Source: a virus
DNA: 47,766 nt
Strand: one strand, 5' to 3'
IMG/VR virus record: IMGVR_UViG_3300037234_000357
Location: 1-47,766 of that record
Shown: piece by piece, positions 1 through 47,766 of the stretch
Position numbering within the stretch: position 1 is the stretch's first letter
Layout: every line of letters starts with the position of its first letter
Notes under the pieces: model-generated
Database searches by the model: none
What the model was told of the DNA's origin: nothing
The model's input: only the letters and a program-made list of their open reading frames with translations
Position numbers and translations under genes: made by a program

Positions 1-127
1 TTAACTATTTCACTGGTATCATTAACTGGCAATCCGTAATCATCGCCATGCCTTCTTGCCAGACCGTCGAGCTCGCAAAGTAGCAATTCAACTTCACGGC
101 CTAATTCATGACTCAGACGGTCAATTT
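1..127. repeat. Terminal direct repeat, left copy (circular overlap)
   Basis: These 127 bases are identical to the last 127 bases of the window (47640-47766). An overlap of exactly 127 fits a de Bruijn graph assembly with k=127 closing on itself. It therefore most likely marks a circular or circularly permuted contig rather than a biological terminal repeat. The unique genome would be 47,639 bp. Confidence 0.95.
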
Positions 128-185
128 TTTTGGGTTCATCCTTGTCTACTAAAAAATCAATAATTGATCTAATTATTTTTTTCAT
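1..185 (-). CDS. Hypothetical protein spanning the circular join (N-terminal part)
   Basis: A minus-strand ORF starts with ATG at 185 (MKKIIRSIIDFLVDKDEPKK) and runs off the left end. Continued across the join at 47639, it ends with TAA at 47567-47569, giving an 85-aa protein with no family I recognise. It is hydrophilic and charged, with no membrane segment. Its ATG overlaps the TGA of the upstream gene (ATGA), a sign of translational coupling. Its 3' end overlaps the start of the next gene at 47577. Confidence 0.7.
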   Translation of the reverse strand, partial: MKKIIRSIIDFLVDKDEPKKIDRLSHELGREVELLLCELDGLARRHGDDYGLPVNDTSEIV

Positions 186-328
186 TGTTTATAAACCCCC
201 GTTTTTCCTATCTCTCTGACTAATCGATACTCTATAGTTTTACAACATCCGGGCTCCCCACTGCCCCTGACAATCTTATCGGGTTTTTCGTCTTCGTAAC
301 TTTTAATAAACTTTTTCGGATATTCCAT
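182..328 (-). CDS. Small hypothetical protein (48 aa)
   Basis: The ORF opens with ATG at 328 (MEYPKKFIKSYEDEKPDKIV) and ends with a TGA that overlaps the next ATG. It is charged, has a CC pair near residues 29-30 and has no recognisable domain. The Shine-Dalgarno sequence is weak (GGTAG). The tight ATGA overlap with the following gene is the best support. Confidence 0.5.
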   Translation of the reverse strand: MEYPKKFIKSYEDEKPDKIVRGSGEPGCCKTIEYRLVREIGKTGVYKQ

Positions 329-342
329 TTTCTACCAATTTT

Positions 343-408
343 TTATTCATGCAGGGCCGGAGGTTCTACCGCTTCATCCGTAGTTAAAACCAGTTTTCCC
401 CCCGACAT
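343..408 (-). CDS. Possible 21-aa micro-ORF
   Basis: ATG at 408 is preceded by GGCAGG and followed by 20 more codons (MSGGKLVLTTDEAVEPPALH...). It fills part of the gap between two small genes. Its size and lack of homology make it speculative. Confidence 0.2.
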   Translation of the reverse strand: MSGGKLVLTTDEAVEPPALHE

Positions 409-420
409 CCTGCCGTTATT

Positions 421-639
421 CTATTTCCATTTCCTAGTTGACTTTACACCTTTACCAGTGACATTTTTCTTCATGCACTCCATCGCATGGATATCATAGA
501 TGGTGTAATCCCTACTCATCATCCTTACCGCTCTTTTAACACGACCTTCAACTTGTTTGTAATTAATGGGCTTATCTATCAGGTTTGAAAAATTCCTTAG
601 TGAATGTCGTATGGTCTTTTCTGTAAACACCCACACCAT
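421..639 (-). CDS. Small basic hypothetical protein, start uncertain
   Basis: A Lys/Arg-rich frame ends at 421 with ...GVKSTRKWK. I placed the start at ATG 639 (MVWVFTEKTIRHSLRNF), 72 aa, which makes it overlap the upstream gene by 68 bp. An ATG-ATG pair at 522 would give 33 aa without overlap, but the GTAAGG there sits too close to serve as a ribosome site. The basic character would suit nucleic-acid binding, but no motif is visible. Confidence 0.4.
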   Translation of the reverse strand: MVWVFTEKTIRHSLRNFSNLIDKPINYKQVEGRVKRAVRMMSRDYTIYDIHAMECMKKNVTGKGVKSTRKWK

Positions 640-895
640 CTGGCCTAATATAATCGGGGCCATGAATAAATTCTTTATAAGCCCTACACTCATGCGTTCG
701 CCTAGCCCTGAATATCCCTGACAACCACCTGACACACCACGCGAACCCCAACACGGTCCCGAAAAGAAGGATATATGCAATCAGGCCAGTCATGCAGATA
801 CTGAGCTCGCGCGCTGTCACTGTCATCTTCACCATTGCACACGAAACAATAAAGGCTGCCGAAAGTGCTATTCTATATTTGGTAACTGATTGCAT
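572..895 (-). CDS. Small membrane protein with two transmembrane segments
   Basis: 107 aa, beginning MQSVTKYRIALSAAFIVSC. The start at 895 is chosen because AAAGGA lies a suitable distance upstream. Hydrophobic stretches at about residues 8-28 and 34-56 would form two membrane helices, followed by a soluble, charged tail (ends KEFFKPDR). A two-helix topology occurs in class II holins, but the position among early genes argues against that role. I make no functional assignment. Confidence 0.65.
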   Translation of the reverse strand: MQSVTKYRIALSAAFIVSCAMVKMTVTARELSICMTGLIAYILLFGTVLGFAWCVRWLSGIFRARRTHECRAYKEFIHGPDYIRPDGVGVYRKDHTTFTKEFFKPDR

Positions 896-908
896 AATAT
901 ATATCCTT

Positions 909-1484
909 TCAAGGGCGTGGATCTGGCCCATCGTCTAATTTGGCGGCTTCAGATAAATCAATCCGGGCGTTTTCCATCTCGAAAGCTCGGATAATTGCGT
1001 CCTTTGCCTCTGTTAGATCTCGTAAAACACTTTTACTGCCACGGGTTCCCGGACATAATAGCTTTTTTAATGCATGAGCTACAGCCGGACACTTAACGTC
1101 AAACGCTTCCAGTACCGCGTATACATCCACTTGGCAATATGTAATACTTTTGTATACGGTAGTCCCGTGGTTTATAATGATATTTTTTAAGTACTTTGAT
1201 CCTGATTCGTTTTTGTTTTCTTCCATTTTTCGTCTAACCGCCCTTCCGCTTCCATATAGAATTCTAAATACTTCCCCACTGTACTCTATCTCACCGGGTC
1301 GCCATGGTTCCCCTAAAGACCCCTCTAGCCATGCGGACATGTCTATTTTAATACCGGAAGGAATAGGCCCCCCAGTATTAAATTTTGGCATTTTTTCAAT
1401 ACAGTCCTCATGCCCATTCGCACATCTTAGTATCTTGGACACCGTGTCACCTGTAAATTTTATATACCTTTTTATGCGTTTCAT
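909..1484 (-). CDS. Phage conserved hypothetical protein with a C-terminal KLLCPGTRG-type domain
   Basis: 191 aa, with AAGGAT upstream of ATG 1484. The C-terminal third (VYAVLEAFDVKCPAVAHALK, KLLCPGTRGSK, then DLTEAKDAI) matches my recollection of a short module common in phages of Proteobacteria, often written VxDVLxAFxVTCPARQHAIKKLLCAGxRG. Its function is unknown. The N-terminal half has a CxxxxxxC pair near residues 21-28 and no recognisable fold. It lies 13 bp upstream of the thyX end, in the early operon. Confidence 0.75.
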   Translation of the reverse strand: MKRIKRYIKFTGDTVSKILRCANGHEDCIEKMPKFNTGGPIPSGIKIDMSAWLEGSLGEPWRPGEIEYSGEVFRILYGSGRAVRRKMEENKNESGSKYLKNIIINHGTTVYKSITYCQVDVYAVLEAFDVKCPAVAHALKKLLCPGTRGSKSVLRDLTEAKDAIIRAFEMENARIDLSEAAKLDDGPDPRP

Positions 1485-1497
1485 GAGATTATCCTTG

Positions 1498-2301
1498 TTA
1501 CTCGGAATCTGTATCGGCCCCTTGTGGCCTGTTTAAATGCTCATCACCCCTTGGCACCTCGTATGTGAGCCTTTCTGTAACGGCTGGAATGGTTCCCTCT
1601 TTATCTAACGCTTCAAACCTGTCCCAAACTTCTTTCTCTTTACCACATGACATTTTACCCTCTCCACATTCACCTAATATACATGATGGCCCGGCCCCCG
1701 CAAAAATAGAAGGTGCGACTTTCTTGCACTCAATCAACATCAGCATTACCATTTCCCTGATCTCCCATTGAGCACGGTTACAACCCCGGACGCTGAAGAC
1801 GTGCAATAATACCCTTGCATTCATAGTGAGCATTATTTTTGTTTCTGTAGCATTCGGTAATACATACCTTGCGTCCTCAACCGGAATGCCAACATCCTCA
1901 AGGGCCACATAGATCCGGTGTACTACTTCCATTAGCCTTGTGTATTCCTCATATGCGGGTCTGTTTCCGTATATCGACGGAGGAATTATATACTGGAATG
2001 TCTTGTCAAGCTTCACATATCTCTGGCTTTGCTGTGAGTACTGAGCGATCCGGTGGCGCACTAGTTGGTGAGATAGCACCCTTGACACCCCTTCTACTCC
2101 GAAAGTGAATGATATGTGCTCTAACGGCGAATCATGGCCCATGTCCATTAGCTTTTTAATGAATGCTGCTTGGTCATGATTTTCCATCCGTGCCGTTAGA
2201 TCATCAATCGTACTGGCTGAATAGCATAGCTTTGCAGCTTGCGCGACTAATCCCTCCGGGCCTGGCGTATGCCTCAATAATTTGACTGATAGTTGTTCCA
2301 T
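1498..2301 (-). CDS. thyX: Flavin-dependent thymidylate synthase ThyX
   Basis: 267 aa starting MEQLSVKLLRHTPGPEGLV. The start at 2301 is set by GGAGGT seven bases upstream; a longer frame to 2340 lacks such a site. The protein carries the ThyX signature RHRIAQYSQQSQRY (residues 82-95, the RHRx7S motif) that holds dUMP and FAD, and the GHDSPLEHISFTF block (55-67). ThyX makes dTMP from dUMP using methylene-tetrahydrofolate and NAD(P)H, so it would raise thymidylate supply for phage DNA synthesis. Length is slightly above the usual 220-260 aa because of a Cys/Gly-rich insert near residues 213-228 and an acidic tail. Confidence 0.97.
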   Translation of the reverse strand: MEQLSVKLLRHTPGPEGLVAQAAKLCYSASTIDDLTARMENHDQAAFIKKLMDMGHDSPLEHISFTFGVEGVSRVLSHQLVRHRIAQYSQQSQRYVKLDKTFQYIIPPSIYGNRPAYEEYTRLMEVVHRIYVALEDVGIPVEDARYVLPNATETKIMLTMNARVLLHVFSVRGCNRAQWEIREMVMLMLIECKKVAPSIFAGAGPSCILGECGEGKMSCGKEKEVWDRFEALDKEGTIPAVTERLTYEVPRGDEHLNRPQGADTDSE

Positions 2302-2375
2302 TTTACCTCCGTAAATTCTGCAATAATAAATTCCCCCCATAGGGTGAGCGGCTGTTGTATTTAAGGATATTAACG

Positions 2376-2762
2376 TTACAGCTCTTCTAAAAGCTCTTTT
2401 AATTCTTCTTCACTTTTCCCTTTAAGAGTATCATCCTGCTTATCAGCCAGAATAGCCATGATGCGTTCTTTTTTCGCCTTAATAACAACTTTCTTTTCTC
2501 TGCATTCCGCCTCTTCAATCTTAGTTTTAATAATATGCTTAACGATGTCCAGCTTGAGTATTAATATATCGTCACTGCCTACTCGTTTAACAACAAAACT
2601 TTCCTCTTCGCTGTCTTTTATTGCCCTACTCAAATCTTTTGCTATATTGTCAAGCGACACATCATGGCCATTCAATAAAGGTAAATCACATAAATCTTCT
2701 GTTGTTACAGAGCCTCTAACAGTAGCAAACCTGTATTTCTCTCTGATAGCTTTTTCAAACAT
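2376..2762 (-). CDS. Widespread phage conserved hypothetical protein (MFEKA family)
   Basis: 128 aa beginning MFEKAIREKYRFATVRGSV, with AAGGAGA eight bases upstream of ATG 2762. The pattern MFEKAxRxKxRF...LCDLPL...FVVK...K.D.L.GKS.EEL is one I recognise from many siphovirus and prophage genomes, where it stays uncharacterised. The second half is strongly helical and coiled-coil-like (Lys/Glu-rich, ends ELKELLEEL). It is usually adjacent to a large protein like the next one. Confidence 0.85.
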   Translation of the reverse strand: MFEKAIREKYRFATVRGSVTTEDLCDLPLLNGHDVSLDNIAKDLSRAIKDSEEESFVVKRVGSDDILILKLDIVKHIIKTKIEEAECREKKVVIKAKKERIMAILADKQDDTLKGKSEEELKELLEEL

Positions 2763-2784
2763 AATAGTCTCCTTAGGTAAAAAG

Positions 2785-4803
2785 TTAAAAATTAATTTTA
2801 ATTGTACGAGAAAAGCTTCCTACTACTCTACAATAAACATGATTCCTCTGCGTAGAAGAAAACCCAAGCCCACTAAGCTGGTTGTCAGATTTATCGGTTT
2901 TCATCTTTGATCCAAGAACCTCAAACACTTTTCGGTGTTCTGTTAAGTCATTGCTGAGGAATTCATTGTAGAATCCTCTGGACGGCTTATCATTCTTGCA
3001 TCCATCTAAAATAAAGAACCAATGCTTGTTGCCTGTCTTATGGCCATCCCATTGATTTGGGGAATGCATAACCATTGACACCTTCTGATACTTTTCAGTA
3101 GCTATATTCCACACTTCTTTCGAGGTTTTAGTTGACGGTAAAGACGTTATAAACTTAATACCGGTTTCTTCAGAAAAGCTTATCTTAGCGACAACAACCT
3201 TTTCGTCTTGTTTCAAACTTTTGTTATATTCAAACGAATATATTTGTCCACCATATTCAATTTCAGCCGTAAACCCTGCCCGGCCCCCATTGTGTTCGTA
3301 ATTATGAACCAGATACAGATATTCACCTCTTAGCATTTTGTCAATATCTGTATGTATGATATTCTCTACAGCGACTTCTTTGCCTGGACTAATAATATCA
3401 ACATCTAATATCCCAGATGAGGGTTGTACCTGTCCTTTCTTTTGGTATGATATCAAATTTCCATTTGGCTCAATACAATGGGCATCGAAGTCATTCTGGT
3501 TATCATCTCCATCATTCCATTGAATTGTGAACCTTAGAACACCTGTTACATTGCCACCAGCTTTCTTCACACGGGCCTTCACAGAATCTGCAACCTCTCC
3601 ATTGTATGACCATGAGAAGTTGTTATCCCATTTGAATATCCGTTTTGAGTCTAAGATCTCTGGCGAGATCAAACTCATAAGGCTGCTGTTATGTTTATTC
3701 TCAAACAACAATTCAATGCTGTCAGCTTTTGGCAAGATAGTGTTGATGAAAGTTTCAATGTCAACACTATCTACTTTACTCAAATTGCCGACTTTATCTG
3801 GCACGCCTTCCGCAAGTTCATCGAATATATTCATAGCTTTCTTAACTGATCTATCAGCATACAACACATTGTTAATGGTTATGTCATCTGCCTTGGCGTA
3901 TCGTCTTTTCAGTGAGTCACCAATACCAAGCTCTTCCACTTTCTCCTGGGCCTTATCTATCATACCCTTAGTGATCAATGCAGTAGGTCGTTTGTAGTTG
4001 ACAGGAGCAACTTTAGCTTCAAAAGCCTTTACAGCATAATCCAGTTCTTTCCCCTCTGAAAGATCAATCAACAGGGTGCCTATTACTGAATTTTTCATTC
4101 TTGCGGCCCCGCCAAGGGATATCGAAGCCAACCAACAATAGTGCTCTTTTTCTTCTTCGTTTTTAAGTGAATCAAAAACCGTTTTGTGATTCAGTAATAG
4201 CTTTACAATAGACCCATGCTCTTCACCCCGGTATAGTGAATTCTGATCTATCAACTCAAGCACGGTTTCAATAGCATCAGATGTGATTTCGATCAAACCC
4301 CGCTTAAAGACATCCTTTGTGCTTCTTCGTTCTGACAAAACAGTACCGATATCATCGCCTCTTTTTACAAAAACACTAGGCAATTCATAATAAAAGTGTT
4401 TCCATTTTACCAGACTTTCGTCTTCAAGTATTTGGTGATTATAATCAGTACCGACTTTTTTTTCTGTATGTAAAAATACATTTACGATAGCGCAAGATTT
4501 TACATATTTTGATAGCGCATCTACCACAGGCTGGTAATGTCCGCCAATGGCTATATCCCAAATAGAAACAAGGCCAGTTTCAGTAATTGCTACCGCGTTA
4601 CCGCAAGCCCTTACGAACTGCTTACAACACTGACAATCATGTTCTGTGCGTTCTCTGAATATAGGATTTGTGCCTTCGGGAAAGCTAGACAGATATACTT
4701 CCCACAGCTTATCCTTGTCGGTATCTGTTCTGAATAATGCATTTGAAGACATTTGCTCGAATTGCTTATGTACTGCTATTTTTAAATCACTGAAATTTGT
4801 CAT
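2785..4803 (-). CDS. Large phage conserved protein with N-terminal Cys cluster and DUF2135/YfaP-like domain
   Basis: 672 aa. Start ATG 4803 (MTNFSDLKIAVHKQF) has GGGGGAT directly upstream; the in-frame GTG at 4815 would consume that site. The N-terminus has RERTEHDCQCCKQFVRACGN (residues 51-70), with three close cysteines that could bind a metal. At about 430-530 a beta-rich stretch with DFDAHCIEPNGN, SSGILDVDI and GGRAGFTAEIEYGGQ resembles DUF2135 (YfaP), a putative secreted or carbohydrate-associated fold. The C-terminus (ending FSRTIKINF) is unfamiliar. I recall proteins with this N-terminus in many phages, but with no known role. It is the longest early gene. Confidence 0.75.
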   Translation of the reverse strand: MTNFSDLKIAVHKQFEQMSSNALFRTDTDKDKLWEVYLSSFPEGTNPIFRERTEHDCQCCKQFVRACGNAVAITETGLVSIWDIAIGGHYQPVVDALSKYVKSCAIVNVFLHTEKKVGTDYNHQILEDESLVKWKHFYYELPSVFVKRGDDIGTVLSERRSTKDVFKRGLIEITSDAIETVLELIDQNSLYRGEEHGSIVKLLLNHKTVFDSLKNEEEKEHYCWLASISLGGAARMKNSVIGTLLIDLSEGKELDYAVKAFEAKVAPVNYKRPTALITKGMIDKAQEKVEELGIGDSLKRRYAKADDITINNVLYADRSVKKAMNIFDELAEGVPDKVGNLSKVDSVDIETFINTILPKADSIELLFENKHNSSLMSLISPEILDSKRIFKWDNNFSWSYNGEVADSVKARVKKAGGNVTGVLRFTIQWNDGDDNQNDFDAHCIEPNGNLISYQKKGQVQPSSGILDVDIISPGKEVAVENIIHTDIDKMLRGEYLYLVHNYEHNGGRAGFTAEIEYGGQIYSFEYNKSLKQDEKVVVAKISFSEETGIKFITSLPSTKTSKEVWNIATEKYQKVSMVMHSPNQWDGHKTGNKHWFFILDGCKNDKPSRGFYNEFLSNDLTEHRKVFEVLGSKMKTDKSDNQLSGLGFSSTQRNHVYCRVVGSFSRTIKINF

Positions 4804-4877
4804 CTTATCCCCCACGATAAAATTAAAATACTTATTATTACTTATTACCCCTACTACGAATCACTTAATATCTGTAT

Positions 4878-5054
4878 TTAACCCTCATCATCAATATCAC
4901 CTTTCTCTCTTTTCTTCTTATTAATTTCCTGTTGGCCTATTGCTGCGAAAAACTCGGACAGACTCCGGTATTTATGTTTTTTTGCAAATTTTACGAGTCT
5001 GTCATGGAGTTTTTCGAACATGCAATAAGTATAATTTTGCTTTTTCTTGTACAC
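4878..5054 (-). CDS. Small basic protein, possible ribbon-helix-helix or DNA-binding type
   Basis: 58 aa on a GTG start at 5054, with a strong GGAGG seven bases upstream. It reads (M)YKKKQNYTYCMFEKLHDRL, then KFAKKHKYRSLSEFFAAIG and a Lys/Glu-rich tail ending DIDDEG. The layout (short strand, helix with FxKLHDRLVKFAKKH, then a SLSEFF helix) resembles small Arc/CopG-like proteins, but this is only a resemblance. It precedes the DUF2135-like gene by about 75 bp. Confidence 0.65.
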   Translation of the reverse strand: MYKKKQNYTYCMFEKLHDRLVKFAKKHKYRSLSEFFAAIGQQEINKKKREKGDIDDEG

Positions 5055-5089
5055 CTAAAGGCCTCCATTTAAAATTTTAAATATAAATT

Positions 5090-5305
5090 TTACCACTTAT
5101 TAAATGCTATGTAGGTTTTTGCAAATATTGAAACCAGTATTGCCACCGCTATGAACTCCACAACGGATATACATGTCAAAATAACTATCCACTTTTTCAA
5201 CTTCCTTAGTCGGGCTGCAATCACCCTTCCGTGTGGCCCTGCAAAATATTTATACTCTTCGGTGACCGTAGGTATTATAGGTAATGGCCCTCTATCTTTT
5301 TTCAT
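5090..5305 (-). CDS. Small single-pass membrane protein
   Basis: 71 aa, MKKDRGPLPIIPTVTEEYKY. Start 5305 has GGAGGACAG upstream. A hydrophobic helix at about residues 41-64 (WIVILTCISVVEFIAVAILV) follows a basic RLRKLKK stretch, so the N-terminus is probably cytoplasmic. No family recognised. Confidence 0.7.
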   Translation of the reverse strand: MKKDRGPLPIIPTVTEEYKYFAGPHGRVIAARLRKLKKWIVILTCISVVEFIAVAILVSIFAKTYIAFNKW

Positions 5306-5331
5306 CTTTACTGTCCTCCGTTGCAAATTTA

Positions 5332-5517
5332 TTATGTTGGTAATTTTAATTTATTAGCTATGCTTTTACACTCGAAACACGGTTCATGCATTGATATCTT
5401 GCGGTTGTTAGCTTGTACGGATAGCGTCTTTTCTATCCAGTACATAGACACCATTCCATTTTCTTTCATATGCTTTAGATCTTTTTTACTCAATAAATGT
5501 TTGTACGGTTTTGACAT
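5332..5517 (-). CDS. Small hypothetical protein with a CxxC motif
   Basis: 61 aa, MSKPYKHLLSKKDLKHMKEN. AAAGGGGC lies eight bases upstream of ATG 5517. There is one CFEC pair near residue 48. It starts 12 bp after the upstream stop, in a run of tightly spaced early genes. Confidence 0.6.
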   Translation of the reverse strand: MSKPYKHLLSKKDLKHMKENGMVSMYWIEKTLSVQANNRKISMHEPCFECKSIANKLKLPT

Positions 5518-5528
5518 TGCTAGCCCCT

Positions 5529-5690
5529 TTATCGTTTTTTTATTATCTTTTCAAGCCGCTCAATTTCCCTTAATAATGAGTCACAAACTTCATACTCGTC
5601 CGCACCTATCATTTTTCCGTTTCTCCATAGCTTGGCAAATCCAATTGCAAGCCGTGCAGACTCAGGACGTTCTTTTATTATTGCGTTCAT
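5529..5690 (-). CDS. Small helical hypothetical protein (53 aa)
   Basis: ATG at 5690 with GGGGAGC upstream, reading MNAIIKERPESARLAIGFAK and ending ERLEKIIKKR. Two amphipathic helices are likely. It is flanked on both sides by the same AAAGGGG-type ribosome site and fits without overlap between its neighbours. Confidence 0.6.
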   Translation of the reverse strand: MNAIIKERPESARLAIGFAKLWRNGKMIGADEYEVCDSLLREIERLEKIIKKR

Positions 5691-5703
5691 TATCAGCTCC
5701 CCT

Positions 5704-5952
5704 TTATCGTTTTTTTAATATGTCAACACTGTTTCTGAATCCCTCGAACACTAACCGCCCGGCGACTTCAGGTGTGACTTTTAGGAATTTGTCTTCGGCC
5801 ACTTTCCTACGTCTGCACTCACCCTCCCACTTCTTAATAATTTCCTTGCCACGTCTTTCGTATACGCTCATAGATGGTATACTGTCAATCAATTCTTGGA
5901 ATTGCTCCCGTGTTGCGTCCTCTGCTATTTGGTTTCTGATTTCAGTTATCAT
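5704..5952 (-). CDS. Small charged hypothetical protein
   Basis: 82 aa, MITEIRNQIAEDATREQFQE. GAGGAT lies upstream of ATG 5952. It is highly charged and helical, with an RRGKEIIKKW segment. It overlaps the end of the preceding gene by four bases. Confidence 0.65.
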   Translation of the reverse strand: MITEIRNQIAEDATREQFQELIDSIPSMSVYERRGKEIIKKWEGECRRRKVAEDKFLKVTPEVAGRLVFEGFRNSVDILKKR

Positions 5953-6176
5953 TTTTCATCCTCGAACAAGTGAAAAGCGAATTCAATTTTACGTTTAATC
6001 TTTCTAGGAAGGGCACACCGCATATCTAATAGCACACTCAACGCCCGTCTCACTTCCATTCCCCCGTCAATCAAGTCCTGAATTTCTGCCTTTGCGCAAA
6101 GTATTTCACTGATAAGCAAGTCTCTCGCCTCTTCGTTAGATATTTCAATGTTATTTACTACATCCTTCATACTCAT
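5949..6176 (-). CDS. Small hypothetical protein
   Basis: 75 aa. Start ATG 6176 (MSMKDVVNNIEISNEEARDL) overlaps the upstream TGA as ATGA, so translation is probably coupled. The longer frame to 6245 only shadows the upstream gene. Ends HLFEDEK; no domain recognised. Confidence 0.6.
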   Translation of the reverse strand: MSMKDVVNNIEISNEEARDLLISEILCAKAEIQDLIDGGMEVRRALSVLLDMRCALPRKIKRKIEFAFHLFEDEK

Positions 6177-6373
6177 AATGCAAAGTCCATCTGGATTAGT
6201 TGAGTGATGCCCATTCCGTTCAACTTGATGGAGTGGTTGTCGCATGCGTTTATTATGCCCTCTATTGATCTGTTCTTACCGCACGTTGATATTATTTCGT
6301 TTACTTCGGTATCACTAAATAAAACGCTTTCCTTTAGTTTGAATCTAAAATCAACAGCTTTAACCTTAATCAT
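6173..6373 (-). CDS. Small hypothetical protein
   Basis: 66 aa, MIKVKAVDFRFKLKESVLFS. The ribosome site is weak (CCGGAAAA). Its stop overlaps the next start. No recognisable family. Confidence 0.6.
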   Translation of the reverse strand: MIKVKAVDFRFKLKESVLFSDTEVNEIISTCGKNRSIEGIINACDNHSIKLNGMGITQLIQMDFAL

Positions 6374-6405
6374 TTTCCGGCCCCTTACAAAAATTGATGC
6401 TAGTG

Positions 6406-6612
6406 TTAAGCCCCTGCCAACTCTTTCTTTTCTTTTAGTTCCTCAACTGCTAAAAGGTTACACTCTTTATCGAAAGTATAAACTTTTCCCCAAAACGAAA
6501 CCCGTCTAGGATTAACAAACTTCAACCTGAACAACTTGACAACATGCCAACCGCTTTCCTTTTGTATTATTTTCCTTATTTTCTGTTTTTCTTTAACTGT
6601 CATGCTTTCCAT
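6406..6612 (-). CDS. First gene of the early operon, small basic protein
   Basis: 68 aa, MESMTVKEKQKIRKIIQKES, with GAGG six bases upstream of ATG 6612. It includes SFWGKVYTFDKECNLLAVEE. It is the first gene downstream of the strongest sigma70-like promoter in the window, whose predicted start point lies about 55 bp upstream. Leading early genes often act on the host, but nothing in the sequence shows this. Confidence 0.7.
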   Translation of the reverse strand: MESMTVKEKQKIRKIIQKESGWHVVKLFRLKFVNPRRVSFWGKVYTFDKECNLLAVEELKEKKELAGA

Positions 6613-6629
6613 TTTCGGCCTCTTTATTG

Positions 6630-6660
6630 TTATTTAACTTGTTATTTAACTTGTTACATA
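6630..6660 (-). repeat. Tandem AACAAGTTAAAT repeats next to the early promoter
   Basis: The minus strand reads TAACAAGTTAAATAACAAGT and then TAAATAACAA, which is two direct copies of a 12-bp unit. They lie between the predicted transcription start and the first early gene, where a regulator could bind. Confidence 0.6.
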
Positions 6661-6673
6661 ACTTATGAAACTG

Positions 6674-6701
6674 ACTATATACTTTTTTTGTTCAATGTCA
6701 A
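6674..6701 (-). promoter_or_regulatory. Predicted early sigma70-like promoter
   Basis: On the minus strand a perfect TTGACA (6696-6701) is followed after 16 bases by TATAGT (6674-6679). The spacer has a run of seven A. Transcription would start near 6667 and enter the run of small early genes. Just downstream lie two tandem copies of AACAAGTTAAAT, possible operator or activator sites. Confidence 0.7.
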
Positions 6702-6793
6702 AATAAATATTAAATACTTGAAAACTATTTTTCCAATCTTGTATGATGGAGAGATGGGACATACCATATGTTGTACTTTTGAGAGGAATTGAC

Positions 6794-6830
6794 GGTAATC
6801 ACACCGGGTGGGCCGCCCTGTATGATTACC
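6794..6830. other. Hairpin 1 at the late/early boundary
   Basis: GGTAATCA (6794-6801) and TGATTACC (6823-6830) are a perfect 8-bp inverted repeat around a GC-rich loop holding GGGCCGCCC. It lies downstream of the last late gene, so it could end late transcription, but neither strand shows a U-tract after it. Confidence 0.6.
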
Positions 6831-6857
6831 TGATTTAACGCGGGATAGTTGGAATGT

Positions 6858-6893
6858 GGTAGCTTTACAGGTGGGCGGCCTGTATCTGCTACC
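6858..6893. other. Hairpin 2 at the late/early boundary
   Basis: A two-part stem: GGTAGC (6858-6863) with GCTACC (6888-6893), and inside it TACAGG with CCTGTA around TGGGCGG. It shares a TACAGG...GGCGGCC core with hairpin 1, read on the opposite strand. No U-tract follows. Together with hairpin 1 it fills the 307-bp gene-free gap 6613-6919 with the promoter. Confidence 0.65.
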
Positions 6894-6919
6894 CGCTGAG
6901 GAAAGATCTATATATACAT

Positions 6920-7204
6920 TTACAAATGAAATAAATTTTTAATAGGGTTTTTAAGCCAAAGAATAATCCCCCCAATAATTAACGCAAGTATTCCGGGGAT
7001 AACTATCTTAACTATAGTAGATATCCCTGTAGTCCGTACATTGGTAACTATTGATTGGAACGCTTTCATGAATTCGATAAGAGACGTATCTATATCTCTT
7101 ACTATTAAATGGTCTCTATGGTGATCTTCAGGCGGAATTATTAAATGTCCAAATTTCGCATCTATTACTTCTTCGATTAGTTTAGCCATACGCTCTTCAT
7201 CCAA
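6920..7204 (-). CDS. C-terminally anchored small membrane protein, last late gene
   Basis: 94 aa, MDEERMAKLIEEVIDAKFGH. A soluble, charged N-terminal region of about 65 residues precedes one hydrophobic helix (about 66-86, TIVKIVIPGILALIIGGIIL) and a short tail. XhlA-type hemolysin/holin accessory proteins share this topology, so a lysis role is possible but unproven. GGAGG lies 12 bases before ATG 7204, slightly far. It closes the late operon. Confidence 0.7.
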   Translation of the reverse strand: MDEERMAKLIEEVIDAKFGHLIIPPEDHHRDHLIVRDIDTSLIEFMKAFQSIVTNVRTTGISTIVKIVIPGILALIIGGIILWLKNPIKNLFHL

Positions 7205-7246
7205 TGAAATCGCCTCCTTTTTGTTTGTTTTTTTTAAATTATAATA

Positions 7247-7687
7247 TTAACCTACTATAATAAAATATGTTTTCGTCTCTGTGTCATCGCCTAATTCACC
7301 GGCTGATGCAGTCAATTCTATATCATATGCCACACTTGGTGTTAAGTCCACCATGCCCTGACCCGTTCCACCAGCATTGTTAATGCCTCCTATACCGTCA
7401 ACGCCTGTAGTCCCGGCATTGTCAGTAGATTGTGACTCTTGAATTTTAACTGAACCTGATAGCATTATAGGTCGCGCCCGGTCACTGTTAACGAACCCCA
7501 TAAAGCCCCTATTCTCTAAGCCCGGCTGTCCTGGTACTTTCTGGAACGTTACACCATTCTTATTAGTCACGGTGTACAATGCCATATTTCCAGCAGAAGT
7601 CGTGTTGTTAATTTGAACCTCTTCAGAAAAGTTGTCATAATCCAATTTTGTATTGATTGAATCTATAAAATCTTTCGATGTATTCAT
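7247..7687 (-). CDS. Probable virion-associated protein
   Basis: 146 aa, MNTSKDFIDSINTKLDYDNF. It is Gly/Thr/Asn-rich (GIGGINNAGGTGQGMVDLTP) with predicted beta strands, as in tail-surface proteins. No Shine-Dalgarno site is visible; it starts 11 bp after the upstream stop and may depend on coupling. Role inferred from position at the end of the tail genes. Confidence 0.65.
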   Translation of the reverse strand: MNTSKDFIDSINTKLDYDNFSEEVQINNTTSAGNMALYTVTNKNGVTFQKVPGQPGLENRGFMGFVNSDRARPIMLSGSVKIQESQSTDNAGTTGVDGIGGINNAGGTGQGMVDLTPSVAYDIELTASAGELGDDTETKTYFIIVG

Positions 7688-7698
7688 AATATATATAT

Positions 7699-8667
7699 CT
7701 ACTTGCTAAAAGTTTCAGAAGGGTTTTCTTCTGTTGAAAATTCCTCGAAAGAATCTCCTGAACCGCTTAATCTTTTCTTCCATGAATAGGTAAGTGATAT
7801 ACCATCAGCTACCGTTGATTTATTTTCAAATTGTACATTTAGCGGATTGGCTCCTCTCGTGGGCTGTGCGTCAAAATCAGCAACGGGCAAATCTGCAAAG
7901 CTGATATAATCAGTTTTTGTAATTTGATCGAAATCATTATCACTGTCAGTTGATATTTCGCGAAGACCTACAGTCATACCAGAACCGGCTTTTTGAAAAG
8001 GAGCTTGAGGCGGTATTATGCTTATCGCACCTGCTACAATAGGCGTAAATTCTATTACTTGTCCATCAAGTGCGGTAACATCTAAAAAAAGAATACTACT
8101 AGTAGTAGCTTTGTAAACCCCGCCAAGACTACTAGTAATTATCCCTTCGGCTAAAGGTCCGCTTATTTCAGTTTGCCCAGCTCTGAGATAGAAAACAGAA
8201 GGCCCGCTACCTGAAGGCGAAGGAACGCTTAAAGTTGTTGTTGGTTGCCTTATCTGGGCATTATAAGTAGGGGATTCTTCGTCCGTACCTGTTCCATCCG
8301 AAAAATACCATGCCTTTAACGTTGATGATGATGAAAAAGTAAACCATTCTCCATTGATAAGATCATTATAAGCTTCGTCTACTGTTGAAAAAGTACCTGA
8401 AATTTTTTGCTTATACCCTGTCATGTTCACGCCACTAATGCCCGTATTGTTTAGAATAATAAAGGCTTTCAAACTGACTGTAAATTTCTCAGCCAAAACA
8501 CCTTCGTATGTATGCAAAGGATGTTGTTCATCTGAAAAGCTTCCATCTCCAAAATCCCATAACCAACCATCAGGACTTCCAGTAGATTCATCAGTGAATT
8601 GCACTACATGACTCGGGGGTATTAACCCGGAAACAGGTAGTGCTGAAAATTTCGCAACTATTGCCAT
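7699..8667 (-). CDS. PKD-domain tail protein
   Basis: 322 aa, starting MAIVAKFSALPVSGLIPPSH. An N-terminal PKD-like domain is clear from WLWDFGDGSFSDEQHP followed by HTYEG (about residues 34-55). A second begins near 260 (ADFDAQPTRGANPLNVQFEN) but stops at NPSETFSK, exactly where the conserved final strands should follow. PKD domains are Ig-like and common on phage tails as weak surface-binding modules. It lies immediately downstream of the hub-like gene. Confidence 0.8.
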   Translation of the reverse strand: MAIVAKFSALPVSGLIPPSHVVQFTDESTGSPDGWLWDFGDGSFSDEQHPLHTYEGVLAEKFTVSLKAFIILNNTGISGVNMTGYKQKISGTFSTVDEAYNDLINGEWFTFSSSSTLKAWYFSDGTGTDEESPTYNAQIRQPTTTLSVPSPSGSGPSVFYLRAGQTEISGPLAEGIITSSLGGVYKATTSSILFLDVTALDGQVIEFTPIVAGAISIIPPQAPFQKAGSGMTVGLREISTDSDNDFDQITKTDYISFADLPVADFDAQPTRGANPLNVQFENKSTVADGISLTYSWKKRLSGSGDSFEEFSTEENPSETFSK

Positions 8668-8671
8668 AATC

Positions 8672-10867
8672 CTACATTCCCTTTCCTATGCCTCTGGCCA
8701 GTACAAGTATTTCATTTTGGCCATTCTCTAAGTTAATGCGATAGCGTAATTTCTTTACTATACCTGAAAAAATCGCATTTCCATCACGATTAATATCCAC
8801 CCTGCCTCCAATCTGCGCTGACTTACCTTCAAATAATGGGATTTGAAATTGCGCAGAATACGGGTTTCCTTTTTCTAGTAGTACAGCATTACATATATTA
8901 GCACAGTGGCCATCGGTTTCTATATACGGGTTCTCGTATACATCGCCCTTCAAAGTCTCTGTAATGCCGCTTATGGGCCGTTGTGCAGTGACAACTCTTA
9001 CATCTTCAGGACTCCCGCCGCTATAGTTTATTTTTGATCCTAATACGGTTAATGAATATTCAAATGCCGGAATTGTCCAATACTGAATACCTCCACCCTC
9101 TAAAGTTATAATATTGTGCTTTAATTGTATAACAAAATCATCCCCATCAGTAAAGAAATTCCAAGATGCACCGGTTATAGCTTTCTCATAAGTAGCAAAA
9201 GGAATTAACGCCGCATGAAATTGCCCACTTGATGAAAAAGAAATTGAGTTTAAGTTTTGCTTGTTAACTCGGTGTTCAGCCACAACATATGGAATGGTTA
9301 GATCAAATTGACTCCACCATACAACGCTGGTCTGAACTGTACGCGGATCTGTCCTTTGCCTGTTAGCGGAAAACTCTGCTATAGACTCACCTGCGCCGAT
9401 TACAATATCAGCATTGACTTTCTGAACACTTCGCACCGTCTGTTCATTTAACAGGTTATCAAAATCAATATCAAATACAAAGCTATTTTCAAAGATCACA
9501 TCTTCATCAACTACCCACGTACTAGCAGGGTTGATCCAGTTTTCAACTTCAGAATATACACGTAGATCCGGGAACAGATTACCTTCTATTTTGGCCCCGG
9601 ATAACTCTAAGAATTTCCGGCAGGTATCAATGACTGATTCATCCGATAGGCTTAATACCGGATGTGCCACTGCATTCGTATAATTTGCAATAACCATATT
9701 ATCTTCCTGAAGATTCCAGCTTTTTTGACTTACTACCGCCTGTATGATTTCTTTCATACTTCCAAAAGGATCAGCGTAACTATATGTGAAGTGTCCCGGA
9801 AATTGCAAAATTCTTGATGAAATAGGAATTATTATATTGCCATCTTTAGTGTCCACAAAATAATCCGTACCATCTGTAACAGCATTAGAACCTACAAACT
9901 CCACGCCCCATATCGGACTGTGACCAGTACTAAGAGTACCGCTACTACCAGCACCTATTGAACCCGTAAGTACAGACGTAATATTTTCAGAAATATACTC
10001 CCCCGGTGTTTGATGAATCCCACTATAATCATATCCTCTCAAGTTAAGAGTCTCCATGTCTGCATTGAAAGAAGCACCTTTTATTATCCCGATGAAAATA
10101 GGAATATAATCCGATACGACCCCATCCATGTCAGCAGCTGCAAAGCTAATAGATACTATTTTATTTATAAACTCCACTGGCTTGCGCGGTATTAATACGT
10201 CCGGATCTTCCTCCAAGGATAATTTGAACCTTGCGGCGGTATTGTCTTCTCTTGTTACTGTAATAATGCCTTGAATAAAATTGGATTCATTCAGACCATT
10301 AATAATAACATTGGCCGACACAAAGCCCGGTACCCCGGAATTGAAGACCTCTACTCCTACTTCTGGGTACTTAACTGTAAAGCTAGTTACCCCAATATCT
10401 TCCAGTTGAAAATCTTCTACATTTATAATAGTGACAGTTAGCCCTGTCACTCCACTATCTCTATATGTCTGGCTCTCGTCAGCTTCTATTATTATTTCAA
10501 GGCTAACAACGCCGCTATCAAAGTAATTGCCATTGACCGGGTTAATAGCTGCAATCTGGGTTGTCGCAAACACCGAGGGCCTTACAAAAGATTTCTTTCT
10601 TGGTGGCGGCGGTGAGATATTAAACCACTGATCCATGTTGACGGGTGGTAAAACAGGAATACTAAAGTCCACAAACACTACCTGTGTAACATTGGTTGGG
10701 TTTGCTTTCTTACGCCGGGCAGGTGGGGTGTTTATACTATGCCACTTATCAAGCTTAATCGGTACAGGTATTTCCATGCCGGGAGTTTCGGAAAATCCGG
10801 GGTTAGTCCTTACTTTTTTCTTTCTGGGCACTTGCGCAGAGACCGGATTTAAATCTTCTATCGTCAT
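8672..10867 (-). CDS. Tail tip / hub-like protein with N-terminal repeats
   Basis: 731 aa. The N-terminus holds about three Pro/Lys-rich repeats of the form DxWxxxxPPxxRKK (DKWHSINTPPARRKK, DQWFNISPPPPRKK). Four repeats of about 22 residues follow, around DSGVxxLxVxI (FDSGVVSLEII, RDSGVTGLTVT, EDIGVTSFTV, NSGVPGF). The remainder resembles baseplate-hub or tail-tip proteins; the C-terminus IFSGIVKKLRYRINLENGQN is typical of hub domains that end a tail tube. Size and position after the tape measure fit a Tal/gp27-like role. No Shine-Dalgarno site is visible at ATG 10867. Confidence 0.75.
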   Translation of the reverse strand: MTIEDLNPVSAQVPRKKKVRTNPGFSETPGMEIPVPIKLDKWHSINTPPARRKKANPTNVTQVVFVDFSIPVLPPVNMDQWFNISPPPPRKKSFVRPSVFATTQIAAINPVNGNYFDSGVVSLEIIIEADESQTYRDSGVTGLTVTIINVEDFQLEDIGVTSFTVKYPEVGVEVFNSGVPGFVSANVIINGLNESNFIQGIITVTREDNTAARFKLSLEEDPDVLIPRKPVEFINKIVSISFAAADMDGVVSDYIPIFIGIIKGASFNADMETLNLRGYDYSGIHQTPGEYISENITSVLTGSIGAGSSGTLSTGHSPIWGVEFVGSNAVTDGTDYFVDTKDGNIIIPISSRILQFPGHFTYSYADPFGSMKEIIQAVVSQKSWNLQEDNMVIANYTNAVAHPVLSLSDESVIDTCRKFLELSGAKIEGNLFPDLRVYSEVENWINPASTWVVDEDVIFENSFVFDIDFDNLLNEQTVRSVQKVNADIVIGAGESIAEFSANRQRTDPRTVQTSVVWWSQFDLTIPYVVAEHRVNKQNLNSISFSSSGQFHAALIPFATYEKAITGASWNFFTDGDDFVIQLKHNIITLEGGGIQYWTIPAFEYSLTVLGSKINYSGGSPEDVRVVTAQRPISGITETLKGDVYENPYIETDGHCANICNAVLLEKGNPYSAQFQIPLFEGKSAQIGGRVDINRDGNAIFSGIVKKLRYRINLENGQNEILVLARGIGKGM

Positions 10868-10885
10868 AGTATAATTTTTTCAATT

Positions 10886-11125
10886 TTAAAGACTTGTTAT
10901 TTTACCGGCTTCTAAATCATCTAATTTTTTCTCAAACGGTACACATTTACAACACTTCAATGCACCACAAGTAATAGAATGGCATTTCATACACCACCCC
11001 CGTTTTTTACCACTATCTTTTATCATAACAAAGTGATTTCCGCAGTGACAACACAACTTTGTTTTTGCCACCACGGAACCCCCAACCATTAATATTCCAT
11101 CTTCGCTTTTTGCTAATGCTCCCAT
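10886..11125 (-). CDS. Phage zinc-ribbon protein
   Basis: 79 aa with AAAGGATA upstream. It shows CCHCGNHF, GWCMKCHSITCG and CCKCVPFEK, six or more cysteines arranged as CxxC pairs. I recognise the CxHCGxHF...GWCxxCxxxTCG...CVPFEK pattern as a small protein often found between tail genes. It probably binds zinc; its role in tail assembly is unknown. Confidence 0.8.
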   Translation of the reverse strand: MGALAKSEDGILMVGGSVVAKTKLCCHCGNHFVMIKDSGKKRGWCMKCHSITCGALKCCKCVPFEKKLDDLEAGKITSL

Positions 11126-11191
11126 AGAAATAATATCCTTTCAAAAGATTATTTCTGTAATTATAGAATTTTACTATCTACTATTTACTAT

Positions 11192-11647
11192 CTACTCTTC
11201 AAAAATAACAGTGCAATCAATCACATACAATCCTGTTTCTGATCGCCTGACAACACTGATACCGTTATTAGTAACCGCTGGCATAATTAATTCACTGCCC
11301 GGATTAGCTAACCATGATATTGATGCCCTTTGATTAAGAGACAGGGCCAGCAATTCAGAATCAGCCGTTTCGGTTGGCTCTACAGAGTGACCATATCCAG
11401 CGTCAAAGCTACTGGCGACAGTATCCGGGTCAAGAGGCACAGGAGTATGTCCGCCAGCCTCCGTGCCCACTCCTGACGTTCTTTTGACATCAAAGTTATT
11501 GGCTTGGTCATCCGGGGTCGCCCCACTTGACAGGATGATATTTCCAATCTTACCACGTGAGGCACCGGCAACAGAGAAAATATTTAATAAAGTTTGCGGA
11601 CTAGCACCCGCGATAATGCCCGATCTTGCAACTGAATAACTTGCCAT
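11192..11647 (-). CDS. Minor tail protein
   Basis: 151 aa, start set at ATG 11647 (MASYSVARSGIIAGASPQTL) by AAGGAGG eight bases upstream. It is Ala/Ser/Gly-rich and beta-rich and ends VIDCTVIFEE. It sits among distal tail genes and has no membrane or catalytic features. Confidence 0.7.
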   Translation of the reverse strand: MASYSVARSGIIAGASPQTLLNIFSVAGASRGKIGNIILSSGATPDDQANNFDVKRTSGVGTEAGGHTPVPLDPDTVASSFDAGYGHSVEPTETADSELLALSLNQRASISWLANPGSELIMPAVTNNGISVVRRSETGLYVIDCTVIFEE

Positions 11648-11699
11648 CTTCAAGTCCTCCTTATAAGATTACAAAACTTACTATAAATTTAAAATCAAA

Positions 11700-12110
11700 T
11701 CACGTGCCTATTAATGTTCTAGGTGTAATATCTATGGTTTTGCCAGTTAGCACATTAAACGGACCGTTCGTAAAGTGCTTAACCGAAATCAACTTACCTA
11801 TACCCACCGACACGTCAGTAATAAAGGAACCATATACATCGCCCCAATCAACTGAGGCCGTAAATGTTTTTAGTACATTGTCTACCTGGTCGCCGGAACC
11901 CGTCCAGTCGGCATCAAGTAATTGAATCCTTCCGTAGCCACCTAGAGCCAATTCTGTGAGCCCTGACGAAAGGGTGGCCGTTATAGGTGGTTCAGTAGTA
12001 TTGGTATATAAACCCAAATACAAAGAATCTGCTACGCGTGACGTTTGAATGTTTTTGTAATACCACTCTAGTATGTTTTCCCGTCCCTCATTTACTGTTT
12101 TCCCTGCCAT
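11700..12110 (-). CDS. Tail protein
   Basis: 136 aa, MAGKTVNEGRENILEWYYKN, with GGAGG upstream. A helical start is followed by a segment (SLYLGLYTNTTEPP) typical of small phage tail proteins of unknown detail. It overlaps nothing and follows the upstream gene by five bases. Confidence 0.7.
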   Translation of the reverse strand: MAGKTVNEGRENILEWYYKNIQTSRVADSLYLGLYTNTTEPPITATLSSGLTELALGGYGRIQLLDADWTGSGDQVDNVLKTFTASVDWGDVYGSFITDVSVGIGKLISVKHFTNGPFNVLTGKTIDITPRTLIGT

Positions 12111-12114
12111 AAGA

Positions 12115-12522
12115 TTACGCCTCCGCTAATGTCATGTTTATAGTTCGGACATTCCCACTTTGATTATTGTCTTCACCAAAATTTAAGATTTGCACCGTTC
12201 CATTAAATTCTGTTTCTTCTGCATAAGTACTCGGGCTTTCTACCCATATTTTAAATATCATTCTAAAGCCTGATTCGTATAGAGCCACAAAATAATTCTT
12301 TAATGTTACATCATAAAAGGTAATGGTTAAGCTAATAACCTTTTTATTGTAACGGACTGTCTGGGTGATTAATTTACCACTTTGTACACGCCTCGCATTG
12401 ACCGGGTTAAGATGATCCATGCTATAAGACATACCACCCGGTGCATCTTCAAAATACAAAACTTTATCACCCAACGCAAAACTTCCAATAGGGTTAAATT
12501 CCAAAAGCTTTATTTGTGGCAT
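12115..12522 (-). CDS. Distal tail (Dit-like) or minor tail protein
   Basis: 135 aa, MPQIKLLEFNPIGSFALGDK, with AGGGAGC upstream. It is beta-rich and ends VRTINMTLAEA. It is the first gene after the tape measure, the usual site of distal tail or lambda M-like proteins. Function inferred from position. Confidence 0.7.
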   Translation of the reverse strand: MPQIKLLEFNPIGSFALGDKVLYFEDAPGGMSYSMDHLNPVNARRVQSGKLITQTVRYNKKVISLTITFYDVTLKNYFVALYESGFRMIFKIWVESPSTYAEETEFNGTVQILNFGEDNNQSGNVRTINMTLAEA

Positions 12523-12536
12523 ATATCAACGCTCCC

Positions 12537-15173
12537 TTAATATATATTTTTCTTACGGCTTCTAACTACGTTAATAGATTTTATATCGTTAACAAATTCT
12601 TCTGCAACGCTTGTGGTGGCGGTCATAGGAAACGACTTTTCCCCCATGATTAAATTCACATTTGTACTACCTTCGGAATGAACCTCTCCACCTTCTTTAA
12701 GATGCTGCATAGGTAAAGCGTTTATCAGTCCGGCAATATCTCCGTTATTAAATGCAACCGCCGCCGGTCTGCCTAACTTTTTAACAGATTCTTTTTTTAT
12801 AACATGTTCACCACCTTCTGCCATAATCGGATATTTGTCACCACCACCATAGCCGGGTATGGCTCCACCCGTATTAAATCCGGGGCCACCATTGCCACCT
12901 GTATTCACAGTGTTAATTATTTGCGTATGGGTTGCCGTAGTGTCTTGACTCAGTAGATCCTTTAATTGTTTGGCCTCTGCCTGTGCGGCTGATATTTCGG
13001 CTTTCAATCCCTTCAATGTAGCTTTGCCCTGTTCAAGCTGACTATCTAATGTGGACAATTGTTTTTCTACTTCAGGGATGGCATCTTGCGCGGCTGTCTG
13101 CATTTCAGTGGCAAACCTCTTAGCAGCGCCCACAAGTCTTTCAGCTTCCGTGGTGGCCCTGTTCAATTGGCCCGTAGTTACCTCGCTTTCGACTTCCGCG
13201 CCTTTCTTAACCTCTAATATGGCATTGGCTGCTTGAACGGCTGAGAGGGTCAATTCACGCGCTGCATCCACGTTCCCGGCGGCTCGTTCCTTAGATGCCT
13301 GTTTGAAATCAGCTTCCGCACGTCTCAAATCGTCCACTAATAATTCAAGTGGGTCAAACCCTACTTGCTCACGTCTCTTTTCACTCCCGGCAATTTCATC
13401 CAATATACGCTTAGAAAATTTGGCGGCTCTCTCTGCTTCAGCTTCCAATTCTCTCAGTTCGGCTTTAGTCTCCCGGATAGCATCTTTGATGGATTCATTT
13501 TGAACACGCTGCAAATCCATGACGGAATTTATCGCGGCAATTGCGGTATCCCGGTTGTCTTCAATTGTGGCCTTTTCTTTTTTCCTTATTCCCTCCACGT
13601 CAATCAGGGCTTCCGTAACTTTTTCTATAGACTCAACTTGCTCTTCATTTACGGCCACCCCTTCCTTGTTTGTTTTATTTAACCCCTTGGCCTCTTTGTT
13701 CACTTCGTCTAATGTCTTACCGAAAACACCAAACGGATTAATTAAAAACTTGGTAATACCTACACCTGAAACAAACTGAATTGCCTTAGCCATTCCTTTA
13801 ATACCTACGGTGATGGCATCCATGGAGGGGATGGCAACATCCAGCAACGCATTCCATACAGGTAACAGTCCGTCACCAAGGGCCTTGGCCATAATGTTAA
13901 ATGACTGAGCCGCTCGCTTGCCTTTTACCTCAGTAGCAGATAGACGGATAGCAGTTTCTTTGTTGATAGAGCCAGTAGACTTTAAAGCCTTGTTTGAAAT
14001 TTCCGTGGAAAGGGCCAAGCCATCAAATATTTCAACCATTTTTGCGGCTTGCCTTATCCCTGTAATCTGAGCCGTTGACACTAATTTTTGATTGTCTGCT
14101 AGTGTTTCAAACCTCTTCGCTACATCAAAGTAAATGTCACGGCCTGAGCGCATAACCTTAACACCATCCTCCATGCCCTCATTGAATTCTTTTTGATTAA
14201 TCCCCATTGCTTCCAGTGCATCGGCAACCGGAACAGCATCGTCAATTAATTTTAATAATCCTGTTTTAAGTGCTTGTGCAGCTTCTGAACCTGAACCGAA
14301 AACCTCAATGATAGGCGTTAAGAGTCCAACCGTTTCTTCAAAAGAAAATCCCATCTTTTTGGCAATTGGAGAAATATCAGCCATACCAATCGCCAATTCT
14401 TTCAGGTTTGTGGAATAGTTATTTGAAGTCTCGTTTAAAACATCAGTCAGCCTCACGACATCTGAAACAGGAGCCTTAAAACCTTTTAAGGAACGTTTCA
14501 CAAGCTCTGCCGCTTCGGCCACTTCAAGCTCACTAGACGCTGCCAATTTCATCGCTGACTCTTGCAATAAAAATGATTCGCTTATCGTAAAACCCGCCTG
14601 TTTGAATACTGCAACTCCTTGAAGGATTTCAGTTGAAGCGTCACCGTAAGTTTTAGCTAAGTCCTCGATCTGGCCGGTATATTGCTTCGCGTCTCCCTCT
14701 GTATCGTTTAAAACTTTCTGAAGGTCAAGCAATGCGGCCTCAAACTTTATCGATTCGGTCAAGGCGTTGACACCAAAGAAACCAACGGCGGCAGCTGAGG
14801 CGACAATGAGACTTCTTTTTATATTATCAATTATTTTCTGCATGCCCTTCGTGCTCGTTGACATCTCCCGGTTATTCTTCTTTATGGTAGCGGTCATGGA
14901 GTTATGGGCGCGCTTTATGTCATTAGCAGAAGCAGTTCCGGAATCCTTGATTTTTCGGTAACGCTTCCGGGCATCTTCTGAAGTTTTTTTGATATCCTTT
15001 TCCATACGAATGCCGGATTTTTTGAACGCGTCTGATACTTCTTTTGCGTTTTTCTCTGCTTCATCTGACATCCTGTCAAAAGACTTTTTAGTTGAATCTT
15101 CAAGGTCTTTTATACTGGCTTTTGCATCATCTGAATTGCCGGTTATATTTATTTCAGCTTCACGTTTTCCCAT
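12537..15173 (-). CDS. Tape measure protein
   Basis: 878 aa. Long charged coiled coils come at residues 1-105 and about 540-770. The conserved TP901-type tape measure block lies between (about 140-400: ALLDLQKVLNDTEGDAKQY, LAASSELEVAEAAELV, LTDVLNETSNNYS, AQALKTGLLKLID). A hydrophobic Ala-rich helix is at about 118-135. The C-terminus has GGNGGPGFNTGGAIPGYGGG and EHVIKKESVKKLG, often seen at tape measure ends. Tape measure length sets tail length at roughly 0.15 nm per residue, so a tail of about 130 nm is expected. Confidence 0.95.
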   Translation of the reverse strand: MGKREAEINITGNSDDAKASIKDLEDSTKKSFDRMSDEAEKNAKEVSDAFKKSGIRMEKDIKKTSEDARKRYRKIKDSGTASANDIKRAHNSMTATIKKNNREMSTSTKGMQKIIDNIKRSLIVASAAAVGFFGVNALTESIKFEAALLDLQKVLNDTEGDAKQYTGQIEDLAKTYGDASTEILQGVAVFKQAGFTISESFLLQESAMKLAASSELEVAEAAELVKRSLKGFKAPVSDVVRLTDVLNETSNNYSTNLKELAIGMADISPIAKKMGFSFEETVGLLTPIIEVFGSGSEAAQALKTGLLKLIDDAVPVADALEAMGINQKEFNEGMEDGVKVMRSGRDIYFDVAKRFETLADNQKLVSTAQITGIRQAAKMVEIFDGLALSTEISNKALKSTGSINKETAIRLSATEVKGKRAAQSFNIMAKALGDGLLPVWNALLDVAIPSMDAITVGIKGMAKAIQFVSGVGITKFLINPFGVFGKTLDEVNKEAKGLNKTNKEGVAVNEEQVESIEKVTEALIDVEGIRKKEKATIEDNRDTAIAAINSVMDLQRVQNESIKDAIRETKAELRELEAEAERAAKFSKRILDEIAGSEKRREQVGFDPLELLVDDLRRAEADFKQASKERAAGNVDAARELTLSAVQAANAILEVKKGAEVESEVTTGQLNRATTEAERLVGAAKRFATEMQTAAQDAIPEVEKQLSTLDSQLEQGKATLKGLKAEISAAQAEAKQLKDLLSQDTTATHTQIINTVNTGGNGGPGFNTGGAIPGYGGGDKYPIMAEGGEHVIKKESVKKLGRPAAVAFNNGDIAGLINALPMQHLKEGGEVHSEGSTNVNLIMGEKSFPMTATTSVAEEFVNDIKSINVVRSRKKNIY

Positions 15174-15174
15174 A

Positions 15175-15762
15175 TTATTTTTCGGTTCTCTGTTTTATCG
15201 GAATACCTAGTTTTCTAAATGCTTCCGTCGCGTCCATTGGCTTCTTTATAACCCCTAAACGTTCAGCGATTACAATAATGAAATCATTAAATAATGGCAC
15301 CGGATATTCCATTATGTCACCATGCCGGTGGCCGTGAGATATCAGAAAATCAAAGCAATTTATCATGCCATTCTTTGGGTCTGCTTTTTTACTCGCTTCA
15401 TCCGTGTCAGTGGATTCTTTGGGAAAGTTAAATTCTATCATTTGTTTTATCAAGCCACTCGTTGCCTCAACTGGCATTTCAGCATTTGAGACGTTTAGCG
15501 TCCTGACCGCCAAATTAATCAATATCATGGCCGCCTGTTCACTCTCCGGGTCTTTCTCTTGCAGATAGGTAACACGGTTTAAAATCTGAATTTCTTTAAT
15601 TTTCAACGGACGCATGAAGACTGTAAAAGACTTTTCCCCCTCAACCTTATCCATGTTAATATATATGGGGAGCTCTTTAAAGAAATCGTTGCCCACCTTA
15701 GATACCACTTTGGGTTTTGGTTTCTTCTCTTCCTCTTTTTTATCTTTGTTTTCTGCGTCCAC
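15175..15762 (-). CDS. Tail assembly chaperone
   Basis: 195 aa on a GTG start at 15762 with CAGGGGCC upstream. The N-terminus is Lys/Glu-rich and disordered; the rest is helical, with KSFTVFMRPLKIKEIQILNR and SHGHRHGDIMEYP. Position between tube and tape measure genes, one base before the tape measure start, is that of the G/gpG-T chaperone. No frameshifted extension of useful length is available. Confidence 0.75.
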   Translation of the reverse strand: MDAENKDKKEEEKKPKPKVVSKVGNDFFKELPIYINMDKVEGEKSFTVFMRPLKIKEIQILNRVTYLQEKDPESEQAAMILINLAVRTLNVSNAEMPVEATSGLIKQMIEFNFPKESTDTDEASKKADPKNGMINCFDFLISHGHRHGDIMEYPVPLFNDFIIVIAERLGVIKKPMDATEAFRKLGIPIKQRTEK

Positions 15763-15846
15763 TTATGGCCCCTGAAAAATCGGCCCCCCTTCGCCTATGG
15801 TAGCAAGCAAAAAAAGGGCCTTAATGTAATATTTAACAACTACTAC

Positions 15847-16626
15847 TTACCCTTGAGTCACTGAGCCAAACGGTTCAGCAGGGGTTACCACTTTATCTGT
15901 CAAGATATTAAGCACTACTGAAACCTCTGACGCTTCAGTACTTGATACTGGAGAATCACCGTCCGGTTTAACTTCACAATTCTGAATAATCCATGTCAGG
16001 TCGTCCCCGTTTTGAGCAGTGACTTCCAATCTTGCTGACCCTTTTACGGAGGGATCGGCACCGGGTACAACTTTTTCCCTGACTCTCCCCGTGTAATCGT
16101 AGGTTAATTCAAGGGGTTCGCTGGCAACAACTGTACCACCGGATAAAATTTTAATTTCACCAGTTACCAAATTTACAATTTCATAATCAGTACCTAATAC
16201 AAACGTGGCCACGCCTCCGTCATCCTTCACAACTAACGTACCGGCTGTGATATTTGTGAAATCCGAAAATATACTACGATCAAGCAATGCCGGTGCGATA
16301 TGGCCGGTTTCGGTTGTCGATGTACCACTGGTCTGGGTCTGAGTAGTAGTACCGTTACCAAATAACAAAATATTCCACATTTCAGCAAAAAGCTCGTCTA
16401 CGGTAAAGGATAAAGTAAATGCAATATCCGTAACTATATTTAAGTCTTTAGAGCGCGAACGGGTAGTTGCATTAAATCCAAAATGCTCAATATCTGTGGT
16501 GCTTTTTTGAATAGTAAGAGCCGGGAGATTACCCAAATCAAGGAGACCATTACCTGCCGCACCATCATTACCACCATCATTAAAAAAAATTCTTCCACCA
16601 GCTATCAATATATCTGTTGTTGCCAT
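15847..16626 (-). CDS. Major tail tube protein
   Basis: 259 aa, MATTDILIAGGRIFFNDGGN, with AAGGAGTGATG upstream. Beta-rich, with the usual tube features: an early LDLGNLPALTIQKST strand, an insertion domain of repeating VVKDDGG / LGTDYEIV / LTYDYTGR, and a final strand set ending EPFGSVTQG. Position directly before the chaperone and tape measure supports the call. Confidence 0.85.
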   Translation of the reverse strand: MATTDILIAGGRIFFNDGGNDGAAGNGLLDLGNLPALTIQKSTTDIEHFGFNATTRSRSKDLNIVTDIAFTLSFTVDELFAEMWNILLFGNGTTTQTQTSGTSTTETGHIAPALLDRSIFSDFTNITAGTLVVKDDGGVATFVLGTDYEIVNLVTGEIKILSGGTVVASEPLELTYDYTGRVREKVVPGADPSVKGSARLEVTAQNGDDLTWIIQNCEVKPDGDSPVSSTEASEVSVVLNILTDKVVTPAEPFGSVTQG

Positions 16627-16652
16627 TTTGCATCACTCCTTATTCCAAAGGG

Positions 16653-17183
16653 TTATAAAATTTTAGTTCTATATTTGACTTCATAATTCATTGTAAAATT
16701 GACTGCTTTTTTATTCTTTTGTTCTGGCGTTATATCCGATCTCCCTACGAACTTTGACAAATAAACACTATCTGGATATAGAGGCCCTAACGCCATTACC
16801 GACTCTATATCTTGTCGAAAATTCCTAGCTGTATCCATGTCGTCAATTGCAATTTTACCAATAATCTCCACAGTCAAAGATTTGTAATTATATAAGCCTC
16901 TGGCCTCTGAACTATCATCAATGTCTTTAACTTCAATACAAGGCAAACTATCTACAGGGATATTCGTAAACTGCCAATCGTAAACACAACTATTTATATC
17001 AGTGAAAAAACCACGAGTCACGGAAATGGTTTTCAATTGATTAATAATTGCAATAATTATTAGCCTATCTTCTGAGGGGTCAGGTGGGTTAAGATCGGAA
17101 ACAAGTCCCCGCATTATTATAAACCTAACCCCACCCGCGCCTATGCCGGTGCGGAGTCCTTTTGTTAATATCCTACTGGCCAT
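16653..17183 (-). CDS. Probable tail terminator / tail completion protein
   Basis: 176 aa. RLIIIAIINQLKTISVTRGF, VYDWQFTNIPVDSLPCIEV and SLTVEIIGKIAIDDMDTARN follow the alternating strand pattern of gpU-like terminators. It lies just upstream of the tube gene, as usual. The start codon overlaps the upstream stop; an internal methionine (MRGLVSDLN) is an alternative start. Confidence 0.75.
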   Translation of the reverse strand: MASRILTKGLRTGIGAGGVRFIIMRGLVSDLNPPDPSEDRLIIIAIINQLKTISVTRGFFTDINSCVYDWQFTNIPVDSLPCIEVKDIDDSSEARGLYNYKSLTVEIIGKIAIDDMDTARNFRQDIESVMALGPLYPDSVYLSKFVGRSDITPEQKNKKAVNFTMNYEVKYRTKIL

Positions 17184-18139
17184 TATGTTACCCTATTAAT
17201 ATCAGTTGGTTGATCTGGATCGTCAATTTCAAATGTCATTGCCGGGGTGGAGCCATCAAGCTTTCGAGCCGTTCCAACAGTTAGTACGAACCCTAATGAA
17301 TTCATCATGCTCCATATCATGTATAACAATTGCGATAGTGTGGCCGGAGCGCCATCAGCGGCGTAAGCTTCCGTTAGTGCGGTTGTAAGTATATCGGAAC
17401 TGCTTGCATCGTTTAACCCTGCAATCAAAGCGGGAATATCAATATTAGTATCATTAAATATTGCCGCAAGGGAAGCCGGGATATCCGTGTTTGTATTTGC
17501 GAATATTGCCGCAAGGCCTGTTGAATTAGAATCCATTTCCGCCCTGTTCTCAATTGCCGTCGGTGCCGTCCCCACCGGATCAGGCTCAACGGTATTAGCA
17601 CCGTAATCAGTCAAGGCCGTATCAACCTCAGTGTTTACACTGACCTTTTGAGTTGCTGTTAAATCTATATTATCTGAACTTTGAATATTCACATCTTGCA
17701 AGGCGGTGTTAAGATCAAAAGCGTGCATCGCAGAGGCGTGTCCGTAAGTTTCAATCACAATCGCTTTATCAAGCCATATTTTTATAGCTGTTAAATCAGC
17801 TAAATATATTACAATCCTTGCCGCTTGCATTTCCGTTGCAGATAAGACAAGAGAATACCCTTTGCCTTTATCAGTGAATCCGTTTGCGGTACTAGCCTCC
17901 GCACCTTCGTTTTTCATTATGACAGAATCACCGGCGGCATGAACAGCGTCAACCCTGAAATTAACTCCATCGACCTCGAACAATTCAAAATTAATAGTTG
18001 TTTCTATTCCATATTCCCTTAATTCATTTGGCATGTTATCACTCCCTTCTATTCTACGTCTAAGAATTATTATATTGGCTATTACAGGAAGCAAATCCCC
18101 GTAAGATTGCGAACCTAATATATTTCCCCCATACAGCAT
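17183..18139 (-). CDS. Phage structural protein with LAAIF repeats, two possible starts
   Basis: 318 aa from ATG 18139, which has AAGGAGAT upstream. A second in-frame ATG at 18034 (MPNELREYGIETTINFELFE) has its own GGGAGTGATAAC site, giving 283 aa. The middle has 15-residue repeats (LAAIFANTNTDIPA, LAAIFNDTNIDIPA, LIAGLNDASS), suggesting a fibrous or trimeric stalk. The C-terminus (LLYMIWSMMNSLGFVLTVG, RKLDGSTPAMTFEIDDPDQP) is a tail-module ending I recognise from many environmental phages. Probably a tail or neck appendage. Confidence 0.75.
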   Translation of the reverse strand: MLYGGNILGSQSYGDLLPVIANIIILRRRIEGSDNMPNELREYGIETTINFELFEVDGVNFRVDAVHAAGDSVIMKNEGAEASTANGFTDKGKGYSLVLSATEMQAARIVIYLADLTAIKIWLDKAIVIETYGHASAMHAFDLNTALQDVNIQSSDNIDLTATQKVSVNTEVDTALTDYGANTVEPDPVGTAPTAIENRAEMDSNSTGLAAIFANTNTDIPASLAAIFNDTNIDIPALIAGLNDASSSDILTTALTEAYAADGAPATLSQLLYMIWSMMNSLGFVLTVGTARKLDGSTPAMTFEIDDPDQPTDINRVT

Positions 18140-18152
18140 CTATAATATCTCC

Positions 18153-18383
18153 TTATTTTTTATTTTCCGTTTCGACAAGCTGCAATGATAATAAATCCTT
18201 CGAAAGCTGATAATTTCCTTTTTGTCCCTGACCTCTTATGTAACCAGCACACAAACAATTTAATTGTTTCTGTAAAATGTTGATTTCTCTAGTCAGAGCC
18301 AATACGTCTAGCCTCATTGATTCATTTAATATAATTGTTTTCTTTACATCGTCTTTTTTAACTGTATTTTTTTTCCTAACCAT
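18153..18383 (-). CDS. Small coiled-coil protein
   Basis: 76 aa, MVRKKNTVKKDDVKKTIILN, with AAAGGAT upstream. A heptad-like helix (LALTREINILQKQLNCL) lies in the middle. Encoded among fibre-type genes; possibly a structural accessory or assembly protein. Confidence 0.65.
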   Translation of the reverse strand: MVRKKNTVKKDDVKKTIILNESMRLDVLALTREINILQKQLNCLCAGYIRGQGQKGNYQLSKDLLSLQLVETENKK

Positions 18384-18446
18384 GTCATTATCCTTTCCGG
18401 TGATAAATTATCTACCTTTTATAATTGTATTTTTAACCCTCTACCT

Positions 18447-18695
18447 TTACTCTTCCGTCTGTTTCAGGGCCACGTTTTTAACTACAGTCTGTACTTTTAC
18501 TATCCTTGCCTTTATGGCAGAAACAGACGCCTGGTAACCTAATACATGTTGCTCCTCCCTTGCCAGCTCTTTCCGTAATCCCTTCAGTGTTGTCTCACTC
18601 TTAAGAGTTGTAGGCTCTGAAATTTCAATAACGACATCCTCTTCTTTTTCTACTTCGTTATCACCTGTTAACGCCTTAACCGTTCCTGCTGCCAT
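18447..18695 (-). CDS. Small coiled-coil protein
   Basis: 82 aa, MAAGTVKALTGDNEVEKEED, with AAAGGATA upstream. The N-terminus is acidic; the second half is a long helix (KGLRKELAREEQHVLGYQ...). The same class of small helical protein occurs next to phage fibre genes; no specific function is visible. Confidence 0.65.
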   Translation of the reverse strand: MAAGTVKALTGDNEVEKEEDVVIEISEPTTLKSETTLKGLRKELAREEQHVLGYQASVSAIKARIVKVQTVVKNVALKQTEE

Positions 18696-18735
18696 TATTT
18701 TATCCTTTCTATGTAAATTAATTCAATACTGCTGT

Positions 18736-19881
18736 CTATGCTATTGTTCCACAAGGTATATATCTAGTTAAACCGCCGGGTATTGTCACTTTTATAAAGT
18801 GAGTTGTTGTTAATACCTTTGCTGCAATAGCTTCAATAGGATTACCTGTGCCTATCACTGTATTAAATTCTATCATTTCTTCACTCAGATTTGCCTGATC
18901 TAAATATAGTGTTGGAATAGCATTTGCGACAGACGCTTGATCTACATGAAGCTTACCTAGTGATGTTGTTGTGCCGATGCAGACGTTGCCTGATGCGTCG
19001 ATACGTACCTTCTCAGCTAATGAACCATTTAAGTTAGTGTCAAAATGAATATAACCTTCTTCTGCGCCATTAGTATTCACGGCAACACCAGCACCAAACT
19101 GAGCATAAGGAGTTTCGTTAGTATCCGAATCTTGTGCCATAAATCTAATACTAGCTATATTGCCAATAAATGGCGAGGCAGTACTTCGTATTAATAATTC
19201 TCTATTTGAACTTGTAGTTTCAAGATCAAATAGAGTTTCCCCTGCAACCTTAACATGTAATCTCGACGAAGGGCTACTTGTACCGATGCCGACGTTGCCA
19301 CCACTATCTAAAACTAATTGATTTGCGGTTGAGCCTAAAGTTAGATCACCTGACTCAACATCCAATATATTATTACCATACCTTAATGCTGTGCCTGATT
19401 CTGGTTGTAACAACCATGATGCATTACCAGCACCATTATCCTCAGAAGCCATTTGTATCTTGTTCGCTGCTGCTGCTCCAAGTGTGCCATTGACTATTGT
19501 AAGGCTAGCAAGGTTTGTTATGGAGGTTATGTCGGCATTGGTTCCATTCTGGGCTAAATCATCAACCATTTTCTTTGTCATTCCGAGCAACATCTTGTAT
19601 GTTTTTCCAGCCGCGTTCTTAGTGGTGGCCGCTGTCCCCTCCTGCGCCCTTAAGATACTATTTAGCGTATCAGTTGATCTCCCTGGCACCCTTATTATCT
19701 CAACAGACGGGTCATCAGACGGATCGGCATAATCAGTAGAATTCCACCAAACCAAATTGTATGGAAATGTAGAAGGTAGCTTTGCGCCCTCTCCACTACT
19801 CAACACGATTGTAGTTTCAATATCATCGTATCCTGTTGAAACTACAACTTTTCCAAAATTAACTACTGGATCTAATGCCAT
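18736..19881 (-). CDS. Tail fibre / receptor-binding-like protein
   Basis: 381 aa, starting MALDPVVNFGKVVVSTGYDD. Start 19881 is set by AAGGAGT upstream. The N-terminal 130 residues resemble virion-attachment modules (SILRAQEGTAATTKNAAGKT). Then come two copies of the beta-helix-type repeat GNVGIGTSSPSSRLHV and GNVCIGTTTSLGKLHV, found in many phage fibres ahead of a chaperone domain; no peptidase S74 domain follows. Likely host recognition. Confidence 0.8.
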   Translation of the reverse strand: MALDPVVNFGKVVVSTGYDDIETTIVLSSGEGAKLPSTFPYNLVWWNSTDYADPSDDPSVEIIRVPGRSTDTLNSILRAQEGTAATTKNAAGKTYKMLLGMTKKMVDDLAQNGTNADITSITNLASLTIVNGTLGAAAANKIQMASEDNGAGNASWLLQPESGTALRYGNNILDVESGDLTLGSTANQLVLDSGGNVGIGTSSPSSRLHVKVAGETLFDLETTSSNRELLIRSTASPFIGNIASIRFMAQDSDTNETPYAQFGAGVAVNTNGAEEGYIHFDTNLNGSLAEKVRIDASGNVCIGTTTSLGKLHVDQASVANAIPTLYLDQANLSEEMIEFNTVIGTGNPIEAIAAKVLTTTHFIKVTIPGGLTRYIPCGTIA

Positions 19882-19991
19882 TTGCAATACTCCTTATAAA
19901 ATTGTATTATATCAGCTTTCTTATTAAAATCACTCGAATCGCTAAAATCCGAATTCATATGAAGCAATAACTTTGTATTTGCATCTGGCAT
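19872..19991 (-). pseudogene. LamG-like N-terminal stub (39 aa)
   Basis: ATG 19991 begins MPDANTKLLLHMNSDFSDSS and ends after DFNKKADIIQFYKEYCKWH at a TAG that overlaps the next gene's start. DANTKLLLHxDxxFxDSS is the typical opening of phage LamG/concanavalin-like tail domains, which should run for another 150 residues or more. It therefore looks like the leftover 5' end of a lost tail gene, though a functional leader peptide cannot be excluded. AAGGGG lies 10 bases upstream. Confidence 0.55.
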
Positions 19992-20098
19992 AATCCAACA
20001 ACCCCTTAAAGTGTTATTTTAATGTAATATATTTTCTAATTATAGGGATAATGACGGAAAAACAAGCTTAAATAAACCAGTACGCCCGGCCCGGATGA

Positions 20099-20308
20099 TT
20101 ACCCGGCCTTCGGTCTGTTTTTCCAAACGTCCACGCCACCTAATGCGGCAATCAATGTTTCAGCCGTAATCGTCCCGGCGGTCATAGGTTCCATTAAAAC
20201 GGCGTGTGCAATATCAATCGTGGCTATGGCTACTACACAAAATATAACAACGGCCATACGCCGCGCGCCCATAACTGGTTTTCTTACTGTCTTTTTAATT
20301 TTTTCCAT
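20099..20308 (-). CDS. Small membrane protein, holin candidate
   Basis: 69 aa, MEKIKKTVRKPVMGARRMAV. A basic N-terminus precedes a hydrophobic helix (about 17-37, RMAVVIFCVVAIATIDIAHA) and a second weaker apolar segment (ITAETLIAALGGVDVWK) before a charged end. It overlaps the hydrolase gene by 14 bp. Size and topology fit a holin or other lysis membrane protein, which is inference. Confidence 0.65.
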   Translation of the reverse strand: MEKIKKTVRKPVMGARRMAVVIFCVVAIATIDIAHAVLMEPMTAGTITAETLIAALGGVDVWKNRPKAG

Positions 20309-20912
20309 TACTTAGTTTTACTTTCCCCATAATTGAACGCATACACCCGGATAAAACGGGGTAATGATCTACAAAACCACTGTGGCCCCATTTAACAAAA
20401 TACTGCGTTAGGTTCGGGCCTTCGTGTTTGAATTTATAACGCCCGGCGGAACCCATACCATAAAACCGGGCCAACCATACCACGTTATCGTTAACGGACG
20501 CGAAATTATAAACCATTGTGGCCGGGTGCTTCGTCCACCTGTAATTACGTTTGATTGGACACCCCAATAGTATGAGATTATCAACCCTGAACATAGGCCA
20601 TTTCTTCCTTGGCTTCAATCTCATATCCATGGCTATACGCGCCGCCCGTGTCCCATTAGAATGAGCTATAATAATTATGCGAGCGTTAGGGTACTGAAGG
20701 CATATACCATTAAGACGGGCCGCAATGTACTTAGCGGTCATCCTCCGGGTACGGCCTCGAATATTGAAAATCGTTAGTAATTTTTCATACCTTAAATTTA
20801 TGAATGTGCAATTATCCATAAACTCTTCTTGGCTTAAAAGATAGCTTAAATCAGCCATGTTTTTACCAATGGACTCTTGACCGTGGATCGTTATAACAAC
20901 TGTTTTAACCAT
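20295..20912 (-). CDS. Alpha/beta-hydrolase (serine esterase/lipase-like), lysis candidate
   Basis: 205 aa, MVKTVVITIHGQESIGKNMA, with AAAGGATAG upstream. The fold begins with VVITIHG and has the nucleophile elbow IIAHSNGTRAA, with Ser near residue 85 in AHSNG (a GxSxG variant). Asp142 in VNDNVVW and His176 in KWGHSGFVDHY are plausible triad partners. No signal peptide is visible. The family cleaves esters; LysB of mycobacteriophages is a phage example, but this protein is too remote to call LysB. Its pairing with a small membrane protein suggests lysis or envelope attack. Confidence 0.75.
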   Translation of the reverse strand: MVKTVVITIHGQESIGKNMADLSYLLSQEEFMDNCTFINLRYEKLLTIFNIRGRTRRMTAKYIAARLNGICLQYPNARIIIIAHSNGTRAARIAMDMRLKPRKKWPMFRVDNLILLGCPIKRNYRWTKHPATMVYNFASVNDNVVWLARFYGMGSAGRYKFKHEGPNLTQYFVKWGHSGFVDHYPVLSGCMRSIMGKVKLSNGKN

Positions 20913-20938
20913 AATTTTCTATCCTTTCAATTTGCCAT

Positions 20939-22210
20939 TTAAAACAATTCACGCCAAAGAGCCGCACATTCTATTGTGGCACTATTTGCGCTTTTCCCGG
21001 CAATAGTCAATGTTTCATTATGTTTTAAAATAACTCTAAAAGGAGTCAAATCAAAATTGGTTTTATCATTTTTTCCTGCAAGCGGAAAAACCGCAATTTC
21101 TTTTCCCCCTGTTACCGTAGTCCCGGCAACATCTATCTCAACAACACTGTTAGTTGTATTAATATCCAAATATGAAGGCGTTCCGCCTAGCGTTGCATTT
21201 TTAATAAGCCTTACACTTCCAAGATTATTCGCCGAACTCGCCTCAATAGATGCCAGAACATTTTCAATAAAAATATCTATAAAATTTGATTTAGACGCAT
21301 AGGTGTTTTTATTTCTAATTGTAAAAATAGCAACTTCTGTAGTTACGGCTGTCTTTTGCTTTAGACCAGATGAATTTTGTGGTTGGTGTAATTCAATAAA
21401 AGTAGTTCTTCCTTCTGAGAAATAACCAAATGAAGAAGATTTTACTATAATATTACTTGCTGTGGCCTTATTTGCGGCCCACATAATAAAATGAAAATTC
21501 GGATTATGAACCGATGGTTCTATATACTTGTTAGCATATTTTATCATATGAACAAGTATGAAATCACCAGTAGCACTATCTTCAATGAAAAATCTAATAG
21601 CACCAGCACCAAGATATTGATACCTTATTTGAAATACATTAAGATTCGTATGAATCAATGTCATGCCGCTAGGGTTTTTGGTGCCTGCCCCTAATGTATC
21701 AACATTCCAACTTGATTGATCTACTGCAATAAGAGTGTCATTGCTCCATCGTTGTATACCAAAAGCAGTACCAGTATACCCAAAAGAGTATCCATTTCTG
21801 AACGCAAAAGAGCTTCCAGGCACATCCATTACACCGACATATTGTTCTGTACCTGCTACAGGAGAAGTAAATAAGGCGGTAAATCTTGCAACACCTCCTA
21901 TGCCTGATCTGTATTTTGCATGCCTGTAGCTTTCCAGCATACCACTACTACTAGTGGTAGTTGAAGTACTAATAACCGCCATTGCTGAAGACTGTGTTAT
22001 GGTTCCCCCATTAACTACGGTATTTTCGGTAAGGTCGGTATTGTCTACAGTATACTCAAAACTATTCTGGAATTGAGGATATAATTGCCCTACTAGGTTT
22101 TCTCCAAAAGCTGTTTTTTGCGGTTGATCTGGTGGAATAAATAAACCGTAAGACGGTGTAGCAAATGCAAATAAGCAAGCAAATAATATACTTAAATGTA
22201 ATTTTTTCAT
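20939..22210 (-). CDS. Signal-peptide-bearing virion-type surface protein
   Basis: 423 aa. The first 22 residues are a Sec-type signal (MKKLHLSILFACLFAFATPS, then YG). The mature part has QLYPQFQNSFEYTVDNTDLT, SYRHAKYRSGIGGVARFTAL and QIRYQYLGAGAIRFFIEDSA. I recognise this pattern from surface or fibre proteins of environmental viruses, where no signal peptide is expected. It is beta-rich, with Thr/Ser runs. A 5' AAGGAGAAAAAT precedes the start. Whether it is exported or packaged cannot be told from sequence. Confidence 0.75.
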   Translation of the reverse strand: MKKLHLSILFACLFAFATPSYGLFIPPDQPQKTAFGENLVGQLYPQFQNSFEYTVDNTDLTENTVVNGGTITQSSAMAVISTSTTTSSSGMLESYRHAKYRSGIGGVARFTALFTSPVAGTEQYVGVMDVPGSSFAFRNGYSFGYTGTAFGIQRWSNDTLIAVDQSSWNVDTLGAGTKNPSGMTLIHTNLNVFQIRYQYLGAGAIRFFIEDSATGDFILVHMIKYANKYIEPSVHNPNFHFIMWAANKATASNIIVKSSSFGYFSEGRTTFIELHQPQNSSGLKQKTAVTTEVAIFTIRNKNTYASKSNFIDIFIENVLASIEASSANNLGSVRLIKNATLGGTPSYLDINTTNSVVEIDVAGTTVTGGKEIAVFPLAGKNDKTNFDLTPFRVILKHNETLTIAGKSANSATIECAALWRELF

Positions 22211-22228
22211 ATTATTTTTCTCCTTAAA

Positions 22229-22534
22229 TTAATCCTCTGATAATATCAACACTGTAAACCCTGTATTGTCCGGCTGAATGCCCACCACGTTGTACGTAAT
22301 GGAGGTATCCATATCAGTGAATATGTCTCCATGTGCCATACTCAACACGTCTGTATCTGCCACCGTAATTGCCGGGGCCGTGTCCTCCACGTCCTCAATA
22401 ACTACGACAAATTGATTATCAAATATAACGTTTATTTCTAACCCGGTACGATCATTTAAAAATGTGTGTGCAAAATCTTTAGGGTTTAAAAATACGTTTT
22501 TAATATCCGCATTCATTATGTCTTTTAGTGTCAT
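22229..22534 (-). CDS. Head-tail joining protein, lambda FII-like
   Basis: 101 aa, MTLKDIMNADIKNVFLNPKD. The MxxxDLxxxDxxxVFLNxxxFA opening and the C-terminal beta set match the GpFII/head-tail joining family, which caps the head-completion ring and receives the tail. It follows the major capsid gene as in lambda. Confidence 0.85.
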   Translation of the reverse strand: MTLKDIMNADIKNVFLNPKDFAHTFLNDRTGLEINVIFDNQFVVVIEDVEDTAPAITVADTDVLSMAHGDIFTDMDTSITYNVVGIQPDNTGFTVLILSED

Positions 22535-22554
22535 GGTTTTATATGAGAGAGGTT

Positions 22555-22619
22555 AGTGGTTCAAGTTCAAATGGCCAACTGGAATAGCTGAAAGGATAAG
22601 TACTATCCAGCTGACCACT
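22555..22619. other. Hairpin downstream of the major capsid gene
   Basis: Nested inverted repeats: AGTGGT (22555-22560) with ACCACT (22614-22619), and AGCTG (22586-22590) with CAGCT (22608-22612) enclosing GATA/TATC. It fills most of the 114-bp gap between capsid and connector genes and could slow transcription or protect or process the mRNA. No U-tract. Confidence 0.5.
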
Positions 22620-22648
22620 CGAATGTATTATATATCAATTAATACCGA

Positions 22649-23608
22649 TCAGGAAACACCGGTTATCAATCGACCTGCACCTACAAAAGTATAGACTGTA
22701 TCCGTGTTCTGCCTTGCTCTGAAAACATCAGACCTATTGGATTCAGCCCTATACTGTTCAGTCATTATGTTTTCTGGGCTATCACCTGTCCATAGCATAG
22801 TACGACCAAATGAAGGCTCTTTTAAATCTCTACCACTAGACACCTTATACAGGCCACATATAGTATTTGTCCATACATCAGTTAAAGATTTAGATTGACC
22901 CTTTTTCGCCGCGTCTACCTGCGCATCTGCAATTATAACCTCATCAACACCAAAGTATGAAGCTAGGATCGCTAACTGTGCTGCTTCTCCGCCCAACTCG
23001 ATAGGATTGGTATATTTCAATGCATCTGTAATCTCGGCAGTTAGCAAGAGATCGTTTTTACTTGCGTCTGAAATTACCATAACATTCGGCTTGATACCAA
23101 ACCCTGAACGCATGGCTTCCTTCGCCGCCAGTACATCAATTCTCGGCGTTGCTGTAGCGGCTGTACTCCATGCAACGGCTGCTGCCGCATTAGCAATGGA
23201 AGCAGTTGCAAGTGCCAATGCAACTGATCTTTGCTCCTGCTTACGCAAGATAACATCAACTGAACGCATAACAGCAATTGCCTCCGCGTCTATCTGCGCA
23301 TCGCCATAAAGCGTACGCTCTGAATCATCAAGTAATTCCTCAAAACCATCTTCCTCACAGGAATAGGTCTGCTTTTTGAAGGTGTAATCAGACCTATTAT
23401 ATGCAGCCCTTGGCGCACGTCTAGTTTTCTGAGATTTTAAGAAACTTTCCACGGTAATCACCGGGTATTCACCTTCTTTCTTTGGAGTCTGAAACGTAGG
23501 AAAAATTCTCAATCCTACAAACCCACGCTGTGAAGCTTCCATTGCATATTCCCATGCAATGGTTCCTAAATCATTTCTGACAATAGCCGTTGTTTCTGGA
23601 CTTGGCAT
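22649..23608 (-). CDS. Major capsid protein
   Basis: 319 aa, MPSPETTAIVRNDLGTIAWE, with GGGAGG upstream. It fits lambda E-type HK97-fold capsids: an N-arm, FKKQTYSCEEDGFEELLD, an Ala-rich helix (ALALATASIANAAAAVAWST), FGIKPNVMVISDASKNDLLL and a C-terminal VFRARQNTDTVYTF. Location after the protease/scaffold and decoration genes is the expected one. Slightly shorter than lambda E (341 aa). Confidence 0.9.
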   Translation of the reverse strand: MPSPETTAIVRNDLGTIAWEYAMEASQRGFVGLRIFPTFQTPKKEGEYPVITVESFLKSQKTRRAPRAAYNRSDYTFKKQTYSCEEDGFEELLDDSERTLYGDAQIDAEAIAVMRSVDVILRKQEQRSVALALATASIANAAAAVAWSTAATATPRIDVLAAKEAMRSGFGIKPNVMVISDASKNDLLLTAEITDALKYTNPIELGGEAAQLAILASYFGVDEVIIADAQVDAAKKGQSKSLTDVWTNTICGLYKVSSGRDLKEPSFGRTMLWTGDSPENIMTEQYRAESNRSDVFRARQNTDTVYTFVGAGRLITGVS

Positions 23609-23674
23609 TTGTTAAACCTCCCTCTTTAGATTACTATAAAAATATAATATTATTTCTATTCTGAAACCGGGGCC

Positions 23675-23736
23675 GGGAAAAGGGGGCTGTTATGCGGAGC
23701 CCCGTGGGGTTGGAGCCACTGCTTTCCCCTTTTCCC
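23675..23736. other. Strong hairpin in the capsid gene leader
   Basis: GGGAAAAGGGG (23675-23685) and CCCCTTTTCCC (23726-23736) form a perfect 11-bp stem with a further CCCC-GT-GGGG hairpin inside the loop. It lies about 70 bp upstream of the capsid start on the minus-strand mRNA. No U-tract follows, so a 5' stabilising or processing role is more likely than termination. Confidence 0.7.
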
Positions 23737-23753
23737 TGCTTGGCATATATTTA

Positions 23754-24518
23754 CTAATTAATCTTTACGTTATACACTGGCCTTGTAACTGCACCCACAA
23801 GGGTACCGGTTGCAGTGGCTATAATCTGAAGCCTATCGCCTTCAACTATCAGCAGATTTGCGGCAGTACCGTGTAACGTCATTTGCCTCTTGCTGTTCGC
23901 GGTAAGAGCTACACCGCCAGTGGCTTTTGTCGTGTTCGCATCATCAACGGCAAGCATTGCCGTACTGCCGGCACCAGCCTGTCCAAGATTAACCACTGAG
24001 AATGTGATATAATTAGTATCACTTGCGGCAAGTGCGGCCAAACTAGAGAAATCAATTCCAACTAAAGATCCAGACTGCTTTGCAATGATATACTCTGAAG
24101 TCGCACCAGTAGTTGCAATACTTGTGACCCCGGCTGTCCCTGATACCTGCATAGGTACCGGATATACCAAGATCTCAATTATATCACCATCTGCGGTGGC
24201 AGCTTCCAGCGCCTTGCCAAATTTACCTCCTGCGGCTGTAGCTGAACACTTACCATCGGCAGCAGGGTATACATCTTCGCCTTCAGAGATTGCACCATTA
24301 GCTACCATCTCAAGAGTACCTGTTTTGTTAAGAGGCTCAATAGCGGCCAGCTTAGTAATAGCGGTCAAAACCTCATTGATACCCATTCCCGGATCACCTA
24401 CACCGGAAATCGCTACCTCCGGTGGACTTGTAACCGTACCGGCCACAATAGACACCCTTAACTTCTGTGCCAATTCAACGCTTGCAATCATCGTTAACGG
24501 GTTTGTAGTTTTTCCCAT
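23754..24518 (-). CDS. Capsid decoration protein (DUF2190-like)
   Basis: 254 aa. Start ATG 24518 (MGKTTNPLTMIASVELAQKL) follows AAGGAGG. The first half matches DUF2190-type decoration proteins (GAISEGEDVYPAADGK, FGKALEAATADGDIIEILVY). The second half (SLAALAASDTNYITFSVVNL...) is a separate beta domain. It lies between the protease and the capsid gene, the lambda gpD position, but is twice the size of gpD. Confidence 0.8.
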   Translation of the reverse strand: MGKTTNPLTMIASVELAQKLRVSIVAGTVTSPPEVAISGVGDPGMGINEVLTAITKLAAIEPLNKTGTLEMVANGAISEGEDVYPAADGKCSATAAGGKFGKALEAATADGDIIEILVYPVPMQVSGTAGVTSIATTGATSEYIIAKQSGSLVGIDFSSLAALAASDTNYITFSVVNLGQAGAGSTAMLAVDDANTTKATGGVALTANSKRQMTLHGTAANLLIVEGDRLQIIATATGTLVGAVTRPVYNVKIN

Positions 24519-24544
24519 TTTCTTCAACCTCCTTGATTAAAATA

Positions 24545-24607
24545 TATAAAAATTAGCTTTCTTTTTACTTTTTACTTTTTATATGCTTTCTTTTTACTTT
24601 TTACTAT
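24545..24607. repeat. AT-rich short tandem repeats (TTTACTTTT type)
   Basis: The plus strand repeats CTTTCTTTTTACTTTTTACT with a second near copy and a final ACTATTTACT. It lies directly after the protease/scaffold stop. Similar units occur at about 11170-11200 and 35455-35513. Confidence 0.6.
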
Positions 24608-25156
24608 TTACTGTGCTTTCTTGACAGTTTCCATAAAGTCGTTTTTGGCTTTTGGATACAACTTAGAACATGCAGTAATTGCCACACCCTTAGTGCATTT
24701 ATGCTCTGCCATATAGTCTTTAACCAAGGCTTTCAGACCTTTCCTACTGTCATCATCAATCCCTTCCGCTCCATTATCAGCATCAACTGCATTGGGTGAA
24801 TCGGATTCGAGATTTTCCAACTTTGTTTTGCTCGCCTTGGCCTGAGCTTTCAAAATGTCAACAGCAGCATCCGGGGCCGTGGTACTACCATCTGCAATAA
24901 ATTTATCAATCATGTCTTTATTGCCAGCGTTTGACAATTCAGTTAAACCGGAAATCCTTGTCCGCTCTTCCGCTTTACCGATCTCCACACCTTCAACTTT
25001 ACCAGCCTCCACGCCCCTTGCATGTTCAACGGCCTTAACATCTGTCAAGGATTCATCAAGTGCGCTCTTCGCTTCCAGTTTTCCCTTTTCAATCATTGCA
25101 TTGTAAAGGTCTATATTACTGGCTTTCATTTCTGCAATCTGTTCAATCAGCGTCAT
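24608..25156 (-). CDS. Scaffold protein from an internal start within the protease gene
   Basis: Met313 of the protease frame (MTLIEQIAEMKASNIDLYNA) has its own GGGAGGAAATGGC site upstream, which is well placed. It would yield a separate 182-aa helical, acidic protein, as lambda Nu3 is made from within gene C. It would then act as the free internal scaffold. The sequence shows the start signals; the product itself is inferred. Confidence 0.75.
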   Translation of the reverse strand: MTLIEQIAEMKASNIDLYNAMIEKGKLEAKSALDESLTDVKAVEHARGVEAGKVEGVEIGKAEERTRISGLTELSNAGNKDMIDKFIADGSTTAPDAAVDILKAQAKASKTKLENLESDSPNAVDADNGAEGIDDDSRKGLKALVKDYMAEHKCTKGVAITACSKLYPKAKNDFMETVKKAQ

Positions 25157-26092
25157 GCCATTTCCTCCCTTTGAAAAATTAAAATTATTACTTTTATAAC
25201 TACAAAGCGTATAAATCCCTTTGTTAATAAAAACTTCGGTACTCTCTTTATTACCTATGTTGTCGAATAGCTGGCCCATGGTCAACATACCATCAATGAG
25301 GCCGATTTTAATACCTTGTGTTCCAATAAAGGTTTTACCCTCTGCCATCCTTTTAACGGCTGAAGGTTTGATATTTTTAAATGTTGCCATGTCATTTGTA
25401 AACGCGCTATTCACTTGGTCAACCTGATTTTGTAACACGGCTTCACCTTGAGCGTCCAATGGTTTAAGCATAGAAGGGACACGCTTAAACTCTCCCGCCG
25501 CCACTTCCGTCTGGGTAATACCGATTTTTTTATTAAGTTCTGAAATATCCGTGTGAGTTGTGACTGTACCGATGGAACCCACAACCGTAACATCACCAGT
25601 GATGAAAGTCTTGTGAGCCGCCGCACCTATCCACATGGCCGCGCTTGCCATCATCCCGGATGTTACTGCCATAATCGGTTTCTTAGATCTGGCTTCAAAT
25701 ATAATATTTGCAAACTGTTGAACGCCAAACGCATCGCCGCCGGGGCTATCAATATCCAGCACGATGGTGTGGACATCTTCACGCCCCACAAGTTCACGGA
25801 AATCTCTTTCAAGAATATCCAGCGCGGCAAATCCACCAAAGAATATAGAAAAGAAATCACTCTTTGGAATTATCATTCCTTCAATTCGCAATACACCCAC
25901 ACCGTCCTTGATTTCAAACGTCGGGGGTGATATTGCCGGGTCTAAAAGGTCTATAGAACTGTTGAACTTTGCTTCCATCTCTTTCGGCGGCTTCGCGTAA
26001 AACTGTAGCTGCCTGTCGTACATCTGAAAAACCTTTTCCGATTGATTTGGAAGAATGGCCCATAATGGCGATAATGTGAATTGTGTTGTCAT
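24608..26092 (-). CDS. Prohead protease of the S49/ClpP fold with fused scaffold domain
   Basis: 494 aa. The protease part (about 1-300) shows VHTIVLDIDSPGGDAFGVQQ (108-127) and the nucleophile region VTSGMMASAAMWIGAA with Ser150, as in SppA and lambda gpC. Lambda-type C-terminal scaffold follows: Lys/Glu/Ala-rich helices ending NDFMETVKKAQ, starting at an internal ATG. It should mature the capsid and remove the scaffold. The start overlaps the portal stop by one base (TAATG), with AAGGGGGAC upstream. Confidence 0.92.
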   Translation of the reverse strand: MTTQFTLSPLWAILPNQSEKVFQMYDRQLQFYAKPPKEMEAKFNSSIDLLDPAISPPTFEIKDGVGVLRIEGMIIPKSDFFSIFFGGFAALDILERDFRELVGREDVHTIVLDIDSPGGDAFGVQQFANIIFEARSKKPIMAVTSGMMASAAMWIGAAAHKTFITGDVTVVGSIGTVTTHTDISELNKKIGITQTEVAAGEFKRVPSMLKPLDAQGEAVLQNQVDQVNSAFTNDMATFKNIKPSAVKRMAEGKTFIGTQGIKIGLIDGMLTMGQLFDNIGNKESTEVFINKGIYTLCSYKSNNFNFSKGGNGMTLIEQIAEMKASNIDLYNAMIEKGKLEAKSALDESLTDVKAVEHARGVEAGKVEGVEIGKAEERTRISGLTELSNAGNKDMIDKFIADGSTTAPDAAVDILKAQAKASKTKLENLESDSPNAVDADNGAEGIDDDSRKGLKALVKDYMAEHKCTKGVAITACSKLYPKAKNDFMETVKKAQ

Positions 26093-27723
26093 TATTTGTC
26101 CCCCTTACTTGTATTGTTTTCGTCTTCATCATCATTATCTTCATCGTCATTATCTTTACCTGAATCATTATTTTCTACCGCATTAACGCCTTGAACACCA
26201 GTACTACCACGCGCTCCCATACCGATATGGTTAACATTTCTTTCGTCCATGGCACTTTCTTCATACGCTATTTGATCAATGTTCCTGTCAAAGTCTTCGC
26301 CTATGGCGGCACTCTCACCGGCAATGGTGGTTAATCTTCCACCAATCCTATCAAGGGCGGCGGTTGTTTCATCTTTAGGGTTAATCTGTCCCATTGAAGG
26401 GCCAACCCATTTATTTTGAAGGTAAGATGCTCTAATGGCAAAATCATCCATGAAACCGGGCGCGTCTATTCTTCCGCGTAATACCGCTTCTTCCATCCAT
26501 GCTTCATAAATTAAATTACAGAAATGATTTTCCAGCCATGTGCGTCTTGTCTTGAACATTTTCCACGCTAACAACATAGCAGACCTTGACGCTGAATAAG
26601 AAGATGAAAACTGATAATTCAACAACTCGTAAGGTATTGAAAGAGCCGCGCCGATCTGCCTTAACATGGACATCATAAACGCATCAAAATTCTTGTTTGG
26701 CCTCTTTGGGTCTGCAAATTCTACTTCCTCGTCAGTGCCTATAGTAAGAAAAGTCCCCATGCCTAACTTGTAATCTTGGTCATCGTCTGACGCGTTCGTT
26801 TCCTCCGTCATTGAGTACGGTGAAAATCCGGTGTCTCCGTCCGGGGTCTTGATAATTGTCGTGAAATAAGAATTAACAACGGCGGCTGCTATTTCTGCAT
26901 TAGTGTATTTAGATAACTGTTTTATAATCTCCATGATAGGGGCCAGATATGGCATACCACGGGTTTGATCCGGTCTTAATTGTTCGTAGACGTGTATTAC
27001 TCTTCGTCTGCCTGTAGTCGTGAAAGCATTGTATTTATCCCATTTACGTTCAAAACCTTTTTCCGTTCCCGGATTTGTTGTCCTGATATCATAGGCGGTG
27101 GGGGCTCCCTTGCTATCCATCCAAACACCGGCGGCCCTCTCCTTTGTATCCTTAACGCCTTGGTCATTACATATCCGGTCACCTTCTATAAGCTGTATTT
27201 TTAATCCATATGGTGAAGTATTACGCATTTCAAAAGGTAACAGCGCGAATATGTCTCCGGATTCTAAAGCCCCTCTCAAGACAAGGTTAACATTATCGTT
27301 AAAATTGCCTTTCCTGTTATAAGAGCAATCCAGATTGTTGGCGAATAACTTCCATTCGCTTTCAATTAGGTTCTGTTTCTTCGCGGCTGCTTTCTCGTTT
27401 AACTGTAATATGTCCCGGTTAATTCTTGACTGCATAGTCAACCCAGAACCCACCACGTGAAGTGTATTTGTATTTATGGCCCCTGTAGCAATTGGCGCGT
27501 TACGTATTAAATCACGGGAACGGTTAACAATCTTTTGACGATCTGATAACATGTCACCATCTGCGTCACTCTGTGGAGGCAACCAGCCCTTCACTCCACG
27601 CCTTGTGGTAGAACCGCCGAAATATGCACCGCTACGGCTTTCAAATTGGCCGCCCTTGGTCACTCTCTGTTTTTGCGCAAAGAGTGGAAGGGATTCAAAT
27701 TTTACTTTGTTTGTCTTTTTCAT
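26092..27723 (-). CDS. Portal protein, lambda family
   Basis: 543 aa, MKKTNKVKFESLPLFAQKQR. Key features of lambda gpB-like portals: IVNRSRDLIRNAPIATGAIN near the N-terminus, VIHVYEQLRPDQTRGMPYLA, AAAVVNSYFTTIIKT, and IPYELLNYQFSSSYSASRSA followed by a long helix. The C-terminus is acidic and low-complexity (about 20 Asp/Glu/Asn). It forms the ring through which DNA is packaged. Its stop overlaps the protease start. Confidence 0.95.
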   Translation of the reverse strand: MKKTNKVKFESLPLFAQKQRVTKGGQFESRSGAYFGGSTTRRGVKGWLPPQSDADGDMLSDRQKIVNRSRDLIRNAPIATGAINTNTLHVVGSGLTMQSRINRDILQLNEKAAAKKQNLIESEWKLFANNLDCSYNRKGNFNDNVNLVLRGALESGDIFALLPFEMRNTSPYGLKIQLIEGDRICNDQGVKDTKERAAGVWMDSKGAPTAYDIRTTNPGTEKGFERKWDKYNAFTTTGRRRVIHVYEQLRPDQTRGMPYLAPIMEIIKQLSKYTNAEIAAAVVNSYFTTIIKTPDGDTGFSPYSMTEETNASDDDQDYKLGMGTFLTIGTDEEVEFADPKRPNKNFDAFMMSMLRQIGAALSIPYELLNYQFSSSYSASRSAMLLAWKMFKTRRTWLENHFCNLIYEAWMEEAVLRGRIDAPGFMDDFAIRASYLQNKWVGPSMGQINPKDETTAALDRIGGRLTTIAGESAAIGEDFDRNIDQIAYEESAMDERNVNHIGMGARGSTGVQGVNAVENNDSGKDNDDEDNDDEDENNTSKGDK

Positions 27724-27835
27724 AAGTTTTCGTTAATAGGTCAAGGGGTACTTGAAATATAATAGCCATCTGTTTTATGATTTCTCTTTGCCATTCTTCA
27801 AATCTCTCTTTTGATTTATCCTCTAGTAATAACAT
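27695..27835 (-). CDS. Small ORF overlapping the portal start
   Basis: 46 aa from ATG 27835, which overlaps the upstream stop as TAATG with GGTGAG nearby; reads MLLLEDKSKERFEEWQREII and KQMAIIFQVPLDLLTKTYEK. The second segment looks like the IARxFGVPPxLL helix of HK97-type portals, so it may be a small connector helper or remnant. It overlaps the portal start by 29 bp. Confidence 0.45.
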   Translation of the reverse strand: MLLLEDKSKERFEEWQREIIKQMAIIFQVPLDLLTKTYEKDKQSKI

Positions 27836-28032
27836 TACTCACCATCCTTGCTTGTGCTCTTTTTCTTTTTAGGCTTAAACTCCACCAACCCCGCGCACAT
27901 GCCAGTTTCATCAACTCCCACACCTTTTAAATTACACACATGCTGAACATTGTTGGCGCACATAATGGCCAAACAATGAACTTTGCATTCTACCGATATT
28001 TCAAATGAAACTTTTTGCAATTTATTGTCCAT
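27835..28032 (-). CDS. Small Cys-rich protein
   Basis: 65 aa, MDNKLQKVSFEISVECKVHC, with GAGGGAG upstream. Cysteines at about 16, 20, 25, 33 and 46 and a histidine could bind a metal. The C-terminus is basic (PKKKKSTSKDGE). Located with a second small Cys protein between connector and portal genes. Confidence 0.65.
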   Translation of the reverse strand: MDNKLQKVSFEISVECKVHCLAIMCANNVQHVCNLKGVGVDETGMCAGLVEFKPKKKKSTSKDGE

Positions 28033-28047
28033 GTCTCCCTCGCAAAA

Positions 28048-28245
28048 TCAAAAATTACTTATTACCAAATCAATAAAGCGTTTTGTATCGGCAATACAAC
28101 AGGCATGACAAACGACACTCTTATTTTCCAATTGCCAACCATCAACAGGCCCTTTATCTAATCCAATTTCAACGCCGCAGTCAGCACATATACGCTTTGA
28201 TTTGGTTAAATTATTATTTACTTCTTCACTAGATATCAATTTCAT
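28048..28245 (-). CDS. Small zinc-finger-like protein
   Basis: 65 aa, MKLISSEEVNNNLTKSKRIC. A treble-clef-like set CADCG (20-24) and CHACC (46-50) is clear. GTGGGGG lies upstream. Placed between packaging genes; function unknown. Confidence 0.7.
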   Translation of the reverse strand: MKLISSEEVNNNLTKSKRICADCGVEIGLDKGPVDGWQLENKSVVCHACCIADTKRFIDLVISNF

Positions 28246-28265
28246 AATTCCCCCACTGATAAAAA

Positions 28266-28472
28266 TTATTTATCTACGCAAGTAAACGCGCCGACTCTTA
28301 TTCCTTTACGTTTTTCACGCGCTACCTCTTTTTTGTATTTATCCCGGCCCTTCTCCAGGTCTCTTAAATCTGCCTTAGTGACAGACCTGTTGTTGATTGT
28401 ATACGATTGTGCATCTAGCACGGCTATAATGGCCTCTTCATATTTTGTGAGTAATACGCTTGCTACGCTCAT
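28266..28472 (-). CDS. Connector-like small protein (gpW position)
   Basis: 68 aa, MSVASVLLTKYEEAIIAVLD. The YTINNRSVTKADLRDLEKGR block is typical of the small gpW/DUF6148-like proteins that sit between large terminase and portal. The ATG overlaps the terminase stop (ATGA). A head-joining function is inferred from family and position. Confidence 0.8.
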   Translation of the reverse strand: MSVASVLLTKYEEAIIAVLDAQSYTINNRSVTKADLRDLEKGRDKYKKEVAREKRKGIRVGAFTCVDK

Positions 28473-30334
28473 GTGACATGTTCCCCCGGATTCAGTACAC
28501 GCCTACGCTTTTTTCTTGGTAAGGCATAGACCTTTTTAACATTATTTTGCTGAAGACTATCCAACATTTTTGATATTGTCAAGGTCGGATAAATCACAAA
28601 AGCGATAATATATAACGCCGCGATATTATAAACGAACAAATCAAGCTGCTCGTTACGCTTTCGGGTCTTAATCCATTCATATTTCTTAAAACCCTTGACA
28701 AATTTGGGTTTTCGCTTCTCGGCGGTCAACTGTTTAAAATACTCTTCATCCAATTTCATAGGAAAATGAACGTATCCCGGCCCCTTTTCATCAATCAAAA
28801 GGCGGCTAAATAGCAAGTTTTTAATGGTATCAGTACCAATCATGTACAGATTAACACCATTCTTTTGAATGTTAGGCTTGCCGCTTATGGGAGAGCCGGG
28901 AGTGGATGAACCTTTTATAGCAAAAACTGACATCGGATCACAAGTCTTGACAAATTCATATGTTTGGGCGGTATAGTGTCCACCGGTATCTATGGTGGTG
29001 GCCACGATTCGCATTTGACCATTCTTATGCATAAACGTTTTCTGCATGTACTCCCGGAGGTTGGCCCACACTAACAACTCAGCCGGGGAGCCCATCAGGT
29101 ACATGGTTTCCACCACGTGACAAGACTCGCCGGGCTTCCATCCAATAATCTTGGTTTCTATTCTGTCATCTTGAACGTCAGCCGCACATGTTAACAGAAC
29201 AATATTTTCGTCAAGCTCTGCCGTGTCCGGCTCCCGTCGATTATACAAGTAACTAAATTCTAATGAGGCCCCTTTACTCTCCCACGTTTCGGCCAGTACG
29301 GTGTTTGTCCATGTCTTCTGCAATGGTTCGTCCTTGAGCTTTTCGAATTTCAAAAACTCTAATACGATATCTTCCCACGACAACCACCCTAAAGGAGAGT
29401 ACAGCGCATTAATATGGAATCCGGGACACTTACCCTTCTCTTTATTCTCTGGAATCCACCGGCCATCACGTAGCATTGTAGTCTTAAACCTCTCTTCAAT
29501 GTAACACCCGCAATCATCACAGATATAAACTACCTCTGACAGCAATTCATAAGTGGCTTTGTCATGATCAAATTTAATATTACCCCATTGCAAATGCTGC
29601 ATGTGTCCGCAATGAGGACAGGGCAGATTATATTTTCTTTGGTCAGATTCTAAATACTCCCTCTCTATCCGGGAATTCTCTTTCTCTGTAGGTGAGGAAA
29701 GTATAAATATCTTGCGTCTACGCCCGAATGTAGTAGTTCTTTTGACCGCTAATGCTATGGGATCACCCTCACCCTCTAGGTCTAAGGGGTAAGAATCCAC
29801 TTCATCCAGTGCCAAGTTTCGTATGGGCATCATACGCAATGAACTAGCAGAGTTGGCCCCGGTCAATATGGTCACACCGCCCGGATACTCTTTGCAAAGG
29901 AGGGTATTGCCCCCGTCTTTTTCTCTGGATGATTTTATTATCTTGCTTAATACCGGGCTATCGTCAATCATTTCTTGGTATCGCTGTTTAGATAGCTTTT
30001 TGGCCATCTCCACTGTAGGTTCTACAATGAGAAACGGGCCGGGGCATAGGTCAATTGAATGGCCATTCCAGTTGAGTATCAATTGCGTCCCGGTAATCTG
30101 TGCAGGTTTCATGAAGACTACAAAATCACAAGGGTGGGAGGGGGAAAGACAATCCATAATCTCTTTCGTGAATGGAACACGTGAGGTTTGATATTTACCC
30201 GGTGACGCGCTACCCTTAGAGGACAGCACAACGTTTATATCTGACCATTCGGAAATATTCTGTTTCGGGTCAAGCTTCAGGCCCCGCGCATATGCGGCGT
30301 TATGGATTACTTCGGCTTGCGTACTTGTCGGCAT
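28469..30334 (-). CDS. Terminase large subunit (GpA family)
   Basis: 621 aa. Start ATG 30334 (MPTSTQAEVIHNAAYARGLK) is chosen for GGGAG upstream; an ATG at 30349 is less suited. ATPase features include FVVFMKPAQITGTQLILNWN, the acidic NLALDEVDSYPLD and KIFILSSPT. A zinc ribbon with CPHCGHMQHLQW and CDDCGCYI follows, and the nuclease half has LTCAADVQDDRIE and TTIDTGGHYTAQTYEFVK. It cuts and pumps DNA into the prohead. GpA-type enzymes usually cut at cos sites. Confidence 0.95.
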   Translation of the reverse strand: MPTSTQAEVIHNAAYARGLKLDPKQNISEWSDINVVLSSKGSASPGKYQTSRVPFTKEIMDCLSPSHPCDFVVFMKPAQITGTQLILNWNGHSIDLCPGPFLIVEPTVEMAKKLSKQRYQEMIDDSPVLSKIIKSSREKDGGNTLLCKEYPGGVTILTGANSASSLRMMPIRNLALDEVDSYPLDLEGEGDPIALAVKRTTTFGRRRKIFILSSPTEKENSRIEREYLESDQRKYNLPCPHCGHMQHLQWGNIKFDHDKATYELLSEVVYICDDCGCYIEERFKTTMLRDGRWIPENKEKGKCPGFHINALYSPLGWLSWEDIVLEFLKFEKLKDEPLQKTWTNTVLAETWESKGASLEFSYLYNRREPDTAELDENIVLLTCAADVQDDRIETKIIGWKPGESCHVVETMYLMGSPAELLVWANLREYMQKTFMHKNGQMRIVATTIDTGGHYTAQTYEFVKTCDPMSVFAIKGSSTPGSPISGKPNIQKNGVNLYMIGTDTIKNLLFSRLLIDEKGPGYVHFPMKLDEEYFKQLTAEKRKPKFVKGFKKYEWIKTRKRNEQLDLFVYNIAALYIIAFVIYPTLTISKMLDSLQQNNVKKVYALPRKKRRRVLNPGEHVT

Positions 30335-30355
30335 ATTTAACGCTCCCATAACGGT

Positions 30356-30526
30356 TTATAATTTAATATTTTTATCTTCTTTTCTTCTACCATATAATTT
30401 TCTTTCTTGTTCTTTTCTCTTTGCATATCCCGCCTCATATGCTTCTTTCTGAACATCCTTTATAGTCACCCCTACCGTATCTTCTTCATCCTTCCAATGC
30501 GTACCATACCACTCTTTAAATTCCAT
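30356..30526 (-). CDS. Small charged protein between terminase genes
   Basis: 56 aa from ATG 30526 (MEFKEWYGTHWKDEEDTVGV), with ACAGGAG upstream. It is Lys/Glu-rich and ends GRRKEDKNIKL. It sits between small and large terminase genes; perhaps a packaging accessory. Too short for a confident family. Confidence 0.65.
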   Translation of the reverse strand: MEFKEWYGTHWKDEEDTVGVTIKDVQKEAYEAGYAKRKEQERKLYGRRKEDKNIKL

Positions 30527-30586
30527 TTATATTCTCCTGTAAAATTAATCTACTAAATACCCATTTAATAAATTCAAATAAATATT

Positions 30587-31207
30587 TTACTCGTCATCGT
30601 CTTCCCGGTCGTATCGGTCTGGGACAATTCCCTTTTCTTTAATCAAAGCCGTTAATTCGTTCTCAATGCTCTCTGTTATGATATCTCTGACCGTCACTTC
30701 ATCCGTTTCAGCCGCTACAATGGCCGCCACGCGATCCGGGATGTTCAACATTCGGTCTCTTATTTCACGCGCGGCTGTAAACGCGGCAAATTCCACATCC
30801 TTAGTCAGCACCATTTGACCTTTCCTCAATGAGACTTCCAATTCCAAGAGCTCAATTTTTAATTTCTTCTCTTTCGTCCGGGCCTCAGTATAGCCAATGT
30901 TATTTAGTTTTTGCTTCCGACTCCCGGCCCCTTCCTCATTTGGGCTCCCATCGTCAACGGCTAACTTCCCGGTATTTAGATCATGCTTACCCGATCCTAT
31001 AGGGTCAACTAAATATTTTTTCAAAGCGGCATCTGCTTCATCCGGGTTAATCATATCATCATGGAGAGGAATGACACCCTTTTGACAATACTTCCCAATT
31101 GTCCGGGCGGCAACATTCACGCGCCTTGCATATGCGGCCCGCGTCATCAATTCCATCTCTGACAATTTTTCGTCAATTTCTTCTAGTAATATATTTTTAG
31201 TGCTCAT
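30587..31207 (-). CDS. Terminase small subunit
   Basis: 206 aa, MSTKNILLEEIDEKLSEMEL. An N-terminal winged-helix-like DNA-binding segment (MTRAAYARRVNVAARTIGKY) precedes a linker and a long helix (EARTKEKKLKIELLELEVSL), then the C-terminal IRDRMLNIPDRVAAIVAAE typical of Nu1/DUF1441-type small terminases. It recognises the packaging site and recruits the large subunit. The start overlaps the upstream stop (ATGA), with GGAG upstream. Confidence 0.85.
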   Translation of the reverse strand: MSTKNILLEEIDEKLSEMELMTRAAYARRVNVAARTIGKYCQKGVIPLHDDMINPDEADAALKKYLVDPIGSGKHDLNTGKLAVDDGSPNEEGAGSRKQKLNNIGYTEARTKEKKLKIELLELEVSLRKGQMVLTKDVEFAAFTAAREIRDRMLNIPDRVAAIVAAETDEVTVRDIITESIENELTALIKEKGIVPDRYDREDDDE

Positions 31208-31500
31208 TTTTTAATTCTCCGTGTGAACTTTGTCCATGACCACCCTTGATCATCTACAATATACCCCGGCTTTCCTATGATGTAATGAAAAGCGTCCACC
31301 GCGTTTGCATATTCGGCCATTTTCTTGGCGTGCCGTTCGCCTCTCTGACTCCAAAGGATTAACGTAAAACCTTTTTCTTTTCTAGCCCGACACCATTTCA
31401 CTAGTTCGAAATTCACAACACCACGAGTCACAAGGGTATCGTCAACGTCAACAGCTATAACTTTAGTCAATGGCAATCTACGGGTACTTTCTTTAATCAC
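31204..31500 (-). CDS. HAD-like phosphatase
   Basis: 98 aa on a GTG start. HAD motif I is seen as VDVDDTLV (residues 17-24, two catalytic Asp) and motif II as LILWSQRG (Ser51); motif III/IV residues are in IIGKPGYIVDDQ. It is very short for a HAD enzyme, lacking a cap. Such minimal phage HADs may act on nucleotides or DNA ends; the substrate is unknown. It overlaps both neighbours by a few bases, within the packaging operon. Confidence 0.85.
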   Translation of the reverse strand: MIKESTRRLPLTKVIAVDVDDTLVTRGVVNFELVKWCRARKEKGFTLILWSQRGERHAKKMAEYANAVDAFHYIIGKPGYIVDDQGWSWTKFTRRIKK

Positions 31501-32114
31501 CGGCGGCCCCCCTTCTCAAACTGTTTATTAAACTGAACATCTAACGTCGGCTGAAAATCATTATCAATTGTTTTCATTATCACACCTTCGGCACTGTTGT
31601 TTGTGTACAGGTCAGCGATGGGCGGGCCGTAAAGCACTTCTCTTTTTTCGGCCATATACGGTTTCCCTTTTTTCGTATGCCTGACGATATGCCCGGCCTT
31701 TTTGCCTTTGGCCTTAGCAAATGCGAACTCAGCAGCTTGACCTTTTTTGAGTGGGGCAATAAAGCCGCCCTTGATAGTCTTCGTTGCCTTCTTAATCTTG
31801 ACGGTTATTCCGGGCTTAATTTGCCGGGCTCCATATTTTATGAGTCCACGCCCTACCCTCTTGATAAAAATCGAAGCTCTTCCGACGTTGGCCCTTACGT
31901 TAGATCTTTTGATGGAAATTAATTTCCCCATCTTCATGGAGGATTTTGGAACGTTGTATTTTTCAGCCACATGAGCCTTTAGATTCTTGTTGACTTTTCG
32001 AGCTACAATGTCAACCGTCTGCGCTGTAGCTTTCTTCAGAACTGTTGGCAGGTCTGCAAATATTCTGTCTAACTGTTCTTTGTTCACTTCCAATTTGAAA
32101 AAGTCCTTACCCAT
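31497..32114 (-). CDS. Probable lambda GpZ-like minor tail protein
   Basis: 205 aa from ATG 32114 (MGKDFFKLEVNKEQLDRIFA); a TTG at 32156 is an alternative, and neither has a clear ribosome site. Features are an N-terminal helical ADLPTVLKKATAQTVDIVAR, a KYNVPKSSM segment and a basic middle (KIKKATKTIKGGFIAPLKKG). These fit GpZ/HK97 gp10-like neck proteins. It is the first gene of the late block, far from the other connector genes, which is unusual. Confidence 0.7.
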   Translation of the reverse strand: MGKDFFKLEVNKEQLDRIFADLPTVLKKATAQTVDIVARKVNKNLKAHVAEKYNVPKSSMKMGKLISIKRSNVRANVGRASIFIKRVGRGLIKYGARQIKPGITVKIKKATKTIKGGFIAPLKKGQAAEFAFAKAKGKKAGHIVRHTKKGKPYMAEKREVLYGPPIADLYTNNSAEGVIMKTIDNDFQPTLDVQFNKQFEKGGRR

Positions 32115-32245
32115 GCACAAGTGATATATTACAGGGCCGGATTTGTCCAGAACCAAAAAACCACATGTGACCTTGCCGGGGACGGGGTCATTACCGTGTC
32201 ATTGCCTAGCAAGAGCAAAATGAAATCAATGTTGTTTTTGGGTGA

Positions 32246-32342
32246 TTATTATTCCGGTAGGTCTAAGCGGAATAATAACTTACAGAAAACGCGGCCTGTA
32301 AGTGCTTAAGGCATAAGGGGTTACACGATCACGGAATAATAA
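32246..32342. repeat. CGGAATAATAA repeat cluster with hairpins
   Basis: Copies 1 and 2 face each other as a perfect 11-bp inverted repeat with an 11-base loop. Copy 2 runs into a second hairpin (ACTTACAG...CTGTAAGT, loop 10), and copy 3 lies 54 bp further on. Repeated sites with such spacing resemble terminase or regulator binding sites. Confidence 0.8.
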
Positions 32343-32595
32343 TTTGCCCTGACCCCTCTAAATTTTTTTTACGATATTAAAAAGGTGCGCCGGAACCAGA
32401 CCCGTGCTCTTTAAAAACGCTCACAGTACCTAAAGGGGGGCGGGGTATGGACTTATGACAATAGAATACATCTAATATGATGATGATGTATGTTAGATCC
32501 AACGTGATGCAGTACAGCGTGAATGGTATTGATGATAGTATTGATGATGATGTGTGCGTGTGGTATGTGACGCCCGTTGTGTGTATGTATGTGGA

Positions 32596-32652
32596 GGGCG
32601 GGTGCAATACAGCTAGCATGCATTGCGGACAAGATGTCATGTCTACCCGCCC
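32596..32652. terminator. GC-rich hairpin after the early operon (possible terminator)
   Basis: GGGCGGGT (32596-32603) and ACCCGCCC (32645-32652) can pair. It starts 19 bp beyond the last early gene in the direction of transcription. The loop is long and holds a smaller GCAAT/ATTGC pair. Without a U-tract it is at best a weak or factor-dependent terminator. Confidence 0.4.
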
Positions 32653-32670
32653 GTGTGCGTGGTGAATCGC

Positions 32671-32886
32671 TTAGAATTGATCTGGCTTAACGGGATGGCC
32701 TCTCATAATGCCTTTAAAAACAGGCTCTTGCTCATACGCCTTGGCTAGGCAGTTAATTGCCTCAGCCCATCGCTCTTGACTAAGCCTAACCTTGGCCCGT
32801 GCCCGTGTAAGCAGAAAAGCTTTTGCCTCCTTCCGTGTATCGTGGTAGTTGTCCCCAATTCCCACGCTTGGCCCTACGCTTGCCAT
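32671..32886 (-). CDS. Small helical hypothetical protein, last early gene
   Basis: 71 aa, MASVGPSVGIGDNYHDTRKE. The helical middle (AKAFLLTRARAKVRLSQERW) continues as AEAINCLAKAYEQEP, resembling a TPR-like helix pair. Overlaps the upstream gene by about 100 bp in another frame. The ribosome site is weak (AGAGTG). Confidence 0.5.
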   Translation of the reverse strand: MASVGPSVGIGDNYHDTRKEAKAFLLTRARAKVRLSQERWAEAINCLAKAYEQEPVFKGIMRGHPVKPDQF

Positions 32887-32977
32887 TTATGAATACACTC
32901 TTCGTTGTCTGCCTGTCTGCTGCCACCCTGCTTATCTTGGCCACGCCCTTGGCTGTATGGAATAGGGTAATACTCAT
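32786..32977 (-). CDS. Small basic protein overlapping the next gene
   Basis: 63 aa, MSITLFHTAKGVAKISRVAA. A strong AAAGGAT lies upstream of ATG 32977. The second half (KRRAKRGNWGQLPRYTEGGK) is basic and low in structure. Its 3' part overlaps the following gene, so one of the two may be shorter or not expressed. Confidence 0.45.
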   Translation of the reverse strand: MSITLFHTAKGVAKISRVAADRQTTKSVFINGKRRAKRGNWGQLPRYTEGGKSFSAYTGTGQG

Positions 32978-32998
32978 GATAGATCCTTTCTGTTTAAG

Positions 32999-33196
32999 TT
33001 AATCAGATACAACAGTGCTAGTAATATAAAACCTACTGTCCACAATCCATTTGTTGTTAATGTTACGGAACGTACCAAATGTAGTGTATGTATATACATC
33101 CGTCTTCCTTGCTACATGCACCTTGAATGGCTTTATGCTTGGCCCATGCACATAAACATAAGGCTCACCCACACAAACACGGTTATTAGTAATCAT
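32999..33196 (-). CDS. Small beta-rich hypothetical protein
   Basis: 65 aa from ATG 33196 (MITNNRVCVGEPYVYVHGPS). GAGG lies six bases upstream, inside the end of the helicase gene, and the start codon lies within the helicase's last codons. Many aromatic residues and beta strands; no family recognised. Confidence 0.6.
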   Translation of the reverse strand: MITNNRVCVGEPYVYVHGPSIKPFKVHVARKTDVYTYTTFGTFRNINNKWIVDSRFYITSTVVSD

Positions 33197-34814
33197 AATA
33201 GTCCTCATCTTTAACTTTACCTGGTGCCATCAATCCGGTTGCTATTGCCACTTCTTTAGCTTTGGCCTCTTTTGCCGGATCAATGGCTAGCCCTTCTTCC
33301 GGCTCTTCATCATCACCATAGTCAAAGTTTTGTATGATGTGCTCTGTAAACCACTCAGGCAAAGTCTTTTTAACTCTGCTGAAACAGCTATCCAGTATAT
33401 GGAAATCACCCCAATCGGCGTGGGACCTCACATGCCTACCGGCCATCTGTAGTACTGCTTGGCCAGCCTCAGAATTATACCACACTTTCCCCTTCTTCCC
33501 CGATCCATAGAGCCGGGCCGCAATGGCCTTATCTTGCGTGTTCAGAAATGGCATTTTAACGCATATACCGAAACGGGCCATATCGTCCTTGAGTGATAGG
33601 CCCCTGACACATGATGGACTGACAAACACAATAGGTTTGTCCGACTCCATGAAGAGTTTCAACATTTCCTCTTTGTTGGTATTGTCATGAGACATCAACC
33701 GGATATCGCCTATGTCCATAATCTGTTCACCTAATTTGTAAGAGTTGCAATGTATGATCCCCTTGACATCTGGGTACTTATCCATGACAACTTTTATTGC
33801 GTCCATCATTACGTGATATTTGTCACGGTTTTTGTAGGACATATCCATTACCGGATTATAATAGACTTTCCTATTCTCAGGTTTGAAGCTTGATCCCACT
33901 TCAATGTAATCACAGTCAGCCACGGGAATCTGAAGCGTGTCACATATCACCGGCTTTGGTGGCAAGGATGCAGAGCATAAGATAAACCGTCGTGAATGCT
34001 CAAACAAATATTTGTCAATGAGATCCTTGGTTATCCATACCGGCTTGAACTCTGAATATGTGGGGTGTCGATTGTATATCCAATCATCTTGAACCAGTAA
34101 CAGGAATAATTTGAGTTTCTTAATTAACTTATCAGCCTTGATAAACTTTTCATCTAACGCATGTTTAGCATGCTTGATATCATGACTCTCTTTGAGTATC
34201 GCAATTGAATTAGTGGCCCACTCAATCCACGACTCAACCACGGTTATTTTCGGAAGTCCCAACCCATAGCGTTTAGCCTGTTTGTCTGTTACTTGAAGAC
34301 TGACAAAATTAATAAATATCAAATCCAGCGTGTCAGCTTCATCCACAATGATTAATTCTTGACCCTTCAATTGCCCGGCGTAATTCATTTCAAACAACAG
34401 GTAGTATGTATTGAGAATGCGGAAATCTGAAGCTAATAACTTCTCTTTCTGATCGTAATAGTTACAGTTTATCGCGCCCTCTTTGTATTCGTCACACTTA
34501 CCCACACAACTGTCAGCATTCAAATGGTCAAACAGATTACATTTGTAATTATTTCGGCCCTTCAGAATAACCGCTCCCGGGAAATCGCTTAATAATTGAT
34601 CCTGAAGGGCTTTATCAGAACAGACATAATTGATGATAGGCGCGGAGTACTTGGCGGCCATAGCACATATCAGGGATTTGCCCAACCCTGTCGGTGCCGA
34701 TAACATAAGCACCTTCTTTCTGGAATCCAGCATCTTGACTGTTATCGGCTCCTGTGATTTTACCCACCTTTCCACGCACTCCGGGGCGCGAAAGTTCTTG
34801 AATGGTATTTCCAT
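33186..34814 (-). CDS. XPD/DinG-like superfamily 2 helicase with iron-sulfur cysteines
   Basis: 542 aa with GGGGGAAGC upstream. Walker A is APTGLGKS (40-47) and the DEAD-type Walker B is VDEAD (157-161). Between them are four cysteines (92, 103, 107, 117) in the place of the XPD/DinG 4Fe-4S domain. Later motifs include FVSPSCVRGLSLKDD and the arginine-finger motif QMAGRHVRSHADW. Such enzymes unwind DNA 5' to 3'. It is the only helicase I recognise here, so it may serve replication or recombination. The C-terminus is acidic-aromatic (DEDYYDY). Confidence 0.9.
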   Translation of the reverse strand: MEIPFKNFRAPECVERWVKSQEPITVKMLDSRKKVLMLSAPTGLGKSLICAMAAKYSAPIINYVCSDKALQDQLLSDFPGAVILKGRNNYKCNLFDHLNADSCVGKCDEYKEGAINCNYYDQKEKLLASDFRILNTYYLLFEMNYAGQLKGQELIIVDEADTLDLIFINFVSLQVTDKQAKRYGLGLPKITVVESWIEWATNSIAILKESHDIKHAKHALDEKFIKADKLIKKLKLFLLLVQDDWIYNRHPTYSEFKPVWITKDLIDKYLFEHSRRFILCSASLPPKPVICDTLQIPVADCDYIEVGSSFKPENRKVYYNPVMDMSYKNRDKYHVMMDAIKVVMDKYPDVKGIIHCNSYKLGEQIMDIGDIRLMSHDNTNKEEMLKLFMESDKPIVFVSPSCVRGLSLKDDMARFGICVKMPFLNTQDKAIAARLYGSGKKGKVWYNSEAGQAVLQMAGRHVRSHADWGDFHILDSCFSRVKKTLPEWFTEHIIQNFDYGDDEEPEEGLAIDPAKEAKAKEVAIATGLMAPGKVKDEDYYDY

Positions 34815-34843
34815 GCTTCCCCCATAAACGTTTAAATTAGTAG

Positions 34844-35050
34844 TTAGTTTCTTGCTGCATTTGTTCTGATTAGCTTTATTGCCTCTATTGCCTTACCTAA
34901 AGAAGGTGTGCACTTTTGACAATAATACCTACCATCTCCACCTTCGGAACAATATGATCTAGCCCATAGTTTTTTACATTTCCAACACGTAACATCTATA
35001 TGCAAAATAGCATTTTTTCTGTTTATCGTATCGCCCAATATATTACTCAT
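34844..35050 (-). CDS. Small zinc-ribbon protein
   Basis: 68 aa, MSNILGDTINRKNAILHIDV. CWKCKKLWARSYCS and YYCQKCTPS form two knuckles of a zinc ribbon. GTGGGGG lies upstream. It precedes the helicase gene by 29 bp; a regulatory or DNA-binding role is possible. Confidence 0.7.
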   Translation of the reverse strand: MSNILGDTINRKNAILHIDVTCWKCKKLWARSYCSEGGDGRYYCQKCTPSLGKAIEAIKLIRTNAARN

Positions 35051-35089
35051 ATTTCCCCCACAAACGTTTTAATTGTTAAATATTAGTTA

Positions 35090-35359
35090 TTAATTCCCTG
35101 ATTCGTCGTCAGCTTCCAACCATTCAAGAATTGCATCTCCAAGATTCTCATGGCCCTCAAAATCCGTATCCGGATTGTGTGTCCCGATAGGCGTTACTGT
35201 AGAATTCATCCAACCGGTCATATTCACCAGAAGCAAAATACCAGCCTGAAGCAATTCAAGCTTTTCCTCTAATCTGTCAAGTCTGTCGGATTTACTGTTT
35301 TCCGGCTTTACATCATTTGCATTTTTTGAATCTGTATTTTCTGAATTCGAATTACCCAT
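35090..35359 (-). CDS. Small acidic coiled-coil protein
   Basis: 89 aa, with GAAAGGA upstream. Ser/Asn-rich start, then a heptad helix (DRLDRLEEKLELLQAGILLL) and an acidic end (AILEWLEADDESGN). Possibly oligomeric. No family recognised. Confidence 0.65.
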   Translation of the reverse strand: MGNSNSENTDSKNANDVKPENSKSDRLDRLEEKLELLQAGILLLVNMTGWMNSTVTPIGTHNPDTDFEGHENLGDAILEWLEADDESGN

Positions 35360-35439
35360 ATTTTTTTCCTTTCGAAATGCGGGTTTTACCCCAAATTGTT
35401 AAAATTACCCCCTATATAGTTAGAAGTTAGTAAGAGTAA

Positions 35440-35520
35440 GCCCCCCCCCTTACTATTTCCTATTTACTATCTACTATTTACTATCTACTCTTTACTATTT
35501 ACTATTTACTCTGAAAAGAG
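35440..35520. repeat. C9 hairpin and TACTATTTAC/TATCTAC tandem repeats
   Basis: AGTAAG and CTTACT flank a run of nine C (35441-35449). About nine short units such as CTATTTACTATCTACTATTT follow, directly after the stop of the gene at 35523. This is slippage-prone intergenic DNA, and the C9 count could be a sequencing error. Confidence 0.7.
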
Positions 35521-35522
35521 CC

Positions 35523-36449
35523 TTAAAACTTGGTAATACCATACTTCTCAATGGCTCTGCATAATGCATAAAAATTCGTTTCGTCACTACATATCTTGCT
35601 TTTTAACAACCATTTAGATAAACAGTACAACCCGGTGACTGTACATGCTCTCAGCAATTGCCCTTGTGTCCCGGAAGCAAAATAATTCTTTTTATACTCT
35701 CGCAATTGAACCCAGAACCTTTGAGACATGTTAACATCTACTGAATACAATTCTTTCCCTTCATCTGCAACATACATTTTGTCCGTTAATCGCTCACTTG
35801 ATATAATCTCGCACCGCTCTATACCACTTTTAGACAAAGGATTTATTGTCTTTTGGTATACTATCGGTTTTTCCGGCTTCCGGGTGGCGGCTGTTATATG
35901 ATACAATACTGTAGATCCATACTGATTATTTCCATACTTAGCCACTAATTTACGCAAGAAAACACGGCTTTTACTACATTCTCCCACCTTCAATACGTCT
36001 AACAATCCATCTAGATAATCATTATTATTACTGATTCGAGACGATAGCGCGGCCACCCTCTTCAACGTATTTTCTGTACCTTCAGGATTAACACCGCCTT
36101 TGATCCTCAATGACAATAGCCCGGTTGCAACCAAGCCTCTCATTAAGTCGGCTTTTTTAGCTGAGATAAAACCAGCTTCCATAAAAACCTCAATACTGAC
36201 ACCATGGAATTGTGATATATTGAACCGCCTTGACTTATTCTTGAACGCGTCATCTTTCAACCTTCCGCATAATTCATAAAACACCATAGGTTTAAGGCAT
36301 TTTTCTATGCTCGAATACTTATTATCCTGAAGGTAGGCGGCGGCGGTCTTTGCATCCATCTCATCAACCCCGAAAATCTCCATTTCAGGCTGTGGTATTA
36401 CTTCGTTTCGATGCATTATAAAATTAGTCTTTTTACGTGGTTTCGCCAC
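35523..36449 (-). CDS. Hypothetical protein of the replication region
   Basis: 308 aa on a GTG start with AAAGGGGAG upstream. The first 130 residues are charged and helical (FYELCGRLKDDAFKNKSRRF, FISAKKADLMRGLVATGLLS); the rest contains RVFLRKLVAKYGNNQYGSTV and is rich in Lys/Tyr. No catalytic motif is visible. Position between helicase and nuclease genes suggests a DNA-associated or initiator role, which is only a guess. Confidence 0.7.
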   Translation of the reverse strand: MAKPRKKTNFIMHRNEVIPQPEMEIFGVDEMDAKTAAAYLQDNKYSSIEKCLKPMVFYELCGRLKDDAFKNKSRRFNISQFHGVSIEVFMEAGFISAKKADLMRGLVATGLLSLRIKGGVNPEGTENTLKRVAALSSRISNNNDYLDGLLDVLKVGECSKSRVFLRKLVAKYGNNQYGSTVLYHITAATRKPEKPIVYQKTINPLSKSGIERCEIISSERLTDKMYVADEGKELYSVDVNMSQRFWVQLREYKKNYFASGTQGQLLRACTVTGLYCLSKWLLKSKICSDETNFYALCRAIEKYGITKF

Positions 36450-36475
36450 TATTTCTCCCCTTTATATAACTATTA

Positions 36476-36769
36476 CTAAAAATCCCATTCCTTACGCTTA
36501 GCTTTACAACCTTGCGATTCAAGCCAAGGAATAAGCTTATTTTTAAAACAGCCCGGACACATATCTACCATATAATCAGTGCCCCATCCGCCTTCTGGAT
36601 AAGCAGTGCCATCTTCCTGTCTCACCGTTACCTCTATTTCAACTTCACCTATTTCATATGCAGACGACTCCCAATGCCCTTTTTTAGCTAAAGCACCACA
36701 CAAATCACATGTGGTTTCTATTAAATCGTTACGTTCAACCGGCTCTACTCTTTTTTCGTATTTCCTCAT
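36476..36769 (-). CDS. Zinc-ribbon phage conserved protein
   Basis: 97 aa, MRKYEKRVEPVERNDLIETT. CDLCG (residues 21-25) and CPGCF (72-76), followed by KNKLIPWLESQGC, match a family I recognise in many phages (TCDLCG...YPEGGxGT...DxCPxCFxxxLIPWLxSQG). It probably binds zinc. Start 36769 has AAAGGATTATAGTG upstream. Confidence 0.8.
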   Translation of the reverse strand: MRKYEKRVEPVERNDLIETTCDLCGALAKKGHWESSAYEIGEVEIEVTVRQEDGTAYPEGGWGTDYMVDMCPGCFKNKLIPWLESQGCKAKRKEWDF

Positions 36770-36784
36770 CACTATAATCCTTTC

Positions 36785-37342
36785 TTAACGTTTTTTACTC
36801 TTTTTCCTTGGTTTCAATACTCTCTTCACATGCTTCGTCATATTGTAATAGTTAATCAACCAATTCGCTATCTTAATGGCACACGCCCGACGGTTACCGT
36901 AATAAAAATGATACCCGTGCTTTACCTCCCATGAGGCGATAGTAGCATAAACGGTATGAGGATCAACCCCGGAGAATGTTAGTTCCGGGGTCATTATCTC
37001 TGCTTCCTCACACTCAATAACAAACGCCTTGAACCCGGCCCCACGTGTACGGTCAAACATTAGATAAAGACGCTCTCGGCCATCTCCAACAATTGAACCG
37101 TAGAAATCAGATTGACTCTTTCTTTCTATGCATACGCTATACTCCATCCCACCTATGCTGTAATCGCCACTGTCAAGCTTTTTCGTTATAGTTGGTATCT
37201 TACCAAACTTCAACGGTTCCTGTTCGTTAGAATCGATCACAATGACAAAATCTTTAGGTATTGCCGGGATATATTGTATCCGGGATGGATTAACCACGAT
37301 CTGTGGGGCTGATATTTCATCGTCTGCGCTTGGCTTCTCCAT
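36785..37342 (-). CDS. ERCC4-domain (XPF/Mus81-type) nuclease
   Basis: 185 aa. The metal-binding core of the ERCC4 fold is visible: VIDSNEQEP (35-43), DSGDYSIGG (57-65) and the signature CIERKSQSDF (71-80). The remainder (GRERLYLMFDRTRGAGFKAF) finishes the nuclease domain; no HhH domain follows. It should cut branched or flap DNA near a junction. The C-terminus is very basic (LKPRKKSKKR). The phage copy lies one gene group from the XPD-like helicase. Confidence 0.92.
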   Translation of the reverse strand: MEKPSADDEISAPQIVVNPSRIQYIPAIPKDFVIVIDSNEQEPLKFGKIPTITKKLDSGDYSIGGMEYSVCIERKSQSDFYGSIVGDGRERLYLMFDRTRGAGFKAFVIECEEAEIMTPELTFSGVDPHTVYATIASWEVKHGYHFYYGNRRACAIKIANWLINYYNMTKHVKRVLKPRKKSKKR

Positions 37343-37344
37343 AA

Positions 37345-37563
37345 TTAATAACCTGATTCATCTTCAGTGTCAGCGGGTTTGGCTCCGTCCTCTTCAACGT
37401 AAACTCTGATTTCACCCATGATAACGGCGTTACGTTCATCATACGCCTTGATACTTTCCTTATGGCCCTTCATTTTGGCTTTCAATGCATCAATAGCATC
37501 ATTGTTGCTGATTAGCTCCTTACTGAGCTTGTACGCTTCCTCTTTGTTTTCTGTTGTTGACAT
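37345..37563 (-). CDS. Small coiled-coil protein
   Basis: 72 aa, MSTTENKEEAYKLSKELISN. Helical and charged, with an acidic end (PADTEDESGY). AAAGGATTTTATAGA lies upstream. Two bases before the nuclease start, so it is probably co-translated. Confidence 0.65.
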   Translation of the reverse strand: MSTTENKEEAYKLSKELISNNDAIDALKAKMKGHKESIKAYDERNAVIMGEIRVYVEEDGAKPADTEDESGY

Positions 37564-37618
37564 TCTATAAAATCCTTTCTTGGAAATATATAATAATTAT
37601 TTTATTAAAATTGTTTTA

Positions 37619-37858
37619 TTAATCAGTCGACAAAACTGCCATTCCCGGAATTATTAAAAACATTGCCGATAGTATCCCTGTCAAACCAGCCAGTAAGATC
37701 TGGACAATGCCAAAGCCAACCCTAACTGCGTCTAGGTGTTCAGATCTTACCTGTTCTATTACTTGTACTATGCCACCAATAAGCATTATCCATACCCCCA
37801 CATAGACACCCAGTATGATTCCACTAATCACCATTAATAAACCCATTACAATCTTCAT
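37619..37858 (-). CDS. Phage membrane protein with two or three helices
   Basis: 79 aa, MKIVMGLLMVISGIILGVYV, with AAAGGAATAG upstream. Hydrophobic stretches at about 3-35 and 46-75 are joined by a charged loop (EQVRSEHLDAVRVG). Very similar small proteins (GxYVGVWxMxIGGIVQ) occur in many phages, with unknown function. Its early position argues against a classical holin. Confidence 0.75.
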   Translation of the reverse strand: MKIVMGLLMVISGIILGVYVGVWIMLIGGIVQVIEQVRSEHLDAVRVGFGIVQILLAGLTGILSAMFLIIPGMAVLSTD

Positions 37859-37899
37859 AACTATTCCTTTCTTGAAAATACACTACTAATAAACTGGCT

Positions 37900-37964
37900 G
37901 GCCGGGAGTGAATATCAAATGCAATAACCTGTAAGCTATCGCTGGGCGCGCTCACCCCCGGCCA
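37900..37964. other. 13-bp inverted repeat in an intergenic region
   Basis: TGGCCGGGAGTGA (37900-37912) pairs with TCACCCCCGGCCA (37952-37964) at 12 of 13 positions, with a loop of 39 bases. It lies between the SSB-like and membrane protein genes. No U-tract. A structured RNA element or protein site is possible. Confidence 0.65.
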
Positions 37965-38010
37965 ACCAACACTATACTAATGAAATAATCCGTCCTTGTA
38001 CTTCAACGGT

Positions 38011-38619
38011 TCAATCGCCGAAACCGTCGTCATCTTCAGGGGCGGTTTCCTTATCCGCTGCACCCGCTGCCGCTTTTGCCGCCGCTGGTTCCTGTTTGGT
38101 GTCCGGTGGTACAATCTTGCCTATATTCGCCTGCGGGAAACCTTCTTTTTCTTCCCCTGTATCTTCATCCTTGTACGGAGTGGCCGGACTGTGCGTAATA
38201 TCACACAACACACGGCACCCTTCAAGTTCAGCCCTCATTTGCTCATGGAATTTCGCATTCTGTAAGAGCTTGGTTTTAACCGTTCCCTTTTCACTCAGAA
38301 TAGATTTTTTCCCGGCGGCCAACCTCTTGACGTTTATCTTCTCAAATACCCCGGAGGCTTTACCGATACCAACAATCTGAGACAGGCCCCTATTGTCTTT
38401 GATACCACAATAGATGGTGGCCTTTCGGCTCGAATCGTCAGCGTCCCCGGCATGGAAGATTAAACCGTTGCCTTTCTTTGACAACTTAATTTCCCCGGTG
38501 AACTCCATCAGCACTCCGGTACCTTCGCTAATCTTACCCAGACGCGGGAGCTCAAAGCCTCCCATATCGTTCGTTCCTTCAATCTCTGCATTTGGGTCTA
38601 ACTCTTTATCTGCACTCAT
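38011..38619 (-). CDS. Probable single-stranded DNA-binding protein
   Basis: 202 aa, MSADKELDPNAEIEGTNDMG. A beta-rich OB-like core (about 30-150) is followed by an Ala-rich linker and the acidic tail TAPEDDDGFGD, the hallmark of SSB-type proteins. Context with Sak4, Gp157 and nuclease genes supports it. No aromatic DNA-contact residue set can be confirmed by eye, so this is a good but not certain call. Confidence 0.75.
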   Translation of the reverse strand: MSADKELDPNAEIEGTNDMGGFELPRLGKISEGTGVLMEFTGEIKLSKKGNGLIFHAGDADDSSRKATIYCGIKDNRGLSQIVGIGKASGVFEKINVKRLAAGKKSILSEKGTVKTKLLQNAKFHEQMRAELEGCRVLCDITHSPATPYKDEDTGEEKEGFPQANIGKIVPPDTKQEPAAAKAAAGAADKETAPEDDDGFGD

Positions 38620-38697
38620 AATTATTTACATCCTTTCTAAAAGATTACTGCATATAAAATAAAACACTACATTAATAATAATTCAATATCCCCCTTT

Positions 38698-39210
38698 CTA
38701 TTTTATCTGAAGATTGTTTTTTGATACTAATTCTACTGCATTAAATACCTCTCCCAATTTTATTGCATTTTTTAGCTCTGTCTTATTGGGAACAACAGTT
38801 ATAGTCTTGACTTTATCCGGCAAATCACGAAGATCAAGCTTGTCATCATCAATAACAATAGCTTCTGACTTTCTCCATCCCAAAGCAACACGGGCATCTT
38901 TTATTTTCTCACCAGCATTGATATGTAATTCTATAAAGCCTTTAAGCCACCGCATTTTATTCTCTGCAACCTTTTTCTTATGTTGCAATGTTAATATCTC
39001 TTGCTTATACGCTTCAGATTCAGCTTTTACCGACTTAAACCAGCACGCAAGATTTAAAAGTTTTTCATTTCTCAATCCCTTTAGATCGTCATAATAATCT
39101 GCATGTGGAAAATCAGTAATATCTCCCATATGATCCTGGGCATATTCATCAAGCCTGCTTTCTAGTTCTAACATCTCACTGCCTATTTCATATAACTGCA
39201 ACCAAACCAC
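38698..39210 (-). CDS. Siphovirus Gp157-type protein
   Basis: About 170 aa. The LQLYEIGSEMLELESRLDEY start, an Ala/Lys coiled middle (SVKAESEAYKQEILTLQHKK and NKMRWLKGFIELHINAGEK), RVALGWRKSEAIVIDDD, then DLPDKVKTITVVPNKTELKN, match the Gp157 family, which is linked to phage resistance and recombination modules. The true start may be TTG 39201 (QLYEIGSE) rather than GTG 39210, since the AAAGGGGGTGG site sits too close to the GTG. Confidence 0.88.
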   Translation of the reverse strand: MVWLQLYEIGSEMLELESRLDEYAQDHMGDITDFPHADYYDDLKGLRNEKLLNLACWFKSVKAESEAYKQEILTLQHKKKVAENKMRWLKGFIELHINAGEKIKDARVALGWRKSEAIVIDDDKLDLRDLPDKVKTITVVPNKTELKNAIKLGEVFNAVELVSKNNLQIK

Positions 39211-39228
39211 CCCCTTTCATGTTTTATC

Positions 39229-40140
39229 TTAATAATCATAATCGTCATTCTCTGCTTCTTCCTTCTCTGCTTCCTGTTCTGCATCTGCTACATTTGCAAC
39301 TTCTTTTTCTATCTCGGCCATCCTCTCGGCCCCTGCCGCTTCAACTACATTTTCCCCCTTCCTCTTATCTGCATACCATGAGAATATTTTATCCAACCTG
39401 AATTTGGTAATCAAATATTCCGGCTGAACTCCGCGCCACTTGACCAAATACCCTTGTGAGCCTGAAAAACTCAGCTTTGGTGGGTATTTAACCTTTCCAG
39501 TCTCTTTGTCTATGCTCGGGATAACATAACCGATATAATCAAAGTAACCCTTCAGGGCCTTGTTATAGTCCTTGTAATTGAAACACGGCGCGGCTTCTAG
39601 TTCGTTGTTCCACTTCGGATCATATTGCATTTGCGCGGTCATGACTACCATCACACCATCATTTGCAATAGACTTGAGTAAGTCAGTCAACCGGCACATC
39701 TGACTATTGACGGTATTAACCTCCGTCCAATCTGTCTTGGTCTGGGCTGATAGCTTGCCCTTGTCAACTCCCTCACGGTCTGCATTCCTGTCATCCTCAA
39801 CCCTAATGGAAAGATGTTGATTCATCCAGTATGTACCAGAATCGAAAAGCACGGTATTATACTTCATCGGCTTCCCTTCCTTCCGGCGTTTCCTGATTGC
39901 TAACAACATCCTATTGAGAGTGGCCATTAAATCTTCATGGTCATCCGGGATAACTGTTTTAATGTCTATCTTCTTACCCATTTTTTTCCATACCGCCACA
40001 CTCTTCAGCGCGTCACCTTCAACACTAATACAATAGATGGGCTGTGGAGCCGTACCAATAATAGACGTTGTTTTTCCATCGTTAGTCTCACCATAGGCAA
40101 GCAGAAACGGTGCGTTATGATCTTCTGTCAACGTTTTCAA
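39229..40140 (-). CDS. Sak4-like RecA-fold recombinase/annealase
   Basis: 303 aa on a TTG start (40140) with AAAGGAGG eight bases upstream. Walker A is GETNDGKT (17-24) and the Walker B strand is NTVLFDSGTYW (95-105, Asp100). This matches the AAA_24/Sak4 group of phage ATPases that aid strand annealing with SSB. The C-terminus is long, acidic and ends DDYDY. It is next to Gp157 and close to the SSB-like gene, a common trio. Confidence 0.88.
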   Translation of the reverse strand: MKTLTEDHNAPFLLAYGETNDGKTTSIIGTAPQPIYCISVEGDALKSVAVWKKMGKKIDIKTVIPDDHEDLMATLNRMLLAIRKRRKEGKPMKYNTVLFDSGTYWMNQHLSIRVEDDRNADREGVDKGKLSAQTKTDWTEVNTVNSQMCRLTDLLKSIANDGVMVVMTAQMQYDPKWNNELEAAPCFNYKDYNKALKGYFDYIGYVIPSIDKETGKVKYPPKLSFSGSQGYLVKWRGVQPEYLITKFRLDKIFSWYADKRKGENVVEAAGAERMAEIEKEVANVADAEQEAEKEEAENDDYDY

Positions 40141-40185
40141 TGTATCAACCTCCTTTCTGGTCTAAATGTTATAAATTGCTTCTAA

Positions 40186-40374
40186 TCATTCAAGGTCTAA
40201 CATGTCACAATCTTCTGGCTCTGCTTCAAGCCAATCGTTAATATCCTCCATGTCCTCCGCTACATCACACCGCCCTGTTGAATTCATTCCCGTTGGCGGA
40301 TCTTCACCGGTGCCATGCAATGCCTCATAATACCTGCACCGTCTTTTTTCCTCTTCATAATTACTGCACTTCAC
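40186..40374 (-). CDS. Small acidic Cys-containing protein
   Basis: 62 aa on a GTG start with GAGGTAG upstream; begins (M)KCSNYEEEKRRCRYYEAL. Three cysteines in the first 40 residues (3, 13, 36) and an acidic end (EPEDCDMLDLE). Conserved in shape with zinc-associated phage proteins, but no function visible. Confidence 0.6.
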   Translation of the reverse strand: MKCSNYEEEKRRCRYYEALHGTGEDPPTGMNSTGRCDVAEDMEDINDWLEAEPEDCDMLDLE

Positions 40375-40405
40375 AATACTACCTCACTTTCTATAATAAC
40401 GATGG

Positions 40406-40434
40406 CGGGGGGCCTTGTTTAGCAAATCCCCCCG
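40406..40434. terminator. GC hairpin between SMC-like and small acidic genes
   Basis: CGGGGGG (40406-40412) and CCCCCCG (40428-40434) are perfect complements around a 15-base loop. It lies between the SMC-like gene and the following small gene. A short T-poor stretch follows, so it would be a weak terminator or an mRNA processing element. Confidence 0.5.
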
Positions 40435-40464
40435 GCCAACTATTGCCAGCCATAATACCATCTG

Positions 40465-41961
40465 TTAAAATTCGTCGTCATCATGGTTCACTGCTTCTGT
40501 TTCCGCTGGTACTGGTGGCTTTACTTCCTCCACTGTCTTACTGGTTCCGTCAAACACCTCTTGGCGCGGGTCTACCTCTTTTACCTCAGCCTCTTTTACC
40601 ACTTCCTCTTCATCGTAATCAAACTCCATGTTATCCGGGTCATCTGAATTACTGTAGATGGTTGGTTGTTCGCTGTTACTGTCTATGATTTTACAATCTT
40701 TAAGCAATACGGAATTATCAGCTTTGATCTTGTTCCCAACAGTGGCCGTGATAATCTGGAACCCCTTTTTTGTTAAATGTGTCAGCAATTTGTACTGGTT
40801 GTCATCATCCAAAAGGTCAAAGTTATCGATAAAGCGCACCTTCAATTCTGGATTTAAATTCATTCCAATACGCGCCACTAACACTTCAAGTTCGCCCTGT
40901 GAGAAATACGGAAGTCTGATATATTTTCCGTCTTTGGTTAGCTGGCCCTTTTCATCCACTACCAGATTTTTAATGCCGAACGTCTTAGACTGTAAATAAT
41001 TACGCCGGTCAACGCCTATATCTTTCTGACGCAATATATTGTCATTTAAATAACCCTCAACCTCTTCTTTTTCCTCTAGGTCTTTTATGTATAATTCGTA
41101 CAGGTAGAATGCTTTATTCGCCTCCACAATACCCTTTATCTCTTCCCCTATAGGCTCCAAGTCAATAGGCTCTTCAATGGTGACGAATTCTTTAATCGTG
41201 GTACTGGCTTCAATACGTTTCTCATTCAAGGCCGCCATATTTTCCTCATGTGCCTTTTTGATTACATTAAAATTTAAGTCAGCTTTATATAGATCATCGT
41301 CCAAATCTTCAATCTTATCTTTCCATGTGCTCAGTAACGCGGTGAGCCTTACCACTTCAGAGTTGTGGGTGGTGGCTTTTGTCTGCTTCTCGTATAGCTC
41401 TTTAATGTCCGTAACTTCACACTTGTCCACCGGTACCAAATCACCCAGACGTTTAATGTCCCGCCTGTACCCCTGTGCTTGTTCTTTCTTCTCTTTCAGG
41501 TCTTTATCATAGGTACTGGTATCAATCCCCATGGCGGCGGCCTGTTCAACCCCTGTCAATGAACAGAAATGATTTGCTGAGAGAAAGGACACATTGAATA
41601 AGTCTTCCACATACTCCCGGCTGACTGATTGTCCATTCTCTTGGCTTATCTTGATACCGTTGGTGGTCTTGGTGATATGGCGTTTCAATACATATACCCG
41701 GTGCGTCTTTTCGTCACGGAGCGTAATTTCTACGTCAAGTGACTTCTTACCCTCTGTTATAAACCTGAACCGTTCACCAATCAACTGGCCGGTGCTTGAC
41801 CTCTCAGCAATACCTTTAAACCCGGCCCATAATGCAGTACAGCCGATGGTGGTCTTGCCATCTCCATTCATACCTATAAGATTTGTAATACCGTCATTGA
41901 AGATTATTTCAAAATCCTCAAACTTTACCCAGTTTTTTAACCTCAACTTCTCAATCTTCAT
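40465..41961 (-). CDS. SMC/RecF/SbcC-like ATPase
   Basis: 498 aa. Start ATG 41961 (MKIEKLRLKNWVKFEDFEII) has GGGGGG five bases upstream. Walker A is GMNGDGKT (30-37). A coiled-coil arm runs from about 150 to 330. The C-terminal half has the ABC signature-like YFSQGELEVLVARIG (about 350-362) and an Asp-rich Walker B (RFIDNFDLLDDDN). Rad50/RecF-type ATPases act with nucleases on DNA ends. No Mre11 partner is visible, but a Cas4-like nuclease is nearby. The C-terminus is acidic, ending HDDDEF. Confidence 0.88.
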   Translation of the reverse strand: MKIEKLRLKNWVKFEDFEIIFNDGITNLIGMNGDGKTTIGCTALWAGFKGIAERSSTGQLIGERFRFITEGKKSLDVEITLRDEKTHRVYVLKRHITKTTNGIKISQENGQSVSREYVEDLFNVSFLSANHFCSLTGVEQAAAMGIDTSTYDKDLKEKKEQAQGYRRDIKRLGDLVPVDKCEVTDIKELYEKQTKATTHNSEVVRLTALLSTWKDKIEDLDDDLYKADLNFNVIKKAHEENMAALNEKRIEASTTIKEFVTIEEPIDLEPIGEEIKGIVEANKAFYLYELYIKDLEEKEEVEGYLNDNILRQKDIGVDRRNYLQSKTFGIKNLVVDEKGQLTKDGKYIRLPYFSQGELEVLVARIGMNLNPELKVRFIDNFDLLDDDNQYKLLTHLTKKGFQIITATVGNKIKADNSVLLKDCKIIDSNSEQPTIYSNSDDPDNMEFDYDEEEVVKEAEVKEVDPRQEVFDGTSKTVEEVKPPVPAETEAVNHDDDEF

Positions 41962-41978
41962 TTTGCCCCCCATGAATT

Positions 41979-42227
41979 TTATAAAATTGTTTTCAAGCTA
42001 TGTCTTAAAATAAAACCCTCATCCATATCAATTTCCTTAAACTCCGGATGTTTATCTTCGGGTTTTTTATCCCACCTTACCCATGCAGAAACATATCTAT
42101 TTTTACCTTTAAATTTACCGCTTACAAATGCCGCCATGGCTCCGGTTGTCATCCGTATCCACACTTTCTGATTCTGATTAAAATGCTTTGTATAGAATGG
42201 CATTTTAAAATAAAGTACTTTTGACAC
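41979..42227 (-). CDS. Small basic hypothetical protein
   Basis: 82 aa on a GTG start with GGGGTAAGGTA upstream. Basic and aromatic, with VWIRMTTGAMAAFVSGKFKG and VSAWVRWDKKPED, suggesting a small beta fold. It overlaps the upstream stop by one base. Confidence 0.6.
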   Translation of the reverse strand: MSKVLYFKMPFYTKHFNQNQKVWIRMTTGAMAAFVSGKFKGKNRYVSAWVRWDKKPEDKHPEFKEIDMDEGFILRHSLKTIL

Positions 42228-42436
42228 TACCTTACCCCTGTGAAAAAATGTATAAAATCTTTAATAAAGCCCCGCTTTTCTTTGTTTCTTGACAACTCAA
42301 TTCCGATTATTTTTAATTTCTGCCTATCTTCCCGGCTGACCTTCTCCATGGCTTGCACTATCTGGGTTGTCTGCTTCTCCATGGCTTTCTCAATGACACA
42401 TTTCAAACAGGTCTCGGAATTATGGTCACAGTTCAA
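42227..42436 (-). CDS. Small Cys-containing protein
   Basis: 69 aa on a TTG start that overlaps the upstream stop (TTGA); GAGG lies 10 bases upstream. CDHNSETCLKC near the N-terminus could bind zinc. The rest is a helix with KAMEKQTTQIVQAMEK, ending FIHFFTGVR. Confidence 0.55.
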   Translation of the reverse strand: MNCDHNSETCLKCVIEKAMEKQTTQIVQAMEKVSREDRQKLKIIGIELSRNKEKRGFIKDFIHFFTGVR

Positions 42437-42633
42437 AGTATTTCTTCCTCAATGTCTAATATAGTATTAAGTCTATTCATTATCACCACGGCCCTGTCAG
42501 TCTGTGTGGCAATCACCCTTTTTAAATATGTCTCATTATTGTTGTCATACTCAGCCACCGGCCTCATGATTCTGGATAGATCGTTGACCATCTCTTGAAT
42601 CAACTTTTTTTCAACTGCTATTTTCACTTCCAT
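42433..42633 (-). CDS. Small helical protein
   Basis: 66 aa, MEVKIAVEKKLIQEMVNDLS. GTGGGGGTG lies upstream. Fully helical, ending LNTILDIEEEIL. No family recognised. Confidence 0.65.
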   Translation of the reverse strand: MEVKIAVEKKLIQEMVNDLSRIMRPVAEYDNNNETYLKRVIATQTDRAVVIMNRLNTILDIEEEIL

Positions 42634-42704
42634 AACACCCCCACAAATTCTATAAATTAATATTATTAAGCAGCATACACAAAACCACTTAACCTCTTAT
42701 TAGC

Positions 42705-43022
42705 CTATCCGTTTACAGGTGTCCAAAATCCACCAGAATCAGGCTTCATACATGGTTCATCGTCTATGCATGCTAAATTATACCGCCTACGTCCCTGATC
42801 ATCTCGCTGTTCAATGGTCAAATCAGTAAGGGGATTAATATTATTCAATCGCTTTTGTCTTTTTGCATTTTCAAAATTTAATGCAGCAATCCCAATTTCA
42901 AGTATAATTTTATCAATTGTACCAGCATTGCCACCATCGCTTAAAACATTAATAATTTTTGACGTAAAACCCAAAGAACAACTTGTTAAATAATTCCCTA
43001 AATCGTATTTGTCAATATCCAT
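42705..43022 (-). CDS. Hypothetical protein
   Basis: 105 aa, MDIDKYDLGNYLTSCSLGFT, with GTGGGGAAGG upstream. A helical middle is followed by TDLTIEQRDDQGRRRYNLAC and an end with CMKPDSGGFWTPVNG. No motif allows a function. Confidence 0.65.
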   Translation of the reverse strand: MDIDKYDLGNYLTSCSLGFTSKIINVLSDGGNAGTIDKIILEIGIAALNFENAKRQKRLNNINPLTDLTIEQRDDQGRRRYNLACIDDEPCMKPDSGGFWTPVNG

Positions 43023-43056
43023 AATACACCCTTCCCCACGAATTCTATAATTATAA

Positions 43057-43680
43057 TTATGTACCCGGCGTAAACTTATCCTTGAAATCCCCTCTTTGCA
43101 TAACCCGGAGGTATCGGGCGTATGATTCTATATTCGTTGCCTCTTGCTGGAAACTGCTTTCCCCATAGTTCACAACACCACAACTATTTGCAAGGCGTAA
43201 TGTATTATCAATATTCATACCGTCTATCCGTGCCTGTGCTGCCAGTATGTGGCCATACATCTGGAAGGTACACATAAGCGCATTGACAGTATCCATGGAG
43301 GGCGTAGGCGTTCCGGGACATGCTGGCTTTGCATTCCGTGCGGTCTCTGGCTCCGGCGGTACAGCGTCCGGGTTTTCTTCTCCACAATAGATACACTTTT
43401 TATTTGGATCATTCTTGCTGAATACATGCTGACCATTCAATGCCCTTGGAGCCTCTAAACATGCATCAACAACCACATCCCCCGTCTTATACTTGTACGT
43501 GTCTTCCTCGACTTCCTGTTGGTTCGCTTCAAACCTTTCATGCTTCTCCATGCCGGGAATTTTTATTTTGACCTGTTTTTTTATATCACCCTCTTTCTTT
43601 TTATATCCACAATGCACACACACCTTCCATTCTTCATACACATGTTTACTATCTTTCGTCTTAAGACAAATATCACCCAT
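43057..43680 (-). CDS. Zinc-ribbon-containing hypothetical protein
   Basis: 207 aa, MGDICLKTKDSKHVYEEWKV, with AAAGGATATAG upstream. Two zinc-ribbon-like knuckles: CVHCGYKK near residue 21 and CIYCGEEN near residue 95, separated by a charged linker. The C-terminal helical part has ALMCTFQMYGHILAAQARID. It is the first gene after the large gene-free region and a TATAAT-like promoter. Confidence 0.7.
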   Translation of the reverse strand: MGDICLKTKDSKHVYEEWKVCVHCGYKKKEGDIKKQVKIKIPGMEKHERFEANQQEVEEDTYKYKTGDVVVDACLEAPRALNGQHVFSKNDPNKKCIYCGEENPDAVPPEPETARNAKPACPGTPTPSMDTVNALMCTFQMYGHILAAQARIDGMNIDNTLRLANSCGVVNYGESSFQQEATNIESYARYLRVMQRGDFKDKFTPGT

Positions 43681-43705
43681 ATCGCTATATCCTTTCTAAA
43701 TTAAT

Positions 43706-43753
43706 ATTATAATCCTATCAATTGCCCCTTTAATACTTAATATCAATTGTCAA
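43706..43753 (-). promoter_or_regulatory. Promoter-like segment with CAATTGATA direct repeats
   Basis: A perfect TATAAT (43706-43711) lies 26 bp before the start of the gene at 43680. The perfect TTGACA at 43748-43753 is 36 bp away, too far for one promoter, and the hexamer at the proper place (ATTAAA) is poor. CAATTGATA occurs twice (43716-43724, 43741-43749), 25 bp apart, so an activator-dependent promoter is possible. Confidence 0.5.
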
Positions 43754-44054
43754 CAGCCAGAAACCTAAAGGCCAAAAGCTTAAATGATCCACCCTTCGTG
43801 CCTACGGGTGAGGCGTTTAAAAGCAGGTTTGGCTGCCGCGCTGGCGCTTGCCCCCGCTCCGCTCAGGACTCGTGGTTTCAATCTGCATAACTGGAAAATG
43901 TAAAGGACGGGATCTGCTTTTTTGTGGTTGCGCCTAAACAGTGCCACGGAGTTTCACCCGCCCCTTACTCTATATTCTTTTCTATGCCTCATTATCTTTT
44001 AAAAAATGCCACCACATAAATTCAAAGTCCGGCCCCTCAAACATAATCGCAACC

Positions 44055-44156
44055 GCCGTAGATCCATCGGTTGAAACGGCGGGTCAAGAGTATACCCGAT
44101 TAACGTCCAAGATGGAACAGAAATACTCATACGCGCTCCACCGATGGATCTACGGC
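44055..44156. repeat. Perfect 17-bp inverted repeat
   Basis: GCCGTAGATCCATCGGT (44055-44071) and ACCGATGGATCTACGGC (44140-44156) are exact complements separated by 68 bases. The arms are GC-richer than the surroundings. Such a structure suits a replication origin, an RNA element or a mobile-element relic. Confidence 0.85.
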
Positions 44157-44296
44157 CCGGCGCGGACAATCCGGCACGGTTCCCGGAATTCTCATGCGTG
44201 AATCTGGAACCATTTAACCGCTGGGGTATAGCTTCAAGGCTCCGGCAAGTAAATAGTCCCCGGCCAACATCCTCAGTTCAGATAAAATCTTTTTTC

Positions 44297-44488
44297 TCAT
44301 TCGTGTATCAACCTCCTTTGCTCCATCGCCTTGAATAGTTCATCAGTCGGCATAAACTCCCGATACCCGCGACTTATTGGAGTAACGGTATATATCATTC
44401 GCGCCGTCTCCGGGCTTATCCCACAACGGACTGAGCCGTCAGTAAACAGATAATATGTTGACGCTCCATACTCACAAAGTTTTTCCAT
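44297..44488 (-). CDS. Small hypothetical protein
   Basis: 63 aa from ATG 44488 (MEKLCEYGASTYYLFTDGSV), chosen because AAAGGA lies nine bases upstream; a TTG at 44545 would be longer but lacks a site. Beta then helix (PTDELFKAMEQRRLIHE). Borders the gene-free region. Confidence 0.6.
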   Translation of the reverse strand: MEKLCEYGASTYYLFTDGSVRCGISPETARMIYTVTPISRGYREFMPTDELFKAMEQRRLIHE

Positions 44489-44493
44489 TTTCT

Positions 44494-44736
44494 CTATTCC
44501 TTTCCATGCCCGGTGAGCATGTCCTTTGCTATCAACCAGACGCAATTCAATTCATGTTTAAATTTGTCGCGCGCCTCTTGCTCTGACCTGTAAACATCAA
44601 TATATTTTCCATTGCAATAATCACACAATACATAATCATACCCGTTTTGGTTATCTTCCCTGAATGGCTGGCTATGGCTCGCAACCTCCCTGACCACCGC
44701 CAAAACGTCCTCTGTTTTAAAATTATTTTCACTCAT
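44494..44736 (-). CDS. Small C2HC zinc-finger-like protein
   Basis: 80 aa, MSENNFKTEDVLAVVREVAS. CDYCNGKY and KHELNC form a C2HC-like set. Its start overlaps the nuclease stop (ATGA), so translation is coupled to the Cas4-like nuclease; it could be an accessory. Confidence 0.65.
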   Translation of the reverse strand: MSENNFKTEDVLAVVREVASHSQPFREDNQNGYDYVLCDYCNGKYIDVYRSEQEARDKFKHELNCVWLIAKDMLTGHGKE

Positions 44737-45722
44737 GATTGCAGCTTCATCTTTCTAGTTTCTTTCTTCCGGGTTGTAAATACATCAGTACTCAACGCGC
44801 CATTATTTTCACATATCGGCAAGTAGTCACATTCAAAGGGATGCAAGCACCCGGTGCCATTGCACACCCATACATCTTTCTGGATACTCTGTTTGATCCA
44901 ATCGGCAACCATTCTATAGTATTTGATTGTTAATTCAATATCAATCTCAGTCCGGCCAAACGTCACACCAAAGTTTTTATGCTTTGCCTGATATCCGGGA
45001 AAGTAGTGGCGCGGCTCTTTGACCATAACACGTGTAATCCTTGCAGAGAAATCCGCTAGACTCTCAGTTTTAAATTTCCCGGTACGTTTAATGTCTGGCA
45101 CCCGGATGGCCCAGATAGTCCCGGACATGTATTTTTCATTACTCATGAAATACGCGGCCAGCTTTGACCGGATGTAAAACATTTGCGTATAATATAAAGG
45201 GCTTTTCCCCACTTTAAGCTCTATGAACCTTTTACCGCTTTTGCTCTCTAAATCCAAAAACCCTTTTACGCTTGGCTGTCCGTCATTCTGCAATAAAAAC
45301 TCTCTCTGACCGGTAAAATACTGCTTGACTTTTTCTTCATTAATTACCGCCTGAAACGCTTTTATTATGCCTATGCTTTTGGCCTCCCACATGGTAAGGA
45401 TTTCACCCTTCAGGTATACGCTGTCTTCTGTTCGCTCTCCGCCCATAAGCAGGTTAGTTATATAATCATCGCAAGCCGATCCAATTTTCAAAGGGTCTGA
45501 TTGGTATTCCCGCCTAACTTGTAGGCCCCGGATGTTCGAATAATAATAAAGAGAAGGGCAACGAAGAAAGTTGCCTATCCCACTATGTGACAACCTTGGT
45601 TCATTCTTCTCAATGTACAGGGGACAGCGGAACATGTCTTCCAACTCGCAGAACCCCCCGGCAATATAAGAATCACAAGACTTTTTATTTACTTTGTTTG
45701 TTTTAAATTCGCATTTACTCAT
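44733..45722 (-). CDS. Cas4/RecB-like PD-(D/E)XK nuclease with iron-sulfur cysteines
   Basis: 329 aa. The N-terminal HSGIGNFLRCPSLYYY (46-61) is the classical start of the family. Catalytic residues lie in VKGFLDLES (Asp) and RFIELKVGK (Glu-x-Lys). The C-terminus has CNGTGCLHPFECDYLPIC (three to four Cys), which with Cys55 can bind 4Fe-4S. N-terminal cysteines at 4, 16, 25 and 33 add a possible second metal site. These nucleases trim DNA ends in recombination. It may partner the SMC-like ATPase. Confidence 0.88.
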   Translation of the reverse strand: MSKCEFKTNKVNKKSCDSYIAGGFCELEDMFRCPLYIEKNEPRLSHSGIGNFLRCPSLYYYSNIRGLQVRREYQSDPLKIGSACDDYITNLLMGGERTEDSVYLKGEILTMWEAKSIGIIKAFQAVINEEKVKQYFTGQREFLLQNDGQPSVKGFLDLESKSGKRFIELKVGKSPLYYTQMFYIRSKLAAYFMSNEKYMSGTIWAIRVPDIKRTGKFKTESLADFSARITRVMVKEPRHYFPGYQAKHKNFGVTFGRTEIDIELTIKYYRMVADWIKQSIQKDVWVCNGTGCLHPFECDYLPICENNGALSTDVFTTRKKETRKMKLQS

Positions 45723-45724
45723 AA

Positions 45725-45823
45725 TTAATTTTCCCCGTCCGTTCCCGCCTCATACCCCGGCCCTTTTGCGGCCACATAGTCAACGAATATATAATAATCA
45801 CAATCAACTTTCAAATAATTCAT
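45725..45823 (-). CDS. Possible small ORF, frame open further upstream
   Basis: 32 aa from ATG 45823 (MNYLKVDCDYYIFVDYVAAK). The frame stays open upstream with good protein-like content (TVNALTGRIDFKVKINTTRI), yet it has no ATG, GTG or TTG before 45823. Either the short form is real, or a rare ATT start or a frameshift from the upstream gene extends it. Confidence 0.4.
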   Translation of the reverse strand: MNYLKVDCDYYIFVDYVAAKGPGYEAGTDGEN

Positions 45824-45876
45824 TATTCTGGTGGTGTTAATTTTTACCTTGAAATCAATGCGCCCTGTAAGGGCGT

Positions 45877-46098
45877 TTACCGTCCAATCTCTTTCCTACT
45901 TCTGGGTACAAATACGGCGGGTTCAATTATTAAATAATCTTTTACCGCCGGGAAATATTCGTTGAACATATACCCGCGCTCCCGGTCTGTCAATAAATCC
46001 AAATTCATTAGACAATACTCATGGGTTTTAATTATCGCCCGGCTAATGTCTAGCGATTTATCCTCTTCAATTACTTTAATGGTACTCGATTTATTCAA
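45877..46098 (-). CDS. Small hypothetical protein
   Basis: 73 aa on a TTG start with AAAGGGGTG eight bases upstream, directly after the upstream TAA. Helical start and aromatic middle (YMFNEYFPAVKDYLIIEPAV), ending RSRKEIGR. No family recognised. Confidence 0.6.
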   Translation of the reverse strand: MNKSSTIKVIEEDKSLDISRAIIKTHEYCLMNLDLLTDRERGYMFNEYFPAVKDYLIIEPAVFVPRSRKEIGR

Positions 46099-46560
46099 TT
46101 AAATCACCCCTTTCAATTTTGCAAATTTTAATCCTGTGTCTATATGCAATTCACATAACTCCTTACCTATTCCCTGCAACTCTAAAAACCCCTGATTATA
46201 TTCTGTAAATTCTACAACCGGCCACCTGTTACCAATCATGGCCAAACTATCAAGGGTATCGTCATCGCACACCGCAAACCTGATATATTTTTTAGTTTTA
46301 TCCGGTAATAAAAAAGCAAATTGTGTTTGACTACACGTCCGGTGAAAACTAATGCCATGATCTCGAAAGACATACAACACCATCTGTACCATGATATGGT
46401 CAATTCTGTTGTACTTCGGTATGACACATATCACCCCATTTTCGTTTGTGCTCTCCAACGCCCCGGCCACTGTATGGCAACCCAGAAACGTCCGTCCTTC
46501 CATATGTCCGGGGTTGTCCATTTCAAACACCTTGTGGAGTCTGTCAAGATTAGTAATCAT
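46099..46560 (-). CDS. Hypothetical protein
   Basis: 153 aa from ATG 46560 (MITNLDRLHKVFEMDNPGHM). AAGGAC lies seven bases upstream, inside the end of the preceding gene, whose last codons overlap this start. Mixed alpha/beta pattern with GRTFLGCHTVAGALESTNEN. No catalytic motif visible. Confidence 0.65.
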   Translation of the reverse strand: MITNLDRLHKVFEMDNPGHMEGRTFLGCHTVAGALESTNENGVICVIPKYNRIDHIMVQMVLYVFRDHGISFHRTCSQTQFAFLLPDKTKKYIRFAVCDDDTLDSLAMIGNRWPVVEFTEYNQGFLELQGIGKELCELHIDTGLKFAKLKGVI

Positions 46561-46849
46561 AGTCAATGTCCTTATACAATTTGGCTATAATGTCGCGCGG
46601 CCCAAATATGAACCCGGTTTCGTCTTCATATTCAAAATTAGGACACCCTATCAACAACGTAGATAAATGAAAGAACCTACCGGGACACTCTTTTTGTCTA
46701 ACCATCGGATCACGTTCATTAGATATTCCGTTTATGTATGGTACGATTTCAGCATCATATACATAGTCACTAGTGGCTGGTGACTGTCCTAACCCACCCC
46801 TGACAGCAAACACTTTCACTGGTACAATGTCAACACCCTCTTCAATCAT
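46550..46849 (-). CDS. Hypothetical protein with acidic-aromatic C-terminus
   Basis: 99 aa, MIEEGVDIVPVKVFAVRGGL, with GAGGGGTAAAGG upstream. Ends AKLYKDIDYDY, and its last codons contain the next gene's start. Beta-rich; no family recognised. Confidence 0.65.
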   Translation of the reverse strand: MIEEGVDIVPVKVFAVRGGLGQSPATSDYVYDAEIVPYINGISNERDPMVRQKECPGRFFHLSTLLIGCPNFEYEDETGFIFGPRDIIAKLYKDIDYDY

Positions 46850-46944
46850 CCTTTACCCCTCATTCCCTGTACGCCCATCCACATGGCTGATACCGCCAAG
46901 TAAAACAGATACGCAGACACTATGTATTTAATTATTGTCACCAT
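46846..46944 (-). CDS. 32-aa single-helix membrane peptide
   Basis: ATG 46944 reads MVTIIKYIVSAYLFYLAVSA and ends at a TGA that overlaps the next ATG. The hydrophobic core spans about residues 3-26. ATGA coupling supports it, but the ribosome site is weak. Confidence 0.45.
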   Translation of the reverse strand: MVTIIKYIVSAYLFYLAVSAMWMGVQGMRGKG

Positions 46945-46949
46945 TACCG

Positions 46950-47237
46950 TTATATCTCGTCCTCTCTTATAGCACTGAAACCTTTAGTCTTGAAAACCTT
47001 ATTCATTTTCTGGGCTTTCTCGTCGGCCCGTTTATACGTCTTGTACCTTCTAAGTCCGGGGACTTTTTCATATCGGCTTCGATCCTCCTTGCGCACTCCT
47101 TGCCGCAAATCATCCCGGTAGTGCCTCGTTAGCAGATACCTCCGTGTCGTCAGTATGCAAACTTCCGCGCCCTCACTCGCACGGCCCCACAATCGCATGA
47201 CTAAATAATCTTTAAATACTGCCTTACTCTCCCCCAC
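46950..47237 (-). CDS. Small very basic protein
   Basis: 95 aa on a GTG start with AGGAGGGGG upstream. Arg/Lys-rich throughout (RYEKVPGLRRYKTYKRADEK), ending FSAIREDEI. Could bind nucleic acid; no motif recognised. Its start overlaps the upstream gene's end. Confidence 0.65.
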   Translation of the reverse strand: MGESKAVFKDYLVMRLWGRASEGAEVCILTTRRYLLTRHYRDDLRQGVRKEDRSRYEKVPGLRRYKTYKRADEKAQKMNKVFKTKGFSAIREDEI

Positions 47238-47577
47238 CTGTACCCCCTCCCGGTTTCTCTTTTATATTCATTTTATCCAGTTTGTCACTTGGAAGACACG
47301 TACCCCAGAAGTCTAAGAACCGGGCTAGTGTTATCAGATAAGCATTAAATTCATACCGCATGTGCAGAAACGTTCCACAATCCCACCTGAAAACCGTTCG
47401 GACGCCTCCCTTGTTATCGCGCTCTGTTCCCACTGAGGAAGGTATCGTGCCTTGATTTATATGTCCCTCAAGTATGTCCACTGAGGTCAATTCACGATTC
47501 TTGTTACTTGTGCATTGTATATTTGAACACGTCCCTAAAGGCGTTATTGAATTTTGCTTACATATTTTACATTTCAT
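47224..47577 (-). CDS. Small Cys-rich protein
   Basis: 117 aa, MKCKICKQNSITPLGTCSNI. The N-terminus has CKIC, then C17 and C22, a zinc-knuckle-like set. Middle with FRWDCGTFLHMRYEFNAYLI; Gly/Glu-rich tail (GGGTGGGE). Overlaps the 85-aa gene across the join by 11 bases. Confidence 0.65.
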   Translation of the reverse strand: MKCKICKQNSITPLGTCSNIQCTSNKNRELTSVDILEGHINQGTIPSSVGTERDNKGGVRTVFRWDCGTFLHMRYEFNAYLITLARFLDFWGTCLPSDKLDKMNIKEKPGGGTGGGE

Positions 47578-47766
47578 TGTTTAGTATCCCTTGATCCTGA
47601 TGTAGGATTTTCAGCCATTCCAATATTGCCACTTTCATGTTAACTATTTCACTGGTATCATTAACTGGCAATCCGTAATCATCGCCATGCCTTCTTGCCA
47701 GACCGTCGAGCTCGCAAAGTAGCAATTCAACTTCACGGCCTAATTCATGACTCAGACGGTCAATTT
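47567..47766 (-). CDS. Hypothetical protein spanning the circular join (C-terminal part)
   Basis: Continuation of the ORF at 1-185; this segment reads ...HGDDYGLPVNDTSEIVN, then MKVAILEWLKILHQDQGILN and ends at TAA 47567-47569. Bases 47640-47766 duplicate 1-127 and encode the same residues. Confidence 0.7.
   Translation of the reverse strand, partial: IDRLSHELGREVELLLCELDGLARRHGDDYGLPVNDTSEIVNMKVAILEWLKILHQDQGILNNEM
47640..47766. repeat. Terminal direct repeat, right copy (circular overlap)
   Basis: Exact second copy of bases 1-127. Joining the copies restores one continuous 85-codon reading frame across the junction, which supports true circular closure. Confidence 0.95.

Follow-up and report, generated by a model that had tools for sequence, protein, structure and literature searches.

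To our knowledge, the virion proteins of tailed phages are taken to be cytoplasmic. A gene in the viral DNA described here, which appears to place a Sec signal peptide (SP) in front of a virion-type protein, raises the question of whether such a protein is exported and, if so, what it would do outside the cytoplasm. Virion proteins made with a Sec SP are known from filamentous phages (pIII and pVIII); these are ssDNA phages, assembled at the membrane and extruded without lysis, and they lack the head-tail gene order of tailed dsDNA phages. Exported accessory proteins, such as lambda Lom, T5 Llp and N15 Cor, are in some cases encoded among structural genes, but they are beta-barrel, lipoprotein or small proteins and do not belong to virion families. 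We found no earlier report of SPs on tail fibers or nozzles in open-access papers. For hypervariable phage proteins, the absence of an SP has been used to support phage origin (PMC6199706).

A predicted signal peptide on a virion-type protein

The window, i.e., the whole stretch of DNA analyzed, comprises the 47,766 bases of a virus record. The gene and its parts are as follows:

20939..22210 (-), gene of the finding: predicted Sec SP and phrog_1645 virion-type protein, 423 aa
22220..22225 (-), Shine-Dalgarno sequence AAGGAG, 9-14 bases 5' of the ATG
22145..22210 (-), predicted SP MKKLHLSILFACLFAFATPSYG, with the cut placed behind residue 22 (the script preferred residue 17)
21413..22084 (-), first domain of the AlphaFold2 model (about residues 43-266), built of beta strands and similar to L-type lectins
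20945..21361 (-), C-terminal domain of that model (about residues 284-422), likewise all beta

The open reading frame begins with ATG and has 423 codons. It is a genuine gene with a strong ribosome-binding site and no usable internal start; since the next in-frame Met is residue 77, a start downstream of the SP is impossible.

The protein begins with MKKLHLSILFACLFAFATPSYG followed by LFIPPDQ. A rule-based scan found the features of a Sec SP cut by SPase I in this segment: a Lys-rich n-region, an uncharged h-region and a c-region of the (-3,-1) type. SP calls throughout this study come from this home-made scan and from comparison, not from SignalP, and gene starts in the loci were chosen by us. 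The scan recognized OmpA, MalE, TolC, PelB, LamB and PhoA and rejected LacZ. It gave the 20939-22210 protein a score of 5.77 (5.5-5.9 for OmpA/MalE/LamB), with the best cut between A17 and T18 and an alternative between G22 and L23. Only three of the 66 window genes passed, and the other two resemble plain membrane proteins. Chance passes were not rare, however: shuffling the protein gave a pass in 4.9% of cases, and among 271 internal-Met fragments 12 passed, so the SP call rests mainly on comparison. Here the evidence is strong, as SP character is retained across homologs whose SP letters are completely different. The initial annotation had read the first 22 residues as a signal peptide, and both lines of evidence agree with it. 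Sec export of the protein and its cleavage by SPase I are thus probable (about 0.85).

A lipoprotein reading was rejected. No lipobox of the form [LVI][ASTVI][GAS]C is present at the end of the h-region, and the sole lipobox-like string, LFAC at residues 9-12, lies in the middle of the h-region and has Phe in the second position. A need for disulfides was also discarded as a reason for export; passengers contain 0-3 Cys residues, the same as SP-less ones.

Downstream of the SP, residues 29-392 matched phrog_1645, "virion structural protein", in a profile search (E 2.3e-29, positions 48-401 of the 440-position model), in keeping with the earlier description of the rest of the protein as fiber- or surface-like. 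The AlphaFold2 model (overall pLDDT 76) is all beta beyond residue 30 and has a low-confidence helix for the SP. When compared by Foldseek, the first domain matched L-type lectins with E values down to 3e-7 and TM scores to target of about 0.5-0.6. The modeled N-terminal domain thus appears to share the fold of legume lectins and ERGIC-53, whereas sequence identity is just 8-15%. Viral matches of the model included haloarchaeal tailed viruses and giant viruses. With hits such as A0A2H4UVI4, A0A1X9VNN2, R4T8W4, R4T687 and A0A410N6U5, the lectin-fold family appears to extend from tailed phages to the tailed viruses of haloarchaea and the giant viruses of protists. The HFTV1 turret was not adopted as a homolog, the Foldseek match being a 418-aa HFTV1 protein that need not be the turret, and no relative of solved structure was found by sequence.

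Relatives without signal peptides

Members of phrog_1645 in cyanophages (Syn33_107, S-T4 AXQ70584.1 and RN05-S XYR95726.1) are late gene products homologous to nearly the whole passenger. In contrast to the window protein, with its predicted Sec SP before the domain, they start MAQWNK(N/I)xQDYLNQE... and lack an SP; the T4-like cyanophage relatives begin with MAQWNKNTQDYLNQE. A relative in a 485-kb uncultured phage (36.6% identity) starts MSTVFSQTDSG. Relatives from about 65 environmental contigs, like those of cyanophages and of a jumbo phage, showed no SP, and the mature N-terminus of the window protein resembles N-termini of SP-less relatives (e.g., L027). Nearly all relatives therefore bear out the premise of the initial annotation that phage structural proteins normally stay in the cytoplasm.

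In cyanophages, the slot between a conserved gene of ~105 aa and terL is occupied either by phrog_1645 (S-T4, RN05-S, Sf-CH8) or by phrog_8198 (S-SCSM1), a family without sequence similarity to the window passenger. The S-SCSM1 protein, gp031, is annotated as "virion protein". Mass spectrometry identified 45 virion proteins of this phage (PMC9602691), and we infer that the label derives from that set.

Signal peptide and cargo as exchangeable modules

The gene lies in a siphovirus-like late operon. It is preceded by genes for a lambda-type terminase, portal, S49 protease, major head protein and head closure protein, and followed by those for an alpha/beta hydrolase, a small membrane protein, a fiber, a major tail protein with an Ig-like domain and a tape measure protein. 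The neighbors used below are:

22649..23608 (-), major head protein, query for finding phage relatives
22229..22534 (-), head-tail attachment/head closure protein; the swap boundary is the 3' end of this gene
20295..20912 (-), alpha/beta hydrolase-like protein with an AHSNG nucleophile elbow and invariant Ser85, Asp142 and His177
20099..20308 (-), small membrane protein of the same cassette as 20939-22210
18736..19887 (-), the phage's own tail-fiber protein, without SP (phrog_18345/phrog_9942)

No virion gene of the window phage other than 20939-22210 carries an SP. Relatives of this phage, found through the major head protein, are metagenomic contigs; those of L104 and L105 were binned to Zixiibacteriota and Planctomycetota MAGs, respectively, where mis-binning is possible. 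L017 matches the window at 85-96% of DNA positions up to the end of the head closure gene, and the match resumes in the hydrolase; between these points a 289-aa phrog_8198 gene with an SP replaces the window gene. At the same locus, L018 and L104 have a phrog_1645 passenger with an SP, L021 has an SP in front of phrog_8198, L019 has a phrog_8198 protein without SP, and L020 has no such gene. The alternation of phrog_1645 and phrog_8198 is thus found here as well as in the cyanophage slot, where it suggests functional equivalence of the two families; the structure model of the phrog_8198 cargo was of poor quality.

Homology between L017 and L018 DNA in this region (79.7% over 74 bp, E 4e-12; z 10.1 versus codon-shuffled controls) is confined to the ribosome-binding site and SP, and the passengers are unrelated. 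In the window-L018 pair the reverse holds: the passengers are homologous from residue 29 on, just past the SP, and no SP homology is detectable. A common SP with unrelated cargo in one pair, and common cargo only in the other, imply exchange at the mature boundary. Judging from these alignments, SP and cargo are separate, exchangeable modules at this locus. The SP-less phrog_8198 protein of L019 in the same slot indicates that export is not essential there.

Recurrence in other phages

An alignment-based scan yielded 378 loci of the phrog_1645 family, the best 80 of which were read. SP-type N-termini among these 80 were found in L024 (=L018), L026, L030, L036, L037 and L064, and the SP-bearing set consists of the window and at least seven other contigs (L018, L104, L026, L030, L036, L037 and L064). 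On a tree of 69 passengers the SP state must change five times, and supported branches force four of these changes. The L036 and L037 proteins are 81% identical overall and have dissimilar SPs. SP-like starts also cluster: they occur in 8 of 50 genes neighboring SP members, compared with 9 of 446 near non-SP members (p 7e-5). In L030:711-5164 (G001:4899-9352), five consecutive fiber-like genes all have SP starts; one is a phrog_9942 tail fiber, the family of the window's own SP-less fiber. The initial annotation was right about an SP joined to a virion-type passenger and missed both the exchangeable SP module and its recurrence in unrelated phages.

Two of the five L030 genes have a common motif, QTKLGTTKxW, after the SP. 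A run of SP-bearing beta-helix/fiber-like genes was also observed in L063:229-3904, beside an SP-less phrog_1645 gene.

Tail nozzles with signal peptides

SP versions were also found for a different protein, tail tubular protein B (nozzle, phrog_376). These genes, whose SPs look cleavable, are:

L128:16990-19881 (G004:36490-39381), SP-bearing nozzle
L147:3414-6053, SP-bearing nozzle
L168:4028-6613, SP-bearing nozzle
L170:4019-6817, SP-bearing nozzle

In G004, the contig of L064, the nozzle (phrog_376, E 5e-176) starts with LKRALWVILLILLLVIPASA followed by AKIYDIW...GELTP. The gene has no alternative start and is the sole copy on the contig, and the MCP, portal/adaptor and tube A lack SPs. The second lineage comprises G011 (=L147), L168 and L169/L170; its SP letters are unrelated to those of G004, and its SPs directly precede the canonical ...(A/G)GE(L/I)SP start. 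A single-copy nozzle (G004 and G011) with an SP placed exactly before the normal N-terminus thus occurs in at least two lineages and is possibly more surprising than the 20939-22210 gene itself.

No SP nozzle was found among the other viral contigs read or the canonical isolates and MAG prophages checked. Readable nozzle N-termini with an SP numbered 0 of 10 in Planctomycetota and 0 of 17 in Pseudomonadota (from 392 and 398 genomes, respectively), and the SP nozzle was rejected as a general trait of Planctomycetota. In L170:7260-7934, an internal-virion-protein-like (gp14-type) gene adjoining the SP nozzle has an SP-like start.

Repeated gain of SPs by virion protein families, the use of one SP for unrelated cargo and the SP on a nozzle encoded only once all argue that export is a selected strategy in some phages. 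On this comparative evidence, selection has probably favored the export of adsorption-apparatus proteins more than once.

Possible roles of the exported protein

In the reading that we favor, the 20939-22210 protein would be a virion-type adsorption or decoration protein with a lectin-like fold that is exported by Sec and loses its SP, which would leave outside the cytoplasm a mature form equivalent to an entire, ordinary family member. The SP would serve as a movable address tag, attached to proteins of phrog_1645, phrog_8198 and phrog_9942 as well as, among podovirus-like phages, to the nozzle. Until lysis the tagged pieces would be stored at the cell surface or in the periplasm; they would then meet DNA-filled particles, whose completion or coating would be the last assembly step. 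Such late attachment is plausible on biochemical grounds, given that P22 tailspikes and T4 fibers can join completed particles in vitro. In addition, an SP on an essential single-copy nozzle is hard to explain as a decoy, and we therefore lean to a virion-destined, late-joining role, at slightly under even odds and less firmly than to export itself.

An exported lectin-fold protein that is not a virion part, however, could bind surface glycans or receptors on the dying host and, displayed or released, act as an adhesin or decoy that blocks superinfection or keeps phages from wasting themselves on debris and host cells. Its modeled fold suits this role, as do the other members of its cassette (alpha/beta hydrolase, lipoproteins, SP-Fn3 proteins and a small membrane protein), which was seen in two unrelated backbones; moreover, the phage has its own SP-less fiber and the cargo swaps fast. 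Yet the locus is a late head-tail operon rather than an early or lysogeny region, the SP on an only nozzle copy would be left unexplained, and the slot also accepts the SP-less homolog of L019. We consider such an envelope role a real possibility, at clearly less than even odds. Late joining meets difficulties of its own: nozzle export would leave filled heads unplugged until lysis, the lipoprotein and SP-Fn3 genes fit an envelope role, and both the SP-less state of the other virion genes of the window phage and the SP-less homolog in the L019 slot speak against it. The initial annotation had proposed display on the host, superinfection exclusion or coating of released particles, and the sequence is compatible with each of these. 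The late operon position and the SPs on single-copy nozzles favor a virion-linked role over classical exclusion.

It is improbable that the N-terminal hydrophobic element is no export signal at all, whether it stays uncut to anchor the protein in a membrane, forms a helix inside the virion or is simply a neutral addition. Passage of 4.9% of shuffles through a simple scan and the low-confidence helix of the AlphaFold2 model are compatible with this, but Lys/Arg n-regions, uncharged cores and small -1/-3 residues recur in many unrelated SPs, DNA was exchanged at the SP/mature boundary, and the element directly precedes the canonical nozzle N-terminus. An ordinary moron, i.e., a late accessory gene of the lambda Lom/T5 Llp type with a virion-derived domain in this phage only, would account for an accessory slot whose content varies while the head and tail genes on either side are conserved, and similar slots hold OMP-like SP proteins in L036/L037. 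The same passenger families, however, occur with SPs in several unrelated phages, as do essential tail parts, making this the least credible reading, with very little chance of being correct.

Extended from late joining of the window protein to phages at large, the favored reading would have some tailed phages make adsorption parts (decoration proteins, fibers, spikes and even the nozzle) via Sec, outside the cytoplasm, with the particle completed at lysis; we regard this wider claim as tentative and rather unlikely. If true, it would amount to a two-compartment assembly route for tailed phages. Host-contact machinery made partly outside the compartment of particle assembly may follow from added SPs, and exported adsorption proteins bear on assembly, superinfection and the annotation of SP-bearing viral genes in metagenomes.

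Other genes of the cassettes

The alpha/beta hydrolase gene, possibly a lipase for lysis, is linked to SP-bearing fiber genes in two different phage backbones and was observed in the window, L017, L018, L104 and L109-L111; it had no match among phage isolates. The cassette linked to the hydrolase, with a small membrane protein, a lipoprotein and either SP-phrog_8198 or SP-Fn3, is also present in L109-L111, phages whose large-terminase-like gene differs from that of the window phage; phrog_8198 lies behind an SP in L109 and L111. The lipoprotein, perhaps spanin-like, belongs to a conserved phage family (L018:9850-10272, L019:8235, L020:7984, L109:6844, L110:3309 and L111:5682) with a lipobox and then ...YQSxG...C...C. 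The SP-Fn3 genes of the cassette are L021:8574-8984 and L110:2042-2548, in which a fibronectin type III domain comes after the SP (Pfam fn3, E values of 2e-4 and 1.5e-6, respectively). SP proteins resembling small outer-membrane barrels, without a family match, are encoded between fiber and lysis genes, a lambda Lom-like position, in L036:7452-7997 and L037:5719-6348. In addition, small phage genes in L111:4415-4783 and L128:983-1237 have twin-arginine-like starts (MNRRGFIKM and MITRRNFIKG, respectively).
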